A stretch of DNA of 64,000 nt from Dokdonia sp. 4H-3-7-5 (GTDB lineage: Bacteria > Bacteroidota > Bacteroidia > Flavobacteriales > Flavobacteriaceae): NCBI RefSeq assembly GCF_000212355.1, contig NC_015496.1, positions 124,001 to 188,000 on the forward strand. The letters run 5' to 3'. Positions within the stretch are counted from its first letter, which is position 1, and every line of letters begins with the position of its first letter. The position numbers and the translations under genes are program-made. The notes under the pieces are model-generated. The model saw only the letters and a list, made by a program, of their open reading frames with translations. It ran no database searches and had not been told where the DNA came from. This document shows positions 1 to 64,000 of this stretch, in pieces.

Positions 1-3000
1 CAGTGTTTGTAATTGTGAAGTTATAAGTGATTGTCTCACCAGCTTGTGCAAAACCATCTCCATCTTCATCATTGAACGTTCCAGTCTTAACTATTGCTAT
101 CATTCCTGGATCTTCTGGTAAATCTGTGACTGTCACATCTTCTTCACCTTCTACACTACTATCATCATCTGATGTATCTACAACGTCATCTCCATTAGGG
201 TTCTGACCAGTTGCAAGGGCTTGGTTTTCTACCATTCCTGCGTCTACATCTTCTTGTGTTAATACATACTGAGCTACAAATGTAGTAGCGTCAATAGCAT
301 CAGGTGCTAAATCTATAGGACCTCCAGTTACAGTTACCAATGGATCTGTTACCACAATGTTTGTTACGGTTACATTTCCAGTGTTTGTCACTGTGAAGTT
401 ATAAGTGATTGTTTCACCAGCTTGAGCAAAACCATCTCCATCTTCATCATTGAACGTTCCAGTCTTAACTATTGCTATCATTCCTGGATCTTCTGGTAAA
501 TCTGTGATTGTTACATCCTCTTCCCCTTCTATTGTACTATTATCATCAGAAGTATCTACTACATCATCTCCATTTGGATCTTGACCAGTTGCAAGTGCTT
601 GGTTTTCTACTAGTCCTGCATCCACATCTTCTTGTGTTAAGACATATTCAGCTAAAAACGTAGTATCATCACTAGTTCCAGGCACTAAATCAATAGGACC
701 TCCAGTTACTGTTACTAATGGATCTGTTACAACAATATTAGTTACTGTAACATTTCCAGTGTTTGTCACAGAGAAGTTATAAGTGATTGTCTCACCAGCT
801 TGAGCGAAACCGTCTCCATTTTGATCATTGAACAGTCCAGTCTTAACAATTGCAATTTCCGGATCTTGATTAAGAACTGTAATAGTACATTCCATACAAT
901 CTGGATCGTTAAGAGGATTATTAGGATCTATACCGGTTGGATCTTCAGATGCATCTGTTGCTAATTCTCCAGCTGGATCTTCACCAGTAGCAATTGCTTG
1001 GTTATATACAGCTCCTGCATTAATATCATCTTGAGTAATAGCGTATATCGCTGTAAATGTCATCGAATCACTTTCTCCAACTTCAAGATCTATAGGTCCA
1101 CCCATTACTTCAACTAATTCATCAGTTAGAGTAATATTACTAAGTGGAACATCACCATTATTGAATACTATAAAGTTGTATATAATAGAATCTCCAAGAT
1201 TTACTACCCCATCTTCATTTGTATCTTCATAATTACCTTCTTTAAATAGATCTAGTGATGGATTATCTGGAGTTACTGTTACTACTACAGTAGCAGTTTC
1301 AGTTGTTGTTGTTCCATCAGGGTTTGTTACAGTTACTGTGTAATCAAAAGTATCTTCTCCGTTGAAGTTAGGATCTGGAGTGTAAGTTACAGTTCCATCA
1401 TCGTTGATAACTACAGTTCCGTTTGCAGGATCCGTAACATCTGTTACTGCTACATCGGCAGCAGGATCGAAACCATCATTCTCTAATACATCAATATCTA
1501 CTGGTGTATCTTCTGGTGTTGTCGCAGCGTCATCCATTACATCCTCCTCTGGAGTTACTGTTACTACTACAGTAGCAGTCTCAGTTGTTGTTGTTCCATC
1601 AGGATTTGTTACAGTTACTGTGTAATCAAAAGTATCTTCTCCGTTGAAATCAGGATCTGGAGTATAGGTTACAGTGCCATCATCGTTGATAACTACAGTT
1701 CCATTTGCAGGATCCGTAACATCTGTTACTGCTACATCAGCAGCAGGATCGAAACCATCATTCTCTAATACATCAATATCTACTGGTGTATCTTCTGGTG
1801 TTGTCGCAGCATCATCCATTACATCCTCCTCTGGAGTTACTGTTACTACTACAGTAGCAGTCTCAGTTGTTGTTGTTCCATCAGGGTTTGTTACAGTTAC
1901 TGTGTAATCAAAAGTATCTTCTCCGTTGAAATCAGGATCTGGAGTATAGGTTACAGTGCCATCATCGTTGATAACTACAGTTCCGTTTGCAGGATCCGTA
2001 ACATCTGTTACTGCTACATCAGCAGCAGGATCGAAACCATCATTCTCTAATACATCAATATCTACTGGTGTATCTTCTGGTGTTGTCGCAGCATCATCCA
2101 TTACATCCTGCTCTGGAGTTACTGTTACTACTACAGTAGCAGTCTCAGTTGTTGTTGTTCCATCAGGGTTTGTTACAGTTACTGTGTAATCAAAAGTATC
2201 TTCTCCGTTGAAATCAGGATCTGGAGTATAGGTTACAGTGCCATCATCGTTGATAACTACAGTTCCGTTTGCAGGATCCGTAACATCTGTTACTGCTACA
2301 TCAGCAGCAGGATCGAAACCATCATTCTCTAATACATCAATATCTACTGGTGTATCTTCTGGTGTTGTCGCAGCATCATCCATTACATCCTCCTCTGGAG
2401 TTACTGTTACTACTACAGTAGCAGTCTCAGTTGTTGTTGTTCCATCAGGATTTGTTACAGTTACTGTGTAATCAAAAGTATCTTCTCCGTTGAAATCAGG
2501 ATCTGGAGTATAGGTTACAGTTCCATCATCGTTGATAACTACAGTTCCGTTTGCAGGATCCGTAACATCTGTTACTGCTACATCAGCAGCAGGATTGAAA
2601 CCATCATTCTCTAATACATCAATGTCTACTGGTGTATCTTCTGGTGTTGTCGCAGCGTCATCCATTACATCCTCCTCTGGAGTTACTGTTACTACTACAG
2701 TAGCAGTCTCAGTTGTTGTTGTTCCATCAGGGTTTGTTACAGTTACTGTGTAATCAAAAGTATCTTCTCCGTTGAAATCAGGATCTGGAGTATAGGTTAC
2801 AGTTCCATCATCGTTGATAACTACAGTTCCGTTTGCAGGATCCGTAACATCTGTTACTGCTACATCAGCAGCAGGATCGAAACCATCATTCTCTAATACA
2901 TCAATATCTACTGGTGTATCTTCTGGTGTTGTCGCAGCGTCATCCATTACATCCTCCTCTGGAGTTACTGTTACTACTACAGTAGCAGTCTCAGTTGTTG

Positions 3001-6000
3001 TTGTTCCATCAGGGTTTGTTACGGTTACTGTGTAATCAAAAGTATCTTCTCCGTTGAAATCAGGATCTGGAGTGTAAGTTACAGTTCCATCATCGTTGAT
3101 AACTACAGTTCCATTTGCAGGATCCGTAACATCTGTTACTGCTACATCGGCAGCAGGATCAAAACCATCATTCTCTAATACATCAATATCTACTGGTGTA
3201 TCTTCTGGTGTTGTCGCAGCATCATCCATTACATCCTCCTCTGGAGTTACTGTTACTACTACAGTAGCAGTTTCAGTTGTTGTTGTTCCATCAGGGTTTG
3301 TTACAGTTACTGTGTAATCAAAAGTATCTTCTCCGTTGAAATCAGGATCTGGAGTATAGGTTACAGTGCCATCATCGTTGATAACTACAGTTCCGTTTGC
3401 AGGATCCGTAACATCTGTTACCTCGTTATTGGTACCCTCAAAAGTATCATTACCTAACACATCTACATTCACAGGAGTATCTTCCGGCGTAGTCTCCGCA
3501 TCATCAGCGACATCTACAATAGGACTTACCGTTACGGTAACGATAGCTGTCTCAGTGGTAGTTGTTCCATCTGGATTCGTTACTGTTACCGTGTATTCAA
3601 AAGTATCTTCTCCGTTGAAATCAGGATTTGGAGTATAGGTTACAGTGCCATTATCGTTGATCTCTACTGTTCCGTTTGCAGGATCCGTAACATCTGTTAT
3701 TGCCACATCAGCATTTTCATCGAAAGTATCATTCCCTAATACATCTATTTCAACAGGTACATCTTCATCTGTATTTGAAGTATCTGAAACTACATCATCC
3801 ACTGGAGTAACCACTACCGTTACAGTAGCCGTCTCAGAATCTCCATTACTGTCTGTAATTTCGTACTCAAAGGTATCAGTTCCATTAAAATCAGGTTCTG
3901 GAGTATAAAGTACAGTATCATCAGTTGGGTCATTTGGAGTTCCACCATCATCAACAGTTACAGATCCATTCTCTGGTTGTTCTGTAATAACTATCACTGA
4001 ATCATTTGGACCATCTGACCCAAAACTATCATTATCTGTAACATTAATCGCCACAGCAGTATCTTCGCTTGTTGTTGCTGAATCATTAACTGGAGCGGGT
4101 ACTTGATTTGTCGAAGCTACAGTAATAGTCTCTTCATATGTACATCCATTTGCATCTGTAACGACAACTGCATAATCCCCAGCATCAAGACCATCAATAG
4201 TATTAGTAGTCTCTCCATTACTCCACAAAATCGTGTAAGGCATAGTTCCACCTTCTGGTAAAACAGTCGCAGTACCATCATTTGCCGTAGCACCATTTTC
4301 GTTTGTACTAGAAACATCAGCTGTTACCGCACTAGCTGGTTGACTGATTACAGCTTGAGCTGTAGTTGTACAACCATTTCCATCAGTAACAATAACCGAA
4401 TAATTTCCAGCTGGTAAAGCAGTTAAATCTTCAATAGTCTGACCACCACTCCACTCGTATGTATAATCTGGAGTACCACCAGATACTGTAAGATTTAAAG
4501 AACCTGTTGATTCTCCAAAACACAATACATTATTTACAGCAATACCTGCACTTAATACTGTAGGCTCATTTACTGTAACAGTCGACTGAGCTGTACAATT
4601 TGTAAAAGAATCTGTAACAGTAACCGTATATGAACCTGCAGTTACATTATTGATATTTTCTGTTGTAGCTCCATTACTCCAAGAGTAGGTAAATGGTCCA
4701 TTTCCTCCAGTTGTTGTTGATATAATAGAACCATCTGAAAAACCATTACAAGTCACATCCTCTACCCCTGTCGTAATTGCTAAATTATTACAACTACCTG
4801 GATTAATAGTCACAGTATTCTCTACTGTACATCCATTAGCATCTGTCACCTCTACGGTATAATCACCAGGACTTAAGTTATTTATTTCTGCAGTAGTTGC
4901 GCCAGTACTCCAAGAATACGTATAAGGTGCCACACCACCAGTTGCAGTTGCTTTAGCCTCACCATTTGACAAACCAGGTCCAGTTTCATCTTCAGTAACA
5001 ATTGTTACTCCTACTGCAGAACTAGGCTCTGATATTGTTACACTCTGTTCTACCGGCTGGCACACTGTCCCATCTATAGTAACACTTACTGTATAAACCC
5101 CGGCACCAATATTATCTAAGGTACTAGAAGTAACACCAGCATCTACATCTCCATTACTCCAAGTAAAAGTAAAAAGCGCATCAGGATTAGCTTCCGAGCT
5201 AGCGCTTACCGTAGTAGAACCAGTTTCCTCACCAGCACAAAGTACATCTCTCACAGTCCCTATTGCTATAACTGCATCACACGTATTAATACAGTCTACA
5301 ACAACGCTCTGTGTTATTTCACAACCATTTGCATCTTTCACTGTTACAGAATACGTACCATCCGCAAGGTTTGAAATTGTTGCAACCGTTGCTCCGTTAC
5401 TCCACAAGTAAGTATAAGGAGCTGTTCCTCCCGTTACTGCAGCAATAGCAGTGCCATCTGCACAATTCTGTGCAGTTGTAGCATTTTCTCTAGTAAGATT
5501 TATACTTAGTGGAGAGTCTGGCTCTGTAATTGTAAAAGACTCCTGAATTTCACAATCATTAGCATCTCTAACCACTACCGAATAACTTCCAGCAGTAACA
5601 TCTTCTAAGTTTGCTGTAGTTGATCCATCACTCCATTCATAAGTATAAGGAGCTGTACCACCACTAACTGTTAATTGTACAGCACCACTATCATCACCAT
5701 TACACAACACATTAGTTATTGTATCAGTTATTGACAATGCTGCGGTAGGCTGTTCTACACTAAATGTACTTTCAGCTTCACAGTTATTAGCATCTATAAC
5801 AGTAACCGTATATGATCCCGCTTCAAGATTAGAAATATCTTGTGTAGTCGCACCGTTACTCCATACATATGTATAAGGAGGAGTTCCACCATCCGGCGTA
5901 ATATTTATAGCACCATCGTTACCCTCAAAACAAGATACAGCTGTAATTACTGTATTAGGTTTGATTGAAACTGCCTTAGCAGGTCCACTTACAACTGCAG

Positions 6001-7624
6001 TTGCCTCAAGCTCACAACCATAAGCATCTGTCACAACGACTGTGTATGTTCCCGCACTCAAACCACTAAGATCTTCTGTAGTTGCTCCGTTACTCCATTC
6101 AAACTCATAAGGTGCCTTGCCTCCAGATGGCTCAAGATTTATAGCTCCATCATTACCTCCAAAACAACTTACATCAGCTACATCAATAGGTATAGCGACT
6201 TCAAGATTCTCTATAACAAATCCAGATACAGATGCTTGGGAACATCCAGTATTTTTATCTCTTACAGTTACAACATAACTACCTTCAGATAAATTTGAAA
6301 AAGTTGTGTCGGACTGGAATGGTCCATTGTTTATAGAGTATTCAAGATTATTACCTAGTGGACTCGTGACAATTAAATTAGTAGTTCCGTTTGAATTACA
6401 ATCTAAATCTATAATTGCAGCCTCAGGAGGGCTTACATAATCAAGCGTTACAAATGCAGTATCACACACACTGGAGTTAGGAGCAGGCAAGCACACTTGA
6501 TACTCAAATACTACACTACCGGTATAACCAGCAGGTGGTGTATAACTAAAAGTACCATTGCTATTTAAATTAAATGCTTCACCGGCAGGAGAAGGACCAC
6601 TCACCACAGAGTATGTTGAACCCTGAGGAACATTATTTGAAAGATCAATATTTCCTTCAAACTTCTCATTAAGGCATCCTATCTCTAATTGATCTACGGC
6701 ATATTTCTGAAGAATAAATAATTTACCATCACCATCATCTAAAGATGCAGCCACAAATTCAACTCTTGTAATTTTCGAACCTGTAGGTGCCACACTATTT
6801 AATTCAAACAGCGCTATAGCAATGGATTGGCTATTTTCAATCTCCCTATCAGACTCCCAATAATCAGATCCCGGTGCCGGTGGATTAGGACCATCACCAC
6901 CTCTAAGGTCTCCGGATGTTCTAACGAAAGTATCTCCAAGTATCGTTTCTGTATTTGACCCTAATTTAGTACCATAAAAACGTATATAAAAACAGTTATT
7001 ACCACCACGCTCTGTAATAGCGATGATACCATCTTGGTTAGAAGGAATAGGTGGATTATAAAATAATGTCTGTTTTTGAGCATTACCCGTATCCACAACA
7101 CCACTAAAATTACCACAGATGTTTTGCCCATTACCATTTGAAGTAAAATAGTGATTTAAATTTTTATCTTGAAAAGCAGCGAGAGCAGCATTATCCCAAG
7201 CACTACCAGTGTCTGTAGGATCAAAAGTTGCACTTGCACTTGTACCAATAACTTCTCCACTAAAAGGTGGTGTAGTACGATTAAGTACTATCCCATTCCT
7301 ACTATGTCTGGCAGCAATATTCCCATTTCCACCCAATCTCGTGAGTTGATAACCAGAAGGAGCCACGAAGGTGTTAAACACATCATTACCTACCGTTATA
7401 GACTGTATGGTTGCAGATCTATTATTTTCTGTATTATCAATATCATTATCCCCATTGACATCTTGATCATCCTCCCATTGAAAGGTGACACCCTGAGTAA
7501 TTGAGGCTTCTTGTTGCCCTATAACTTGGGAGTGCATCTCAAATGTTCCTAAAACACTAAAGCTCCCTATTAGGAGTAACATAGTTAAACTTCGGAGTGA
7601 AGCAAATTGTAATTTTCTTTTCAT
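1..7624 (-). CDS. Giant SprB-like repeat adhesin (C-terminus outside window)
   Basis: Large secreted surface protein, 2541 codons visible; the stop lies beyond position 1. The start MKRKLQFASLRSLTMLLLIG is followed by a signal peptide ending near HSQ. Residues about 35-320 form an unrecognised N-terminal domain. Next come about ten SprB-type repeats, each with a GGxxPYTYxWSNGATT core and an AGxYTVTVTDANGC end (roughly 6370 down to 4130). These are followed by cadherin-like tandem-95 repeats with DTPVxIDVLxND and DGTVTYTPDPDFNGEDTF (about 4080 down to 1270), then DUF11/DUF7507-like units of 124 aa with VTNTGNVTVTN (1260 to 1). I checked that the frame stays open at positions 4276, 1396 and 124. 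SprB repeats are known from the Flavobacterium gliding adhesin, so a role in gliding or attachment through type IX secretion is likely, but the C-terminal sorting domain is not in view. Very rich in Asp, Thr and Val, typical of calcium-binding stalks. Confidence 0.93.
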   Translation of the reverse strand, partial: MKRKLQFASLRSLTMLLLIGSFSVLGTFEMHSQVIGQQEASITQGVTFQWEDDQDVNGDNDIDNTENNRSATIQSITVGNDVFNTFVAPSGYQLTRLGGNGNIAARHSRNGIVLNRTTPPFSGEVIGTSASATFDPTDTGSAWDNAALAAFQDKNLNHYFTSNGNGQNICGNFSGVVDTGNAQKQTLFYNPPIPSNQDGIIAITERGGNNCFYIRFYGTKLGSNTETILGDTFVRTSGDLRGGDGPNPPAPGSDYWESDREIENSQSIAIALFELNSVAPTGSKITRVEFVAASLDDGDGKLFILQKYAVDQLEIGCLNEKFEGNIDLSNNVPQGSTYSVVSGPSPAGEAFNLNSNGTFSYTPPAGYTGSVVFEYQVCLPAPNSSVCDTAFVTLDYVSPPEAAIIDLDCNSNGTTNLIVTSPLGNNLEYSINNGPFQSDTTFSNLSEGSYVVTVRDKNTGCSQASVSGFVIENLEVAIPIDVADVSCFGGNDGAINLEPSGGKAPYEFEWSNGATTEDLSGLSAGTYTVVVTDAYGCELEATAVVSGPAKAVSIKPNTVITAVSCFEGNDGAINITPDGGTPPYTYVWSNGATTQDISNLEAGSYTVTVIDANNCEAESTFSVEQPTAALSITDTITNVLCNGDDSGAVQLTVSGGTAPYTYEWSDGSTTANLEDVTAGSYSVVVRDANDCEIQESFTITEPDSPLSINLTRENATTAQNCADGTAIAAVTGGTAPYTYLWSNGATVATISNLADGTYSVTVKDANGCEITQSVVVDCINTCDAVIAIGTVRDVLCAGEETGSTTVSASSEANPDALFTFTWSNGDVDAGVTSSTLDNIGAGVYTVSVTIDGTVCQPVEQSVTISEPSSAVGVTIVTEDETGPGLSNGEAKATATGGVAPYTYSWSTGATTAEINNLSPGDYTVEVTDANGCTVENTVTINPGSCNNLAITTGVEDVTCNGFSDGSIISTTTGGNGPFTYSWSNGATTENINNVTAGSYTVTVTDSFTNCTAQSTVTVNEPTVLSAGIAVNNVLCFGESTGSLNLTVSGGTPDYTYEWSGGQTIEDLTALPAGNYSVIVTDGNGCTTTAQAVISQPASAVTADVSSTNENGATANDGTATVLPEGGTMPYTILWSNGETTNTIDGLDAGDYAVVVTDANGCTYEETITVASTNQVPAPVNDSATTSEDTAVAINVTDNDSFGSDGPNDSVIVITEQPENGSVTVDDGGTPNDPTDDTVLYTPEPDFNGTDTFEYEITDSNGDSETATVTVVVTPVDDVVSDTSNTDEDVPVEIDVLGNDTFDENADVAITDVTDPANGTVEINDNGTVTYTPNPDFNGEDTFEYTVTVTNPDGTTTTETAIVTVTVSPIVDVADDAETTPEDTPVNVDVLGNDTFEGTNNEVTDVTDPANGTVVINDDGTVTYTPDPDFNGEDTFDYTVTVTNPDGTTTTETATVVVTVTPEEDVMDDAATTPEDTPVDIDVLENDGFDPAADVAVTDVTDPANGTVVINDDGTVTYTPDPDFNGEDTFDYTVTVTNPDGTTTTETATVVVTVTPEEDVMDDAATTPEDTPVDIDVLENDGFDPAADVAVTDVTDPANGTVVINDDGTVTYTPDPDFNGEDTFDYTVTVTNPDGTTTTETATVVVTVTPEEDVMDDAATTPEDTPVDIDVLENDGFNPAADVAVTDVTDPANGTVVINDDGTVTYTPDPDFNGEDTFDYTVTVTNPDGTTTTETATVVVTVTPEEDVMDDAATTPEDTPVDIDVLENDGFDPAADVAVTDVTDPANGTVVINDDGTVTYTPDPDFNGEDTFDYTVTVTNPDGTTTTETATVVVTVTPEQDVMDDAATTPEDTPVDIDVLENDGFDPAADVAVTDVTDPANGTVVINDDGTVTYTPDPDFNGEDTFDYTVTVTNPDGTTTTETATVVVTVTPEEDVMDDAATTPEDTPVDIDVLENDGFDPAADVAVTDVTDPANGTVVINDDGTVTYTPDPDFNGEDTFDYTVTVTNPDGTTTTETATVVVTVTPEEDVMDDAATTPEDTPVDIDVLENDGFDPAADVAVTDVTDPANGTVVINDDGTVTYTPDPNFNGEDTFDYTVTVTNPDGTTTTETATVVVTVTPDNPSLDLFKEGNYEDTNEDGVVNLGDSIIYNFIVFNNGDVPLSNITLTDELVEVMGGPIDLEVGESDSMTFTAIYAITQDDINAGAVYNQAIATGEDPAGELATDASEDPTGIDPNNPLNDPDCMECTITVLNQDPEIAIVKTGLFNDQNGDGFAQAGETITYNFSVTNTGNVTVTNIVVTDPLVTVTGGPIDLVPGTSDDTTFLAEYVLTQEDVDAGLVENQALATGQDPNGDDVVDTSDDNSTIEGEEDVTITDLPEDPGMIAIVKTGTFNDEDGDGFAQAGETITYNFTVTNTGNVTVTNIVVTDPLVTVTGGPIDLAPDAIDATTFVAQYVLTQEDVDAGMVENQALATGQNPNGDDVVDTSDDDSSVEGEEDVTVTDLPEDPGMIAIVKTGTFNDEDGDGFAQAGETITYNFTITNT
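1269..3420 (-). repeat. Near-identical 282-bp tandem repeats inside the adhesin
   Basis: About 7.6 copies of a 282-bp (94-codon) unit, in register every 282 bases from about 1269 to 3420. Copies differ at only a few sites (for example cctcctctgg versus cctgctctgg near 2109). Each unit encodes one cadherin-like domain. A more diverged unit continues to about 3900. Such homogeneity implies recent expansion or gene conversion and predicts copy-number variation between strains. Confidence 0.95.
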
Positions 7625-7635
7625 CTTATTCAATT

Positions 7636-7653
7636 ATTATGCAAACGCATAAT
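7636..7653 (-). promoter_or_regulatory. Hairpin just upstream of the adhesin start
   Basis: ATTATGC and GCATAAT with a 4-nt loop, ending 12 nt upstream of the adhesin ATG. In the mRNA it would lie over the ribosome-binding region, so it could modulate translation. No experiment or family is known to me. Confidence 0.35.
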
Positions 7654-7717
7654 TATACATTTTAAGCACGAAATTAATTCGACTCAGGTTTGGTTTAATA
7701 AAGTTTCAGTGATTAAA

Positions 7718-7738
7718 GTAATGTGAGACACACATTAC
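7718..7738. promoter_or_regulatory. Perfect dyad GTAATGTG-agaca-CACATTAC
   Basis: Perfect 8-bp arms separated by 5 bases, about 95 bp upstream of the adhesin start and in the adhesin/prfC divergent gap. The shape suits an operator for a dimeric regulator or a leader hairpin. Function is an inference. Confidence 0.4.
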
Positions 7739-8005
7739 ATTTTGATGCAGGTTTGCAATAGAATAGACCACAACAAAAAATCAAAAAAAATCGAAACCAT
7801 AGTAAACCTCATTTGAGATTTAGTCAATTTATGTCATTCTAAGTTGGGTGTCCAAATATAAAGCGATTATTACATCTACAATTTTACTTTTCAATGTATT
7901 AGTTATGCTACTTATTATCATCGACAAACTACACAAAAACCAATCTTCTATATAATAAGTTCTAACTATTATCATTGAAAAATCGCCCAATATAAAATCA
8001 AATCA

Positions 8006-8019
8006 GCTTTCGCGAAAGC
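8006..8019. repeat. Dispersed palindrome GCTTTCGCGAAAGC, copy 1
   Basis: Intergenic copy of the dispersed palindrome. Further intergenic copies: 12866-12879, 15025-15036 (right arm decayed), 24657-24670, 26842-26856 (left arm changed), 33015-33028, 36867-36880, 40099-40112, 54124-54137 (extends to a perfect 20-bp palindrome, 54121-54140) and 55260-55273. Copies inside genes: 11215, 30646, 47085, 50811 and 59593. Confidence 0.95.
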
Positions 8020-8132
8020 GCCTAAAACCACCCTCAACTCAGTCAAAATTACCTTTAAAGTAGCTTTCAAATATACTTCTTATTCCTTAACACTATATAG
8101 TATCTTTACACTCTAAAATATTAGTGAATTCT

Positions 8133-9725
8133 ATGAGTTTTAAAAAAGAAATAGCCCGTCGCCGAACGTTTGGAATTGTATCTCACCCAGATGCAGGAAA
8201 GACAACACTTACTGAAAAATTACTCCTCTTTGGTGGAGCGATTCAAGAAGCTGGGGCTGTAAAATCTAATAAAATTAAAAAAGGAGCTACGAGTGACTTT
8301 ATGGAAATAGAACGCCAGCGTGGTATTTCTGTAGCCACTTCTGTTCTTGCTTTTGAATATAATGGCATTAAAATAAACATCCTTGATACTCCTGGTCACA
8401 AGGATTTTGCAGAGGATACTTTTAGAACATTAACTGCTGTAGATAGTGTTATCGTGGTAGTAGATGTTGCAAAAGGTGTAGAGCCACAGACAGAAAAACT
8501 AGTGGAAGTATGTAGAATGCGCAACATCCCTATGATTGTTTTTGTAAACAAACTGGATCGTGAGGGTAAAGACGCTTTTGAACTACTAGATGAAATAGAA
8601 GAAAAACTACACCTCTCAGTTACTCCTTTAAGTTTCCCTATTGGTATGGGGTATGACTTTAAAGGAATTTACAACCTTTGGGAGAAAAATGTTAACCTTT
8701 TTAGTGGAGACAGCAGAAAAAATATCGAGGAAACCATCAAAATCTCAAATCTTAAAGATGAAGTGCTTGATAAGCTCGTAGGCCCTAAAGCTGCCGATAA
8801 TCTTAGAGAAGAGATAGAGCTAGTACAAGGAGTATACCCTGCTTTCAATCAGCAGGATTATCTTGATGGAAAGCAACAACCTGTATTTTTTGGTTCTGCT
8901 CTTAATAATTTTGGAGTAAGGGAATTACTAGATTGTTTTGTGAAAATTGCTCCACCACCACGTCCAAAAAAGAGTGAAGAACGCCTAGTACAACCTGACG
9001 AAAAAGACTTCTCTGGTTTTGTATTCAAGATTCACGCAAACATGGATCCTAAACACAGAGACAGGCTTGCATTTATAAAAATTGTTTCTGGTGTTTTTGA
9101 ACGCAACAAGCCATACCTGCACGTTAGAAACAAGAAAAAATTAAAATTCTCAAGTCCTAATGCATTCTTTGCAGAGCGCAAGGAGATTGTAGACATCTCA
9201 TATCCAGGTGATATTGTGGGACTGCATGATACTGGTAACTTTAAAATAGGTGACACACTTACTTCTGGCGAAGAGCTGCATTATAAAGGTATACCTGCGT
9301 TCTCTCCTGAGCACTTTAGATATATCAATAATGCAGACCCAATGAAGTCTAAACAGCTTGCTAAGGGAATTGACCAACTTATGGATGAAGGTGTAGCTCA
9401 ATTATTCACGCTAGAACTTAACGGTCGTAAAGTAATAGGTACTGTAGGAGCATTACAATATGAAGTAATACAATACCGTCTTGAACACGAATACGGAGCT
9501 AAGTGCACCTACGAACCTCTAAGTGTATCAAAAGCTTGCTGGGTTGACCCAGAAGATCCAAAAAGTGAAGAATTCAAAGAATTTTTACGAGTAAAACAAC
9601 GTTTTATGGCAAAAGACAAAAGAGGCCAACTCGTATTTCTAGCAGATTCTCCTTTTACATTACAGATGACGCAACAGAAGTATCCATCTGTAAAAATGCA
9701 CTTTGTAAGTGAATTTAAAGACTAA
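8133..9725 (+). CDS. prfC: Peptide chain release factor 3 (RF3)
   Basis: Class II release-factor GTPase that recycles RF1/RF2 from the ribosome after termination. 530 aa, normal length. The G1 motif SHPDAGKTTLTEK, G3 motif DTPGHKDF and G4 motif NKLD are all present, followed by the EF-G-like domain II and RF3 C-terminal domain (ending SEFKD). The ATG at 8133 (MSFKKEIARRRTF) is preferred over the in-frame GTG at 8124 because it matches the usual RF3 start. The gene stands alone, divergent from the adhesin. RF1 (prfA) is also in this window, 27 kb away. Confidence 0.97.
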   Translation: MSFKKEIARRRTFGIVSHPDAGKTTLTEKLLLFGGAIQEAGAVKSNKIKKGATSDFMEIERQRGISVATSVLAFEYNGIKINILDTPGHKDFAEDTFRTLTAVDSVIVVVDVAKGVEPQTEKLVEVCRMRNIPMIVFVNKLDREGKDAFELLDEIEEKLHLSVTPLSFPIGMGYDFKGIYNLWEKNVNLFSGDSRKNIEETIKISNLKDEVLDKLVGPKAADNLREEIELVQGVYPAFNQQDYLDGKQQPVFFGSALNNFGVRELLDCFVKIAPPPRPKKSEERLVQPDEKDFSGFVFKIHANMDPKHRDRLAFIKIVSGVFERNKPYLHVRNKKKLKFSSPNAFFAERKEIVDISYPGDIVGLHDTGNFKIGDTLTSGEELHYKGIPAFSPEHFRYINNADPMKSKQLAKGIDQLMDEGVAQLFTLELNGRKVIGTVGALQYEVIQYRLEHEYGAKCTYEPLSVSKACWVDPEDPKSEEFKEFLRVKQRFMAKDKRGQLVFLADSPFTLQMTQQKYPSVKMHFVSEFKD

Positions 9726-9938
9726 GAGTTTTAAAACTAGATTTTTTACACAAAATTCAATTTAAAGATATTTAAGAGCATTTTGCAACCAAAGACAACT
9801 AGTTGCAACATGAAATTCAAACAACAGCTTAAAATAGGTTTATTTTAATCCAATTTCAATTAGCTAAATTTATTAAAAATGAATTTTGTATAGAAATTAC
9901 AAATGCTCTTAATTTCTAGCTGAGTAGAGTTATTTTTT
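9726..9938. other. Intergenic segment with interleaved inverted repeats
   Basis: No gene seen. Two inverted pairs overlap in an A-B-A'-B' order: acaaaattcaattt (9750) with aaaatgaattttgt (9876), and ttaagagcattt (9772) with aaatgctcttaa (9901). Such an order could form a pseudoknot or alternative hairpins in RNA. It could also be chance in AT-rich DNA. Confidence 0.4.
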
Positions 9939-9974
9939 AAAAAGGTGTGTTCATTTTGATGATCACACCTTTTT
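9939..9974. terminator. Bidirectional terminator between convergent genes
   Basis: An 11-bp stem AAAAAGGTGTG / CACACCTTTTT with a 14-nt loop and A/T tracts on both sides, placed between the ends of prfC (+) and the DUF2851 gene (-). It can serve both strands. Confidence 0.8.
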
Positions 9975-9998
9975 AGGTTTTATAAACCTCCTTTAATT

Positions 9999-11273
9999 TT
10001 AATGCTTAATTAAATAATTACCAACGGCACAGGATAGACATTTATTGAGATCACAGTAGTTGGCTTTTAATTCTAGTAACGCTTGGGTTTCCTGAGCATT
10101 TTGTGCGCGATCTCTTAAGGTGTTATACTTTTTGATAATACTGTTACATTCTGGCCTGATAGCGTGCATCATAGACAGCAGCACCTCACTCTCATCTTTC
10201 CCTAGGTATTGATTATATGAAAATCGTAGTGGTATAATTGCATTTATGATGATAATATCTATAAATGAAGACGATAGCTTCTTAGCACGTTTTTTCTGAT
10301 CTTTCCCAAAAGAATAGTGTGTATCCCAATACTGGGAGGCTCTTATATCAAATAGATCGTATAACTCAGCAATAGTTGAAGCAGACATCATCTTCTGAAA
10401 CAAATTCAGGTGTTTATGGTAGAGTTGCGCCACTTGTGATAGTCGTATTGTCGGGAAGTTGTCTGGTCTCAACTTATAGAATTGTACCGGCAATACACCA
10501 TCACTAGCTATTTGAAATTTATGAGATACAAACTCAAACTCTCCTTGTAATTGCATTGGGTATGAGTCTAGGGTGTTTTCTGGTAATAATCCACCTATGC
10601 CTAATAATAATGCTTCTAGTCTAAAGGGTTCTTGAGCGCATTTACGAATGGTAGAAAAGTCAAGTTTTTCGGCGATGGATTGAAAGGCATTTGCATTTAC
10701 TTTAGTGCCAAAACTACGCATGAGCAACACAAAAAGTGCCGCTTCCCAGTCACCGTTTACCTTGTTAAGCATAGGTGTGATGTCTTCCGTTTTTCGCGTT
10801 AAGCGTTCAAAATAGAGACGTTCAAGCCAGTTGCTTTGTATCATCTCTGGCACCTCTCTTATGCTATTCTCACAATTAATCCATTGTTTTGACTGATTAT
10901 TAAAGAGCTCCTTATAATTATGCAATGATTTTTCGGCAACTAGGTCTTTGAGTACTAAAGTTGGGATGGCAGTATTGTCTTTTCTGTAAATCTCTACGTC
11001 ATGCTCCCACACTACATGCAGAATCACATTGTCATAAGCAGCATCTACCTCATGATTATGCGCATACCAATCTGAAGATTTTAAATGTATTTCTACGTTT
11101 CCAGCCCACTTTTGATCACCTATTACAAGTGTAGTATTAAAAAAGTCTGGACCGGCGAGATGATTATGTTGTCCTACGTTGATTAATGTAATGGGTAATC
11201 CTGTGGTTGTTTCTGCTTTCGCGAAAGCGTACTTCTTAAATTTCCATAAGTAATGTAAAAAGTCTTCTTGCAT
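9999..11273 (-). CDS. DUF2851 family protein
   Basis: 424-aa soluble protein of the DUF2851 family, common in Bacteroidetes and of unknown function. Recognised by the N-terminal MQEDFLHYLWKFKKY, the motif LAGPDFFNTTLVIG, the segment GNVEIHLKSSDWYAHNHEVD and the C-terminal pair of cysteines in NKCLSCAVGNYL. No signal peptide is present. Residues 16-20 (AFAKA) are encoded by a copy of the dispersed palindrome at 11215-11228. The gene converges on prfC and shares its terminator. The function of the family is unknown to me, and the pair of cysteines is the only hint of metal or redox chemistry. Confidence 0.88.
   Translation of the reverse strand: MQEDFLHYLWKFKKYAFAKAETTTGLPITLINVGQHNHLAGPDFFNTTLVIGDQKWAGNVEIHLKSSDWYAHNHEVDAAYDNVILHVVWEHDVEIYRKDNTAIPTLVLKDLVAEKSLHNYKELFNNQSKQWINCENSIREVPEMIQSNWLERLYFERLTRKTEDITPMLNKVNGDWEAALFVLLMRSFGTKVNANAFQSIAEKLDFSTIRKCAQEPFRLEALLLGIGGLLPENTLDSYPMQLQGEFEFVSHKFQIASDGVLPVQFYKLRPDNFPTIRLSQVAQLYHKHLNLFQKMMSASTIAELYDLFDIRASQYWDTHYSFGKDQKKRAKKLSSSFIDIIIINAIIPLRFSYNQYLGKDESEVLLSMMHAIRPECNSIIKKYNTLRDRAQNAQETQALLELKANYCDLNKCLSCAVGNYLIKH
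11215..11228. repeat. Dispersed palindrome inside DUF2851 gene
   Basis: GCTTTCGCGAAAGC read as Ala-Phe-Ala-Lys-Ala, residues 16-20 of the DUF2851 protein. Confidence 0.95.
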
Positions 11274-11363
11274 AGGAGCTTATTTCTCAAAGCTAAAATA
11301 CATCTTTCTGATTACTAACAAAATACGTAATTCACAAATGATAATAACATCACAATAGCGCAC

Positions 11364-11397
11364 AAAAAAAACGCGAGACTACGTCCCGCGTTTTTTT
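11364..11397 (-). terminator. Terminator of the CBS-domain synthase gene
   Basis: Stem ACGCGGGAC / GTCTCGCGT followed by a T run on the minus strand. The one non-Watson-Crick position is a G-U pair only when read on minus, which fits the minus-strand gene ending at 11416. Confidence 0.85.
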
Positions 11398-11415
11398 CTA
11401 AAAAGTACTATTTAA

Positions 11416-12780
11416 TTACATAGCATTAATAATATCATGCTTTGTAATGATATGATGTTTACCATCACCCAGATCTACTAAGACTGCATTATTCTCTTTT
11501 GAGATAAGCTTTGAAACCTCTGCTACAGTAGCATTTTTCTGTACAATAGGATACGCTGCTCCCATTACATCCTTTATAGGTAAATCTGCCACCTCGTTGT
11601 TCTCCATATATGCTCTAAAGAGGTCACCCTCATCTACAGAACCTACAATACCTGTCACATCTTCTACAGGGATTTGTGAGATTTTATAATCACGCATGCG
11701 CTCTATAGCGTGTGACACAAGCTCCTCTGTCTTTACAGTAACGAGTGGTTTATCTATATGATTCTGGATTAAATCGCTTGCTACTTTATATTCTTGGTCT
11801 AAGAAGCCGCGCTCACGCATCCAGTCGTCATTAAACATTTTACCTACGTAACGGCTTCCGTGATCGTGAAACAATACAACAACAACATCATCTGGACCAA
11901 ATTTTCCTTCCTCATTAAGTTGTAACAACCCCTTAATTGCAGATCCAGCAGAATTCCCCAAGAACATTCCTTCCTCTTTAGCAAGGCGTCTTGTGTATAC
12001 CGCAGCATCCTTATCTGTCACCTTTGTAAAACCATCGATGATGCTAAAGTTTACATTAAGTGGTAATATATCTTCCCCTATTCCCTCTGTGATGTATGGG
12101 TAAATCTCATTCTCGTCAAAAATCCCTGTCTCCTTATATTTTTTAAATACAGAACCGTACGTATCAATTCCCCATACTTTTACATTTGGGTTTTTCATTT
12201 TAAGATAGCTTCCTACCCCAGAGATGGTACCTCCTGTTCCTACACCTACCACAAAGTGCGTTACCTTTCCATCTGTTTGATCCCAGATTTCTGGTCCTGT
12301 ACTATTAAAGTGTGCCTTACAGTTAGAAGGATTATCATACTGGTTTACGTACCAGCTATTTGGTGTTTCTTCGGCAAGTCTTTTTGATGTAGAGTAGTAA
12401 GATCTTGGATCATCTGGCTCTACATTTGTAGGACACACTACCACCTCACTACCTACAGCACGCAAGATATCCATCTTCTCTTTAGACTGCTTGTCTGAGA
12501 TTACACAGATCATTTTATATCCTTTAATAATAGCAGCAAGGGCAAGCCCCATTCCCGTATTACCAGAAGTACCTTCTATAATAGTCCCTCCAGGTTTAAG
12601 AATCCCGGCAGCCTCTGCATCTTCTACCATCTGTAATGCCATACGGTCTTTTACAGAATTTCCAGGATTAAAAGTTTCATATTTTGCTAGCACAAGACAA
12701 GGAAGGTCTTTTACAAGTGCGTTCATTTTTACCATAGGAGTGTCTCCTATCGTTCCTAATATATTTTCAGCGTATTTCAT
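11416..12780 (-). CDS. PLP-dependent synthase with two CBS domains (cystathionine beta-synthase type)
   Basis: Fold-type II PLP enzyme of sulfur amino-acid metabolism, probably joining serine and homocysteine to cystathionine; cysteine synthase activity cannot be excluded. 454 aa. Seen: the Schiff-base lysine in NPGNSVKDRM (about residue 44), the substrate loop TSGNT (71-75), the PLP phosphate loop GVGTGGTISGVG, then two C-terminal CBS domains (about 335-454) that normally bind adenosyl ligands. Start chosen at ATG 12780 (MKYAENILGTIGDTP). An upstream in-frame start at 12801 overlaps the probable -7 box TATCTTTG (12799-12806), so it would precede the transcript. Own terminator at 11364. Confidence 0.9.
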   Translation of the reverse strand: MKYAENILGTIGDTPMVKMNALVKDLPCLVLAKYETFNPGNSVKDRMALQMVEDAEAAGILKPGGTIIEGTSGNTGMGLALAAIIKGYKMICVISDKQSKEKMDILRAVGSEVVVCPTNVEPDDPRSYYSTSKRLAEETPNSWYVNQYDNPSNCKAHFNSTGPEIWDQTDGKVTHFVVGVGTGGTISGVGSYLKMKNPNVKVWGIDTYGSVFKKYKETGIFDENEIYPYITEGIGEDILPLNVNFSIIDGFTKVTDKDAAVYTRRLAKEEGMFLGNSAGSAIKGLLQLNEEGKFGPDDVVVVLFHDHGSRYVGKMFNDDWMRERGFLDQEYKVASDLIQNHIDKPLVTVKTEELVSHAIERMRDYKISQIPVEDVTGIVGSVDEGDLFRAYMENNEVADLPIKDVMGAAYPIVQKNATVAEVSKLISKENNAVLVDLGDGKHHIITKHDIINAM

Positions 12781-12798
12781 AATCTTCTTTTGTGGGTG

Positions 12799-12806
12799 CA
12801 AAGATA
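12799..12806 (-). promoter_or_regulatory. -7 box of the CBS-domain synthase gene
   Basis: TATCTTTG on the minus strand matches the Bacteroidetes consensus TAnnTTTG and lies 19 bases upstream of the chosen ATG. Confidence 0.6.
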
Positions 12807-13395
12807 CTTTTTACAAGACAGACGCGAGAATGCCTTTACAGATTATTGGCAATGTGGTTTTATACGCTTTCGCGAAAGCTGTTTCGCATTTACTTCAAGA
12901 AACGTAACTATGTTATTAATTATCTACTATTAAAACTTGGGAGATTAGAGAACTACAGCGCATTAAATCAACGAAATTATAATCTACCAAATTTTATAAA
13001 AATTGTTCATTTTTTTCATCGCTAAAAAAACGAACCAAAAAAAGCTAGGCTTAATCAAACTTTACTAAAAATTTCCCTCGCTTAAGCACAAATTAAAAGC
13101 ATCATCTTATTAAATAAATATTTTCTTTATCGATATGAACTTATAGCTTAAACTATATACTCAGCTGTAGCTAATTTGCTTAACCTTAAGCTCACATCAT
13201 TTTTTACGTAAAACTTGCTTAGGCCAATTAAGATGATGAATTGAATTTTAAAAAAATAGTTTTATTAGACACATAGCTACAGCGTAGAGTTAAAAAATTC
13301 ACTAATAATTATACCACGCTGTACTAGTTCAATACTGCAATTCACCCTACAGCTGCGTCTTGATTTATATCTAGTCTATATTTTAAATTATTCCT
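12807..13395. other. Gap between CBS synthase and ald, with interleaved inverted repeats
   Basis: About 590 bp without a convincing gene. It holds the palindrome at 12866-12879, the dyad GCTTAA-cc-TTAAGC at 13179-13192 and two interleaved inverted pairs: CATCATCTTA (13100) with TAAGATGATG (13229), and GCTGTAGCTA (13164) with TAGCTACAGC (13274). A structured RNA or regulatory leader for ald is possible but unproved. Confidence 0.4.
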
Positions 13396-13403
13396 TACTT
13401 TTG
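13396..13403 (+). promoter_or_regulatory. -7 box of ald
   Basis: TACTTTTG matches TAnnTTTG. It overlaps the upstream TTG codon at 13401, which argues that translation starts at ATG 13425 with a short leader. Confidence 0.6.
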
Positions 13404-13424
13404 GGTAATCGCATACAAACACAC

Positions 13425-14624
13425 ATGGAAACCAATAGCTCACCTTTTACTAGAGAAATGTTGCTTCCTCAAGAGGAATGTCTTGAGGTCGAAAAGAAAC
13501 GAGGAGAGCTCTTTATTGGGATTCCGCGAGAGACACACTTTCAAGAACGCAGGGTGTGCTTAACCCCTGATGCTGTGGGAGCACTTACTGCAAATGGACA
13601 CCGCGTGATGGTGGAGTCTAAAGCTGGAAAAGGAGCTCGGTACACAGATAAGGACTACTCAGAAAACGGAGCAGAAATTACCCAAGACACTGCCAAAGTG
13701 TTTTCTTGCCCTATGATTCTTAAGGTAGAACCGCCTTCCCTAGAAGAAATAGAGATGATGAACCCACAAACGGTACTTATCTCTGCCTTACAGATCAAAA
13801 CCCAGAAGAAACAATATTTTGAAAAACTTGCTAGCAAGCGTATCACTGCACTCGCTTTTGAGTTTATAAAAGACGAGGACGGCACGTATCCTGCCGTGCG
13901 CACACTCTCTGAAATTGCAGGTACCGCAGCCGTACAAATGGCGGCAGAGATTATGTCTAGCCCAGAAACAGGCACCGGTATGCTGCTAGGTAACATAAGC
14001 GGCGTGCCACCAGCAGAGATTGTGATTATAGGAGCAGGCACCGTAGGCGAGTTTGCCGCGCGATCTGCTATCGGACTAGGAGCAAATGTGAAGATTTTTG
14101 ACAACTCTATCACAAAACTACGCTGCATACAGACTAATGTAGGCAGACCATTATATACCTCTACCCTACAGCCTAAGAATCTTGTAAAAGCTCTCAAGCG
14201 TTGTGACGTAGTCATAGGTGCTGTGCGAGGTGCAAACCGCGCACCGGTCATTGTGAGCGAGCGCATGGTAGAAGGTATGAAAAACGGCGCCGTCATTATA
14301 GATGTAAGTATCGATATGGGAGGTTGTTTTGAAACCTCAGAAGTTACTACGCATGATAAACCAACGTATAAGAAACATGGCGTGACGCACTATTGTGTGC
14401 CTAATATTCCTGCAAGATTTGCCCGTACGGCATCTGTATCTCTCAGTAATATTTTTACCCCTTACCTACTTGACATTGCAGAGGAAGGCGGTATAGAAAA
14501 TAAGCTACGCTACGACCGCGGATTAAAAAATGGATTGTATTTTTACCACGGTATTTTAACCAAAAAATCGGTAGCAGATTGGTTTGACCTTTCTTACCGA
14601 GACATCAACCTTTTGATCTTCTAG
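13425..14624 (+). CDS. ald: Alanine dehydrogenase
   Basis: NAD-dependent oxidative deamination of L-alanine to pyruvate and ammonia, reversible. 399 aa from METNSSPFTREML. Seen: N-terminal AlaDH/PNT domain (IGIPRETHFQERRVCLTPDAV with the substrate-binding Arg and the downstream Lys/Glu segment), the Rossmann dinucleotide loop IIGAGTVGEFAARSA, and VIIDVSIDMGGCFETS plus the C-terminal VPNIPARFARTASVSLSN. The in-frame TTG at 13401 is rejected because it overlaps the promoter. The next gene begins 7 bases after the stop, so they are probably co-transcribed. Confidence 0.95.
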   Translation: METNSSPFTREMLLPQEECLEVEKKRGELFIGIPRETHFQERRVCLTPDAVGALTANGHRVMVESKAGKGARYTDKDYSENGAEITQDTAKVFSCPMILKVEPPSLEEIEMMNPQTVLISALQIKTQKKQYFEKLASKRITALAFEFIKDEDGTYPAVRTLSEIAGTAAVQMAAEIMSSPETGTGMLLGNISGVPPAEIVIIGAGTVGEFAARSAIGLGANVKIFDNSITKLRCIQTNVGRPLYTSTLQPKNLVKALKRCDVVIGAVRGANRAPVIVSERMVEGMKNGAVIIDVSIDMGGCFETSEVTTHDKPTYKKHGVTHYCVPNIPARFARTASVSLSNIFTPYLLDIAEEGGIENKLRYDRGLKNGLYFYHGILTKKSVADWFDLSYRDINLLIF

Positions 14625-14631
14625 TAACGCA

Positions 14632-15012
14632 ATGCACATTCTTAAACGTATAGGATATTACCTCGGTGGCTTTTCCATTGGGCTTATTTTACTTGCTTTC
14701 TTTTTTAGCGGTAAAAAAACCAGTTGTGCTTACTTTCCACAAGAACGTGTACTTAAAAACCTGCGTGTAAAACCTTATAAGCTCACCCCAGAAGCAACAC
14801 AGTCACTTGCTAGTATGCAACTAGATACGGTCACTATAAACCGTTTATTTAAACTAGGGGATGTAGATTTTGGAGAGAGTGTACCTCGCCGTGAGCCTTG
14901 TGGTTATTTTGTAATCACAGGACAAGACGAAGCAGGAAACGATCTCAAGATGGAACTAGATAACTGTAAAGAAGCAGTGAGCATCAAGTCCCTTACCAAA
15001 ATAACCAACTAG
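14632..15012 (+). CDS. DUF4258-like membrane-anchored protein
   Basis: 126 aa with one N-terminal membrane helix (about residues 8-27, YYLGGFSIGLILLAFFF) and a small extra-cytoplasmic domain with two cysteines (SCAYFPQERV and EPCGYFVITG) plus DNC near the end. The YFPQERVLKN pattern resembles DUF4258 proteins of Flavobacteriia that I recall downstream of ald; the family call is moderate. Function unknown. It directly follows ald, which suggests one operon, and is the last core gene before the cassette array. Confidence 0.7.
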   Translation: MHILKRIGYYLGGFSIGLILLAFFFSGKKTSCAYFPQERVLKNLRVKPYKLTPEATQSLASMQLDTVTINRLFKLGDVDFGESVPRREPCGYFVITGQDEAGNDLKMELDNCKEAVSIKSLTKITN

Positions 15013-15242
15013 CCTCTTCTGTACGCTTTCGCGAAAATGTGATATCACACGACCAAGTCTATTGGTAGATTATTGCGACTTGTAACAAGTATTCAAATAG
15101 CCGTTTGCAAACGTTTACAATTGAAAACATGCGTTTATACGCTGAAAATCGAGATTGCTAGGATTAAGTAAAAACATTCGTTTATACACCTGGTATGGGT
15201 ATGATATATGACTAATATGTAATAACTTGCGTTTATATAAAC
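15013..15242. other. Left border of the cassette array
   Basis: No gene. It holds a decayed dispersed palindrome (15025-15036), a 12-bp palindrome CGTTTGCAAACG (15102-15113) and three spaced copies of (G/T)CGTTTATA at 15131, 15178 and 15229. The last forms the 12-bp palindrome GTTTATATAAAC just before the first cassette core GTTGTGAGCA (15243-15252). This is where an attI or a first attC-like site would be expected. Confidence 0.45.
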
Positions 15243-16140
15243 GTTGTGAGCAATGCGAAAAAAACATTGAATGAGAATAAAAATCGAAATAATAATAATT
15301 GGAATTTTAGGAGTTTTATCAATTTCTTGCGACTCAAAAAAAACAGCTACCCTTTCGAAATCCGAATTTTTCACTGATTCAATTTTTAGTAAACATTTAA
15401 ACGAATATCGAAAACATAATGTCTATTTACCAAAAAGATTTACAAAAGAAAAACAGTATCCGATTTTATACGCAACCGACGGGAGTAATAAAATTGAGAA
15501 CAGTTTCATCAAAAAAACTTTAGATTCTTTAATTGAAAATAAAATTATTAAGCCTATAATTTATGTTGGAAGTCATTCTAATGGTAAAATAGCTGATAGC
15601 ACTTCAACTAAAACTGGTAATGGAAAGAAAGTTTATTTGCAGTATCGAAATTATGAATATGTAAATCATCCATTTATTGAATCCATAAAACCAGAATTGG
15701 CAAATAGGTTTAAAGAACATATGCAATATTTTAAAGATGAGCTAATTACATCTATTGAAAACGAATTTAACCAAAATTCCACTAAGGATAGTAGATATTT
15801 TTATGGTGTTTCTAATGGTGCAGGTTTTGGATTAAGTATGTTAAATAATTACCCAAATACTATTGGAACATATCTTTGTTTTTCAACATTTGGTGGAGAT
15901 ATTCAAACGAATATTTGGAAACCTAACGTAGATTATCCAAAACTAATTCTAGAGTATGGGAGTGAAGAACCTTTCTTTCTAAAAGAAGATGCGGACTTTT
16001 TAAAATCAAAATATAAGGAACTAAATATAACGGCGGAAATTAATGAGTTTAATGGTGGACACGACTATAAAAAATGGAATGAAAAATTCATTGAAATTAT
16101 TAGTAAGGAATTAGCAGTCGAGTAAAGCACTGCTCACAAC
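15243..16140 (+). other. Cassette A (esterase-like lipoprotein)
   Basis: Unit bounded by the matched inverted repeat GTTGTGAGCA (15243-15252) and TGCTCACAAC (16131-16140) around a single + strand gene. In integron cassettes the first bases of a cassette are complementary to the inverse core at its own end, which is what is seen here. Confidence 0.65.
15271..16125 (+). CDS. Esterase-family alpha/beta hydrolase lipoprotein
   Basis: 284 aa. Lipobox LSISC with the lipidated Cys at residue 20, so probably anchored in an envelope membrane. The body resembles the putative esterase family (esterase D / enterochelin esterase type): YPILYATDGS near residue 65, nucleophile elbow GVSNGAG with Ser181, and a C-terminal His in GGHDYKKW (His264). 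The substrate is unknown. Start ATG 15271 lies 18 bases after the cassette core. It is the first gene of the cassette array, is very AT-rich and stands alone between its inverted repeats, as expected for a mobile cassette. Confidence 0.8.
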   Translation: MRIKIEIIIIGILGVLSISCDSKKTATLSKSEFFTDSIFSKHLNEYRKHNVYLPKRFTKEKQYPILYATDGSNKIENSFIKKTLDSLIENKIIKPIIYVGSHSNGKIADSTSTKTGNGKKVYLQYRNYEYVNHPFIESIKPELANRFKEHMQYFKDELITSIENEFNQNSTKDSRYFYGVSNGAGFGLSMLNNYPNTIGTYLCFSTFGGDIQTNIWKPNVDYPKLILEYGSEEPFFLKEDADFLKSKYKELNITAEINEFNGGHDYKKWNEKFIEIISKELAVE

Positions 16141-16332
16141 ATTGTATATAAAAAATAGCGCAAGTCATTGCAAACAGAAAGGTTTGGGCATTTTTGGAAA
16201 GTCGCCAAATTTTTAAATTTGACAAATTCCCAAAAATAAAATAATTAGTAAAATTTAAAAAATTGGCTTGTGTATAATCCGAAATTTATCGCTTACTTTC
16301 AGTGCTACTTTTCATATACGTAGCCGTTACCC
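16134..16332 (+). other. attC-like site 1
   Basis: Inverse core TCACAAC (16134-16140), left arm GTATATAAAAAATAGC (16144-16159), right arm GCTACTTTTCATATAC (16304-16319; 14 of 16 positions pair with the left arm), then core GTTACCC (16326-16332). This is the R''-L''-L'-R' layout of integron attC sites, about 199 bp long. The cores deviate from strict GTTRRRY, so the assignment is an inference from architecture. Confidence 0.65.
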
Positions 16333-16337
16333 ACAAG

Positions 16338-16844
16338 TTGAAAAAAACATTACGAAATATAATAATCATTCTATTTTTCCCTCTGACTTTGGTCGGACAA
16401 AATAATGATGCGCATGTTGAAGATCTGAATAAAATAACAAGAATAACTCGAGAAGTTGCTAAAATAAATCTAACCGAAAAAGATTTTAACGAAGGAATTG
16501 CAGAAGGACCAATTATTTACAAAAGCATATTCAGAAAAAATGGAGGTTGGACAGCATACTATCTTTATGAAAATCAAAATGACAACCCACCTTTGCGAAT
16601 TAAATATAGCCAAACAGCAAAAAAAGGTTATGACGAATTTGAGTTTTATTACAAAGATGGAAAAATGATATTCGCCAAATTGACCGAATTTAAAAATCGT
16701 GGAAGGAATAAAGGCACTGAAACTAAACGCTTATTTTACTATAAAGATAACGAACTGATTTACACAACGGAATCTGAAAAGGAAAAGTACGCTGAATATA
16801 TAAAGCGGACTGAAAAAAGTGTTCGGAAAATGATATATGAATAA
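16338..16844 (+). CDS. Exported protein of unknown function (cassette B)
   Basis: 168 aa, not recognised. Start TTG 16338 gives a clear signal peptide (KKTLRNIIIILFFPLTLVG, cleavage before QNN). The frame is open back to an ATG at 16302, but that part lies inside the attC-like site, so TTG is preferred. The mature part is charged, with many Lys/Glu and Tyr/Phe, and has sheet-like stretches (WTAYYLYENQND, YDEFEFYYKDGKMIFAKL). The gene is flanked by GTTACCCACA (16326) and TGTGGGTAA (16851), so it forms a one-gene cassette. Confidence 0.7.
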   Translation: MKKTLRNIIIILFFPLTLVGQNNDAHVEDLNKITRITREVAKINLTEKDFNEGIAEGPIIYKSIFRKNGGWTAYYLYENQNDNPPLRIKYSQTAKKGYDEFEFYYKDGKMIFAKLTEFKNRGRNKGTETKRLFYYKDNELIYTTESEKEKYAEYIKRTEKSVRKMIYE

Positions 16845-16858
16845 AAAACCTGTGGGTA

Positions 16859-18696
16859 ATCGAGTAGACGGCTCTGCTAGCAACTAGCAGAGTGCGCCTC
16901 TCACACCACCGTACGTACGGGTCTCGTATACGGCGGTTCAATAATTATACAGTTCGTTTATAGTACTCGATTAGACTAACATAACCTCTCATTTTTAACC
17001 GCTTAATAGTAATTGTAGCGCCTAGTATAGGGCTTTGAGCGACTGCCCATCCTCCCATTCTTGTGCGACTCCAAGCATAGGCGTGGTCTAAGTTTACTCC
17101 TAAACGGATTAGGTTTTTACGCTTCCGTTCTGGTTTCTTCCAGTGATGCCATATGCAGTACCTCAATCGGTTTCTTAGCCATTCTTCTAGCTTCTTAAGC
17201 TTCGACTGAATGGAGGCAGGTTTAAAGTAATTTATCCAGCCACGTATTAATAGGTTGATACGCTCATCAAAACTTGCAGGTATCGTCTTTTTGGTCAGGT
17301 ATTTAAGTTTTGACTTAAAATCTTGCCATTTAGCCTAGTTACCACAAGCTGATACTTCCCTTTTTCCCCTTTCTTAGACGTTGGCACAAATCCAAAGCCT
17401 AATACTTGGAAATCTAAAGGTCTCCGCACACCGCTCTTTACCCTATTTATGGGAAGTTGGAGGTGGTCTCGCAAATACTTATAGATACTGTTACCTACAC
17501 GCTTTGCAGCCTCTTTACTTTTAACGTAAATACTAAAATCATCGGCATATCTTACATAACGATGTCCTCGTTGCTCTAATTCTTTATCAAGCTCATTGAG
17601 CAGAATATTAGAAAGCAATGGACTTAATGGCGAACCTTGAGGCACGCCCTTTCTTCGTTTTTGTAATCGACCGTTAATCAGTATAGGCGCTCTAAGAAAT
17701 GAACGCAATAACCGCATCGTGGCTTTGCACTGTACCTTTTTGTAAATCAACTCTAGAAGTATACAGTGTGATACTTCATCAAAGAAACTCTTTAAATCTA
17801 TATCTACTATATCTTGAAAACCAGCATTGATATTTAAAAGGCTTTGTGCCGTGGCTTGATGGGCATTACGTTGTGGTCTGAACCCGTAACTATGCTTTTG
17901 AAAGTCTGGCTCAAATAAAGGTTGCAATACTTGATGTAATGCCTGCTGAAATACTCTATCAACAACTGTAGGAATACCGAGTAATCGTTTCTTGCCATTG
18001 CTTTTAGGGATTTCAACACCTAATATAGGAGACACCTGATAGCGCTTTCTTTCTATGTGCGAAATGTATTGTTTTCCATGAATCTGTAGTATAGATTTTA
18101 GCTCTTTAATATAAACGTTATCCACTCCAGCAGATCCCTTGTTACGATACACTCGCGCCTAGGCTTCGTTTAGATTCTTTTTGCTTGTTACTTGTTTAAT
18201 CAATACTCATAATTTGAATTGCTGTCTCGCTTAATCGAAGGCTATTGTTTTACTAGAAAACTATCCGTAGCATAAAACAACACCTTTGGTCATTAAAGAC
18301 AATTATTGTTCTGTCCTTCACTAAAATATCAGGATTTAGCTACTATGACTTCTGCTGACTTCTCTAATAGACCAACTCCTGGTTATAGAGACCTCCCCAG
18401 GTAAGAACATCTTCTTTCTCTCAATCCCTGCCGTATCTACATAATTACCCTTTTGATACTATTTAGGGCGTAACAATGATGTGCTTGCTTACCCAAATAA
18501 TTATGCCTCATATACGGTTCCTGTTCGTCAGTACCGAGATTTGTAGTCCTGCTTTCTTCAGTCCTAGCTTCACAACTAGCAACCTTGCAGCTTACTAATG
18601 GTTCAAGGCGTTACCCCTGCCCATAAGGGACTTGCACCCTCTAGATAAATAAACTACTTTTAATAAGTAGTCTAAAGATGCCCATACTGGGCACAC
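16859..18696 (-). mobile_element. Group II intron copy 1 (frameshifted)
   Basis: 1838 bp, antisense to the cassettes. The 5' end GTGTGCCCAGTATGGGC and 3' end CTACTCGAT are shared with copy 2. Domain V lies at 16905-16938 (GTACGTAC / GTATACGG stem), and next to it is a CTCTGCTAG / CTAGCAGAG hairpin. The boundaries are set by comparing copies 1 and 2 and by restoring the attC-like site on removal. About 97% identical to copy 2 by eye. Confidence 0.85.
16945..18152 (-). pseudogene. Group II intron reverse transcriptase, frameshifted
   Basis: Same protein as the copy-2 reverse transcriptase, but broken. A 1-base deletion near 17331 (tttagcctag versus tttagacctag in copy 2) ends the first part after 285 codons at VVTRLNGK, and the maturase C-terminus continues in another frame (16945-17166). 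A second, in-frame 9-base deletion lies near 17262. The RT core with YADD is intact. As in copy 2, an in-frame TAG at 18159-18161 lies just upstream of the start. Unlikely to be active without help from copy 2. Confidence 0.88.
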
Positions 18697-18883
18697 ACAA
18701 AGTATATAAGCAATGCGGGAGTTTTTGCTTAATTAAAAGTAAATGTATATTTTGAAGTCGCCGAATTTTTACAAATCCGACTTTTGATAAGAAAAAAATA
18801 AAAAGCGGACTTTGTAAAAATCGGCTTGTGCTCAACCGAATGGATAAAGCCATTTTCGCCCGCAACTATTCTTATACAACAAC

Positions 18884-19096
18884 GTGGACGGCTGATTGCC
18901 AAAGGACATGTTTTTCATCTCAAGATAAGCCACATCCAAGGCAATAGCATACTTGCAAATTCCCGCCATCGTATGGCTCCGCTTCAAAATCAGAACACCT
19001 CAAAAGTCGTTGAAATATCGAAGAGTTGGGTATAGATCAAGTTAGAGCAAATCCGCAAGGATTTTAAAGCTCCCACCCTACCAATCAGCCGTCCAC
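18884..19096 (+). other. Gene-less cassette G
   Basis: Bounded by an exact 15-bp inverted repeat: GTGGACGGCTGATTG (18884-18898) and CAATCAGCCGTCCAC (19082-19096). About 210 bp with no credible gene; the open frame at 18826-19035 starts in the attC-like site and has no family features. Its inner part recurs at 23164-23285, and its start recurs at 25826. Confidence 0.6.
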
Positions 19097-19165
19097 AGGC
19101 CACTGCTCAAAAATGTCTAGGGTACACATCTAAAGAATAGAAAGCTCAAACGTTGTTGCAACCAG
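19097..19165. other. Degenerate segment between attC-like sites
   Basis: Short stretch between cassette G and attC-like site 3, with a possible core GTTGTTG at 19152-19158. TCAAAAATGTCT (about 19107) is the inverse of AGACATTTTTGA (about 19191). GGCCACTGC here also repeats the inverse of the GCAGTGGCC before the next core, which suggests remains of a rearranged site. Confidence 0.35.
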
Positions 19166-19323
19166 CCACAACTACAGCATAAAGCGAATGAGACATTTTT
19201 GAAAGCTCCACGCGCGGCGACAGAACCACAAATAACTGTATATTTAGACAATCAATTAATAAACAAATAAATACAGGCTATCCAGCAAAATGCCGCACTC
19301 GCTTTATGCAGTGGCCTGTTACC
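19166..19323 (+). other. attC-like site 3
   Basis: Inverse core CCACAAC (19166-19172), left arm GCATAAAGCGAATG (19177-19190), right arm CACTCGCTTTATGC (19295-19308, pairing at 13 of 14), core GTTACCA (19317-19323). The right-arm sequence ctcgctttatgcagtgg-ctG is repeated before the cassettes at 24823 and 26073. Confidence 0.65.
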
Positions 19324-19335
19324 ACACATTAGAAA

Positions 19336-20448
19336 ATGAAAGACCTGAAAATTTGTAAAGATGAATTAGATATTAGTAATGCAGAGATTGAGAAGGCGGA
19401 AAAAATTTGGAACACGAAATTTCCTTTAGAATATAAAGAGTTTTTACTTGAAAATAATGGAGGAATTTCATATCCAAATTGGCCAACAATTCCATCTGAG
19501 AATAATTCTGAATTATGGGGAATTGAGAGATTTCTTAGTATTGGTGATGTAATTTTACAAAAGCAATATCCAATGACTTATACTCTGAACGATATTGACC
19601 AAGAAGATTTTGAACCACATAACTTAAATAAGGATTTACTCTTAGTTTTTGCTTTAGGGGAAAGAGGTATCTATTTCTTTCATTTAAGCGAAAATGATTT
19701 TGGACAAATATATTTTGCAAATTATTCAGGAGGTGATGGAATAGTAAAAGTAAAAACAAAATCCTTTAAAGAATTCCTAAATTCTTTAGATTTATGGGAA
19801 TGGTCTGATGAAGAATATAATCCAAACTTCAAATTTGAAAAACCCTACTGTACAGAGAATAAAATTATTCAAACTCATCTATTTCATACACCCAACAATC
19901 CAGAATTAGGTTTTAATAGATTTAAGGAAGTAGTAGAAGTGCTTTGTAATGTTCAACCTGAAGAAATTAAAAACGCAAACATTCCACATAAATATATTAA
20001 TGACATATCAAAAATAGAACATCTTATTAAAAAAGGATGCAATACAGATGTTCTTCTTTCATCTGCTAGAAAATCCAAAATAATTAAATATTTAATAGAA
20101 CAAAAAGGATTAGACATTAATAAAACCTATAAAGGCAGATATCCTTTACAAAACTATCTTACTGTAGGCTCACCTAATGATGCAAAGGTTAAATATCAGT
20201 TATTATCGGAATTACTTGAATTGAAAATTGAAATGGATTGGTCTGTTACAGGAAATAAATATGATGGAACGCCTGATTTTCCAATGATAGAAAAGTTAAA
20301 AATTCTGAATGAAAAATATTTACAATATGAAATTGATGAAAAGAATTGGTGGATAAAAAATGGAAAACCAACGGGACACATTCCATATCCAAAAAGCTCA
20401 TTTATTGAAAAAAAACTAGGTAACACAAATATTAAAACTGATTCTTAA
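19336..20448 (+). CDS. SMI1/KNR4-family protein with ankyrin-like tail (cassette C)
   Basis: 370 aa, cytoplasmic. Residues about 12-155 match the SMI1/KNR4 (SUKH) pattern: ISNAEIEKAEKIWNTKFP, LEYKEFLLENNGG, a GIERFLSIGDV segment and a long acidic loop with FALGERGIYFFHL. SUKH proteins are often immunity proteins against contact-dependent toxins. Residues about 195-300 look like divergent ankyrin repeats (DISKIEHLIKKGCNTDVLL, IIKYLIEQKGLDINKTYKGR). No toxin gene is adjacent, as usual for a stand-alone cassette. Bounded by GTTACCACAC (19317) and GTGTGGTA (20457). Start ATG 19336 follows the core by 12 bases. Confidence 0.78.
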   Translation: MKDLKICKDELDISNAEIEKAEKIWNTKFPLEYKEFLLENNGGISYPNWPTIPSENNSELWGIERFLSIGDVILQKQYPMTYTLNDIDQEDFEPHNLNKDLLLVFALGERGIYFFHLSENDFGQIYFANYSGGDGIVKVKTKSFKEFLNSLDLWEWSDEEYNPNFKFEKPYCTENKIIQTHLFHTPNNPELGFNRFKEVVEVLCNVQPEEIKNANIPHKYINDISKIEHLIKKGCNTDVLLSSARKSKIIKYLIEQKGLDINKTYKGRYPLQNYLTVGSPNDAKVKYQLLSELLELKIEMDWSVTGNKYDGTPDFPMIEKLKILNEKYLQYEIDEKNWWIKNGKPTGHIPYPKSSFIEKKLGNTNIKTDS

Positions 20449-20464
20449 GAAATAACGTGTGGTA

Positions 20465-22313
20465 ATCGAGTAGACGGCTCTGCTAGCAACTAGCAGAGTG
20501 CGCCTCTCACACCACCGTACGTACGGGTCTCGTATACGGCGGTTCAATAATTATACAGTTCGCTTGTAGTACTCAATTAAACTAACATAACCTCTCATTT
20601 TTAACCGTTTAATAGTAATTGTAGTGCCTAGTATAGGGCTTTGAGCGACTGCCCATCCTCCCATTCTGGTGCGACTCCAAGCATAGGCATTGTCTTGGTT
20701 TACTCCTAAACGGATTAGGTTTTTACGCTCCCGTTCTGGTTTCTTCCAGTGATGCCATATGCAGTACCTCAATCGGTTTCTTAGCCATTCTTCTAGCTTC
20801 TTAAGCTTCGACTGAATGGAGGCAGGTTTAAAGTAATTTATCCAACCACGTATTAATAGGTTGATACGCTTGATGCGGTCGTCAAAACTTGCAGGTATCG
20901 TCTTTTTGGTCAGGTATTTAAGTTTTGACTTAAAATCTTGCCATTTAGACCTAGTTACCATAAGCTGGTACTTCCCTTTTTCTCCTTTCTTATACGTTGG
21001 CACAAATCCAAAGCCTAATACTTGGAAATCTAAAGGTCTCCGCACACCGCTCTTTACCCTATTTATGGGAAGTTGGAGGTGGTCTCGCAAATACTTATAG
21101 ATACTGTTACCTACACGCTTTGCAGCCACTTTACTCTTAACGTAAATACTAAAATCATCGGCATATCTTACGTAACGATGCCCACGTTTCTCTAATTCTT
21201 TATCCAGCTCATTGAGCAGAATATTAGAAAGCAATGGACTTAATGGCGAACCCTGAGGAACGCCTTTTCTGCGTTTTTGTAATCGACCGTTAATCAGTAT
21301 AGGCGCTCTAAGAAATGAACGCAATAACCGCATCGTGGCTTTGCACTGTACCTTTTTGTAAATCAACTCTAGAAGTATACAGTGTGATACTTCATCAAAG
21401 AAACTCTTTAAATCTATATCTACTATATCTTGAGAACCAGCATTGATATTTAAAAGGCTTTCTGCCGTGGCTTGATGGGCATTACGTTGTGGTCTGAACC
21501 CGTAACTATGCTTTTGAAAGTCTGGCTCAAATAAAGGTTGCAATACTTGATGTAATGCCTGCTGAAATACTCTATCAACAACTGTAGGAATACCGAGTAA
21601 TCGTTTCTTACCATTACTTTTAGGGATTTCAACACCTAATATAGGAGACACCTGATAGCGCTTTCTTTCTATGTGCGAAACGTATTGTTTTCCATAAATC
21701 TGTAGTATAGATTTTAGCTCTTTAATATAAACGTTATCCACTCCAGCAGATCCCTTGTTACGATACACTCGCGCCTAGGCTTCGTTTAGATTCTTTTTGC
21801 TTGTTACTTGTTTAATCAATACTCATAATTTGAATTGCTGTCTCGCTTAATCGAAGGCTATTGTTTTACTAGAAAACTATCCGTAGCATAAAACAACACC
21901 TTTGGTCATTAAAGACAATTATTGTTCTGTCCTTCACTAAAATATCAGGCTTTAGCTACTATGACTTCTGCTGACTTCTCTAATAGACCAACTCGTGGTT
22001 ATAGAGACCTCCCCAGGTAAGAACATCTTCTTTCTCTCAATCCCTGCCGTATCTACATAATTACCCTTTTGATACTATTTAGGGCGTAACAATGATGTGC
22101 TTGCTTACCCGAGTAATTATGCCTCATATACGGTTCCTGTTCGTCAGTACCGAGATTTGTAGTCCTGCTTTCTTCAGTCCTAGCTTCACAACTAGCAACC
22201 TTGCAGCTTACTAATGGTTCAAGGCGTTACCCCTGCCCATAAGGGACTTGCACCCTCTAGATAAAAAAAACTACTTTTAATAAGTAGTCTAAAGATGCCC
22301 ATACTGGGCACAC
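20465..22313 (-). mobile_element. Group II intron copy 2 (intact ribozyme ends)
   Basis: 1849 bp, antisense to the cassettes. 5' end GTGTGCCCAGTATGGGC at 22313, the early GGTGCAAGTCCC element typical of group II introns, domain V at 20511-20545, the CTCTGCTAG/CTAGCAGAG hairpin at 20479-20499 and the 3' end at 20465. It encodes a reverse transcriptase without an endonuclease domain. Insertion in an attC inverse core on the strand opposite to the cassettes is the habit of group IIC-attC introns. The structural class was not verified by folding. Confidence 0.85.
20551..21768 (-). CDS. Group II intron reverse transcriptase/maturase
   Basis: 405 aa from GTG at 21768. Reverse transcriptase for intron mobility and maturase for splicing. 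Seen: RT0/1 (NKGSAGVDN, KRLLGIPTVVDRVFQQAL), GFRPQRNAHQA, SFFDEVSH, KGVPQGSPLSPLLSNI, the catalytic RYVRYADDFSIY, then the GIIM maturase domain (IRGWINYF, WLRNRLRYCIWHHWKKP, SRTRMGGWAVAQSPI). No endonuclease domain follows. Upstream the same frame reads NLNEA, TAG (21775-21777), ARVYRNKG, which aligns with the usual N-terminus of these proteins, so the amber codon interrupts a conserved block. Either translation begins at GTG or the stop is read through. Confidence 0.9.
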   Translation of the reverse strand: MYRNKGSAGVDNVYIKELKSILQIYGKQYVSHIERKRYQVSPILGVEIPKSNGKKRLLGIPTVVDRVFQQALHQVLQPLFEPDFQKHSYGFRPQRNAHQATAESLLNINAGSQDIVDIDLKSFFDEVSHCILLELIYKKVQCKATMRLLRSFLRAPILINGRLQKRRKGVPQGSPLSPLLSNILLNELDKELEKRGHRYVRYADDFSIYVKSKVAAKRVGNSIYKYLRDHLQLPINRVKSGVRRPLDFQVLGFGFVPTYKKGEKGKYQLMVTRSKWQDFKSKLKYLTKKTIPASFDDRIKRINLLIRGWINYFKPASIQSKLKKLEEWLRNRLRYCIWHHWKKPERERKNLIRLGVNQDNAYAWSRTRMGGWAVAQSPILGTTITIKRLKMRGYVSLIEYYKRTV

Positions 22314-22434
22314 ACACCGGCTATAGTTCATTGCGGCGGAATTTCCTCTCGGAAATTACTGCGTATTTGCTAACTTTGGTTTACGGCGGAATAGTTCTGC
22401 CGAACCATCCCGCAACGAAACCATAGCCAAAACC

Positions 22435-22935
22435 GTTGGCAGCAAGCTAAAAGACAACCAAATAGAGATTCAATTACGAACAGATTATGCAGACATTTAT
22501 ACACTACTTTTTACACTTTGGCTTTCCGTTTTTTATCGCCTATGGATTTTTTAGAAAAGATTGGAAAAAAGTCTATTTGATATTGCTTGCAACGATGTTG
22601 GTTGATTTAGACCATTTGGTTGCAAACCCCATATTTCAAGCAAATAGATGTAGCATAAATTTTCATATTTTGCATACATACTACGCAATGATAGTTTATG
22701 TGATACTGCTCTTTTTCCGTAAACCGTTCAACATAATTGGGATTGGACTTTTATTTCATATGCTTACAGATTTTATAGATTGTATGATGATGTATTCGAA
22801 TTGTAAAGACTGTTTTTCAGACTCACCAGCGATAGAACTATTAAGAATGACTTCAAATATATTCGGAATGTAAACAAGCAAAGTATGATAATAAAAGGAT
22901 TCTTGACCAGTATAAAAAAGAAAGCCAGCTGCCAA
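22435..22935 (+). other. Cassette D (DUF6122 membrane protein)
   Basis: Bounded by GTTGGCAGC (22435-22443) and GCTGCCAA (22928-22935), complementary over 8 bases, around one + strand gene. The right-hand inverse core is interrupted by the remnant of intron copy 3. Confidence 0.6.
22487..22873 (+). CDS. DUF6122-like small membrane protein
   Basis: 128 aa, three or four membrane helices. The DLDHL motif (about residue 41), HILHTYYAM and FHMLTDFIDCMMM resemble the histidine/aspartate-rich DUF6122 proteins, which look like shortened relatives of YdjM-type membrane metal-dependent hydrolases. The family call comes from the pattern alone. The conserved His and Asp at the membrane face suggest metal binding, but no reaction is known. 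Start ATG 22487. A single gene between the inverted repeats of cassette D. The short C-terminal tail with CKDC (about residues 104-107) could bind metal. Confidence 0.65.
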   Translation: MQTFIHYFLHFGFPFFIAYGFFRKDWKKVYLILLATMLVDLDHLVANPIFQANRCSINFHILHTYYAMIVYVILLFFRKPFNIIGIGLLFHMLTDFIDCMMMYSNCKDCFSDSPAIELLRMTSNIFGM

Positions 22936-23167
22936 TCGAGTAGACGGCTCTGCTAGCAACTAGCAGAGTGCGCCTCTCACACCACCGTACGTACGGGTCT
23001 CGTATACGGCGGTTCAATAATTATACAGCTCGTTTATAGTACTCAATTAAACTAACATAACCTCTCATTTTTAACCGCTTGATAGTAATTGTAGTGCCTA
23101 GTATAGGGCTTTGAGCGACTGCCCATCCTCCCATTCTTGTGCGACTCCAAGCATAAGCGCTGTCTTG
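22935..23167 (-). mobile_element. Group II intron copy 3, 3' remnant
   Basis: Only the last 233 bp of the intron remain: 3' end, small hairpin, domain V (22981-23014) and the reverse transcriptase C-terminus. The break at 23164-23167 (CTTG) joins it directly to the interior of a cassette-G copy, and the same four bases occur at the matching place in both parents, so a microhomology deletion is likely. Confidence 0.85.
23021..23167 (-). pseudogene. C-terminal fragment of intron reverse transcriptase
   Basis: Encodes SAYAWSRTRMGGWAVAQSPI and the following residues to EYYKRAV and stop, corresponding to the last 49 or so residues of the intron protein. The N-terminal nine tenths were deleted. 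The upstream open codons belong to the fused cassette-G sequence and are not part of the gene. Confidence 0.85.
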
Positions 23168-23285
23168 CAAATTCCCGCCGTCGTATGGCTCCGCTTCAAA
23201 ATCAGAACACCTCAAAAGTCATTGAAATATCGAAAAGTTAGGTATAGATCGAGTTAGAGTAAATCCGCTAGGATTTTAAAGCTCT
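23164..23285. repeat. Second copy of cassette-G interior
   Basis: About 122 bp matching 18952-19073 with around ten differences (TTGCAAATTCCCGCC through GGATTTTAAAGCTC). It shows that cassette G, or the intron plus cassette G, existed at least twice in this array. Confidence 0.85.
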
Positions 23286-23650
23286 CAGCGTTACCCCCTT
23301 GCCATTCCCCTGTTAGCGGGTGATGAGACTCAATAAGCTATTGTCTCTGTGTGTTCTTCTCATCTGCACGTTACCCATAAGATGCAAGAACAATTGTTTT
23401 ACTCATTCTTCACCTCATTATCATCTAACTACAGCATTATTAGCTCAATCATCTGATGCTTAGTTAGGAACGAAAGGCAATAGTCATTTGATAAACAATT
23501 CTTTAATTGAAAACTTCTTATAAACTTGCGACTACCAATTAGCTACAATAACTTAAATAACGTGTTTAAGTTATTGTTGATAAAACATCTTTAAGAAAAC
23601 AAAATACTTGTGTATTCTTAATTATTTTTATAAAAAAATTATAAGAAGCT
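23286..23650. other. Array remnant without a gene
   Basis: About 365 bp with no gene. Possible degenerate cores GTTAGCG (near 23310) and GTTACCC (near 23371), and a hairpin TAACTTAAA / TTTAAGTTA at about 23549-23573 that could be a terminator or leader hairpin of the next gene. Confidence 0.4.
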
Positions 23651-24265
23651 ATGAGACAGTTGACTAATAAGTTGTATACATTATTAATTTTAATAAGTTG
23701 TTTTTCTTCCATTTCCTGCAATAGTACTCCTGATAAAGAAATTAAGGAACCAGTTTTATTAAATGCCGATAATGAAAAAGTAATGGGTGCTGATAAAACC
23801 AAAATTTACAATTTTAATGAAGGTTGTGTAGAGACCTTTAAAAAAATAGATTTCTCATCCTTATGTTTTACTGATGAACACACTCCACCATATAGCACTG
23901 GAGACATGTCATTTATGAAAAATAGATGTCAATATACGCTAGCAGATGGACAGATTAAATTAGGGATAGTTTTTAAAGACTATTCAACTACCAAACCAGA
24001 AGAGGTAAATGATAGACTTAACTCTGAAAGAAAAGCATATATGATGACCGAAAAATTGATGTACAAGAATATTCAAATAATTGAAGATTTTAAGTATTCT
24101 GCGGTCATAAGTGAGAATAGCTTAGCCGACTCTAATGTGAAGAAATTGACTATATTTTTTAATAATATTGTAATCTTTATTGAAGCAGATAAAAATAATT
24201 GCGCAGCTACTAATGATTCCTTATTAAAGACAGGGCAAATAGTCCTAGAATCCGTTATTGAATAA
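23651..24265 (+). CDS. Lipoprotein of unknown function
   Basis: 204 aa. The signal peptide ends in lipobox SSISC (Cys23), so it should be lipidated. The mature protein has two regions: an N-terminal linker (NSTPDKEIKEPVLLNADNEK) and a mixed domain with four further cysteines (EGCVETF, SLCFTDEH, NRCQYTL, NNCAATN). No family is recognised. It carries an ATG start and sits in the AT-rich accessory block, downstream of the rearranged part of the cassette array. No clear flanking core repeats were found, so cassette status is uncertain. Confidence 0.7.
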   Translation: MRQLTNKLYTLLILISCFSSISCNSTPDKEIKEPVLLNADNEKVMGADKTKIYNFNEGCVETFKKIDFSSLCFTDEHTPPYSTGDMSFMKNRCQYTLADGQIKLGIVFKDYSTTKPEEVNDRLNSERKAYMMTEKLMYKNIQIIEDFKYSAVISENSLADSNVKKLTIFFNNIVIFIEADKNNCAATNDSLLKTGQIVLESVIE

Positions 24266-24306
24266 AGTCATTGTATTGTAGAAAAGATAAAAATGAAATA
24301 AAGGGC

Positions 24307-24459
24307 TTGGTAACTCAGTTAAAAGAATATCTAGGTGGCATGGATATGGAAGAAATTAGTGAGTGGGGAGTTCAAATTCATCTAGATAGCGAAAGACATA
24401 ATATCAGCATAAGACCACAAGACCCTCATGCAAGTCGCTCGTTAAAATACTCTACGTAG
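24307..24459 (+). CDS. Small ORF, possible gene remnant
   Basis: About 50 aa. The frame is open from 24271 but has no good start; TTG codons at 24271 and 24307 are the only candidates. The sequence LVTQLKEYLGGMDMEEISEW and a segment with SERHNISIRP looks protein-like and soluble, unlike random translation, so it may be the end of a decayed gene. No family recognised. Confidence 0.35.
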   Translation: MVTQLKEYLGGMDMEEISEWGVQIHLDSERHNISIRPQDPHASRSLKYST

Positions 24460-24845
24460 GAATAAAAAATCGCTCAATAGAGAACTGAGTTTAAAAACAA
24501 GCCTCTTTCGCCTAAGCTCAGCACAAACTTTAAGCTAATTTTAATCTATAGTTTTCATCGCAGGGTGATCCTGATTTTATGATCGTAAAGAATTGTTTTA
24601 AGAGCTTATTTGCCAGTATAATAGGGACTATTTTTATCTTCACTCATACTCAATATGCTTTCGCGAAAGCGTACTTCTTTCAATCAACTTTAAAACCGCT
24701 ACGCGCAACGCGCAACTTCAAATTTCATTGTATACTTAGATCAAACCAACAAGACTATAAATCAAAGCAAATCAGTAATCCCGATAGCTATCGGGAGCTG
24801 TACTCGCTTTATGCAGTGGGCTGTTGGCAACAAGCGGAAAAACGA
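24460..24845. other. Non-coding stretch before the LprI-like cassette gene
   Basis: 386 bp. It contains the dispersed palindrome (24657-24670), a 120-bp block repeated at 25953-26074, the 16-bp palindrome CCCGATAGCTATCGGG (24780-24795) and the right half of an attC-like site ending in core GTTGGCAAC (24823-24831). The open frame that crosses it in phase with the next gene has no family features. Confidence 0.55.
24703..24823. repeat. About 120-bp direct repeat, copy 1 (copy 2 at 25953-26074)
   Basis: Roughly 80% identical by eye to 25953-26074. Both carry CCCGATAGCTATCGGG (24780-24795 and 26031-26046) and end in ctcgctttatgcagtgg-ctg followed directly by a cassette core. A related but shorter end precedes the core at 19317. 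These look like right halves of one attC-like family. Confidence 0.75.
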
Positions 24846-25691
24846 ATGAAAAATATATTAGCAATTTTAATTCTGACTTTGACTTTTAATTGTTTTTCGC
24901 AAACTCAAGCGGAAATGAATAAAAACGCAAATAAGGAATACAGAAAAGCTGACAAAGAACTTAACATTGTTTACCAAAAAATCTTGAGTGAATATCAATT
25001 AGACTCATTTTTTATCGACCGACTTAAAAAAACACAGCGAATTTGGAATTCTTACCGTGACGCTGAATTGGAAATGAAATTCCCTGCTGATAATAAGCAA
25101 GCCGAATATGGAAGTGTCTATCCAATGTGTGTTTCTTTGTTTTTAAAGGAACTGACTGTAGAGCGAACTGAAAAATTACGAGTTTGGTTAAATGGAATTG
25201 AAGAAGGCAACATGTGGTCAGGTTCTGTAAAAACAAAAAAAGAATTAGACTTCGAATATGTCGCAACGAAAAAATTTGTTGAGCTTAAACTTCCTGATTC
25301 ATTAGAAGTAATTCCAAATAAAAGTCTTATTGCGGACTTTAATGGTGACTTAAAACCAGATGTAGCAACACTCGTAAAAAACAAACGAAACTCAAAAATC
25401 GGTGTACTCATAGTGAATCATTCCAACGATAAAATGTTTGTTTTTGGAGCGGGAAAAGAAGTTGATAATATGACTGACTTGGTCTGGATTGAAATATTCA
25501 AAATGATCCCAAAGGGTGAAATTGTTTCACCTACTTTAGTCGACGAGGTGACTGGAGATATAATCGGACAAGACGAAAGCAAAAATTTTGAACTTATTGG
25601 AAACGGAATTTACATGAGCGTTGAGGAATCTCACAGAGGCGGAATTTTATTTTGGTCCGGAAAAGAATATAATTGGTATCATATGGAATAA
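24846..25691 (+). CDS. Exported LprI/DUF1311-domain protein with FG-GAP-like motif (cassette E)
   Basis: 281 aa. Signal peptide MKNILAILILTLTFNCFSQ. Residues about 22-115 match the LprI/DUF1311 pattern (ANKEYRKADKELNIVYQKIL, LKKTQRIWNSYRDAELE, one Cys in YPMCVSLFLKELT). Some family members inhibit lysozymes. The C-terminal half has an integrin-like calcium loop (ADFNGDLKPDVATLVKN) and mixed strands. Start ATG 24846 is chosen because it gives a signal peptide and lies 15 bases after the core; the upstream open frame lies in repeat DNA. Flanked by GTTGGCAAC (24823-24831) and its exact complement GTTGCCAAC (25699-25707). Confidence 0.8.
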   Translation: MKNILAILILTLTFNCFSQTQAEMNKNANKEYRKADKELNIVYQKILSEYQLDSFFIDRLKKTQRIWNSYRDAELEMKFPADNKQAEYGSVYPMCVSLFLKELTVERTEKLRVWLNGIEEGNMWSGSVKTKKELDFEYVATKKFVELKLPDSLEVIPNKSLIADFNGDLKPDVATLVKNKRNSKIGVLIVNHSNDKMFVFGAGKEVDNMTDLVWIEIFKMIPKGEIVSPTLVDEVTGDIIGQDESKNFELIGNGIYMSVEESHRGGILFWSGKEYNWYHME

Positions 25692-25700
25692 AAAGCCAGT

Positions 25701-25832
25701 TGCCAACTATGCATATATTTTATTGCTAAGTTCTAGCTTGTTTACAAAAGTACTCGCGGACTTTCTATTCGTTTTTTATTTACTTACTTAGTCACTTGAT
25801 CACGCAACTTTCCATATACATAAACGTTGACG
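25701..25832 (+). other. attC-like site 5
   Basis: Inverse core TGCCAAC (25701-25707), left arm TATGCATATATTTTATTGC (25708-25726), right arm GCAACTTTCCATATACATA (25804-25822) with imperfect pairing, core GTTGACG (25826-25832). It is not interrupted. Confidence 0.6.
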
Positions 25833-26072
25833 GCTGATTTCCAAAGGACCTATTTTTCATATTAAGATAAGCCACGTCCAACGCAGTAGTATACTCGTAA
25901 ATTCCCGCAATAGTTCGTTTCTCACTCGTCGAATGCAATTCTGAACTCCTTATGCGCGGCGCACAACTCCGAAATTCATTGTATATTTAGATCAAAAAAA
26001 TAAGACTGCAACCTAAAGCAGATCAGCAATCCCGATAGCTATCGGGAGCCGCACTCGCTTTTGGCAGTGGTC
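25826..26072 (+). other. Gene-less cassette related to cassette G
   Basis: Begins GTTGACGGCTGATT, then follows cassette G for about 110 bp (aaaggac, tttttcat, aagataagccac, aattcccgc) before passing into the 120-bp repeat. No gene is visible. The expected closing inverse repeat is missing, so this copy is truncated. Confidence 0.5.
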
Positions 26073-26086
26073 TGTCAACCATAATT

Positions 26087-26758
26087 ATGAAGAGAACATT
26101 GATATTTTTTTTACTAATCTCGAATTATTGTAATTCACAGAACTTCGTAAAAATTGGTGATAGTATTTTGTCCGAGGTTGATTTTCAATCTCATTATAAA
26201 ACGATAAAACAATACTACTTTCCAAAAGAAACAGAACTCAATTATTTTGAAGAAGTCACCAAGAATGACTCACTTATTAAAAATGCCCACATTTCGGTGT
26301 ACATGAATAAATCAGAGCACTCTCGAGGATTTTTTTATTTATTGAACAAACCATTTCCTGATTTTAAACTTAAAGACTCGAATAATATAACGTATACTAA
26401 TTCATCGGTGATTGATAAATCCACACTAGTTTGTATACTAAGTTCCAGATCAATTCCTAGCATGAAAAGAATCAAAGCGTTGAATTCATTATACTTCAAC
26501 AATAAATTTAATGTCATCGGCTTCATTAAAGACGAGAGAATAAAACAATCACAATTAAGGAAAATCAAATTTCCATTATTATTGAATTCTTCTCAATGGT
26601 TGGATGATAATTTTAAGAATTATTATACACCAACGTTTTTGATTTTGGATGATTGTGGTTTTGTCACCTATTTATTTCCGGGCTACCCTCACAAGAATAC
26701 AAAATACATCCCGGTAGATGAAATGCATAAGACTGTGTTTGATGCTTTGATCAAATAA
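26087..26758 (+). CDS. Exported thioredoxin-fold-like protein without CxxC
   Basis: 223 aa, signal peptide MKRTLIFFLLISNYCNSQ. Residues about 90-200 follow the AhpC/TlpA-type layout (FPDFKLKDSNNITYTNSSVI, then STLVCILSSRSIPSMKRIKA at the usual active-site strand, FNVIGFIKDE, the cis-proline-like YTPTFLILDD and GFVTYLFPG). The CxxC pair is replaced by SSRSIP, so it is not a normal thiol-disulfide oxidoreductase. Preceded by a core-like GTCAACC at 26074. No complementary closing repeat was found. Confidence 0.6.
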   Translation: MKRTLIFFLLISNYCNSQNFVKIGDSILSEVDFQSHYKTIKQYYFPKETELNYFEEVTKNDSLIKNAHISVYMNKSEHSRGFFYLLNKPFPDFKLKDSNNITYTNSSVIDKSTLVCILSSRSIPSMKRIKALNSLYFNNKFNVIGFIKDERIKQSQLRKIKFPLLLNSSQWLDDNFKNYYTPTFLILDDCGFVTYLFPGYPHKNTKYIPVDEMHKTVFDALIK

Positions 26759-26877
26759 CTACAGCCAACAAAAAACTATGTTATTCAATTTCTAGTTGTT
26801 TACAATATGTTTTAGTTACAAAATCAAAAAACACAATAGCCATTTTCGCGAAAGCGATTTTTGAAATATACACGAAT

Positions 26878-27021
26878 ATGAAAATTGCAATCACAGTTCT
26901 TTTAATGGTTTCTATAGGTTGCAAAAATGAGGCTACCACTCCAAAGCCTACGGCCTCGCTGGAAGAACTACAGACGCAGCAGTATATAGAGAGCAGTGTT
27001 TCTGCTTTACGTCGTGACTAA
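26878..27021 (+). CDS. Small lipoprotein (47 aa)
   Basis: Short ORF from ATG 26878 with a signal peptide and lipobox VSIGC (Cys15), followed by a Thr/Pro-rich linker (EATTPKPTASLEEL) and an acidic tail ending SALRRD. No family is recognised. Another small lipoprotein gene follows 26 bases later, so they may be co-transcribed. Confidence 0.6.
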   Translation: MKIAITVLLMVSIGCKNEATTPKPTASLEELQTQQYIESSVSALRRD

Positions 27022-27047
27022 TAATACAGCATTTAATAAAAAATAAT

Positions 27048-27245
27048 ATGATAAAAAAAGCTTTTGAATACTTGTTAATAATGTTGATTATAACAGTAGT
27101 GATAGGTTGCTCGAGTGATGACAATTGTCCTGACCAATTGACAATTAACATCGATGATCCAGAAAGTATAGAAAGAGCTGAAGAGTGTGGTCTAAGCCCA
27201 GCAGAGCCTTTAGGTGAATCACTTTGGATTTATAAAATCCAATAA
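27048..27245 (+). CDS. Small lipoprotein (65 aa)
   Basis: ATG start, a long hydrophobic segment and lipobox VVIGC (Cys21), then an acidic tail with two Cys (DDNCPDQL, AEECGLSPAEPL). The sequence after the lipobox (SSDDNCPDQL) is typical of Bacteroidetes lipoproteins exported to the surface. Function unknown. It lies between another small lipoprotein gene and the Reg_prop lipoprotein. Confidence 0.65.
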   Translation: MIKKAFEYLLIMLIITVVIGCSSDDNCPDQLTINIDDPESIERAEECGLSPAEPLGESLWIYKIQ

Positions 27246-27392
27246 GCCAAAAATTGATTAAAGCCATAGATAATATGCTCATTGTGTGTGAGACTTTTGA
27301 GACTATCCGGACAAAAGACAATTAGTAATCATCTCACTTACTAATTGACTTGAATAGTTTACTTTTAAGTATCCACACTTAAAATTATCACT

Positions 27393-28499
27393 ATGACCTT
27401 CGGCAGAATTACTTTGATTGTATTTTCTATAGTGCTACTGCTTAGCATTTCTTGTAAAGAAGCGATACAAACTCCTGTTATAGAAGAAGCTCCTCATTTC
27501 GCCTTGAGCGATACTACCTCAGCTACTAAAACAACAATGGGGCCTACTGTCATTGATTTGGCTCCTCCTCCATTAAGCCAATTCATACGAAGAATTTTTC
27601 AAGATTCGCAAGGAACGATGTGGATGGGAACTAATGGAGATGGCGTGATACGATATAATGGAACGAGCGTAGACTACTTTTCAATAGACGAAGGTTTTAA
27701 TGGTGAAGCGGTGCGCGCGATTCTGGAAGATAGAAATGGCAAGATCTGGTTTGGGACCAATCGAGGAATTACATCGCTTGACTTGACCACATCTACAACA
27801 ACAGGAAAACCTTCTTTTACAAACTACACAGAAGCGCAAGGACTCAAAGAAAGTAATGTATGGAGTATGTTGCTGGATACTAAAGGAACGTTGTGGATAG
27901 GAGCTTTAAATGGCGTTAATAGCTTTGATGGAACTACTTTTAAACCTTTCCCTCTTCCAGAAACGGTGGTAGATAATTTAAGAGGTGTCTCAAGTACTAA
28001 AATCGTGCATAGTATCATGGAAGATAACAAAGGGCGTTTATGGTTTGCTTCAAACGCTGGTGCTTTTATTTGGGATGGGACTTCTCTAGATTCCTTATCT
28101 ACAAAAGATGGACTTGCGGGAAATAATGTAAATGATATGCTAGAAGATCGCTCAGGAAATATCTGGTTTGCAACACACCATAATGGCGTGAGCCGTTATG
28201 ACGGAACTTCGTTTACAAATTTCACTACAGATGGTGTGATTACAGGAGAAGAGATCTGGTCGCTCTTTGAAGACTCCAAAGGGAACATTTGGTTTCCCGC
28301 CGAAAATGCTGGCGTTTACAAATACGATAGTAATAGCTTTACAAACTATAATGAGAAGGATGGCTTACAAAGCAATGCTATCCAGACTATTTATGAGGAT
28401 ACTGTTGGCACCATTTGGTTAGGAGGATACCTTGGCCTATCAAGATTAAAAGATAATCGCTTTATACATGTCACCGAGAGCGGACCTTGGAAGGATTAA
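27393..28499 (+). CDS. Seven-bladed Reg_prop beta-propeller lipoprotein
   Basis: 368 aa lipoprotein, lipobox SISC (Cys21). After a linker come seven repeats of the two-component-regulator propeller type, each with an IxEDxxGxIWFGTxxGvxxxDG core (IFQDSQGTMWMGTNGDGV, ILEDRNGKIWFGTNRGI, LLDTKGTLWIGALNGV and so on). In hybrid two-component systems such propellers sense ligands, but here there is no histidine kinase or membrane-spanning output, so it is a stand-alone extracytoplasmic propeller, perhaps for ligand or protein binding. A strong terminator follows. Confidence 0.85.
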   Translation: MTFGRITLIVFSIVLLLSISCKEAIQTPVIEEAPHFALSDTTSATKTTMGPTVIDLAPPPLSQFIRRIFQDSQGTMWMGTNGDGVIRYNGTSVDYFSIDEGFNGEAVRAILEDRNGKIWFGTNRGITSLDLTTSTTTGKPSFTNYTEAQGLKESNVWSMLLDTKGTLWIGALNGVNSFDGTTFKPFPLPETVVDNLRGVSSTKIVHSIMEDNKGRLWFASNAGAFIWDGTSLDSLSTKDGLAGNNVNDMLEDRSGNIWFATHHNGVSRYDGTSFTNFTTDGVITGEEIWSLFEDSKGNIWFPAENAGVYKYDSNSFTNYNEKDGLQSNAIQTIYEDTVGTIWLGGYLGLSRLKDNRFIHVTESGPWKD

Positions 28500-28516
28500 T
28501 CTTGAAAAAAATCAAT

Positions 28517-28548
28517 AAAAAAGGCGACCCTCTGGGTCGCCTTTTTTT
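28517..28548. terminator. Terminator between convergent genes
   Basis: GGCGACCC / GGGTCGCC stem, 3-nt loop, with A and T runs on both sides; serves the Reg_prop gene (+) and icmF (-). Confidence 0.92.
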
Positions 28549-28568
28549 AATAACTAAATCTAGTTGTA

Positions 28569-31500
28569 TTACATATTACGTCTGTACTGTCCTCCTACTT
28601 CAAAGAGCGCACTTGTAATTTGCCCTAGTGAGCAAACTTTAGTCGCTTCCATGAGTTCTTCAAAAATGTTGCGGTTATTAATCGCTGCATCTTGTATCGT
28701 CTCAAGTTGTGCTTCTATCTTATCTGCTTTCTCCTTATGAAGATGGTTAAGCATATCGATTTGATATTGCTTCTCCTCTTCGGTAGCTCTAATAACCTCT
28801 GCTGGGCGTACGGTAGGACTTCCTTTTGAACTCAAGAACGTATTTACTCCTATTATTGGGAACTCACCGTTATGCTTAAGCGTTTCATAATACAAGCTTT
28901 CTTCTTGTATTTTAGAACGTTGGTACATCGTCTCCATGGCTCCTAAAACTCCTCCACGCTCTGTGATTCTGTCAAATTCTAGTAAGACTGCTTCTTCTAC
29001 AAGCTCAGTAAGCTCTTCTATAATAAATGATCCCTGTATTGGGTTTTCATTTTTAGTAAGTCCTAGCTCTTTATTGATAATAAGCTGTATTGCCATCGCG
29101 CGACGTACACTCTCTTCTGTAGGCGTTGTAATCGCCTCATCATATGCATTTGTATGTAACGAGTTACAGTTATCATAAATCGCATACAACGCTTGCAGTG
29201 TAGTACGGATGTCGTTAAAGTCAATCTCTTGTGCGTGTAAGCTACGCCCAGATGTCTGGATGTGATACTTAAGCATTTGTGCACGAGGATTTGCTTTATA
29301 TTTCTCCTTCATTGCCTTTGCCCAAATTTTACGAGCAACACGACCTATGACCGCATATTCTGGATCGATTCCGTTTGAGAAAAAGAACGATAAGTTAGGA
29401 CCAAATTTATTGATATCCATCCCACGGCTTAGGTAGTACTCTACATACGTAAATCCGTTAGACAATGTAAGTGCTAGTTGTGTGATAGGGTTTGCTCCTG
29501 CCTCTGCGATGTGATATCCAGAGATAGACACACTATAGAAGTTACGCACCTTTTGCTCGATAAAGTACTCTTGTACATCTCCCATTAAGCGCAGTGCAAA
29601 CTCTGTAGAGAAGATACACGTATTTTGTGCCTGATCTTCTTTAAGAATATCTGCTTGTACCGTACCACGCACTTGTGTGAGTGTCTCTACTTTTATGCGG
29701 CTGTACACATCTGCTGGTAATACTTGATCACCAGTTACTCCCAGCAGCATTAAACCTAGACCATCATTTCCTTCTGGAAGATCTCCTTGGTATGCTGGGC
29801 GTGTTTTGCCTTTATAGATAGCTGCAATCTTTGCTTCTACCTCTGCTTCTAGTTCGTTTTCTTTAATGTACTTCTCACAATTTTGATCTATAGCGGCATT
29901 CATAAAGAAACCAAGTAACATAGGTGCTGGCCCGTTTATGGTCATACTTACCGATGTCAGTGCATGACTTAAGTCGAAACCAGAATAGAGCTTCTTTGCA
30001 TCATCAAGACAGCAAATACTTACTCCTGCATTTCCTATTTTTCCATAGATATCTGGACGCATTCCTGGATCATTACCATACAAAGTCACAGAGTCAAAAG
30101 CCGTACTCAAACGCTTAGCTGGTAATCCAGCACTCACGTAGTGAAAACGTCTGTTAGTACGCTCTGGCCCTCCTTCTCCTGCAAACATACGTGTAGGATC
30201 TTCTCCTGTACGTTTAAAAGGGTAAAGTCCTGCTGTGTATGGGAATTCTCCTGGTACGTTTTCTTGTAAACACCAGATTAAGATATCACCCCAAGCTTGG
30301 TACTTAGGCAATGCTATCTTAGGAATTTCTGTATGTGATAGCGATGCACTGTGCGTAGGGATTTTAATTTCCTTATCTCTTACCTTAAAGGTATACACAG
30401 GTGCTTTATATCTATTTACTTTCTCATCCCATCCAGTGATAACTTCCCAGTTATACGGATCAAGATCCATTTTTACTCGGTCAAATTGTGCGAGGAGTAA
30501 TTTTATAAGGTCTTTATCTTCTTCTGTGTTTTCAGTAGTGAAATCGGCTAACTGTACTCCTGCTTTGTCTAGTGCTGGAGCTGTACCGGCAATAGTTTCT
30601 ATGGTTTTATAGATTCCGTAGAGACGTTGTGCTGTTTCTTGTTGCGCTTTCGCGAAAGCGTCATATGCACGGTTGCTCTCTGCGATCTCACTTAGGTAGC
30701 GCGTACGAGATGGAGGAATCACAAAGATTTTCTCACTCATCTCTTGGCTTATCTCAAACGTACTCTCAAGGTCTGACTCGTTAACTGCGTTTACTTTCTC
30801 CATGATGCGCTTATAGAGCGTGTTCATCCCAGGATCATTAAACTGGCTCGCGATGGTTCCAAAAACTGGCAAATCATCTTGATGTACATCCCACAAGTTA
30901 TTATTGCGCATGTACTGCTTCTTTACATCACGTAGTGCGTCTAGTGATCCACGCTTATCAAACTTGTTGATTGCTACTAGATCTGCAAAGTCAAGCATAT
31001 CAATTTTCTCCAGCTGTGTTGCTGCACCAAATTCTGGTGTCATCACATATAAAGAAACATCACTGTGTTCTATAATCTCTGTATCAGACTGTCCTATTCC
31101 TGAAGTCTCAAGAATGATTAAGTCATACTCGGCTGCTTTTAATACCTCAATAGCCTCTCCTACATACTTAGAAAGTGCAAGATTACTCTGGCGAGTTGCT
31201 AGTGAGCGCATATAAACACGGTCACTATTAATCGCATTCATACGGATACGATCTCCTAGTAGAGCTCCTCCAGTTTTACGCTTAGAAGGATCTACAGAAA
31301 TTAATCCTATTTGCTTCTCTGGGAAGTCAATTAGAAATCTACGTACTAGTTCGTCTACAAGAGATGACTTTCCTGCACCTCCTGTACCTGTAATACCAAG
31401 TACGGGTGTAAGCGAGTTTTCATTCTTTTTATGAATTGCGTCAAGCGTACCCTTTGCAACCTCTGGAAAGTTTTCGGCAGCAGATATTACTCTAGCGATT

Positions 31501-31994
31501 GCGGTAGGCACTTTTTCGCGTAAGCTATCTACAGTTACATCAAGCTTATCTCCTATGGCATAGTCAGATTGTTTTACAAGGTCATTAATCATCCCTTGTA
31601 ATCCCATGGCACGACCATCATCTGGAGCGTAGATACGAGTAATCCCATAATCCATGAGTTCTTGTATCTCTTCTGGCAAGATCACACCACCTCCACCACC
31701 GAAGATTTTAATATGTGATGCTCCCTTCTCTTTAAGAAGGTCATACATATATTTGAAATATTCATTGTGACCACCTTGATAAGAGGTTATCGCAATTGCA
31801 TTTGCATCTTCTTGTATTGCGGTATTCACCACTTCTTCTACCGAGCGATCGTGACCCAAATGGATCACCTCAACGCCTGTGCTCTGAATGATACGACGCA
31901 TAATATTTATAGCGGCATCATGACCATCAAAGAGTGCAGCTGCAGTAACTATTCTAACTTTATATTTTGGTGTGTAAGGAGTAGCTTGTTCCAT
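28569..31994 (-). CDS. icmF: Fused isobutyryl-CoA mutase (IcmF)
   Basis: 1141-aa adenosylcobalamin enzyme interconverting isobutyryl-CoA and n-butyryl-CoA, with its own G-protein chaperone. Domains in order: B12-binding (DGHDAA at 23-28, GGGGGVI loop), MeaB-like GTPase (Walker [17 protein letters not shown] near 205, NKFDKRG), a linker (about 430-510) and the mutase barrel ([21 protein letters not shown]-terminal [19 protein letters not shown]). The three-part order and the [16 protein letters not shown] signature fit IcmF rather than methylmalonyl-CoA mutase. Residues 446-450 (AFAKA) in the linker come from the dispersed palindrome. Related fused mutases with other acyl-CoA substrates cannot be excluded. 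Confidence 0.88.
30646..30659. repeat. Dispersed palindrome inside icmF
   Basis: Encodes AFAKA (residues 446-450) in the linker between GTPase and mutase domains, where an insertion is likely to be tolerated. Confidence 0.95.
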
Positions 31995-32138
31995 CTGTAA
32001 TTATTGGTGTGTTTGATGATGTAAATTTACGTAATAATCAGTAAAAACGACGCTTGAATATGAATAACACAAAAAGGTTTGTTTATACGTGAATTGCGTT
32101 AGAATAATTGCAATTTAGGGGTGTTAAAAACCTAGTTT

Positions 32139-32993
32139 ATGGCACATCTTACATTACTTATACATTGCAAAGATCAAAAGGGAATCATCGCTTCTGTGAC
32201 TAATTTTATACTTGATCATGGCGGAAACACCACCTACATAGATCAACATGTAGATGCGCAAGAGAATGTGTTTTTCATGCGACTAGAGTGCTTTTTTGAA
32301 CAAGCAGATTTTAATGTGGAGCTTTTTACAAAAACTTTCGCTCAAGACATAGGAAATCCATTTGAGATGCAATGGCAGTTATATCCTGCCACACAAAAAT
32401 TGCAAATGGCAATTTTTGTATCTAAATATGATCACTGCCTCTATGATATTCTGGGTCGTTATAACGCTGGAGAACTCCAAGTACACATCCCGTTTATTGT
32501 GAGCAATCACAAGGATCTGGCTCATATTGCAGCAAATTTTGGTATCCCATTTTACCATATTCCAGTCACAAAAGATACGAAGGCACTCGCAGAGCAACGC
32601 CAGTTAGACTTACTGCGAGAATTTAAGGTTGATTTTATCGTTCTTGCTCGCTATATGCAGATTGTGACGCCTACCATTATAAGTGAATACACACATCGCA
32701 TTATAAACATACACCACTCCTTTTTACCTGCCTTTGTAGGCGCAAAGCCTTATCATGCGGCCTTTGCTCGTGGTGTGAAAATTATAGGAACCACAAGTCA
32801 CTATGTTACTGAAGAACTCGATGCGGGCCCTATTATTGAGCAAGACACCATACGTGTAACCCACAGCCATACGATTCCAGATCTTATTGCAAAAGGTAAA
32901 GACCTGGAGAAGATTGTACTCTCAAGAGCTATAAAATTACACGCACAGCACAAGTGTTTTGTTTACGATAATAAGACGGTGATTTTCACTTAA
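32139..32993 (+). CDS. purU: Formyltetrahydrofolate deformylase
   Basis: 284 aa. Hydrolyses 10-formyl-THF to formate and THF, balancing one-carbon pools and supplying formate for purine synthesis. N-terminal ACT domain (LTLLIHCKDQKGIIASVTNF), C-terminal formyltransferase-like domain with the active-site segment INIHHSFLPAF and the Asp in GTTSHYVTEELDAGPIIEQD. Divergent from icmF, with 144 bp between. Confidence 0.93.
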   Translation: MAHLTLLIHCKDQKGIIASVTNFILDHGGNTTYIDQHVDAQENVFFMRLECFFEQADFNVELFTKTFAQDIGNPFEMQWQLYPATQKLQMAIFVSKYDHCLYDILGRYNAGELQVHIPFIVSNHKDLAHIAANFGIPFYHIPVTKDTKALAEQRQLDLLREFKVDFIVLARYMQIVTPTIISEYTHRIINIHHSFLPAFVGAKPYHAAFARGVKIIGTTSHYVTEELDAGPIIEQDTIRVTHSHTIPDLIAKGKDLEKIVLSRAIKLHAQHKCFVYDNKTVIFT

Positions 32994-33072
32994 CATATGA
33001 ATAAGCTGAGTTACGCTTTCGCGAAAGCGCAATTAAAAACTATCTTTACCACACATTAAAACCCATAGTATC

Positions 33073-33783
33073 ATGAAAAAGATTATCGCTGTATTTGCTT
33101 TGTTTTCACTAATCTCTTGTGCCGAATTGCAAGGCGTAATAGATAGTTTACCTACAGAAACTGGAACTTCTGGAATTAGCAACCAAATGATAGGGAACGG
33201 TCTCAAGCAAGCGTTAGACTTTGGAATTGATAAACAGGTAACAAAACTTACGTCTACAGATGGGTTTTATAAAAACGAATTAGTAAAAATCTTACTTCCA
33301 GAAGAGTTACAAAAAGTAGATAAAACACTAAGAGCAATAGGCTTAGGAAGCCTTGCAGATGAAGGCATCAAAGCCCTTAACCGCGCTGCCGAAGATGCAG
33401 TAAGTGAGGCTACTCCAATCTTTGTAGATGCAGTAAAGCAAATTACATTTAATGATGTGCGCAACATCTTATTAGGATCTGACAATGCTGCGACTTCATA
33501 CTTAGAAGGAAAAACACAAACAGTACTTTATGGGAAATTTAATCCTGTGATAAAAAATAGTTTTACAAAAGTAGGTGCAGATCAAATATGGACTAACCTG
33601 ATTACAAAGTATAACGAGTTACCACTTACTAATGATGTAAACCCTGACCTTACAGATTATGTAACGCAACAAGCACTTGAAGGGGTTTATAAAATGATTG
33701 CGGTGGAGGAAAAGGAAATCCGTACTAAAACACAAAGTAGAACTACAGATCTTTTACAACGTGTATTTGCACTTCAAGATTAA
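33073..33783 (+). CDS. DUF4197 lipoprotein
   Basis: 236 aa. Lipobox LISC (Cys16), then the all-helical DUF4197 domain: GNGLKQALDFGIDKQVTKL, KILLPEELQKVDKTLRAIG, LNRAAEDAVSEATPIFVDAV, and DNAATSYLEGKTQ. Function unknown; widespread in Gram-negative envelopes. A dispersed palindrome (33015) lies between this gene and purU. Confidence 0.87.
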   Translation: MKKIIAVFALFSLISCAELQGVIDSLPTETGTSGISNQMIGNGLKQALDFGIDKQVTKLTSTDGFYKNELVKILLPEELQKVDKTLRAIGLGSLADEGIKALNRAAEDAVSEATPIFVDAVKQITFNDVRNILLGSDNAATSYLEGKTQTVLYGKFNPVIKNSFTKVGADQIWTNLITKYNELPLTNDVNPDLTDYVTQQALEGVYKMIAVEEKEIRTKTQSRTTDLLQRVFALQD

Positions 33784-33903
33784 CAAGATTATTCTTACAT
33801 TAATTGCTTGATTTTTATATAGTTATAGTGATTTAGATTGATTTTTTTTTAATACATTTAAGTAGAGAAAATAAGTTTAACCCCAAATCAACCTAATTGT
33901 AAT

Positions 33904-34071
33904 ATGAATTCTCAATATAAACACCAGCGCATCAAGACTTACATGGAGCGCAAGCATAAAAAACTTGTAGAAGAGGCATACAATTTAAAGTACACAGATC
34001 ATGAGCAAAGTGATGTGCTTACCTTTGAAGCACTGCAACTAGATTCAAAATTAAAGTTCTTGCAATTCTAG
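33904..34071 (+). CDS. Small basic helical protein (55 aa)
   Basis: ATG 33904 (MNSQYKHQRIKTYMERKHKK), ends in LKFLQF, stop at 34069-34071. It overlaps the end of the convergent gene (stop at 34051) by 21 bases. Charged, probably a helical hairpin, cytoplasmic; no family recognised. The composition is protein-like and the frame is complete, but a gene this short needs conservation evidence. Confidence 0.5.
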   Translation: MNSQYKHQRIKTYMERKHKKLVEEAYNLKYTDHEQSDVLTFEALQLDSKLKFLQF

Positions 34072-34848
34072 TTGAGCTCGTAAATTTCTAAAGTATGAGT
34101 ATGCTGCTAAAAGCCTACTGCCATACCAAGAGAAATACTCACCGTCTACTAATACCACTCTAGCAGTGGTATTTTTTTTGAATAATGCGATGTGTTCTTC
34201 CTTAAATGGAAAAGGCTCTGATGATAAGAAGATGTAATCAAGATTTGCTAACTGTTCTGCTTGGACCTCTGGGTATCTACCTTCTAAAGATGTAAAAGTA
34301 TTTTTAAAGCCAGCCTCTTCTAATAGTGTATTTATAAAAGTATCTGCACCAGCAACCATCATTGGTTCTTTCCAGATAAAGTAACCTACACTACCTTGAC
34401 TTGATGTCTTTAGTTCCTTTAAAAATTGATTACGCTCTTCTGTAATAGCAGTAACTAGCTGCTGAGCTTGTGTCTCTTTTTTGAAAATTAATCCGTATTG
34501 TAGTATGAGATCTAGAGACTCTTGTACGCTTATAATATCTGATGTGTGTACCGGAGCAATAGCTCGCAAACTTTCTACAATCTCTTTTGTGTTTTCTTCT
34601 TTATTGCAGAGAATAATATCTGGCTGTAGCGCGGTTATTTTTGCAATATCTACTTGCTTTGTACCTCCTACAACTTCTTTATCACCACGCAGATGAGAAG
34701 GATGAACACAAAATTTTGTCACACCCATGATATGCTCTTCTAACCCTAGGTGAACGAGAAGTTCTGTCTGACTAGGTACTAAAGAAACAATGCGCAGTGG
34801 TGTATGATCAAACTCAAGACGAGTGCCTATTTGATCTATAACGTTCAT
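34051..34848 (-). CDS. Helical-backbone metal receptor, BtuF-like, without signal peptide
   Basis: 265 aa with the fold of ABC transporter substrate-binding proteins for cobalamin or iron-siderophores (RIVSLVPSQTELLVHLGL, KITALQPDIILCNKEENTKEIVE, FIWKEPMMVAGADTFINTLLEEAGFKN). There is no signal peptide or lipobox, so it appears cytoplasmic, which is unusual for a transporter receptor; no permease gene is nearby. Cofactor sensing or trafficking is possible. It follows pyrF with one base between them and is probably co-transcribed. Confidence 0.75.
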   Translation of the reverse strand: MNVIDQIGTRLEFDHTPLRIVSLVPSQTELLVHLGLEEHIMGVTKFCVHPSHLRGDKEVVGGTKQVDIAKITALQPDIILCNKEENTKEIVESLRAIAPVHTSDIISVQESLDLILQYGLIFKKETQAQQLVTAITEERNQFLKELKTSSQGSVGYFIWKEPMMVAGADTFINTLLEEAGFKNTFTSLEGRYPEVQAEQLANLDYIFLSSEPFPFKEEHIALFKKNTTARVVLVDGEYFSWYGSRLLAAYSYFRNLRAQLELQEL

Positions 34849-34849
34849 A

Positions 34850-35671
34850 TTAGATATATTCTAAAATAAGCTCTCTCATTTCTTCTTGCATCTGCTGTGC
34901 AACATTGCGCGCGGCGATGGCAAAGTCTTCTCCTTGAGAATTATAAATAATACCTCGAGAAGAATTAACAAGAAGTCCTATATCCTTAGTCATTCCGTAT
35001 TTACAAACTTCACGTAAACTACCTCCCTGTGCTCCTACTCCCGGCACAAGTAAGAATGCCTCAGGAATGATTGCTCGTATATCTGTAAGATACTCAGCTT
35101 TTGTAGCACCTACTACATACATAAGTTGCTCACTATTTGTATATGACTTAGATGTTTCAAGTACGTGTTTATACACTTCTTTACCGTCAATTTCCTTGGT
35201 TTGAAAATCAAAGGCTCCTTTATTTGAAGTAAGTGCTAGTAATATGGTGTGCTTATCTTTAAACTCAAGAAATGGCTCTACAGAGTCTTTACCCATGTAT
35301 GGAGCAACCGTTACAGAGTCAAAGTTTAAATCCTCAAAAAATGCCTTAGCATATCGAGTAGATGTATTCCCTATATCTCCGCGTTTTGCATCTGCAATAG
35401 TGAATTGCTCTGGATACTTTTCGTTGATATAGTTAATGGTTTTCTCTAGTGCTTGCCATCCTTTGATACCATAAGCTTCATAAAAAGCAGTATTAGGTTT
35501 ATAGCCCACACATAAATCGTGAGTAGCATCTATAATCGCTTTGTTAAAAGCAAAAATGGGATCTTCCTCCTTCAATAAATTCGCAGGAATCTTATCAAGA
35601 TCTGTATCTAGACCAACTATTAAAAAAGATTGCTTCTTTTTAATTTGGGTAATTAAATCAGCTGTTTTCAT
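34850..35671 (-). CDS. pyrF: Orotidine 5'-phosphate decarboxylase
   Basis: 273 aa, last step of UMP synthesis. Long (type 2) form with the catalytic [19 protein letters not shown] block, N-terminal [13 protein letters not shown], and the phosphate-binding [11 protein letters not shown]. Lies between prfA and the BtuF-like gene on the same strand, 42 bases after prfA. Confidence 0.95.
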
Positions 35672-35713
35672 TGTCGTTTATTTCAGATCTAGATAATAAT
35701 CAGCTTTATTATA

Positions 35714-36793
35714 TTATAGTTCGCCTTCGGTAAATTTGAGTTTCTCTGTATTCTCAACAAGTCTTAACTCTTCAAGAATTTTTTGAATATCACCATTTAC
35801 GATATTTTGTAAATCATATAATGTTAATCCAATACGGTGATCCGTTACACGTCCTTGAGGGTAATTATATGTACGAATTTTTGCACTACGGTCACCACTA
35901 CTTACTTGAGAGTTACGTTTTGCGGCATCTTCTTCTTGTTTTTTGGCAAGTTCCATATCATATAAACGCGAGCGTAGTACTTTAAAAGCCTTCTCCTTGT
36001 TTTTATGTTGAGATTTTTGATCTTGACACTGTGCTACAAGTCCTGTAGGGATGTGTGTTAATCGTACTGCAGAGTATGTTGTGTTTACAGACTGTCCACC
36101 TGGTCCAGAAGAACAGAAAAAATCTACACGCACATCTTTAGGCTCTATTTGAACATCAAACTCCTCTGCTTCTGGAAGTACCATTACTGTTGCAGCACTA
36201 GTATGCACACGACCTTGAGTTTCTGTTTGCGGTACTCGCTGTACACGGTGCACTCCAGCTTCAAACTTCATAGTACCGTATACATCTTGGCCTGTAATTT
36301 CAAATTGGATTTCTTTAAAACCTCCAGAAGTACCTTCAGAATAATCTACCGTACTGTGTTTCCATCCTGGCACAGAATCTACATACTTAGTATACATTCT
36401 GTACAAGTCTCCAGCAAAAATACTTGCTTCATCACCACCAGTTCCAGCGCGTATTTCTACAACGACATTCTTTGCATCTTCTGGATCTTTAGGAATAAGC
36501 ATCATTCTGATTTTTTCCTCTAGTTCAGGAATACCAGTTTTTGCCTCTTCGTATTGCATTTTGGCCATTTCAACCATTTCTGCATCACTACCGTCAGCTA
36601 TGATTTCTTCGGCCTCTTTAAGATTTTCACTAAGTTCTATGTATACCTCGCGCACTTCCATGAGCGCCTTGAGATCGCTATATTCCTTATTGAGCTGGAC
36701 ATAGCGCTTTTGATCTGTTATAATATCTGGTTGTATGATGAGATCACTTATCTCATCAAAACGTTGCTTTACGATCTGTAATTTTTCTAACAT
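35714..36793 (-). CDS. prfA: Peptide chain release factor 1
   Basis: 359 aa. Recognises UAA/UAG and triggers peptide release. The GGQ loop is in [20 protein letters not shown], with the release-factor domain [19 protein letters not shown] before it and the C-terminal [16 protein letters not shown]. Full length. It heads a run prfA - pyrF - BtuF-like gene. Confidence 0.96.
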
Positions 36794-36898
36794 CTACTTT
36801 CTATAATAAGTAGCGAATTTACGATAATTTAAACAAGGAATGAAAGGTAAATGGAGGTCTATATACGCTTTCGCGAAAGCAAAAAAACCAATTAGCTG

Positions 36899-37624
36899 TT
36901 AATAGAATTCGGTGAGTTCATTATTTTCTTCCTCATTATTCCTAGTATTTAATACCGTATAGACAAAAAAAGCTAACCCTAAAGTAGCGCAAATAAAATC
37001 AATATAATAGAAGAAATAAATATCGAGATAGTAACCAAGAAGAGACGACACGTCTGAGAAGATAAAACAAAATACAAAAAATACAAAGGCCAAAGATCTA
37101 TCACTATTTACTACTTGGTTATACAACACTGCTATTGCGCCAAGTAAACTTATTATAACTCCAAAAAGAAAGATGAGACCAGACTGGAAAGTTCCTTGGT
37201 AGCTATCCTTAACTAAGCCTATCAATTCATTAAGAATAAGTATGTTGAGAATTATAAAAATGAGAGTACATATAATTGCTGCTCTATCTTTTAAAAATGT
37301 AGTGAACATATCTAATCGCTTAACGATAATAAGACTGTACGTCAAGCAACCAAGGAGGATATATGATATTTGCCCAAAGCTTTTATAATAATAAAAAACT
37401 GAAAGCTCCCGTAATGCTAGCATTACAAAAATTGATACAACAATGGCTCTAGTTTTGGGTGTCTTAATTATATAAAAAACTAGAAAAAACAGCACGGTAA
37501 AAAGCGGAATATACCTTAGAATGTAAATCTTATAACCTAAATAAATTGAAAGGATGTTCAAGACTATTAATCCTATCGTTATTAATGGTAAACTTTTACC
37601 TGTTTCACGTAATGAAAATTGCAT
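36899..37624 (-). CDS. Polytopic membrane protein (paralogue 1)
   Basis: 241 aa with seven or eight predicted membrane helices and an acidic C-terminal tail (NNEEENNELTEFY). It shares layout, length and several positions with the next gene at 37811 (LNxxILNELxxLV, NSDRSLAFVFFVFCFIFSDV versus NSNRSLAYILFMISFLTSDV), so the two are tandem paralogues. The helix pattern and the SDVSSL motif recall YhhN/lysoplasmalogenase-like proteins, but the match is weak. Function unknown. Confidence 0.72.
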   Translation of the reverse strand: MQFSLRETGKSLPLITIGLIVLNILSIYLGYKIYILRYIPLFTVLFFLVFYIIKTPKTRAIVVSIFVMLALRELSVFYYYKSFGQISYILLGCLTYSLIIVKRLDMFTTFLKDRAAIICTLIFIILNILILNELIGLVKDSYQGTFQSGLIFLFGVIISLLGAIAVLYNQVVNSDRSLAFVFFVFCFIFSDVSSLLGYYLDIYFFYYIDFICATLGLAFFVYTVLNTRNNEEENNELTEFY

Positions 37625-37810
37625 TAGTTCGTTGTTGGTTGGGGGAAAACTTAAATCTTTTCACTTTTCTAAAAATATGTAAAATAAAGTCGTAAATGAT
37701 ACAAAAAAGTGAATTTAACAAGTAATATCAATTCATAATTACCTAATATTAAGGTACTTATATCTATCATTTAGATAATTATTAACCTTTTTATTATTTA
37801 AAAAAAAGCA

Positions 37811-38536
37811 TTAAGACAGCATATCATACTGCTCCGCTTCTTCTAGCTGACTACTGGTTTCAATAACGGTATAAGAAAATAGACCTAAACCTATAGCATA
37901 AGCGACACAATCTACATAAAAAAGCATCTCATAACCAAAATAATAAGCAAATAATGAAGTGACATCACTAGTGAGGAAGCTTATCATAAATAAAATATAA
38001 GCTAGTGATCTATTGCTATTATATACTTGATTATAAATAATAGCCGTTGCTCCAAAAATAATCATAAATACGCCGTACACATAAAAGAGATATGGTTCAA
38101 ATGGTCCTTGAAAGCCAAGACTAACTAATTTGGTTATCTCATTGAGAGCAAACGTATTTAAAACAATAAATATAAAAGTAAAAATTAAAGCGCTTCTATC
38201 CCTACTAATTACCTTAAGTATATCTCCTCGCTCTAGACAGATAGTTGCGTAAGCGACGACACCCAATATAAGATATAATTTATGTCCTAAACTAGTCTCA
38301 TAATACAAAACCGCTATATCTCTTGAAAGTAATCCAAATAGAATTAGAATTACTATAAGACTCTTTTGTGAAGCTTGAAAAAGATAATATGAAATATAAA
38401 TCCCTATCGTGAGTAAACGCACCATCCTCATAATTTGCATATCTGAGGTGATAACGGCGATTATATTAATCAAAATTACAAATCCAATGATTAATGGTAA
38501 TCTTCTACATTTTATCGCTGATGTAATTTTCTCCAT
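37811..38536 (-). CDS. Polytopic membrane protein (paralogue 2)
   Basis: 241 aa, about eight membrane helices, acidic tail (SSQLEEAEQYDMLS). Same strand and length as the gene at 36899 and clearly related to it. YhhN-like at best. 186 bp separates the pair, with no terminator-like hairpin seen there, so they may be expressed together. Confidence 0.72.
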   Translation of the reverse strand: MEKITSAIKCRRLPLIIGFVILINIIAVITSDMQIMRMVRLLTIGIYISYYLFQASQKSLIVILILFGLLSRDIAVLYYETSLGHKLYLILGVVAYATICLERGDILKVISRDRSALIFTFIFIVLNTFALNEITKLVSLGFQGPFEPYLFYVYGVFMIIFGATAIIYNQVYNSNRSLAYILFMISFLTSDVTSLFAYYFGYEMLFYVDCVAYAIGLGLFSYTVIETSSQLEEAEQYDMLS

Positions 38537-38723
38537 ATGGATAGCTATTTGACTAATTAGGGGTAGTTAAATAATCATTTGACTTGGGATAGAAAATATA
38601 CGAAAAAACGATAGCCATTGGATTTCTTGAATCATAAAAAAAACTTAAAAGAAAAAGCTAACTTTCCTAAAAGCAAATTATTACCGTATGTGAAACAAAA
38701 CTTAATACTCATTTCACGTGCAT

Positions 38724-38755
38724 AAAAAAAGATCTGTAAAGAATACAGACCTTTT
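38724..38755 (-). terminator. Terminator of purM
   Basis: AAAGGTCTGTA / TACAGATCTTT stem with a 5-base loop and a T run on the minus strand, 48 bp beyond the purM stop. Confidence 0.75.
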
Positions 38756-38802
38756 GTTTAATAATAACATCCCCTCTTTTAAAAGGTGCTTTATAAAGTA
38801 TA

Positions 38803-39984
38803 TTAATAAGAAAAAGTTCCTTTCTCACTTTTTATAGTAAGTCTCTTTCCACTTTGAGAAGCTTCTACACTACCTACTATTTGTGCATCAACATTATAAG
38901 ATGTTGAGATCTTTATAAGCTCTTGAGCTACCTCTTGTGGGCAGTAGATCTCCATACGATGTCCCATATTAAACACTTGGTACATCTCCTTCCAGTCTGT
39001 ACCACTCTCTTCTTGTATAAGTTTAAAAAGTGGCGGAGTTTCAAATAGATTATCCTTGATAATATGTAAGTCCTCTACAAAATGTAAAATCTTTGTTTGA
39101 GCACCACCACTACAGTGCACCATACCATGTATACTGTCTGAGTTATATTTGGACAAAATATCTTTAATTATAGGCGCATAGGTTCTCGTAGGAGAAAGCA
39201 CAAGCTTGCCAGCGTCTAGAGGACTACCCGTTACTGCATCTGTAAGCTTTTTTGAACCGCTATACACTAGATCTTCTGGTACTGCTGCGTCAAAACTCTC
39301 TGGATATTTTTGTGCAAGGTACTTATCAAACACATCGTGACGTGCAGAAGTTAGTCCGTTACTTCCCATACCTCCATTATATTCTTTTTCGTAAGTCGCT
39401 TGACCGCTCGATGAAAGACCTACAATAACATCTCCAGGACGTATGTTTGCATTATCAATAACATCGCTGCGCTTCATACGTGCCGTAACAGTAGAGTCTA
39501 CTATGATTGTGCGCACAAGATCACCTACATCTGCTGTTTCTCCACCTGTAGAGTGAATGGTAACACCGTAAGATTTTAACTCCGCCAAAAGTTCTTCAGA
39601 TCCATTAATAATGGCCGAAATAACTTCACCTGGAATTACATTCTTATTACGCCCTATTGTTGATGATAGCATGATATGGTCTGTTGCACCCACACATAAT
39701 AGATCATCTATATTCATGATAAGAGCATCTTGAGCGATGCCTTTCCATACAGAGATATCACCAGTTTCTTTCCAGTACATGTATGCAAGAGCAGATTTTG
39801 TTCCTGCCCCATCTGCATGCATTACAAGACAATAATCCTCGTCTCCCGTAAGTGCGTCTGGTACAATCTTACAAAATGCTTTAGGAAACAATCCCTTGTC
39901 TACATTTTTAATGGCATTGTGCACATCTTCCTTACCTGCAGAGACTCCGCGTTGTGCGTATCGTTTAGAAATTTCTTGGCTCAT
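38803..39984 (-). CDS. purM: Phosphoribosylformylglycinamidine cyclo-ligase
   Basis: 393 aa, AIR synthase of the purine pathway, in the longer Bacteroidetes form. N-terminal MSQEISKRYAQRGVSAGKED, the ATP/Mg segment HADGAGTKSALAYMYW, the DALIMNIDDLLCVGA motif, TGGETADVGDLVRTI and GLSSSGQATYEKEYNGGMGS. Single gene with its own terminator. Confidence 0.93.
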   Translation of the reverse strand: MSQEISKRYAQRGVSAGKEDVHNAIKNVDKGLFPKAFCKIVPDALTGDEDYCLVMHADGAGTKSALAYMYWKETGDISVWKGIAQDALIMNIDDLLCVGATDHIMLSSTIGRNKNVIPGEVISAIINGSEELLAELKSYGVTIHSTGGETADVGDLVRTIIVDSTVTARMKRSDVIDNANIRPGDVIVGLSSSGQATYEKEYNGGMGSNGLTSARHDVFDKYLAQKYPESFDAAVPEDLVYSGSKKLTDAVTGSPLDAGKLVLSPTRTYAPIIKDILSKYNSDSIHGMVHCSGGAQTKILHFVEDLHIIKDNLFETPPLFKLIQEESGTDWKEMYQVFNMGHRMEIYCPQEVAQELIKISTSYNVDAQIVGSVEASQSGKRLTIKSEKGTFSY

Positions 39985-40310
39985 CTATAAATTTTACATC
40001 GCAAAAATAGGGATTATATAATGGGCTTTAAAATTGATTTACAAACAGTTTGACCAAGTTTCTAAAATATTTATTTCTATTTTATATTTTATAATTACGC
40101 TTTCGCGAAAGCGTGATAAAAATCATTAAAAATCAGTCGTTTCTTACAAACATTTTACTTCAAACCCTCTTTAATCCAGTTATTTACACCTTAATCTAAT
40201 TGAATTTTTTCTTAGCTTTTTTATAAGTATTTTAGATACTTATTGACCATTTTATTTAACTAACACCTTTGCCTTTGGAGACTACACGCTTTTTCCGAAA
40301 GGAATACTTT
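39985..40310. other. Gap between purM and the MACPF gene
   Basis: 326 bp, AT-rich, with one dispersed palindrome (40099-40112). No gene and no clear consensus promoter box seen. Confidence 0.6.
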
Positions 40311-43300
40311 ATGCTCCCCCTATTCCTATTAATTTTAAATAACCCTTTATTCTGCCAGCAACAACTAAATCCTAATCTCATTGGGCAGGGTTTTGACATA
40401 CGTTATGTTGATGCCTTAGACTGGCTAGGATCTTCAAAAGGAAAACAACTTATCCATGGATCCGTGCATAGCACTCCTATTAATACTAGTCCAATTGAGA
40501 GTTTTCATTTTATAACATCTCCCTACGAGTTTGAAAAACAAATTTTAAATGCCGATACGCTTTCAAAACCCTATCATGCGTTACATAGTGAAGCACATTA
40601 CAAAGGCTTTAATAACGATGAGTCAAATAAAACCCTATTAGTCTATACTAAAAAACAAATACCATTATCAAAAGATATACTTGTAGCTGTTTCTTCTAAC
40701 GTACTAGATAGTGCAATGGTTGAAGATTTTAAAAGACTAGGACGCGATATCACCCCAGAAGGATTTATATATCGTTACGGCACACATTATGCTCATGAAG
40801 TCATTTATGGAGGTCTTTTCTTAAAGAGAAACTTAATAAAAAGTGACGACTTTATATACTCTCCGTATGATCGTGACTTATTTAAGAAAAAGGTAATTGA
40901 AGATATTAGTGCATCACATCAAAATCAAGAGGATACAGATCCATACATTACCGCTGGATCTAGCAGCTCATTTACAAAGGGAGGTGATATAAACGCACCA
41001 TGGTTTACAGACTGGCAAGCTACTTTAGAAAACAATACTGCCCCCATAGATGTCTCACTACAACCCTGGACTAAGGCATTTAGAAGCCTAACTACAGAAA
41101 ACATACAGGAAACAGAAAGGAAAATACAATTACTAGATAGTGTTATTGAAATAGCTGTAAGCACTTGTAAAAATCAATTACATGCCCCGCAGCCTTCTGC
41201 TTATTTCACTAAATATTCCTTACGTTTCAAACAAGCTATCGACAAACTAGTTAAAAAAAGTGCTGGCGCTACCTCAAGTGATGTGGATGCCTATACGGGT
41301 GATTTATTTTTTGGAGGATTTTCAAAAGACGAAGCTATGCTACGTACCGCACCACTCATAGATCGTGGCGGTGTACGGCTAGAAACCTTAATCACTGACG
41401 AAGAAATAAAACTCAATAAGCAAGTCATCATTACAGCAAAACCTGAGGACTTAGAAAAAGGATATGTAAGTGTATGGGATGATACAAAAAAACTAGTCAA
41501 AAGCAGAGAACGCAAGCGCTTACGAGTTTCTGGTCCGGAAGAAGCAAAAACTTTTTATAAAGAAGCACTCGTAAGGGATATTCATAAAGATGTGGAGATA
41601 ACGACTATAGACGGCGATATTTATGAAGTGGCTTACGTATTGTCCCTAGAAAAGGAAAAAAAATTATTAGAAAATAGCGCACAACATTACAATACTGCAT
41701 TACAAACAGAAATTGTAAGAGCTGCAAACATAGGCGATCTAGCTCGCATGAAAACTTTATTGGCACAAAATGCAACTAGAAGAATCCCGGGTTTAATCGC
41801 TGCTATTATTACTTCAAAACAATCTTCTCAAATTTTAAATTTTGTACTAGACAAAGGAGTAATACCAACCAGTGAAGATCTCGACTTACTATTCCTTAAA
41901 GAATATTTTGATGAACAAAAAGTATTAATCCTTTTAGAAAGAGGTGCTCCTTTTAAAAATAATATGATTTATAAGGCGGTTGCTTTTCAAAGTGAACCTA
42001 TTATTTATGCGTTACTGAGAGAAGGAGCTACTCCTGTAAACAATGATTTATCATTTGCGCTAGACACCTATCATTATCCATCTGTCAAGGCTTTAATGAG
42101 TGTTGAGTTTGATGCATTTGAAGCAGGTAAAAAAGAACTATCTCTAGCCGTAGAAAACAATGATGCTGACCTCGCTGAAAAATTTACAATACTTGGTGCA
42201 ACCGCAGATGCATCTCTTTTAGATAGCGCTCTGAGAAATGATAATGAAGATCTTAAAAATATAATCATACCTGTAACTGAAGCAAATGAAAATACTCTCG
42301 AAGTCACATCAATGCTTGATAACACAGCGTTATTCAATTACTTTATTAATAAGAATGCACGTATAAGCAGTAATAAAATCCCTAATATAGCAACAGACAA
42401 TAATAATTATGAAATTCTAGATATCTCACTTAAAAATGGGGGAAACGCTTCTGAGTCATTAGAGTATGCCATCATCAAAGAGAATATCAAAGCTATCAAT
42501 GTCGCGCTTCAAAATAAGGCAGCTCCAGACAGCGCACTATTTTATGCTGCTCAGAAAGATGATGCTCAATTATTTAATGATGTATTAAACCTGTATAATG
42601 GAAACCCACATGTAGCTATGAAAGCAGCTATTAAAGAAGACAACTTACCTTTTGCAGCATCTGTGATTGCTACAAAGAAAGAAGGGATGAATGTTGATAA
42701 TCTGTTACCCCTTGCTGTAGCTGGTGAAAATGTTGACATGGTAAAACTATTGGTTTCTAATAATAGCAACCCTAGTAGCGGAATTAATAAAGCCATAACT
42801 ATAGAGAACCAAACTATAAGTCAGTACTTAATCTCTATGGGGGCAGACACTACAGACCCACGACTCATCGAATCAGCAATTACAAATGAAAACCTAGGTC
42901 TTGTTGAGTTACTTGTGAATCAAGGAGACATTAACCTCAACCAAGCATTACTTGACGCAACAAAAACAGAAAATATTGAAATTGTAAATTCCTTATTAAA
43001 AAGCGGAGCTAAAGCTGATGAGTCATTAGCTAATGCAATGGAAACTAAAAATGAACCTCTTATTTTATTACTAATGGATTATGTATCTAGTTTAAATAGT
43101 AATGAGTTTATTCGCAGCGCAGCACGTAAAGGAAATTTATCAGTTGCAAAAAGGCTACTATATAATGGAGCAAATCCTTCCCTAGCTATTGAAGATGCTA
43201 TCCGTTATAAAATGATAGGTTCTCTAAAAGAGCTTATTAAAAATGGAGCTACATGCAGTCAAGAGCATTTAAGAATAGCCATAGATTATCAGTTTACTGA

Positions 43301-43646
43301 AGGAGTATTACTACTTGTGAAACAGCAAGAAATAGATTTAAATACTGCTTTTGATAATGGTAATTACCCAATACATACCCTAAGTAGATCATTAACTGAA
43401 GAGAGTAAATTAATTATGCAAATGCTCATTGAACTTGGCGCTCGCATAAACATTCAAGATTCATCTGGTGATACGGCATTACATATTCTAGCTAGTCAAA
43501 AGGAATATGCGCTACCTATAATAGAACTCTTGATAACCAATGATGCAAATCCAAATCAAATGAACCATAAAGGTAAGAAGCCACTTGATTATGCATTAAA
43601 TAAAACTACAAGAAGCATTTTTAAGAAAGCAATGCGGGCGAAATAG
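40311..43646 (+). CDS. Exported MACPF/perforin-like protein with ankyrin-like repeats
   Basis: 1111 aa from ATG 40311, giving the signal peptide MLPLFLLILNNPLFC before QQQ; an in-frame TTG at 40269 is less likely. Residues about 20-300 contain the membrane-attack-complex/perforin signature YGTHYAHEVIYGG (156-168), the hallmark of MACPF pore-forming domains. Residues about 330-470 are an unassigned beta-rich domain. From about 470 to the end run many divergent 30-33 residue ankyrin-like repeats (VRAANIGDLARMKTLLAQNA, LGARINIQDSSGDTALHIL, NDANPNQMNHKGKKPLDYAL). No transmembrane anchor or lipobox. An exported MACPF with ankyrin repeats suggests pore formation, attachment or prey/host interaction. 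Isolated gene with its own terminator. Confidence 0.83.
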   Translation: MLPLFLLILNNPLFCQQQLNPNLIGQGFDIRYVDALDWLGSSKGKQLIHGSVHSTPINTSPIESFHFITSPYEFEKQILNADTLSKPYHALHSEAHYKGFNNDESNKTLLVYTKKQIPLSKDILVAVSSNVLDSAMVEDFKRLGRDITPEGFIYRYGTHYAHEVIYGGLFLKRNLIKSDDFIYSPYDRDLFKKKVIEDISASHQNQEDTDPYITAGSSSSFTKGGDINAPWFTDWQATLENNTAPIDVSLQPWTKAFRSLTTENIQETERKIQLLDSVIEIAVSTCKNQLHAPQPSAYFTKYSLRFKQAIDKLVKKSAGATSSDVDAYTGDLFFGGFSKDEAMLRTAPLIDRGGVRLETLITDEEIKLNKQVIITAKPEDLEKGYVSVWDDTKKLVKSRERKRLRVSGPEEAKTFYKEALVRDIHKDVEITTIDGDIYEVAYVLSLEKEKKLLENSAQHYNTALQTEIVRAANIGDLARMKTLLAQNATRRIPGLIAAIITSKQSSQILNFVLDKGVIPTSEDLDLLFLKEYFDEQKVLILLERGAPFKNNMIYKAVAFQSEPIIYALLREGATPVNNDLSFALDTYHYPSVKALMSVEFDAFEAGKKELSLAVENNDADLAEKFTILGATADASLLDSALRNDNEDLKNIIIPVTEANENTLEVTSMLDNTALFNYFINKNARISSNKIPNIATDNNNYEILDISLKNGGNASESLEYAIIKENIKAINVALQNKAAPDSALFYAAQKDDAQLFNDVLNLYNGNPHVAMKAAIKEDNLPFAASVIATKKEGMNVDNLLPLAVAGENVDMVKLLVSNNSNPSSGINKAITIENQTISQYLISMGADTTDPRLIESAITNENLGLVELLVNQGDINLNQALLDATKTENIEIVNSLLKSGAKADESLANAMETKNEPLILLLMDYVSSLNSNEFIRSAARKGNLSVAKRLLYNGANPSLAIEDAIRYKMIGSLKELIKNGATCSQEHLRIAIDYQFTEGVLLLVKQQEIDLNTAFDNGNYPIHTLSRSLTEESKLIMQMLIELGARINIQDSSGDTALHILASQKEYALPIIELLITNDANPNQMNHKGKKPLDYALNKTTRSIFKKAMRAK

Positions 43647-43672
43647 ATAGAACAAATATTAAATAAATAAAA

Positions 43673-43700
43673 AAGAGCGCATTTATATAAATGCGCTCTT
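43673..43700. terminator. 28-bp perfect palindrome, bidirectional terminator
   Basis: Perfect inverted repeat AAGAGCGCATTTAT / ATAAATGCGCTCTT between the MACPF gene (+) and the convergent amyloid operon (-), with T-rich DNA outside both arms. Confidence 0.88.
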
Positions 43701-43759
43701 TCGTATAAAATTCCTGTGAGTTTATATATTAATAAACAACTTACCATTGATTTCCGTTA

Positions 43760-45283
43760 TTATTCCCAATCTGGCATAAGAGCGTTTGTAAATAGTTCAT
43801 CATTATCATCAGAATCATTCAGAAAGGCGAGATATATTGAAGGTATTGCTCCTTGGTTATTTAAAACTCTTGTCAATATAATTCTCCCTTCGTCAGGAGA
43901 GTAACTAGGAAAAAGATCATTCTCCCCTGCTATTACCTCTGTCTCTACCACTGAGGTCTCTTGAGTATTTACATTATATTCAAAAATTCGACTTGTGAAA
44001 ATTCTATAATCTCCATTTTCTGAGCCTGAAACATCACGCGCATAGAGGACTTTATCCATATTTGCAGTTACATCTATTCCCGAAACTGCACCGAGTTGAT
44101 TTTCTAAAACTGTGTATAATAGTTGACCTGAGCTCTGAGAAATAGCAAATACTCTAACATTGTAACCGTCAACATCATTGGTTTTTAAAATAATAGTATC
44201 GGGATTGAATGACGAAACAGCTACATCAGATATTAATGACCCATCATTCGTTTGATATATTTGAGATAACCCACTACCATCATTATTAATGGCGTATAGT
44301 TTATCAAAGTTTGGATAATAAAATTTTTGTCCATTTTCAGCCCAAGTAAATTGTATACTTTCCTGTCTAAATCCAGCAACAGGAACCGTGGAAGTGATTT
44401 GTTGTTCATTTGCTCCAGCAAGACTCATTGTAAAAATTTGATTTTCTCCTCCTATAGTTCTTAGAAATGCAATTTTACCGACGTTGTTATTTCGCTTAGG
44501 TCGAAAACTATTTTTAGATTCATCTGTAAGCTGTAGAACATTTGCATCAGTGGTTTCATTAACCTCATCAGAATTTGCTCCAGAAAATACAACACTATTT
44601 CCGTCTATCCTTTTTATGAATAAGAAAGGATTATTTTGCGCAGAAAATGTAGTGAAAGAACTTATTTCTGAACTTACTGATTCATTAAGTTCATCTTTTG
44701 CAGAGACTTGCCAAAAATAATTGGTCTCAAGACTTAAATTATTTACAGTATACGTAGTATCTCCTACTATTTGAAATTCTTCCATCTCATTTGTAGAACC
44801 ATTTCTTAATTGAATTGTATAACTAAGTTCATCGTCCTCGGGATCTATTGAATTCCATGCAAACTCAATTTCAAGTAATTGATTTACAGATCCATCAACA
44901 GGGTTGAGAAGAACAGGTGTACTTGGAGCTCCATTTCCTGTGTTTGAAAGCACTAATTCTATAGCTACTTCAGAAGTCAATCCTTCAAGAACTTCCACTC
45001 CCTCAAACTCGGTATTATAGTTATCTAATTCGGCTTCCACTGAATATGAATTTACAAGTACATTAGAAATACTAAATTTCCCTTCTTCATTTGTGAAAAC
45101 GGTATTACTAGCAGGACTAGTAGAGATCTTTACATTATTTAGTGGCTCGTTTGTGTCTTCTGCTGTAACAACTCCTGATATTGATCCGAATACATCTGCC
45201 TCTATAGTATCTTCAGAACAACCTAAGAATAATAAAATTGCAAATGTGACTATAATTAAAAAGTACTTATTCATTGTTGACAT
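43760..45283 (-). CDS. Beta-propeller lipoprotein, last gene of the amyloid operon
   Basis: About 507 aa from ATG 45283 (an ATG at 45274 is also possible). Lipobox FLGC. Then a carboxypeptidase-regulatory/CNA-B-like domain (GSISGVVTAEDTNEPLNNVKI), a fibronectin-type III-like domain (TPVLLNPVDGSVNQ, SYTIQLRNGS, YFWQVSAKDELNESV), and a C-terminal WD40-like/PD40 propeller (TDESKNSFRPKRNNNVGKIA, ENDLFPSYSPDEGRIILTRV). It begins 11 bases after csgG, so it is translated with the curli assembly genes. It may anchor or organise the amyloid at the surface (inference). Confidence 0.8.
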   Translation of the reverse strand: MSTMNKYFLIIVTFAILLFLGCSEDTIEADVFGSISGVVTAEDTNEPLNNVKISTSPASNTVFTNEEGKFSISNVLVNSYSVEAELDNYNTEFEGVEVLEGLTSEVAIELVLSNTGNGAPSTPVLLNPVDGSVNQLLEIEFAWNSIDPEDDELSYTIQLRNGSTNEMEEFQIVGDTTYTVNNLSLETNYFWQVSAKDELNESVSSEISSFTTFSAQNNPFLFIKRIDGNSVVFSGANSDEVNETTDANVLQLTDESKNSFRPKRNNNVGKIAFLRTIGGENQIFTMSLAGANEQQITSTVPVAGFRQESIQFTWAENGQKFYYPNFDKLYAINNDGSGLSQIYQTNDGSLISDVAVSSFNPDTIILKTNDVDGYNVRVFAISQSSGQLLYTVLENQLGAVSGIDVTANMDKVLYARDVSGSENGDYRIFTSRIFEYNVNTQETSVVETEVIAGENDLFPSYSPDEGRIILTRVLNNQGAIPSIYLAFLNDSDDNDELFTNALMPDWE

Positions 45284-45294
45284 TTTTAAATTCT

Positions 45295-46725
45295 TCAATT
45301 TTCAATTACTATTAACTTATTATCTTTCTTCTTATGGCTTTTAAAGTTTAGCCCATACCTTAAACCAAAACCAAAATTATAGTAGAAATCATTGCGCTTT
45401 CCTTGATCAATAAAATCAATATCATCGTTAAGTAATACATTATGTTCAGCAAAAGCAGTGAAGCTCAATCTAGGTGAAAACTTATATTGTAAACCTGCTC
45501 CGTATTGTAATTTGGGAAAAGTTTTACCAAGACCTAATCCATCTTGGGCCGAGTCTACTAAATCAACTACCAAACCAGGACCTCCATATATATATGGACC
45601 AAAATCATCTTTCGGTAATAAAAACATTCTTGCATTTAAATCTACACTCCCCATAATATTTGAGTATGCGTCACCATTATTTAATTCAAAAGCACTCCCA
45701 GAAAGACCGACACTAAAGTTATCCGTAACATCGTGCTCTATAGTAAGTTTTGACATGAAACCAGGTTTGTTTGGAGTTAAATCGCCATCTATTAAGTTTA
45801 CACCACCTTGAAGTGTAACATGAGTATCATACTCATCATTTACAAACATTCTATCGTAAAGACCTGAACTTTCTTCTAGCTCCTTTTCCTTCAAATAATT
45901 TGAAATAAGCTCTTCATTCACTTCACGACCATCTTTTGCACTCCAATATTGATCAATGAGCCCTTCCATTATTAAATCGTGTACTGCCCGCTCTATTGCA
46001 TCTTTTACCGCAATCTGAACAGGTTCATTTTGAGTGATTCCCGTTTCTGCCTCCAACAACCGCTGAAACTTAACAAATCTAAAAAAGCTTGCGTCAAGAG
46101 CTTGTGATAAGATAGTTTTTGAGACATATATTGTTTTTAAAATCTCACCATTACTTGTTGATACAGCTCTGAGATAAACAGTTATTCTATCCTGCCTGTA
46201 TTTAGCAGATCCGCCTAACCCAAAATATCTAACACCAAGACCTCCTGTAACGATATTCGTATCATAAGATACGATTCCCCCCTCTAATAGTAACCCTGCA
46301 TATAATAATGGCGGCAAAGGTGGTTCATTGGGGTTTAAGTTTTTAATATATTCTTGTTTTGTATTACGTATAATATTACGTTCTGTAGATAAGTTGCTTA
46401 AATTCTCTCTTTCAATAGGTCTAAACCACCCAGAATCTTCTAGAGCTTTTATCAAAATTGTTGTTCCACCTTGGGTAACGGCCGTGCTAAAAGTACTTCC
46501 AGTTTCAATAGCTTTAAACTGCCCAGTTTGATCACTGAAATTATAAACTGCAACTTCAACAGGCAATGATGCTTCTGGAAGATCTAATAACTTTTTTGTG
46601 GTTTTCCCAAACTCCCCCGTTCTAGCAGGCTGCTGGTCAAATTTCTGATTAAAATAAGCTCCACATGAAGACAATAAAAAGAAGCTGATTACAAGTGTCA
46701 ACTTTTGTAAAATTCTCATAAACAT
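45295..46725 (-). CDS. csgG: CsgG curli secretion channel with C-terminal beta-barrel-like extension
   Basis: 476 aa; classical CsgG is about 260-280. Lipobox LSSC (Cys21). Residues about 45-290 are CsgG: VEVAVYNFSDQTGQFK, STAVTQGGTTILIKALEDSG, FRPIERENLSNLSTERNI, LLLEGGIVSYDTN, YRQDRITVYLRAVSTSNGEI. CsgG forms the nonameric outer-membrane pore for curlin export. Residues about 310-476 are an added domain with alternating strands and outer-membrane-barrel motifs (FGPYIYGGPGLV, LQYGAGLQYKFSPRLSFTAF, DFYYNFGFGLRYGLNF). It follows csgF with 10 bases between. Confidence 0.9.
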   Translation of the reverse strand: MFMRILQKLTLVISFFLLSSCGAYFNQKFDQQPARTGEFGKTTKKLLDLPEASLPVEVAVYNFSDQTGQFKAIETGSTFSTAVTQGGTTILIKALEDSGWFRPIERENLSNLSTERNIIRNTKQEYIKNLNPNEPPLPPLLYAGLLLEGGIVSYDTNIVTGGLGVRYFGLGGSAKYRQDRITVYLRAVSTSNGEILKTIYVSKTILSQALDASFFRFVKFQRLLEAETGITQNEPVQIAVKDAIERAVHDLIMEGLIDQYWSAKDGREVNEELISNYLKEKELEESSGLYDRMFVNDEYDTHVTLQGGVNLIDGDLTPNKPGFMSKLTIEHDVTDNFSVGLSGSAFELNNGDAYSNIMGSVDLNARMFLLPKDDFGPYIYGGPGLVVDLVDSAQDGLGLGKTFPKLQYGAGLQYKFSPRLSFTAFAEHNVLLNDDIDFIDQGKRNDFYYNFGFGLRYGLNFKSHKKKDNKLIVIEN

Positions 46726-46735
46726 TCAGTTAGTT

Positions 46736-47140
46736 CTAGTTAGGTACTACTATTTGCGTTTCTTCACCATTATTGGTATCCAAAATATTTATAACTAATC
46801 CCTCAAAGGTTTCGAACACCTCTACATTAAGCGATCCAAAAGTAAAAGTTCCTTCTTCAGTAATATTTAAAGCGTTTAGTTGTGCCTGACTTAGCTGGCT
46901 CTCTATAGCATTTAATAAATTCCTATTAAGCTCTCTGCCAAACTGCTGCAGCTCCGATAAGTTCTCTTGCTCATCAACAGATTCTGAAAGGCTATTTTGT
47001 AATGTTACAGAAGTTATAATTTGCTGATAATTAAAGGTATCCCCTCCAAAAAAAGGGCTTATAGGTTTATAAGAAAATTGTTGTGCTTTCGCGAAAGCAG
47101 AAACTCCTACAGCAATAAATAAAAAAAGTAATATTCTCAT
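46736..47140 (-). CDS. csgF: CsgF curli assembly protein
   Basis: 134 aa. Signal peptide then FSYKPISPFFGGDTFNYQ, matching the N-terminal CsgF segment that plugs the CsgG pore, then a helical neck (LSELQQFGRELNRNLLNAIE) and a C-terminal sheet (VFETFEGLVINILDTNNGEE) as in the E. coli protein. CsgF couples secretion to nucleation at the cell surface. Residues 15-19, the AFAKA at the signal cleavage site, come from the dispersed palindrome (47085-47098). One base separates it from csgE. Confidence 0.88.
   Translation of the reverse strand: MRILLFLFIAVGVSAFAKAQQFSYKPISPFFGGDTFNYQQIITSVTLQNSLSESVDEQENLSELQQFGRELNRNLLNAIESQLSQAQLNALNITEEGTFTFGSLNVEVFETFEGLVINILDTNNGEETQIVVPN
47085..47098. repeat. 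Dispersed palindrome inside csgF
   Basis: Encodes AFAKA at the predicted signal-peptide cleavage site of CsgF. Confidence 0.95.
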
Positions 47141-47141
47141 A

Positions 47142-47906
47142 TCAATATTGTATTTGTTGATCCTTTTGTTGTTCTAAAATTTGCAATATTTTACCTACTC
47201 TACTAATTGTAAACTGTGCCTGCTCTTCTAAAAATTTACGCTGAGGTTGAGAGAAAAATTTCCATACTATTTGATTATCAACCTTAACTGTTATTAATGT
47301 TGTTCTTGATCTACCAGGCACTTCTTCGATAATAATATCTTTAGGTGACTTAATAGATTTATTAAAGTATAGCGAGTAGAAATACTTAAAAAAGTCTCTT
47401 CCCGCTTTTGTAATTGTCTTCTGAATTACTAACCCCTCTATAAAAAAGCCATCTTGCGGTTTTGCTTGATCGCTTGATCGAAAAAGATCCTTCTTAGGTT
47501 GCTGGATATCAATTTCTGAAAGACTCCCATTTTCTAGAACTATTCGATCTTTACCTAAAGGTTTACCGTCCTTATCAAAAATGAGTAATGCGAGTACTGT
47601 TTTATTTGTAACCGCATTTCCCAGAACCAATGTTTGTAATACTTTTTTCTCATACGGCTTTAAAACAAACCGTTGCTTATCACTATCCTTTTGTATAGTA
47701 CCATCATCTTGTGTTTTGAAAATCAAAAATTCATATTCAAGAGGTAACTCGACAGGTGTTTTATTTTCTGCTAATGCAAAAAACTTTAAAAACTCGCTAT
47801 TTCTTTCTATTCTTACTGATGCAGCTACTTCTTTATTATAATATTGCGCCTGCATCCCTAAGGATGAAAAGAAAAATAGTAACATAAGCTTCTTAAACAA
47901 CTTCAA
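47142..47906 (-). CDS. csgE: CsgE with N-terminal CsgH-like domain
   Basis: 254 aa, about twice the length of E. coli CsgE. After the signal peptide (MKLFKKLMLLFFFSSLGMQA) residues about 25-130 form an all-beta domain (EFLKFFALAENKTPVELPLE, LKPYEKKVLQTLVL, KPLGKDRIVL) that resembles CsgC/CsgH amyloid inhibitors. Residues about 150-250 are CsgE (GLVIQKTITKAGRDFFKYF, EEVPGRSRTTLITVKVDN, WKFFSQPQRKFLEEQ). CsgE caps CsgG and delivers curlin. The CsgH-like assignment rests on pattern only. Confidence 0.83.
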   Translation of the reverse strand: MKLFKKLMLLFFFSSLGMQAQYYNKEVAASVRIERNSEFLKFFALAENKTPVELPLEYEFLIFKTQDDGTIQKDSDKQRFVLKPYEKKVLQTLVLGNAVTNKTVLALLIFDKDGKPLGKDRIVLENGSLSEIDIQQPKKDLFRSSDQAKPQDGFFIEGLVIQKTITKAGRDFFKYFYSLYFNKSIKSPKDIIIEEVPGRSRTTLITVKVDNQIVWKFFSQPQRKFLEEQAQFTISRVGKILQILEQQKDQQIQY

Positions 47907-47928
47907 AATTATCTTTGTATTTAAAATT

Positions 47929-48480
47929 TTAATTATCTGGTGTTCCGTTAGTGCTACTTCTAATTATTAATGATGGTGATGCTTCTGTTTGAATAAATTG
48001 TAATGATTCTGTAAGGCTATTAGAGCCTAATCTTTGAAAATTGAGATTATTTCCTTGTTGCTCTAGATCTAATGAAATATTTGCTGTTCTGTCTTGAACA
48101 ATATCAAATACTACATTTCTATTACCCTCCTGTTTAATATCTGTGATTACAGTGTCAACATTATAATCTAAACCCGTAAGGTTAAAGTCTCCATTTTGCT
48201 CTATATTTATTTCACTTGCTCTACTTTTTACATTTAATAACGCAGCATTAAAGTCTCCTATTTGCGCAATAAAAACACTATTTCCCTGAATTGAAGTATT
48301 CCTAGTATTCTTTGCAGTACCTATTCCAAAATCACCAAGAGCAGCTTTTGTTACAATATCTTTCTTTACAAGTTCTACGTTTGTGAGTTTAGTAGTACCC
48401 TCAATATCCTCATTATAGGTTTGTGCATTAACCGAAATTGTCGTAAAAAAAAACACTAAACACATTATATATAATTTCAT
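47929..48480 (-). CDS. Small curlin-like subunit (possible CsgB-type nucleator)
   Basis: 183 aa, signal peptide ending in VNAQ. Contains a few divergent curlin repeats with the Gln-Gly-Asn pattern: VFIAQIGDFNAALL, INIEQNGDFNLTGL, DIKQEGNRNVVFDI, LEQQGNNLNFQRLG. Fewer and more irregular than in the large subunit upstream, which suits a nucleator or minor subunit. It lies 22 bases before csgE. Confidence 0.78.
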   Translation of the reverse strand: MKLYIMCLVFFFTTISVNAQTYNEDIEGTTKLTNVELVKKDIVTKAALGDFGIGTAKNTRNTSIQGNSVFIAQIGDFNAALLNVKSRASEINIEQNGDFNLTGLDYNVDTVITDIKQEGNRNVVFDIVQDRTANISLDLEQQGNNLNFQRLGSNSLTESLQFIQTEASPSLIIRSSTNGTPDN

Positions 48481-48528
48481 AATATTATCATATTAAGTTA
48501 ATTCAGATACATATTCTAAAAAAACAGT

Positions 48529-48554
48529 GGACATACTTGATATCAAGTATGTCC
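48529..48554 (-). terminator. 26-bp perfect palindrome between the two curlin genes
   Basis: Perfect inverted repeat GGACATACTTGAT / ATCAAGTATGTCC, followed on the minus strand by ACTG and seven T. It lies after the large curlin gene and before the small one, so it probably stops most transcripts and keeps the downstream assembly genes low. Confidence 0.82.
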
Positions 48555-48628
48555 AAGTTTTTATTAATTTAGATGTAAATCATTTTTTTGTAATAAAAAT
48601 GACCCAATCTAAAATTCAATCAATTGAT

Positions 48629-50158
48629 TTATAGACCTGAACCAGATCTAGCTCTTGCTGGAGCAGCCATAGCAGCTCTTGTAACCATATTAGCAGTTTG
48701 AGAAGTTCCTATAGCAGGTAAGATTCCTGAGAAACCTGTAGTTTGGAAAACATCAAGTGTATTTCCTCCATCAGGAAGTCCTCCTGGTACATTTTGCTCA
48801 GCTTTCCAGCTTTGTCCTATGTCTCCATCTTGACGAACTACGATAGTGTTCATATCTCCTCTTTGTGCAGTTTCTAAAGCGTTAAAATCTCCAGTTTGAA
48901 GTGCATCAACAACGTGATCTTTTCCTCTTTGAGTAGAGATAGCGTAGTTGTTTGTTCCTTGCTGATCAATTGTGATATCATTACGACGCCCATTTTGACC
49001 AGTCGCTACGTAGTTATCGTCTCCAGTTTGGTTTTGAACTACAGAGTTACCACGACCTGTTGGTGATCCAAAAATGTTTTGAAATACATAAGCTTCGTTC
49101 CCTACACCGTCTTGATTTTGCTCAGAATAATCTCCGTTAGTATCACTAGTACCATCCCCAAATTGATGAGTCTCAGCTAAATTGCTATTTCCTTCTTGTA
49201 CTTGGATAGCTTTACTCCAACTTGAAACTTGACTTTCAATACCGTTAGAGATATCGTCTACACCGTTTACAGCAGTAAACTGAGCTGCAGTGTTAGCATC
49301 ATCTAAAAGAATATTACTACCTTGATTAACTAATGCCTCATTTCCTAAAACGTTATCATCCGTAGTCTGAGTTTGATTTGACATATTGTTGTTACCTTCT
49401 TGGAAAAGTCTTGCATAATTACGTCCAGAAGTACCGTCAGAAAGTTGATTAATTGTTCCTTGGTTATCCACACCTAGTTGCTCAGAAAGAGCTTCTTGAC
49501 CTAGGCTATTTTCTGGATCTGCTTGTTGCTTAATTTCAACTGCATTGTTTGTACCACTTTGTAACGCTAATGCATCACTGTTATCCCAAGTTTGTAAAAT
49601 TCTAGCAGAGTTATCATTACCTCTTTGGTCAACGCCTGCATAATTGTTTTCTGCATTTTGAGCAGTACCTTGCTGGATATCTGCAGAGTTTCCTGTTGTT
49701 CCTGCTACCGAGTTTTCTTGATACACTTGAGCATCGTTAAAATCTCCTTGTTGCTCAATGCGGGCATCATTCTGATCTCCTACTTGATTTGCTTGTGCAT
49801 CGTTATCAATGGCGCTTATGAAGAAACCTCCGTTATTAGTGTTACCTGTTTGACGCATAGAAACAAGGTTTCCATCACCGTCTTGAGTTGCATACATAGA
49901 GTTTAAATCACCAGCCTGACGAGCTCGTACTAGGTTATTATTTCCGTTTTGTGTAGAATAACCAGTATTAGGGCCTATTCCAAAAGCTTGTGGTAATGCG
50001 TCTGCCGTTTCAATAGTTGCCGAACTAGTTAAAGGAAAACCTGCCGTTACTAGTACTGGAGTGTCCTGGAAATTTGCCTCAGTAGCTTCTGTGGTTGTCT
50101 GCCCCAGAGCAACTGCTCCGATCATGAGTGCCGCAGCACTAAAAATTACTTTTTTCAT
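48629..50158 (-). CDS. Large curlin-repeat amyloid subunit (CsgA-like)
   Basis: 509 aa from ATG 50158 (MKKVIFSAAALMIGAVALGQ signal peptide); an open frame to 50218 upstream is ignored. Most of the protein is a series of curlin-type repeats with Q-x-G-x-x-N-x-A (NNLVRARQAGDLNSMYATQD, GNLVSMRQTGNTNN, QANQVGDQNDARIEQQGDFN, NEAYVFQNIFG). The repeats stack as a beta-solenoid amyloid. It is three to four times longer than E. coli CsgA. The C-terminal stretch (TRAAMAAPARARSGSGL) lacks repeats. First gene of the operon. Confidence 0.9.
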   Translation of the reverse strand: MKKVIFSAAALMIGAVALGQTTTEATEANFQDTPVLVTAGFPLTSSATIETADALPQAFGIGPNTGYSTQNGNNNLVRARQAGDLNSMYATQDGDGNLVSMRQTGNTNNGGFFISAIDNDAQANQVGDQNDARIEQQGDFNDAQVYQENSVAGTTGNSADIQQGTAQNAENNYAGVDQRGNDNSARILQTWDNSDALALQSGTNNAVEIKQQADPENSLGQEALSEQLGVDNQGTINQLSDGTSGRNYARLFQEGNNNMSNQTQTTDDNVLGNEALVNQGSNILLDDANTAAQFTAVNGVDDISNGIESQVSSWSKAIQVQEGNSNLAETHQFGDGTSDTNGDYSEQNQDGVGNEAYVFQNIFGSPTGRGNSVVQNQTGDDNYVATGQNGRRNDITIDQQGTNNYAISTQRGKDHVVDALQTGDFNALETAQRGDMNTIVVRQDGDIGQSWKAEQNVPGGLPDGGNTLDVFQTTGFSGILPAIGTSQTANMVTRAAMAAPARARSGSGL

Positions 50159-50566
50159 AATAATTGAGTTTAAGTTAATAATATATAAATGGTTAATAAA
50201 TACATATTTATAAGACACAACAAATCATCGTCATTGTCATCGCAATTGCGTCTTTTAATCTATTATTACGGGGGAGTATGTATTACGAGGGGGAGATAAT
50301 GGTTGTAATACGAGTACTAAATTAGGAAAATCTATCTCTCTTCCAAGAAGTTACCAGCTGTTTTCGATGAAACGTTATGGTATTTTTAACATTTTTCGGT
50401 TAGCACTAGTGTTTACAGTGTCTAAGCACGTAGGGGTAAACACCCCTTTATAGGTGCGGCTATATTAGAATCAGATTTTTCTTACGAGTACGCTGACTAT
50501 AAGAAACTTACAGTCGTCTTATACTTGTACATTATAAAGCCTTGCGACTTAAATTAAAAACATCCC
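50159..50566. other. Upstream region of the amyloid operon
   Basis: 408 bp without a gene. It includes the AGGGGT/ACCCCT dyad and G-rich runs (ACGGGGGAG near 50269, ACGAGGGGGAG near 50286) that stand out in AT-rich surroundings. A long regulatory region fits a tightly controlled matrix operon. Confidence 0.5.
50432..50447. promoter_or_regulatory. Dyad AGGGGT-aaac-ACCCCT upstream of the amyloid operon
   Basis: Perfect 6-bp arms with a 4-base spacer, about 275 bp upstream of the large curlin start and about 120 bp past the end of glnN. A regulator site for the amyloid operon is possible; it could also be a weak hairpin at the 3' end of glnN. Confidence 0.4.
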
Positions 50567-52750
50567 TTAATTTACGAAGAGTAATTCTCTATATTTTGGT
50601 AAAGGCCATAACTCATCTTCTACTAAAAGTTCTAGCTTGTCACAATCTCTTCTTATCTGTTCAAAAAATGGTTTCACTTTCGCAGCATAACTGCCTGCCT
50701 TGTCTTTAAGGTCAAGTGCATTTGCTTCTTTTCGAGCATTTATCATTTCCGTTATGAGACTATTAATACTAGCGGTATGTTCTGAGATTGATTTAATAAT
50801 GGTTGTTTGCGCTTTCGCGAAAGCGGTAAAATCTTCTCCGTATATTTCTTTCAAACCTCTTACATTGTCTATCAAAACATTTTGATATCTCAAAGCTGTA
50901 GGAATAATATGATTACGAGCTACATCACCCAGCACACGGCTTTCTATTTGTATGCGCTTAACATATTCTTCTAATTCAATCTCGTAACGCGCTTGAATCT
51001 CAACATTGTTCATAATACCTAAAGACTCAAATAATGCTATCGTACTCTTACTTATACGACCTTCAAGAGCAGATACTGTAGTCTTATTATTGCTAAGCTT
51101 GCGCTTTTTTGCTTCTTTTTCCCAAGAGGCTCCATAACCATCTCCCTCAAATCTTATTTTCTTACTATCCTTTATATACTCTCTAAGGATATTAAAGATA
51201 GCATCGTCCTTTTTCATGTCCTTATTATCAATAAGAGCATCTACCTCCTTTTTAAAAGCAATAAGCTGTTGCGCCACGATTGCGTTAAGAACCGTCATCG
51301 GGTTTGCGCAGTTTGCAGTAGCACCTACGGCTCTAAATTCAAATTTATTACCTGTAAACGCAAAAGGTGAGGTACGATTGCGATCTGTATTATCAAGTAA
51401 AATCTCTGGAATCTTACCTATTACATTAAGTTTTAAATCTGTTTTTTCTTGTGGAGATAATTTCCCATCTGTTACTTTTTCTAACTCATCTAACACTTGT
51501 GTGAGTTGCGAACCTATAAATACAGATATAATGGCTGGTGGTGCTTCATTTGCACCTAGACGATAATCATTACCCGCACTAGCAATAGAAGCTCTAAGCA
51601 AAGCTTCATGCTCATGAACCGCTTTAATAGTATTTACAAAGAAGGTGAGAAATTGTAAATTTTTCATTGGAGTACTTCCTGGGCTTAGTAGGTTTACTCC
51701 AGTATCTGTAGCTAGTGACCAGTTATTATGTTTCCCGCTACCATTTATATTCTCAAATGGTTTCTCATGAAAGAGTACCTTAAAGTGATGACGTTGCGCT
51801 ACTTTCTGCATCACATCCATGAGTAATGCATTATGATCTACCGCTAGATTTGCTTCTTCAAAAATAGGAGCCATCTCAAATTGATTAGGAGCAACTTCAT
51901 TATGCCTTGTCTTTAAAGGAATACCAAGTAACAAGCATTCTTGCTCTAACTCCTTTAAATATGCCAGCACACGGATAGGAATAGATCCAAAGTAATGATC
52001 ATCGAGTTGCTGTCCTTTGGCAGCCGCATGGCCTAAAAGCGTTCTTCCTGTAAGCATTAAGTCTGGTCTCGCAGCTGCTAGTGATGCATCTATAAGAAAA
52101 AACTCCTGCTCCCAACCTAAGGTCGCTGTTACTTTATTTACATTTTTATTAAAATATTGAGCGACTGCCGTAGCAGCTTGATCAATCGTGTTAAGAGCTT
52201 TTAATAAAGGTGTCTTATAATCAAGTGCTTCTCCCGTGTATGCAACAAAAACCGTTGGAATACACAAGGTATTGTCATATATAAATGCTGGTGAAGTAGG
52301 ATCCCAAGCGGTATATCCTCTTGCTTCAAAAGTGTTGCGTATTCCTCCATTAGGAAAACTACTTGCATCTGGCTCTTGCTGTGCTAGCTGCCCACCGTCA
52401 AATTTATCAATAACATGACCATCTGTTGTAATTTCAAAAAAAGCATCATGCTTCTCTGCCGTGGCACCTGTGAGCGGTTGAAACCAATGCGTGTAATGAG
52501 TAGCTCCTTTATCAAGTGCCCAAGATTTCATTCCTGTAGCAATGGCATCTGCGGTGATGCGATCTATATTATCTCCTTTTCGTATCGCTGTCTGCACACT
52601 GTCTATGGTAGATTTAGAAAGAAACTGACGCATAGCTTGCTCTCCAAAAACGTTAGACTTAAATAATGAAGATGGCCTTCCTAAAGCTTCAAAACTTACT
52701 GCTGGCCTGTGTTGCACATCATGCAAGGCCTTAAAACGGATTTTTGACAT
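50567..52750 (-). CDS. glnN: Glutamine synthetase type III
   Basis: 727 aa, ATP-dependent glutamine formation from glutamate and ammonia; large dodecameric GSIII typical of Bacteroidetes. Signatures: RPAVSFEALGRPSSLFKSNV, the KGATHYTHWFQPLTG and EKHDAFFEI segments, EVAPNQFEMAPIFEEANLAV, NGSGKHNNWSLATDTG, and a DNTDRNRTSPFAFTGNKFEF block. Residues 643-647 (AFAKA) come from the dispersed palindrome at 50811-50824. Divergent from the type II enzyme, with about 300 bp between. Confidence 0.95.
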   Translation of the reverse strand: MSKIRFKALHDVQHRPAVSFEALGRPSSLFKSNVFGEQAMRQFLSKSTIDSVQTAIRKGDNIDRITADAIATGMKSWALDKGATHYTHWFQPLTGATAEKHDAFFEITTDGHVIDKFDGGQLAQQEPDASSFPNGGIRNTFEARGYTAWDPTSPAFIYDNTLCIPTVFVAYTGEALDYKTPLLKALNTIDQAATAVAQYFNKNVNKVTATLGWEQEFFLIDASLAAARPDLMLTGRTLLGHAAAKGQQLDDHYFGSIPIRVLAYLKELEQECLLLGIPLKTRHNEVAPNQFEMAPIFEEANLAVDHNALLMDVMQKVAQRHHFKVLFHEKPFENINGSGKHNNWSLATDTGVNLLSPGSTPMKNLQFLTFFVNTIKAVHEHEALLRASIASAGNDYRLGANEAPPAIISVFIGSQLTQVLDELEKVTDGKLSPQEKTDLKLNVIGKIPEILLDNTDRNRTSPFAFTGNKFEFRAVGATANCANPMTVLNAIVAQQLIAFKKEVDALIDNKDMKKDDAIFNILREYIKDSKKIRFEGDGYGASWEKEAKKRKLSNNKTTVSALEGRISKSTIALFESLGIMNNVEIQARYEIELEEYVKRIQIESRVLGDVARNHIIPTALRYQNVLIDNVRGLKEIYGEDFTAFAKAQTTIIKSISEHTASINSLITEMINARKEANALDLKDKAGSYAAKVKPFFEQIRRDCDKLELLVEDELWPLPKYRELLFVN
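50811..50824. repeat. Dispersed palindrome inside glnN
   Basis: Read as AFAKA, residues 643-647 of the type III glutamine synthetase. Confidence 0.95.
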
Positions 52751-53054
52751 AATTGATCTTACATTATTATAGTTACAATATTTTCTACTAAAGAAAAATT
52801 ATCATAACGCAATGATTATAAATATTTTACGAGATGTTTAATAATAGCCGTTGCTAAAAACCTAATAACACCCCTAAACTAGGGCACAAATATAAGGGAA
52901 ATATAAAAATTATAGCCAAATATTACAGACCCCCTAAATTTTAAGGGGTTGTTTATAAAAATCAATATTTTTTAATAACTAAGCCCTAAAATACTGATTG
53001 CCTTTTAAAATTATTTTATATTTGCCTTCGTTAACTAAAACATTAAATGCTATT
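52751..53054. other. Divergent promoter region of two glutamine synthetase genes
   Basis: 304 bp. A -7 box TATATTTG (53017-53024) with TTG at 52998-53000 fits the promoter of the type II gene. The segment CCCCTAAATTTTAAGGGG (about 52930-52947) is a near-perfect palindrome and a candidate operator. GGTGTTATTAG-type sequence lies upstream of glnN. Nothing else is recognised. Confidence 0.55.
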
Positions 53055-54065
53055 ATGAGTAAGTCAAAACTAGAATACATTTGGTTAGACGGGTACACAC
53101 CCACACAAAATATGAGAAGCAAGACTAAAGTTGTAAACGACTTTAGCGGAAAATTAGAAGACTGTCCAATATGGTCTTTTGATGGGTCTTCTACTAAGCA
53201 AGCATCTGGAGGAGCTTCAGATTGCCTTCTAAAACCAGTAGCTATCTACCCAGATCCACAACGTACTGATGGATTTTTAGTAATGACAGAAGTGCTGAGT
53301 GCAGATGGTACGCCACATGCATCAAACCACAGAGCAAAAATAGATGACGATGATAATGATTTCTGGTTCGGTTTTGAACAAGAATATTTTATCATGGATA
53401 GAGAAACTCAACTACCTTTAGGCTTCCCAATAGGTGGATACCCTGGACCACAAGGAATGTACTACTGTTCTGTAGGAGGTCGTCATACACATGGTCGTGA
53501 TTTTGTAGAAGAGCACGCAGATCTTTGTATCGAGGCTGGTCTTAACTTTGAAGGAATAAACCAAGAGGTTGCTTCTGGACAGTGGGAATACCAATTATTT
53601 GCAAAAGGAGCAAAAAAAGCAGGAGATGAAATATGGGTATCTCGCTACCTTCTAGACCGTCTTACTGAACAGTATGGATGGTACATTGAGTATCACCCTA
53701 AACCAGTAAAAGGAGATTGGAATGGATCTGGTATGCATGCAAACTTCTCAAACACAACCTTGAGAACTTGTGGATCTGAGGAAACTTACAACACTATCTG
53801 TGAGGCTTTCCGCCCAGTAACTAAAGAACACATAAAAGCATACGGAGCTCACAATGAAGAGCGCCTTACAGGTGATCACGAGACCGCTTCTATTACAGAT
53901 TTCTCTTATGGAGTATCAGATCGTGGAGCATCATTACGTATTCCTATTATTACTGTAGAGCAAGGATGGAAAGGATGGCTAGAAGATCGTCGTCCAGCTT
54001 CAAACGCAGATCCATACAGAGTAGCAGGTCGTATTATCGAGACTGTAAAAACTGCAAAGGTTTAA
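53055..54065 (+). CDS. Glutamine synthetase type II (eukaryote-like)
   Basis: 336 aa from ATG 53055 (MSKSKLEYIWLDGYTP). Short GSII form: beta-grasp domain with WSFDGSSTKQASGGASDCLL, catalytic FGFEQEYFIMD, GGYPGPQGMYYCSVG, and the C-terminal NGSGMHANFSN and RGASLRIP. Same reaction as glnN but a different class, with about half the subunit size. Having both back-to-back suggests regulation by nitrogen supply. A strong terminator follows. Confidence 0.95.
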   Translation: MSKSKLEYIWLDGYTPTQNMRSKTKVVNDFSGKLEDCPIWSFDGSSTKQASGGASDCLLKPVAIYPDPQRTDGFLVMTEVLSADGTPHASNHRAKIDDDDNDFWFGFEQEYFIMDRETQLPLGFPIGGYPGPQGMYYCSVGGRHTHGRDFVEEHADLCIEAGLNFEGINQEVASGQWEYQLFAKGAKKAGDEIWVSRYLLDRLTEQYGWYIEYHPKPVKGDWNGSGMHANFSNTTLRTCGSEETYNTICEAFRPVTKEHIKAYGAHNEERLTGDHETASITDFSYGVSDRGASLRIPIITVEQGWKGWLEDRRPASNADPYRVAGRIIETVKTAKV

Positions 54066-54084
54066 TTCTGATTTATATAAATGT

Positions 54085-54119
54085 AAAAAATGCTCAACTT
54101 AGGTTGAGCATTTTTTTTG
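54085..54119 (+). terminator. Terminator of the type II glutamine synthetase gene
   Basis: TGCTCAAC / GTTGAGCA stem, 4-base loop, flanked by A6 and T8. The 20-bp dispersed palindrome starts two bases later. Confidence 0.92.
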
Positions 54120-54120
54120 T

Positions 54121-54140
54121 TACGCTTTCGCGAAAGCGTA
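54121..54140. repeat. Dispersed palindrome, best extended copy
   Basis: TACGCTTTCGCGAAAGCGTA, a perfect 20-bp palindrome, used here as the reference sequence of the family. Confidence 0.97.
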
Positions 54141-54223
54141 CTTTGAAGACACTAAGAGCATTATATAATCAACATATTGACATACTTAATACGATTGTAA
54201 ATTTTACGAGCAACCAGTTTACG

Positions 54224-55174
54224 TTAGGCCGCAAATGCGAGTGCTATAAATAATATGTAAGCTCCTACAAGAACCAACCCTTTAATTCTCCCTATCTGTA
54301 GTTTTGTAGGTATAAAAGCAAGTGGTAATAAGATTGCTGCAAAGCCTATCATCCAGTAAATATTAGTGCCCAAAATAGCATCATCTACCACATTAATGTC
54401 CTTAATAAGTGATGTTATCCCTAATACTGAGGCAATATTAAAAATATTAGAACCTATTAAGTTTCCTAAGGAAATAGCTTTTTCTTTCTTTAAAGCCGCA
54501 ATAACAGATGCCGCAAGTTCTGGAACACTAGTTCCTATTGCGATAACAGTTACAGAAATAGCATACTCACTTATACCAACGGCTGTTGCAAGCTCCTTTG
54601 CTCCAGAAACTAACCACTCAGAACCAAAGTACAATGCTGCTCCACCTATGAGAAGCCAGAGGATTATTTTAAAATAAGATGCTTGACCTAATCCCTCATC
54701 TACACCATCACTTTCTTCTAGCGCTGCACTTTTTCTAGCTCTGCGCAATAAGAAATATAAATAAACACCAAGTGCTGCAAGTAGTCCTCCACCTTCGGTA
54801 GCGGTGAGTTTTCCATCATTTGAGAGTAAGAAAAACAAGGCTACAGAAAAGAACATCATCACCGGCCAGTTAAAACGGTAAAAATCACGATCTATCGCAA
54901 GTGCAGAAATTACTGCAGTGATACCTAAAACGAGACCTATGTTTGCAATATTAGACCCTATGACATTACCTAATGCAATATCAGAACTACCGTCTAAAGC
55001 AGCTTGAACACTCACTAACAACTCTGGAGCAGAGGTTGCAAATGACACAACTGTGAGACCTATTACCATTTTAGAAAGGTTGAGTTTAAATGACAATCCT
55101 ACAGATGCCCTTACTAAAAACTCCCCTCCTACTACTAGCAATACCAAACCCACTAGGATATAAAAAATGCTCAT
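54224..55174 (-). CDS. Calcium/sodium antiporter (CaCA family, YrbG-like)
   Basis: 316 aa from ATG 55174 (MSIFYILVGLVLLVVGGEFL). About ten membrane helices with the two inverted alpha-repeats of Ca/cation antiporters: FATSAPELLVSVQAALDG, SSDIALGNVIGSNIANIGLV, and in the second half IAIGTSVPELAASVIAALKK, ISLGNLIGSNIFNIASVLGI. The glutamates in the two PEL motifs bind the cation. Single gene on the minus strand. Confidence 0.92.
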   Translation of the reverse strand: MSIFYILVGLVLLVVGGEFLVRASVGLSFKLNLSKMVIGLTVVSFATSAPELLVSVQAALDGSSDIALGNVIGSNIANIGLVLGITAVISALAIDRDFYRFNWPVMMFFSVALFFLLSNDGKLTATEGGGLLAALGVYLYFLLRRARKSAALEESDGVDEGLGQASYFKIILWLLIGGAALYFGSEWLVSGAKELATAVGISEYAISVTVIAIGTSVPELAASVIAALKKEKAISLGNLIGSNIFNIASVLGITSLIKDINVVDDAILGTNIYWMIGFAAILLPLAFIPTKLQIGRIKGLVLVGAYILFIALAFAA

Positions 55175-55387
55175 AAATTCTACTTTTAGGGCGAAGATAA
55201 GAATTAACACTCATGTGTAATGGGAATAAATAAGTACTGATGGTCGTAATGAGTAGTGCGCTTTCGCGAAAGCGTTATTAATAAATGAACCCATATATCT
55301 TAAAAAGACATCGTTACATAAATCCTCACAAGATGTCGTTATAATATGTTGTTCATTTATGAGAAAATGGTACATTTAAGATATCAT

Positions 55388-57598
55388 ATGGAATTAACGA
55401 CAGAATTTATAGAGGCAGAGAATAAGGAGCTGACGAGACAGTATAAAAAACTGTTGCGCATAAGCTATCAAACCTTATCAGAGGATGATAAAAAAATGAT
55501 TCGTAAAGCATTTGATGTTGCTGTTGATGCTCACAAATCACAACGCCGAAAGTCTGGTGAGGCATACATTTTTCATCCAGTTGCAGTGGCACAAATTGTT
55601 GCAAGCGAGATAGGCCTTGATGCCACATCTATAGCCAGCGCATTATTACATGATGTAGTAGAAGATACTGAGTATACCCTATCTGACCTTGAACAAATGT
55701 TTGGCGAGACTGTCGCTCGTATTGTAAATGGACTAACTAAAATATCTAGTTTAAAAAAGGACAGAGATGTGTCTTTACAAGCAGAGAATTTTAGAAAAAT
55801 GCTACTTACTATTAATGACGACCCTAGAGTTATTATTATTAAAATAGCAGACCGCCTTCACAATATGCAGACCATGGATTCCATGCGTCCAGATAAGCAA
55901 TCAAAAATTGCAAGTGAGACTTTGTACATCTATGCACCACTCGCTCATAGAATGGGACTTTACAATATAAAAACTGAGCTTGAAGACTTAAGTCTAAAAT
56001 ATACAGAACCAGAAGTTTACAAAGACCTTTCTAGCAAAATTACAGAGAGTAAAGCACAACAAGATGATTACATTAAGGACTTTAAAAAAGTTATAGAAGA
56101 CTCTCTAGATGAAGAGGGACTTAATTATGAGATAAAAGGGCGGCCAAAATCAATATATAGTATAAGGCGTAAAATTCTTGCCCAGGGTGTCACTTTTGAA
56201 GAGGTGTATGACAAGTTTGCAATACGCATCATCTATAAGAGTGATAAGGCAAATGAAAAATTCTTAGCCTGGAAAATATATTCTATCGTTACAGATCACT
56301 TTAGACCTAACCCTACTCGTTTGCGAGACTGGATTTCTTCTCCTAAAACGACGGGTTATGAAGCATTGCACATTACCGTAATGGGCCTTAAAGGACGATG
56401 GGTAGAAGTACAAATTCGTTCTGAACGAATGAATGAAATAGCAGAGAAAGGATATGCAGCTCACTTTAAGTATAAACAAGGGAACGATGGAGATTCTACA
56501 CTAGACGACTGGATTAATAAACTTCAAGAAGCGCTAGAAAATCCTGATCAAAATGCAGTGGACTTTGTTGAAAACTTCAAACTCAATCTATACAACAAGG
56601 AAATCTTTGTATTTACACCTCAAGGTGAGCTTAAATCTCTACCTAAAGGCGCAACTCCGCTTGATTTTGCCTTTAGTGTACACACAGAAGTAGGGCTTCA
56701 CACTCGCGGATCAAGAGTAAATGGAAGGTTGGTGCCGTTAAGTCATGAACTCAAAAGTGGTGACCAAGTAGAAATCATCACATCAGAATCTGCTCACCCT
56801 ACAAATAACTGGCTTGATTATGCTACCACAGCAAGGGCGCGTGCTAAAATAAAATCATCCCTCAAAGATGAAAAGAAAGAACTTGCAGATGATGGTAAAG
56901 CTATCTTACATCGTAAACTTAAATCTCAAAAAATACCTCTTAACGAGAAAACTATTAATGAATTAGTTTCTTACTTCAAGCTAAACACTAGTCTAGATTT
57001 GTTTTATCGTATAGGTAATGGAACAATAGATAATAAAATGATTAAAGAGTTTGCTGCGCAGCGTAGCAACGCTTTAATGTCATTTATAAAAAGTAAAATA
57101 CGTAAGCCTAACAGTCCTCCAGATGTAAATAAAGATGAAATTACTAACAATTATGACTCATTAGTTTTTGGACCAGAAGATCAAAAACTTGATTACTCAT
57201 TTGCAAAGTGTTGTAGTCCTATTCCTGGTGATCCAGTTTTTGGATTTACAACAATAAAAGATGGCATTAAAGTCCATAAAAATAATTGCCCTAATGCAAT
57301 ATCTATGCGAAGCAACTATGCCTATAGAATTATAAAAGCAAAGTGGGTAGACTCGTCAGACACTGGTTATCAAACAGACATTATACTTACAGGTATTGAT
57401 AATTTAGGACTTGTAAATACCGTAACCGCAGAGATTTCAAAACACCAGCATGTAGAAATAAAGGGTATAAATTTCACTACGCAAGGAGGTGTTTTTAAAG
57501 GAAAAATAACGGTACTAGTGAGAAACAATGAATTGTTGAAAACCCTGATAGAAAATCTTAAAAAAATAGACGGTATCGACCAAGTGACTCGAGTATAA
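55388..57598 (+). CDS. Bifunctional (p)ppGpp synthetase/hydrolase
   Basis: 736 aa from ATG 55388 (MELTTEFIEAENKELTRQYK). Stringent-response enzyme (Rel/SpoT type). HD hydrolase domain (HPVAVAQIV, LLHDVVEDTEYTLSDLEQMF), synthetase domain (KGRPKSIYSIRRKI, FAIRIIYKSD, DWISSPKTTGYEALH), TGS domain (IFVFTPQGELKSLPKGATPL), the Cys pair in KCCSPIPGDPVFGF and a C-terminal ACT domain. First of three + genes with short gaps: fur-like after 29 bases, purA after 7. Confidence 0.95.
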   Translation: MELTTEFIEAENKELTRQYKKLLRISYQTLSEDDKKMIRKAFDVAVDAHKSQRRKSGEAYIFHPVAVAQIVASEIGLDATSIASALLHDVVEDTEYTLSDLEQMFGETVARIVNGLTKISSLKKDRDVSLQAENFRKMLLTINDDPRVIIIKIADRLHNMQTMDSMRPDKQSKIASETLYIYAPLAHRMGLYNIKTELEDLSLKYTEPEVYKDLSSKITESKAQQDDYIKDFKKVIEDSLDEEGLNYEIKGRPKSIYSIRRKILAQGVTFEEVYDKFAIRIIYKSDKANEKFLAWKIYSIVTDHFRPNPTRLRDWISSPKTTGYEALHITVMGLKGRWVEVQIRSERMNEIAEKGYAAHFKYKQGNDGDSTLDDWINKLQEALENPDQNAVDFVENFKLNLYNKEIFVFTPQGELKSLPKGATPLDFAFSVHTEVGLHTRGSRVNGRLVPLSHELKSGDQVEIITSESAHPTNNWLDYATTARARAKIKSSLKDEKKELADDGKAILHRKLKSQKIPLNEKTINELVSYFKLNTSLDLFYRIGNGTIDNKMIKEFAAQRSNALMSFIKSKIRKPNSPPDVNKDEITNNYDSLVFGPEDQKLDYSFAKCCSPIPGDPVFGFTTIKDGIKVHKNNCPNAISMRSNYAYRIIKAKWVDSSDTGYQTDIILTGIDNLGLVNTVTAEISKHQHVEIKGINFTTQGGVFKGKITVLVRNNELLKTLIENLKKIDGIDQVTRV

Positions 57599-57627
57599 AT
57601 CCGTAAATTCGTCCTTTACTAAAAACG

Positions 57628-58083
57628 ATGCCACTAAAAGCTACCATAAATAAGGATCAAGACGTTGTAAAAGGCGTTTTTACTGCCTATCTAGAAGAAA
57701 AAGGCCACCGCAAAACACCTGAACGTTTTGCCATCTTGCAGGAGATATATAGCAATGAAGAGCACTTTGATATAGAAGCTCTCTACATTAGCATGAAAAA
57801 TAAAAACTACAGGGTGAGCCGTGCGACACTATACAACACCATAGAGCTCTTACTAGAATGTGGGCTCGTGCGCAAACACCAGTTTGGCAATAATCAAGCT
57901 CAGTATGAAAAGTCATACTTTGATAAACAACATGATCACGTTATACTTACAGATACAGGAGAAGTTATAGAATTTTGCGATCCTCGTATACAGTCTATAA
58001 AGAAAACCATTGAAGAGGTTTTTGATATCACAATAGACAAGCATTCACTCTATTTTTACGGAAAGAAAAACACGACTAATTAA
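57628..58083 (+). CDS. Fur-family transcriptional regulator
   Basis: 151 aa. Winged helix with [20 protein letters not shown] and [20 protein letters not shown], and the metal motif [16 protein letters not shown]. Only two cysteines are present (LLLECGL and EFCDPR), so the usual C-terminal CxxC zinc sites of classical Fur are absent. Probably senses iron, zinc or another metal, or peroxide; the exact class is open. It is between spoT/rel and purA, which hints at growth-linked expression. Confidence 0.88.
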
Positions 58084-58090
58084 CATAACA

Positions 58091-59365
58091 ATGGCTGTAG
58101 ACTTACTACTGGGCCTCCAATGGGGCGACGAAGGAAAAGGAAAAATTGTAGACGTTCTTACGAAGGACTACGATATTATTGCACGTTTTCAAGGAGGACC
58201 TAATGCAGGTCATACTCTTGAATTTGACGGTATAAAGCACGTATTACATACGATTCCTTCTGGAATTTTTCATGACAATGCTATGAATGTCATAGGTAAT
58301 GGCGTTGTGATAGATCCTGTGATTTTTAAGAAAGAACTTCAAAATCTTGATAAGTTTGAAGGACTAGATTATAAAGCAAAAATGGTGATCTCACGTAAAG
58401 CACACCTTATACTTCCTACACACCGCTTACTAGATGCAGCTTCTGAAGCTTCAAAAGGAAAGGCAAAAATAGGTTCTACTCTTAAAGGAATAGGTCCTAC
58501 TTATATGGATAAAACAGGCCGTAACGGTATACGTGTAGGAGACCTAGAACTTGCAGACTGGAAAGAGCGCTATGCTACATTGAGAGATAAGCATATCTCA
58601 ATGATTGATTTTTATGATGCAAAGATTGATTACGATCTAGACGAACTAGAAACAGAATTCTTTGCTGCTATAAAAACACTTAAGACGCTCAAGTTTATAG
58701 ACTCAGAAGAGTATTTATACCAAGCACAAAAATCTGGAAAGTCTATACTTGCAGAGGGTGCTCAAGGGTCACTACTTGATATTGACTTTGGTACTTATCC
58801 TTATGTGACTTCTTCAAACACGACAGCAGCAGGAGCTTGTACAGGTCTTGGTGTTGCTCCTAATCAAATAGGCGAAGTATTTGGAATCTTCAAAGCATAT
58901 ACAACTCGTGTAGGTTCTGGACCATTCCCTACAGAGCTTTTTGACGAAGATGGTGAGACTATGGGACGCGTAGGTAATGAATTTGGCGCTACTACTGGCC
59001 GTGCACGTCGTTGTGGATGGTTAGATCTTGTAGCTCTTAAATATGCCGTACGTGTAAACGGAGTCACTCAACTTATGATGATGAAAGGTGATGTACTTTC
59101 TGGTTTTAAAACCTTGAAAGTATGTACTGCATATAAATATAAAGGAGAGACTATCGAGCACCTTCCTTATAATATTGAGCCAGAAAACGTTGAAGTAGTT
59201 TATAAAGAAATGGCTGGATGGTCTGAAGATCTAACAGGTATGACTACTGCAGATCAACTTCCTAAGGCCCTTAATGACTATATAGATTATCTTGAGAAAG
59301 AACTTGAAACTCCTATTAAGATTGTATCTGTAGGACCAGATCGTACACAAACGATACTTAGATAA
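58091..59365 (+). CDS. purA: Adenylosuccinate synthetase
   Basis: 424 aa. First committed step from IMP to AMP, using GTP and aspartate. N-terminal LLLGLQWGDEGKGKIVDVL with the GTP-binding loop, GGPNAGHTLEFDG, the switch GPTYMDKTGRNGIRV, GAQGSLLDIDFGTYPYVTSS and the C-terminal DQLPKALNDYIDYLE. Followed by a terminator. Confidence 0.97.
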   Translation: MAVDLLLGLQWGDEGKGKIVDVLTKDYDIIARFQGGPNAGHTLEFDGIKHVLHTIPSGIFHDNAMNVIGNGVVIDPVIFKKELQNLDKFEGLDYKAKMVISRKAHLILPTHRLLDAASEASKGKAKIGSTLKGIGPTYMDKTGRNGIRVGDLELADWKERYATLRDKHISMIDFYDAKIDYDLDELETEFFAAIKTLKTLKFIDSEEYLYQAQKSGKSILAEGAQGSLLDIDFGTYPYVTSSNTTAAGACTGLGVAPNQIGEVFGIFKAYTTRVGSGPFPTELFDEDGETMGRVGNEFGATTGRARRCGWLDLVALKYAVRVNGVTQLMMMKGDVLSGFKTLKVCTAYKYKGETIEHLPYNIEPENVEVVYKEMAGWSEDLTGMTTADQLPKALNDYIDYLEKELETPIKIVSVGPDRTQTILR

Positions 59366-59389
59366 GCGTATTGAAATTTAAATTATAAG

Positions 59390-59420
59390 AAAGCCTTCAG
59401 ATATCAATCTGGAGGCTTTT
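59390..59420 (+). terminator. Terminator after purA
   Basis: AAAGCCTTCAGAT / ATCTGGAGGCTTT stem with one G-U type mismatch, a 4-base loop and a T5 run. Confidence 0.88.
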
Positions 59421-59530
59421 TATATACACTTATTTTAAGCAAACGGCGTTAAAAGAATACCCAACGTAGAGACAAGGCAGTATTAACTGCTTTTTGATAA
59501 ACTGTTATCGATTTCGGGAGGCAATTTGAT

Positions 59531-59538
59531 TATTTTTG
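59531..59538 (+). promoter_or_regulatory. -7 box of the OstA-like gene
   Basis: TATTTTTG matches TAnnTTTG and ends only six bases before ATG 59545, so the transcript may be leaderless or nearly so. A match by chance is also possible. Confidence 0.4.
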
Positions 59539-59544
59539 ACACTG

Positions 59545-61371
59545 ATGAAAAATTACTTTTACATTTTACTTACTGGGATGTTTTTATGTTCTGCTTTCGC
59601 GAAAGCACAACAAAACCAACCTAAAGAAATCCTCATAGAATCTGACATTGAACGCATCAATGAAGAAGAATTTCCTGGCGCAATTATTTTTCAGAAATCA
59701 AATAAGCAAGTATACATACAACACGAAGGCGCCGAAATGTGGTGCGATCTTGCGTTCTATTACAAAGATGAGAACTTTGTAAAAGCATACAGAAACGTAC
59801 GCTTAAAACAAGGTGACTCTATATCGATGCGCGGTAGATATATAGAATATAATGGTGATACGAAGTTTGCTTATGCCGCAGGTGATGTCTTCTTAAAAAA
59901 AGATACTACGACAGTGACTACAGACACCATGTACTTTAACCGCATAAGCCAGCAAGCATATTATCGCACGGGAGGAGTTGTCACTTCACCCAATAGCAAA
60001 ATAACGAGTCGCGTAGGTCGCTACTATATCGAGCAGGATAAAATTTCTTTCATCAATGATGTTGTAGTTACAAATACAGAGTATGTAATTAATAGTGAGC
60101 AACTAGATTTTTACAGCGTCCCAGAACATGCTTACTTATATGGACCTACTACAATCACGAGCTCGACATCTAAGGTATACTGCGAACGTGGTTTTTATGA
60201 CACCGCAAATGACTATGGTTATTTTGTAAAAAACTCGAGAATAGATTACGACAATAGGCAGGTATATGGAGATAGCCTCTATTTTGACCGTGCTAGAAAT
60301 TTTGCAAGTGCCACAAACAACATCAAAGTACTTGATACCCTAAATAGAAGTCTTATAAAAGGACACTATGCAGAGGTGTACAGAGCAAAGGATTCCGTTT
60401 TAATCACACAACGAGCCGTTGCTATCACAGTAGAAGACAATGACTCTGTTTATGTGCATGGAGATAGACTCCTACTTACAGGAAAGCCAGAGAACCGAAT
60501 TATCCGAGCTTTTAAGAACGTAAAACTTTATAAGAGTAACATGAGTGGAAAGAGCGACTCCCTACACAGTAACCAGCGCACAGGACTCACCCAAATGATA
60601 GGAAAGCCTATATTATGGAGTGAGAAGAGCCAAATCACTGGAGATAGCATTCACCTTCTCAATAATCTAGAAACTGAAAAAGTAGACTCGCTTAAGGTTT
60701 TTGATAATGCGTTTATCGCTCAGAAAGACACAATCTCTGGATTTAACCAAGTCAAAGGACAAAAACTGTATGGCTTTTTTGATGATGAGAATCAGCTCAA
60801 GCAAGTAGACATTATAAACAACGCAGAGACCATAATGTATATGCGTGAAGAAAACGGTGACCTCACCGGTATAGATAGAGGAACCTCTGCTCGTATAGAA
60901 ATTACATTTTTTGAAAATACGATAGACGAGATTAATAAACTTAAAAGTCCTGGAGGAACCATTTTTCCTGAGTCACAATTTAAGAATGAACCACAAACCT
61001 TTGAAGGATTTAACTGGAGAGGTGATGAAGAGCTACTAAGTAAGGAAGATATTTTTAGAGGAGAATCGCCTTTTGTACTTACTAAAATTCAAGGTATTCC
61101 TCTTCCTGAAATAGATGAAGGTTTCTTTTCAACTAGTGATGACTCTACAATTAAACCTCTATCTACAAGCTCAGACATTAAAGAAGGTACTCTAGAAAAT
61201 AGAGAAGAAAATAAGCCAAAATACGGCCAAGAAAATCTAGATGAAAAGAGTAAAATTGAAAAAGACGCACTAATTGAGCGCAACCAAAATACCTCTACAC
61301 AACGGGCGCAGAGTCCAACCCTAAAAACCACACCAAGATTATTAAAACCCGTTAAAAAAGACGGCAATTAA
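59545..61371 (+). CDS. OstA/LptA-like periplasmic LPS-transport protein
   Basis: 608 aa from ATG 59545. Signal peptide (MKNYFYILLTGMFLCSAFAK), then a long OstA-like beta-jellyroll array (VRLKQGDSISMRGRYIEYNG, FAYAAGDVFLKKDTTTVTTD, KITSRVGRYYIEQDKISFIN) as in LptA/LptD N-terminal domains that bridge LPS through the periplasm. The last 100 residues are charged and low in complexity. The AFAKA at 17-21, at the signal cleavage site, comes from the dispersed palindrome. The in-frame TTG at 59536 overlaps the promoter box. Confidence 0.87.
   Translation: MKNYFYILLTGMFLCSAFAKAQQNQPKEILIESDIERINEEEFPGAIIFQKSNKQVYIQHEGAEMWCDLAFYYKDENFVKAYRNVRLKQGDSISMRGRYIEYNGDTKFAYAAGDVFLKKDTTTVTTDTMYFNRISQQAYYRTGGVVTSPNSKITSRVGRYYIEQDKISFINDVVVTNTEYVINSEQLDFYSVPEHAYLYGPTTITSSTSKVYCERGFYDTANDYGYFVKNSRIDYDNRQVYGDSLYFDRARNFASATNNIKVLDTLNRSLIKGHYAEVYRAKDSVLITQRAVAITVEDNDSVYVHGDRLLLTGKPENRIIRAFKNVKLYKSNMSGKSDSLHSNQRTGLTQMIGKPILWSEKSQITGDSIHLLNNLETEKVDSLKVFDNAFIAQKDTISGFNQVKGQKLYGFFDDENQLKQVDIINNAETIMYMREENGDLTGIDRGTSARIEITFFENTIDEINKLKSPGGTIFPESQFKNEPQTFEGFNWRGDEELLSKEDIFRGESPFVLTKIQGIPLPEIDEGFFSTSDDSTIKPLSTSSDIKEGTLENREENKPKYGQENLDEKSKIEKDALIERNQNTSTQRAQSPTLKTTPRLLKPVKKDGN
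59593..59606. repeat. Dispersed palindrome inside the OstA-like gene
   Basis: Encodes AFAKA followed by QQ at the signal-peptide cleavage site, just as in csgF. Confidence 0.95.
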
Positions 61372-61581
61372 CATGCAATTTTTGAAGTGAAATCCTCTGA
61401 GGGAAAATCAAATAGAATATGATATTCTTACAAAAAGAGCTAAATATCAGGTTTTTATACATCTAAAAGAACCAATATAGTACAGAATATTGCGTTTTGA
61501 CCCAATTTATAAGTCAGTTGGCGAAAAAATTTTTATACGCCTTTTTACCCTCCTATCTTTATAGTCCCAAATCATTAGACT

Positions 61582-62274
61582 ATGAGAAAATTTTTACTTT
61601 TACTCGTATTTATAGCAATAACTAACCTAACAGCACAGAACTCTCAGATGTTCTTTTCTGAGGCACTAGATGCTCACCTTCCTTCATATTTATTACAAGC
61701 AGAAGAAGCTATTAGGAATCTTGAACAAGACAAAGTCAAAGTGCTTTTTGATGATCTTGTAGAGGATAAACTTGTGGGATCCTTAATGAATAATTTTAAG
61801 GTTAAAACAACCTCAAAGAAAAGTAAATCATTAGCAGATTATAACAAACCTGTAATGCTACTCACCTACTCTAGCTGGAGAATAAGTAGCAAAGGAGAAC
61901 AAGCAGCTCTTAACGAGCTAGCAAATCATTATGGTGATGACGTAGCGATTGTCCTTTTATTTTGGGGAGATGTTAAGCAAGTAAAAAAATTAAGTAAAGA
62001 CTACGATCGCAATATAGATATACTTTATGTTGATGATTCTGATAATAATTACTCTTTAGTTATCAAGAATCTCAAACACTCTTTAGGACTTCCTCTTGCT
62101 TATACCATTACTTCTGATAAGGAAATTATAGATATAAAAAGACGTCTATCTAACAAGCTGTCTCAAGATGAGGCATTATCTACTACAAATAATTTTAAAC
62201 TATACAAAGGGATGCTCACAGAGCTACTGTATAATCAGCAACTGTTAAGTGATGACCCTATAGTTATCAATTAA
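61582..62274 (+). CDS. Exported thioredoxin-like protein without CxxC
   Basis: 230 aa, signal peptide MRKFLLLLVFIAITNLTAQ. Residues about 80-200 show a thioredoxin-like order: PVMLLTYSSWRISSKGEQAA where CxxC would be (SSWRIS), DDVAIVLLFWGDVKQVKKL, and a cis-proline-like GLPLAYTITSDKEIID. No cysteines are present at the active site, so it is not a disulfide oxidoreductase. The N-terminal 60 residues are helical. Function unknown; alone between OstA-like and TauE-like genes. Confidence 0.6.
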   Translation: MRKFLLLLVFIAITNLTAQNSQMFFSEALDAHLPSYLLQAEEAIRNLEQDKVKVLFDDLVEDKLVGSLMNNFKVKTTSKKSKSLADYNKPVMLLTYSSWRISSKGEQAALNELANHYGDDVAIVLLFWGDVKQVKKLSKDYDRNIDILYVDDSDNNYSLVIKNLKHSLGLPLAYTITSDKEIIDIKRRLSNKLSQDEALSTTNNFKLYKGMLTELLYNQQLLSDDPIVIN

Positions 62275-62277
62275 TAG

Positions 62278-62646
62278 TTATTTACCCCACAGCATTTTAA
62301 TAGAAAGGACGAGAAGCACCGCTCCAAAGATTCTTTTAAGCGTTTTTTGATCAAGATTTACAGCTAGTTTTGATCCTAGAAACCCGCCTACCACAAAAAA
62401 CACAGCGATAACCGCAGCATATTTCCAGTTTACATAGCCTTCGTTATAGTAATTATAAGCAGCAAGAAATGTTACTGGAACTGCAAGCACAGCAAGACTT
62501 GTACCTTGAGCTTCATGTTGATTAAAGTGCAGTAACATAATCATAAGAGGTATCATAATAACACCTCCACCTACTCCCATAATACCACTCAAGACTCCGG
62601 CAATAAGACCTATGGCTATAAGCGCTATAATAACTGATGCATTCAT
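62278..62646 (-). CDS. Half-size TauE/SafE-family membrane protein
   Basis: 122 aa, four membrane helices, one copy of the TauE/SafE repeat (GVLSGIMGVGGGVIMIPLMI, VGGFLGSKLAV). Full-length anion exporters of this family have two such halves (about 250 aa), so this should act as a dimer. Small forms are common in Bacteroidetes. Converges on the gene at 61582, with three bases between. Confidence 0.87.
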   Translation of the reverse strand: MNASVIIALIAIGLIAGVLSGIMGVGGGVIMIPLMIMLLHFNQHEAQGTSLAVLAVPVTFLAAYNYYNEGYVNWKYAAVIAVFFVVGGFLGSKLAVNLDQKTLKRIFGAVLLVLSIKMLWGK

Positions 62647-62700
62647 TACATTAAATTTTGATTCAATAAAAATACCATATTAGCGAGTCTTATAAATAAA

Positions 62701-62736
62701 AATAGGCTTCTCATTTTACAAAATGAGAAGCCTATT
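62701..62736. terminator. 17-bp perfect stem, terminator
   Basis: AATAGGCTTCTCATTTT / AAAATGAGAAGCCTATT with a 2-base loop, just beyond the stop of the transglycosylase gene on the minus strand; also upstream of the TauE-like gene. Confidence 0.8.
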
Positions 62737-62759
62737 AAATAATTAACTAGTTATCTGTA

Positions 62760-63725
62760 TTATCTACCTAGCGTGTATGTACCTTTTTCTGGTATCTCTA
62801 TATAATATTTCTTTCTTGAACTATTATTGAGTTTAGTCTCACGCAACCAAGGATTGTGAAGTTTAAGAAGCTTATAGTTAATGTCAAAGCGCTCTGCAAA
62901 TTTTACGAAATCTGTCACTGCTGTATCGACCTCCACTTTATAAGTAGGCACCTCTGCATATAAATCCTCTGCTCTAAAGTTGAAACCATACTTCTTTGGA
63001 TTGCTTAAAATCTCCTTAAGTGCAATAATTCTAAATACGTAACGCCCCGTTTCTTCTCCTAAAAGCAAATCGTAGTAATCTTGTACATTTTGTTCTTCAA
63101 AACGACGAGAAACACCGTAATTACCAGCATTATAAGCTGCTGCTGCAGCCGTCCAATTGCCAAACTTCTCCTTAGACTGCTTTAAATATTTACAAGCAGC
63201 ACGTGTAGACTTCTCCACATGATATCTTTCATCCACATTATCATTTACCTCTAGACCGTATTCTCTTCCAGTTTCTTTGAGAATTTGCCAGAAACCAGTG
63301 GCTCTAGCAGGAGAAACTGCTTGTGTTAGTCCGCTTTCAATTACTGCTAGATATTTAAGATCATCTGGCACACCTTCCTCTGCTAGAATCTTTTCTATCG
63401 TTGGAAAATACTTATTTGCTCTTTTAAAAATGAGCAGCGCGTTAGACTGCCAGTAAGTATTAACCAAAAGCTCACGATCCATACGTTCTCTAATGTCAGG
63501 ATTTTCTACAGGAACTGCCTCTCCTGCAAAGTTTAATCCATCTGGCATTGGGATCGCATACACGTTATAGTCATTAAGTAACTTCTTTGATGTCATTTTT
63601 TCATTCTGCACCTCTCCTTTTTCTTCTACCACTTCTTCTTGTGGTGCTTGTGCAGAGTTTATAACTAGGCCTGCAATAGCTACTACTGCAATACCTGCAA
63701 CAACTTTCTTTATCATTATCATCAT
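62760..63725 (-). CDS. Lytic transglycosylase (MltD-like) with C-terminal LysM-like segment
   Basis: 321 aa. N-terminal membrane segment/signal (KKVVAGIAVVAIAGLVIN), then the SLT domain with the catalytic Glu in LKYLAVIESGLTQAVSPARA, GFWQILKETGREYGL, and AAAAYNAGNYGVSRRF. The C-terminal part (TDFVKFAERFDINYKLLKLH) resembles a LysM domain for peptidoglycan binding. Cleaves glycan strands in the periplasm. The hydrolase gene upstream ends 5 bases before it. Confidence 0.9.
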   Translation of the reverse strand: MMIMIKKVVAGIAVVAIAGLVINSAQAPQEEVVEEKGEVQNEKMTSKKLLNDYNVYAIPMPDGLNFAGEAVPVENPDIRERMDRELLVNTYWQSNALLIFKRANKYFPTIEKILAEEGVPDDLKYLAVIESGLTQAVSPARATGFWQILKETGREYGLEVNDNVDERYHVEKSTRAACKYLKQSKEKFGNWTAAAAAYNAGNYGVSRRFEEQNVQDYYDLLLGEETGRYVFRIIALKEILSNPKKYGFNFRAEDLYAEVPTYKVEVDTAVTDFVKFAERFDINYKLLKLHNPWLRETKLNNSSRKKYYIEIPEKGTYTLGR

Positions 63726-63730
63726 CTTTT

Positions 63731-64000
63731 CTATTTTAAATCAATGTAATCATTTTCAATCAGTTCGATTAAGTTTTTATTAAACCATTTTGCTCGAGTT
63801 ATCACCATAATGTGAGTCCCTCCTTCTATATTAATACAGTTATCTATATACTTCACTGGGAAGACCTTATCTGCACTTCCGTGTATGTGAATAATTCCTG
63901 GCGGCGCAATTTCTTGATCCCAACAGACCATTTCTTTTACTGCCCAACTCAAGTATCTTCTATCATTCATAGATAGGTACTTTTTATATAGTGCCACTCT
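63731..64000 (-). CDS. Alpha/beta hydrolase, C-terminal part
   Basis: Partial: the start lies beyond 64000 and 90 codons are visible. PPGIIHIHGSADKVFPVKYI carries the acid residue of the triad (Asp in GSADKVFP) and GGTHIMVITRAKWF the catalytic His. The nucleophile is outside the window. Substrate unknown. Probably in one operon with the transglycosylase. Confidence 0.8.
   Translation of the reverse strand, partial: RVALYKKYLSMNDRRYLSWAVKEMVCWDQEIAPPGIIHIHGSADKVFPVKYIDNCINIEGGTHIMVITRAKWFNKNLIELIENDYIDLK

Follow-up and report, generated by a model that had tools for sequence, protein, structure and literature searches.

In the genome of the marine flavobacterium Dokdonia sp. 4H-3-7-5, a row of integron-like cassettes lies near ald at positions 15243-26075 of the 64,000-nucleotide stretch of DNA that we analyzed (the window), and each cassette carries its own private inverted repeat of 9 to 15 bp and is followed by a long attC-like hairpin. 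We read these cassettes as a satellite array belonging to a chromosomal integron whose enzyme is most likely a 274-aa tyrosine recombinase encoded at 2.55 Mb without the additional domain of IntI, a reading to which we assign a probability of about 85%. Judged from sequence, the array and the domain-less recombinase together appear to represent an integron variant not described before.

The preliminary description of this DNA had proposed an integron-like array of a divergent Bacteroidetes type without an integrase in view. The array is borne out by the private repeat pairs named there, which are present for C1, C2, C4, C7, and the ORF-less C3 unit, and by the attC-like folds of the bottom strand, which exist for C1 to C4 (dG z scores in Table 1). 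The pair named for C5 stands in part, as its repeat can be seen before an intron fragment while its 9-bp length includes two assumed bases. All five recombinase matches of the genome fall outside the window, and the divergent type is likewise upheld by cores that mostly depart from GTTRRRY. With up to three mismatches allowed, the end motif of the C3 site occurs eight times, each time within one of the genome's two arrays and never in the control; the site end that precedes C7 has this motif with one mismatch.

Table 1 Features of the cassette array in window coordinates
Feature	Position	Strand	Description
attI-like copy	15125..15245	+	about 120 bp matching the DNA from integrase start codon to first cassette in the 2.55 Mb integron
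Cassette C1	15243..16140	+	private repeat GTTGTGAGCA/TGCTCACAAC, 10 bp
C1 ORF	15271-16125	+	putative esterase (PF00756)
attC-like site of C1	16131..16325	+	inverse core, L'' GTATATAA, L' CATATAC; bottom-strand fold z -3.4
Cassette C2	16326..16858	+	private repeat GTTACCCACA, 10 bp once intron 1 is skipped; partner completed across intron 1
C2 ORF	16338-16844	+	start codon TTG or GTG (the latter at 16302); no Pfam match
Intron 1, group IIC-type	16859..18696	-	within bottom strand of C2 attC; Rfam group II D1-D4 matches, junctions
Rest of C2 attC-like site past intron 1	18697..18883	+	fold z -4.2 for C2 site
ORF-less cassette C3	18884..19096	+	private 15-bp repeat GTGGACGGCTGATTG/CAATCAGCCGTCCAC
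attC-like site of C3	19082..19317	+	arms AGGCCACTGC/GCAGTGGCCT; fold z -5.4
Cassette C4	19318..20464	+	10-bp private repeat once intron 2 is skipped
C4 ORF	19336-20448	+	SUKH family protein (PF09346)
Intron 2, group IIC-type	20465..22313	-	junctions; Pfam RVT_1+GIIM
Rest of C4 attC-like site past intron 2	22314..22434	+	junctions; fold z -4.1 for C4 site
Cassette C5	22435..22934	+	repeat GCTGCCA (22928-22934) visible before intron fragment
C5 ORF	22487-22873	+	DUF6122 (PF19617)
Truncated intron 3 fragment	22935..23165	-	fused to ORF-less cassette piece (23164-23287)
attC-like site end, ORF-less type, before C7	24685..24822	+	matches attC ends in L138, L139, L156
Cassette C7	24823..25707	+	private repeat GTTGGCAAC/GTTGCCAAC, 9 bp
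C7 ORF	24846-25691	+	LprI domain (PF07007)
attC-like site of C7	25699..25825	+	weak whole-site fold, z -1.0
ORF-less cassette copy, diverged	25826..26075	+	comparison with related loci, folding

Taken alone, the window is weak statistically, and the strength of the case comes from relatives. An automatic detector gave three sites and no chain in the window, two of them probably spurious; its sites are few because introns interrupt the array. In related loci, end-to-start joins numbered seven (L142), five (L148), three (L149), and two (L150), compared with none in eight control rows (four stretches, both strands) and at most one in any of 20 shuffles per stretch. Shuffles and unrelated stretches replaced a detector run on the opposite strand, which is useless as a control because the cassette repeat reads identically on both strands.

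Cassette content also varies at a conserved site. The attI-like copy in the window is 80% identical to L156, and the homology stops at ...ACGTT (query position 118-119), past which the next bases differ among the own, G404, and G407 copies; the attI beside the integrase therefore has a fixed joining point followed by differing first cassettes. A comparison with relatives, as the preliminary description had suggested, revealed other cassettes at the same ald site behind a conserved left flank in three genomes of the genus (G403, G404, and G407), and in G403 the match resumes at 27039. With blastn at 1e-5, the five loci compared gave no match to any of the seven ORFs of the window array. Cassette content thus differs between close relatives and each cassette start is complementary to its own terminal inverse core, both as in an integron platform. 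Neither of the outcomes named in the preliminary description as refuting its proposal was observed, the attC-like folds being present and the cassettes differing behind the conserved flank.

The genome search for an IntI-type recombinase yielded the 274-aa tyrosine recombinase, which has no IntI additional domain. Its gene adjoins a second, divergent array 2.4 Mb from the window, and it is likely the integrase of these arrays. In the region of the additional domain (I2), 64 residues separate two motifs, whereas 106-110 do so in IntI (15 of 21 IntI relatives, those in which both motifs were read). The alignment to Vibrio cholerae IntIA (2A3V) falls into two blocks, 9-177/13-180 and 200-272/246-318, with 22 residues between them in the recombinase and 65 in IntIA. 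Among matches reaching the query ends, the core differed from the query by -2 to +2 residues in all 40 rows of the domain-less group (39 genes), by +3 in three Bacteroidales rows, and by +39 to +44 in all 21 relatives taken as IntI. Against the integron integrase model TIGR02249, the recombinase scored 181.6 bits, below the cut-off of 265, and matches from its genome leave profile positions 182-237 uncovered; all ten IntI relatives scanned (of the 21) exceeded the cut-off at 320-485 bits in one unbroken stretch. The residues R, K, H, R, H, and Y, which we take to be catalytic, are invariant in eight aligned sequences. In the tree, from which five long or odd rows were omitted (L016, L026, L028, L036_1159, and L059), the recombinase falls outside a clade (100/97) made up of 15 canonical IntI, and the domain-less group has a support of 81/66; a first tree had placed two domain-less Bacteroidales rows (L026 and L028) outside that group. 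The same genome also encodes a XerD that passes its cut-off and a XerC-like protein that, at 294 bits, stays under the cut-off of 335.

The sites themselves have a distinctive architecture. Counts of starts, wobbles, and L helices come from loci already known to hold sites and describe sites rather than prevalence. GTTRRRY fits 8 of 111 detected cassette starts and GTTR 107, some of these cassettes being probably spurious. The bottom strand folds into a hairpin that comprises R boxes, L boxes, and a spacer between them, R pairing being partly by construction. Its median z score is -4.3 and the bottom strand is the more stable in 34 of 38 sites, the private repeat being included by construction and five of 43 sites that were likely spurious having been removed manually. 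An uninterrupted L helix of at least 12 bp is present in 40 of 58 chained sites on the bottom strand and in none on the top strand, so no extrahelical bases occur in those 40. Bulges are possible in some sites, since the L arm is gapped in 31 of 98 aligned sites and 18 of the 58 have no such 12-bp helix. When arms were swapped between sites, the helix averaged 2.9 bp and reached at most 7 bp. Pairing percentages are biased upward because site ends were picked using arm complementarity, a bias from which the swapped-arm and strand comparisons are free. Mismatches on the top strand are A-C rather than G-T in a ratio of 194:11; one of 24 loci (L194) leans the opposite way, and the skew could partly reflect conserved arm sequence. 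Folding without a fixed register gave a spacer excess of 3 nt in 23 of 53 sites and of 2-4 nt in 39. At IntI loci just two chained canonical attC sites were recovered, a number too small for comparison.

Recombinases of this kind were found in 250 of 397 sampled Flavobacteriaceae genomes; few loci stand behind their spread beyond this family. At least two sites were present at 11 of 19 further integrase loci but in none of 57 shuffles or 58 control windows; the other eight loci had fewer than two within 4.8 kb on either side. These 19 were counted from 20 with the exclusion of L200 (contig end, 0 sites); the frames are 310 aa in two (L198 and L199, one genome) and 368-481 aa in the other 17. 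Site counts were at shuffle level at the short-form loci L143 and L145, and no sites were detected at L175, beside the integrase of G404, or at L176-L178, where just 208-2400 bp were covered on that side. The long-form loci L151-L155 and L172 had 0-1 site per side with 127-1685 bp covered downstream. In another set of 18 loci, four (L013, L014, L073, and L084) had at least two sites well over shuffles, and the other loci scarcely differed from theirs or did not differ at all. The idea that long-form integrases have no arrays was rejected, as that scan covered the upstream side and most of the arrays detected afterwards lie downstream. A search with rRNA motifs found no rRNA operons at the contig breaks beside long-form integrases, and a search for cassette structure at tet(X3) and blaVEB-3 gave 0 sites.

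We propose that cassettes would be captured at attI with the core ...ACGTT, both beside the integrase gene and at the second copy near ald. The substrate would be the folded bottom strand of the cassette attC site. On that strand, a private R box about 10 bp long is followed by an asymmetric spacer, whose R' side is usually the longer by 3 nt, and then by a long L helix that contains G-T wobbles and in most sites lacks bulged bases near the foot. The 274-aa recombinase would carry out the recombination, presumably acting on single strands, and would work on the distant window array in trans. The wobbles or the asymmetric spacer may replace extrahelical bases as the strand mark.

Arrays without a nearby integrase belong to a known class, named CALIN in the part of the IntegronFinder 2.0 survey drawn on here (PMC9024848), and the window could accordingly hold an ordinary chromosomal integron or CALIN with a canonical IntI elsewhere in the genome or recently lost. 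G403, with an array at its ald site and no integrase of the domain-less family at E <= 1e-30, would fit such an account. However, a canonical IntI elsewhere was rejected and the account is largely refuted by TIGR02249, which had no match over the cut-off in any of the 13 genomes tested; arrays lie directly beside the domain-less recombinase in several genera, and GTTRRRY is rare among the starts. We regard this explanation as very improbable. Somewhat less remote, though still unlikely, is that the sites are used as double-stranded DNA in a Xer-like manner, the hairpins being incidental, for instance transcription terminators at cassette ends. The recombinase resembles Xer and IntI almost equally (TIGR02249, 181.6 bits; archaeal XerA model, 181.1; XerD, 166) and has no domain of the kind that a passage of PMC7790495 links to single-strand use. 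Yet the RNA of a terminator would fold with top-strand letters, and it is the top strand that has the A-C mismatches and the bottom strand that has the wobble-paired helix; the bottom strand, at its inverse core, is likewise where the introns insert. Least credible of all are repeated non-autonomous transposons with terminal inverted repeats in place of cassettes: while many copies do exist of a unit that has no ORF, is about 440 bp long, and bears a 15-bp repeat, each unit has its own repeat sequence, units chain end to end, and there is a single fixed attI boundary with an adjacent integrase.

The proposed domain-less integron shares with chromosomal integrons such as that of V. cholerae IntIA an integrase gene adjoining attI, single-gene cassettes in tandem and in one orientation, a private inverse core matching the cassette start, a bottom-strand attC hairpin, a C-terminal SPL motif of the integrase, and variable content at a fixed site. 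Unlike canonical IntI, the integrase has no counterpart of some 40 residues at patch III, I2 among them, and falls outside the sampled IntI clade; the starts follow GTTR but mostly not GTTRRRY, and the L helix is unbroken over 12 bp or more in most sites. As in a CALIN (a cluster of attC sites lacking an integron integrase), no integrase lies near the window array, but the array keeps an attI-like copy, and elsewhere in the genome an attI of this kind accompanies an integrase. The recombinase resembles XerC/XerD and archaeal XerA in having no additional domain and in its similar family scores, but it adjoins attI and cassette arrays and ends in a C-terminal SPLD.

Passages of PMC7790495 present the I2 helix as the novelty that gave rise to integron integrases and describe it as present in no other protein, and part of PMC4792948 treats its origin relative to attC sites as a chicken-and-egg problem. 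The portion of the IntegronFinder 2.0 survey considered here (PMC9024848) names one complete Bacteroidetes integron, that of Salinibacter ruber M1, and the domain-less kind has thus probably been missed, given its recombinase in well over half of the sampled family genomes. Among the open-licence PubMed Central papers listed in the literature searches, none described a Flavobacteriaceae integron of this kind as judged from title and abstract start, and the passages found in PMC8352920 do not mention Bacteroidetes. A widespread I2-less recombinase family that apparently runs cassette arrays, most of whose sites have no bulges, makes the origin of attC and I2 testable. Bacteroidota integrons might even be a second cassette system working on single strands, one that is older than I2 or never gained it, in which I2-less integrases pair with attC sites largely free of extrahelical bases and the strand is told by the wobble-paired long helix and the asymmetric spacer. 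We offer this tentatively; if true, it would be a living answer to whether attC or I2 came first.

The preliminary description overlooked group II introns inside attC sites (the third ending at about 23165), and such group IIC-type introns break three sites of the window. All seven intron copies in the two arrays of this genome lie at one inverse-core spot, antisense to the cassettes. Their RT belongs to class C, with 309 bits to the GsI-IIC RT (6ar1) and 311 bits to 7uim, which we take to be a class IIC RT, versus 113 bits (6me0) and 112 bits (LtrA); 7uim and 6ar1 are the closest solved structures. The five readable junctions are TTGT/T in two and GTGT/T in three. TTGT/T is given as the consensus of group IIC-attC introns in a section of PMC7923331. 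The introns resemble that group in their IIC-type RT, their antisense orientation, and their location in the R'' core of attC-like sites at xTGT/T, but differ in their host sites, which are of Bacteroidota type, and in having TTGT/T at just two of the five junctions. The RT frame of intron 1 is broken into pieces with a stop, and that of intron 2 is an open RT/maturase frame (20551-21768).

The window array of Dokdonia sp. 4H-3-7-5, which lies within a single-contig genome of 3.39 Mb, has an integron-like anatomy and begins beside a region that we take to be ald. Cassettes C1, C2, C4, and C7 start with GTT followed by six to seven private bases and end with the reverse complement of these bases. 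C3 is a unit without an ORF that has a private pair of 15 bp, and C5 displays seven bases and then an intron fragment. Pfam matches identified an esterase, SUKH, DUF6122, and LprI among the cassette products, and the others had no match. An ORF-less cassette of ~440 bp recurs among the coding cassettes and is found in many copies in L138 and in L156, the integron of the same genome at 2.55 Mb; it may serve as a promoter, an RNA, or a spacer.

Coordinates of array features and compared loci
Feature	Location	Strand	Remark
Array of single genes	window, ald region to 27039	+	
attI homology	window 15125-15245		matches DNA from 2.55 Mb integrase start codon to first cassette
ORF-less cassette	window 18884-19317, 23164-23287, 25826-26075		
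Truncated intron fused to ORF-less cassette piece	window 22912-23285; L156 1330-959		96% identity
Reading frames behind attI	L007 1-2290		Dokdonia MAG
Full-length integrase relative and sites	L204 8820-16816		Chryseobacterium plasmid
Integrase relative directly upstream of tet(X3)	L201 2967-4988		Acinetobacter baylyi plasmid
Integrase relative directly upstream of blaVEB-3	L202 6139-7760		Klebsiella michiganensis plasmid

Five PF00589 recombinases are encoded in the genome, comprising one XerD over the cut-off, one XerC-like protein below the cut-off, two further members (L004 and L005), and a fifth at 2.55 Mb, the query of our searches, which adjoins cassettes that run away from the gene. The attI homology among the own copy and those of the same-genus genomes G404 and G407 is 98% and ends at ...ACGTT, after which three different sequences follow. 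The integrases of G404 and G407 are 99% and 87% identical to the query, respectively, and no integrase of this family was detected in G403 at E <= 1e-30. In L007, no cassette site was detected directly behind attI; by eye, the reading frames there resemble a metal-transport operon and may represent a large insertion at attI.

At the ald site, the window match of G404 extends to 15245 and that of G407, by eye, to ...ACGTT (blastn continues to 15263); different cassettes follow in each. The G403 site matches to 15045, carries other cassettes, and resumes the match at 27039. None of the window array ORFs had a blastn match in L137, L138, L139, L156, or L175 (adjoining the G404 integrase) at 1e-5. 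L139 is the cassette array at the ald site of the single-contig G403, where an integrase of the query family was not detected. In the most probable mechanism, the distant integrase acquires cassettes in circular form at attI via the folded bottom strand of attC, and a second attI near ald would take up cassettes in trans. The anatomy is demonstrated, and we infer the enzymology, the trans action, and the strand mark.

The query scored 181.6 bits against the integron-integrase model (cut-off 265), about the same as against the archaeal XerA model (181.1 bits). Aligned with Vibrio cholerae IntIA, it gave two blocks separated by 22 residues, compared with 65 in IntIA. The motif distance was 64 to 68 residues in query-group relatives with both motifs readable (L009 yielded no value and L015 a mis-hit of 144) and 70 in three Bacteroidales rows, and it was 106 to 110 residues in IntI relatives. 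All 10 scanned IntI relatives passed TIGR02249 in one stretch, and IntI over the cut-off was found in none of 13 genomes. In the careful tree, 15 canonical IntI formed one clade (100/97), and 38 domain-less sequences formed another that is not firm (81/66); an initial tree placed two of the Bacteroidales rows without the domain apart from the other domain-less sequences.

Among 111 detected cassettes, 107 started with GTTR and eight with GTTRRRY. Across 19 loci with 58 chained sites, arm pairing was 65%, compared with 43% after arms had been exchanged among sites. The uninterrupted L helix of these sites, wobbles counted, had a median of 16 bp on the bottom strand versus 6 on the top strand and reached at least 12 bp in 40/58 and 0/58, respectively (swapped-arm control: mean 2.9, maximum 7). 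In the 51 helices that reached 10 bp, the spacer excess on the R' side was 3 nt in 38, 2 in 11, and 4 in two; a looser folding count gave a 3-nt excess in 23/53. L-arm mismatches in 98 sites were top-strand A-C (bottom-strand G-T wobble) in 194 cases and the reverse in 11, with 89 sites and 23 of 24 loci leaning to bottom-strand G-T and two sites leaning the opposite way. A gap in the L arm was present in 31/98 sites. In known attC sites, extrahelical bases lead strand choice (excerpt of PMC2727003), and I2, the additional domain of IntI, docks these bases (excerpt of PMC7790495), whereas the Dokdonia type is without I2 and, in most sites, without bulged bases. The joint absence of the two is the main new point, and wobbles or the spacer may take over from the bulged bases.

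Bacteroidota integrons have already been listed (excerpts of PMC8618304 and PMC2426708), and IntegronFinder 2.0 gives a single complete integron from Bacteroidetes by name, that of Salinibacter ruber M1 (excerpt of PMC9024848). An excerpt of PMC9668308 regards the additional domain as a defining trait of integron integrases, and among the papers listed by searches of the open-licence PubMed Central literature, none described integron arrays served by integrases that lack this domain. The Dokdonia system appears integron-like in its working, yet fails defining features of the IntI family.

A query-family match at E <= 1e-40 was present in 250 of 397 sampled genomes of Flavobacteriaceae, with domain absence measured in the best 30 loci among the matches. 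Beside the short-form integrases L142, L146, L148, and L149, arrays begin 119 to 126 bases upstream, with seven end-to-start joins in L142, five in L148, and three in L149. L150 had two joins further out, L180 had six sites, L143 and L145 had counts at shuffle level, and the L147 stretch ended at a contig end. When both sides of 19 further loci from 18 genomes (frames of 310-481 aa) were checked, at least two sites were found in 11 (nine downstream, two upstream), chained in nine. At least two sites occurred in none of 57 shuffles or 58 control windows, and one site in four and two of these, respectively. In L181, L189, L192, L193, L197, L198, and L199, the array lies downstream and codirectional with the integrase, opposite to the Dokdonia layout. 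Query relatives in L013, L014, L073, and L084 are likewise flanked by sites, as is one on a plasmid of Chryseobacterium, so that the type extends beyond Flavobacteriaceae.

The Dokdonia-type integron seems to occur on plasmids as well. In L204, three chained attC-like sites lie downstream of the integrase relative (mean of 0.57 in shuffles), and the opposite strand encodes a group II intron RT; L203, a second Chryseobacterium plasmid, has one weak site at shuffle level. The relatives at tet(X3) and blaVEB-3 show 41 to 43% identity over 86 to 89% of the query and are annotated as short frames. Because no attC-like site was detected at either locus, derivation of these two genes from Bacteroidota integrons is only a lead.

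Group II introns in the window array comprise two blocks and one fragment, all on the minus strand, and the closest matches of their RT are 7uim and the GsI-IIC RT 6ar1. Once the intron is skipped, C2 and C4 regain their exact 10-bp private repeat. Across the two arrays of the genome, all seven left junctions fall at one point of the inverse core, and the five readable right junctions are alike; by eye, the first cassette at the ald site of G407 likewise ends in this intron, at an identical position. This place and direction match those described for group IIC-attC introns (excerpt of PMC7923331), and thus a second, unrelated element treats the Dokdonia sites as attC. Close intron-RT copies in the genome are confined to the window array and the region of 2534-2549 kb, and one more RT match is distant (34% identity). 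A truncated intron fused to an ORF-less cassette piece is shared by the two arrays, a likeness that points to exchange or copying between them.
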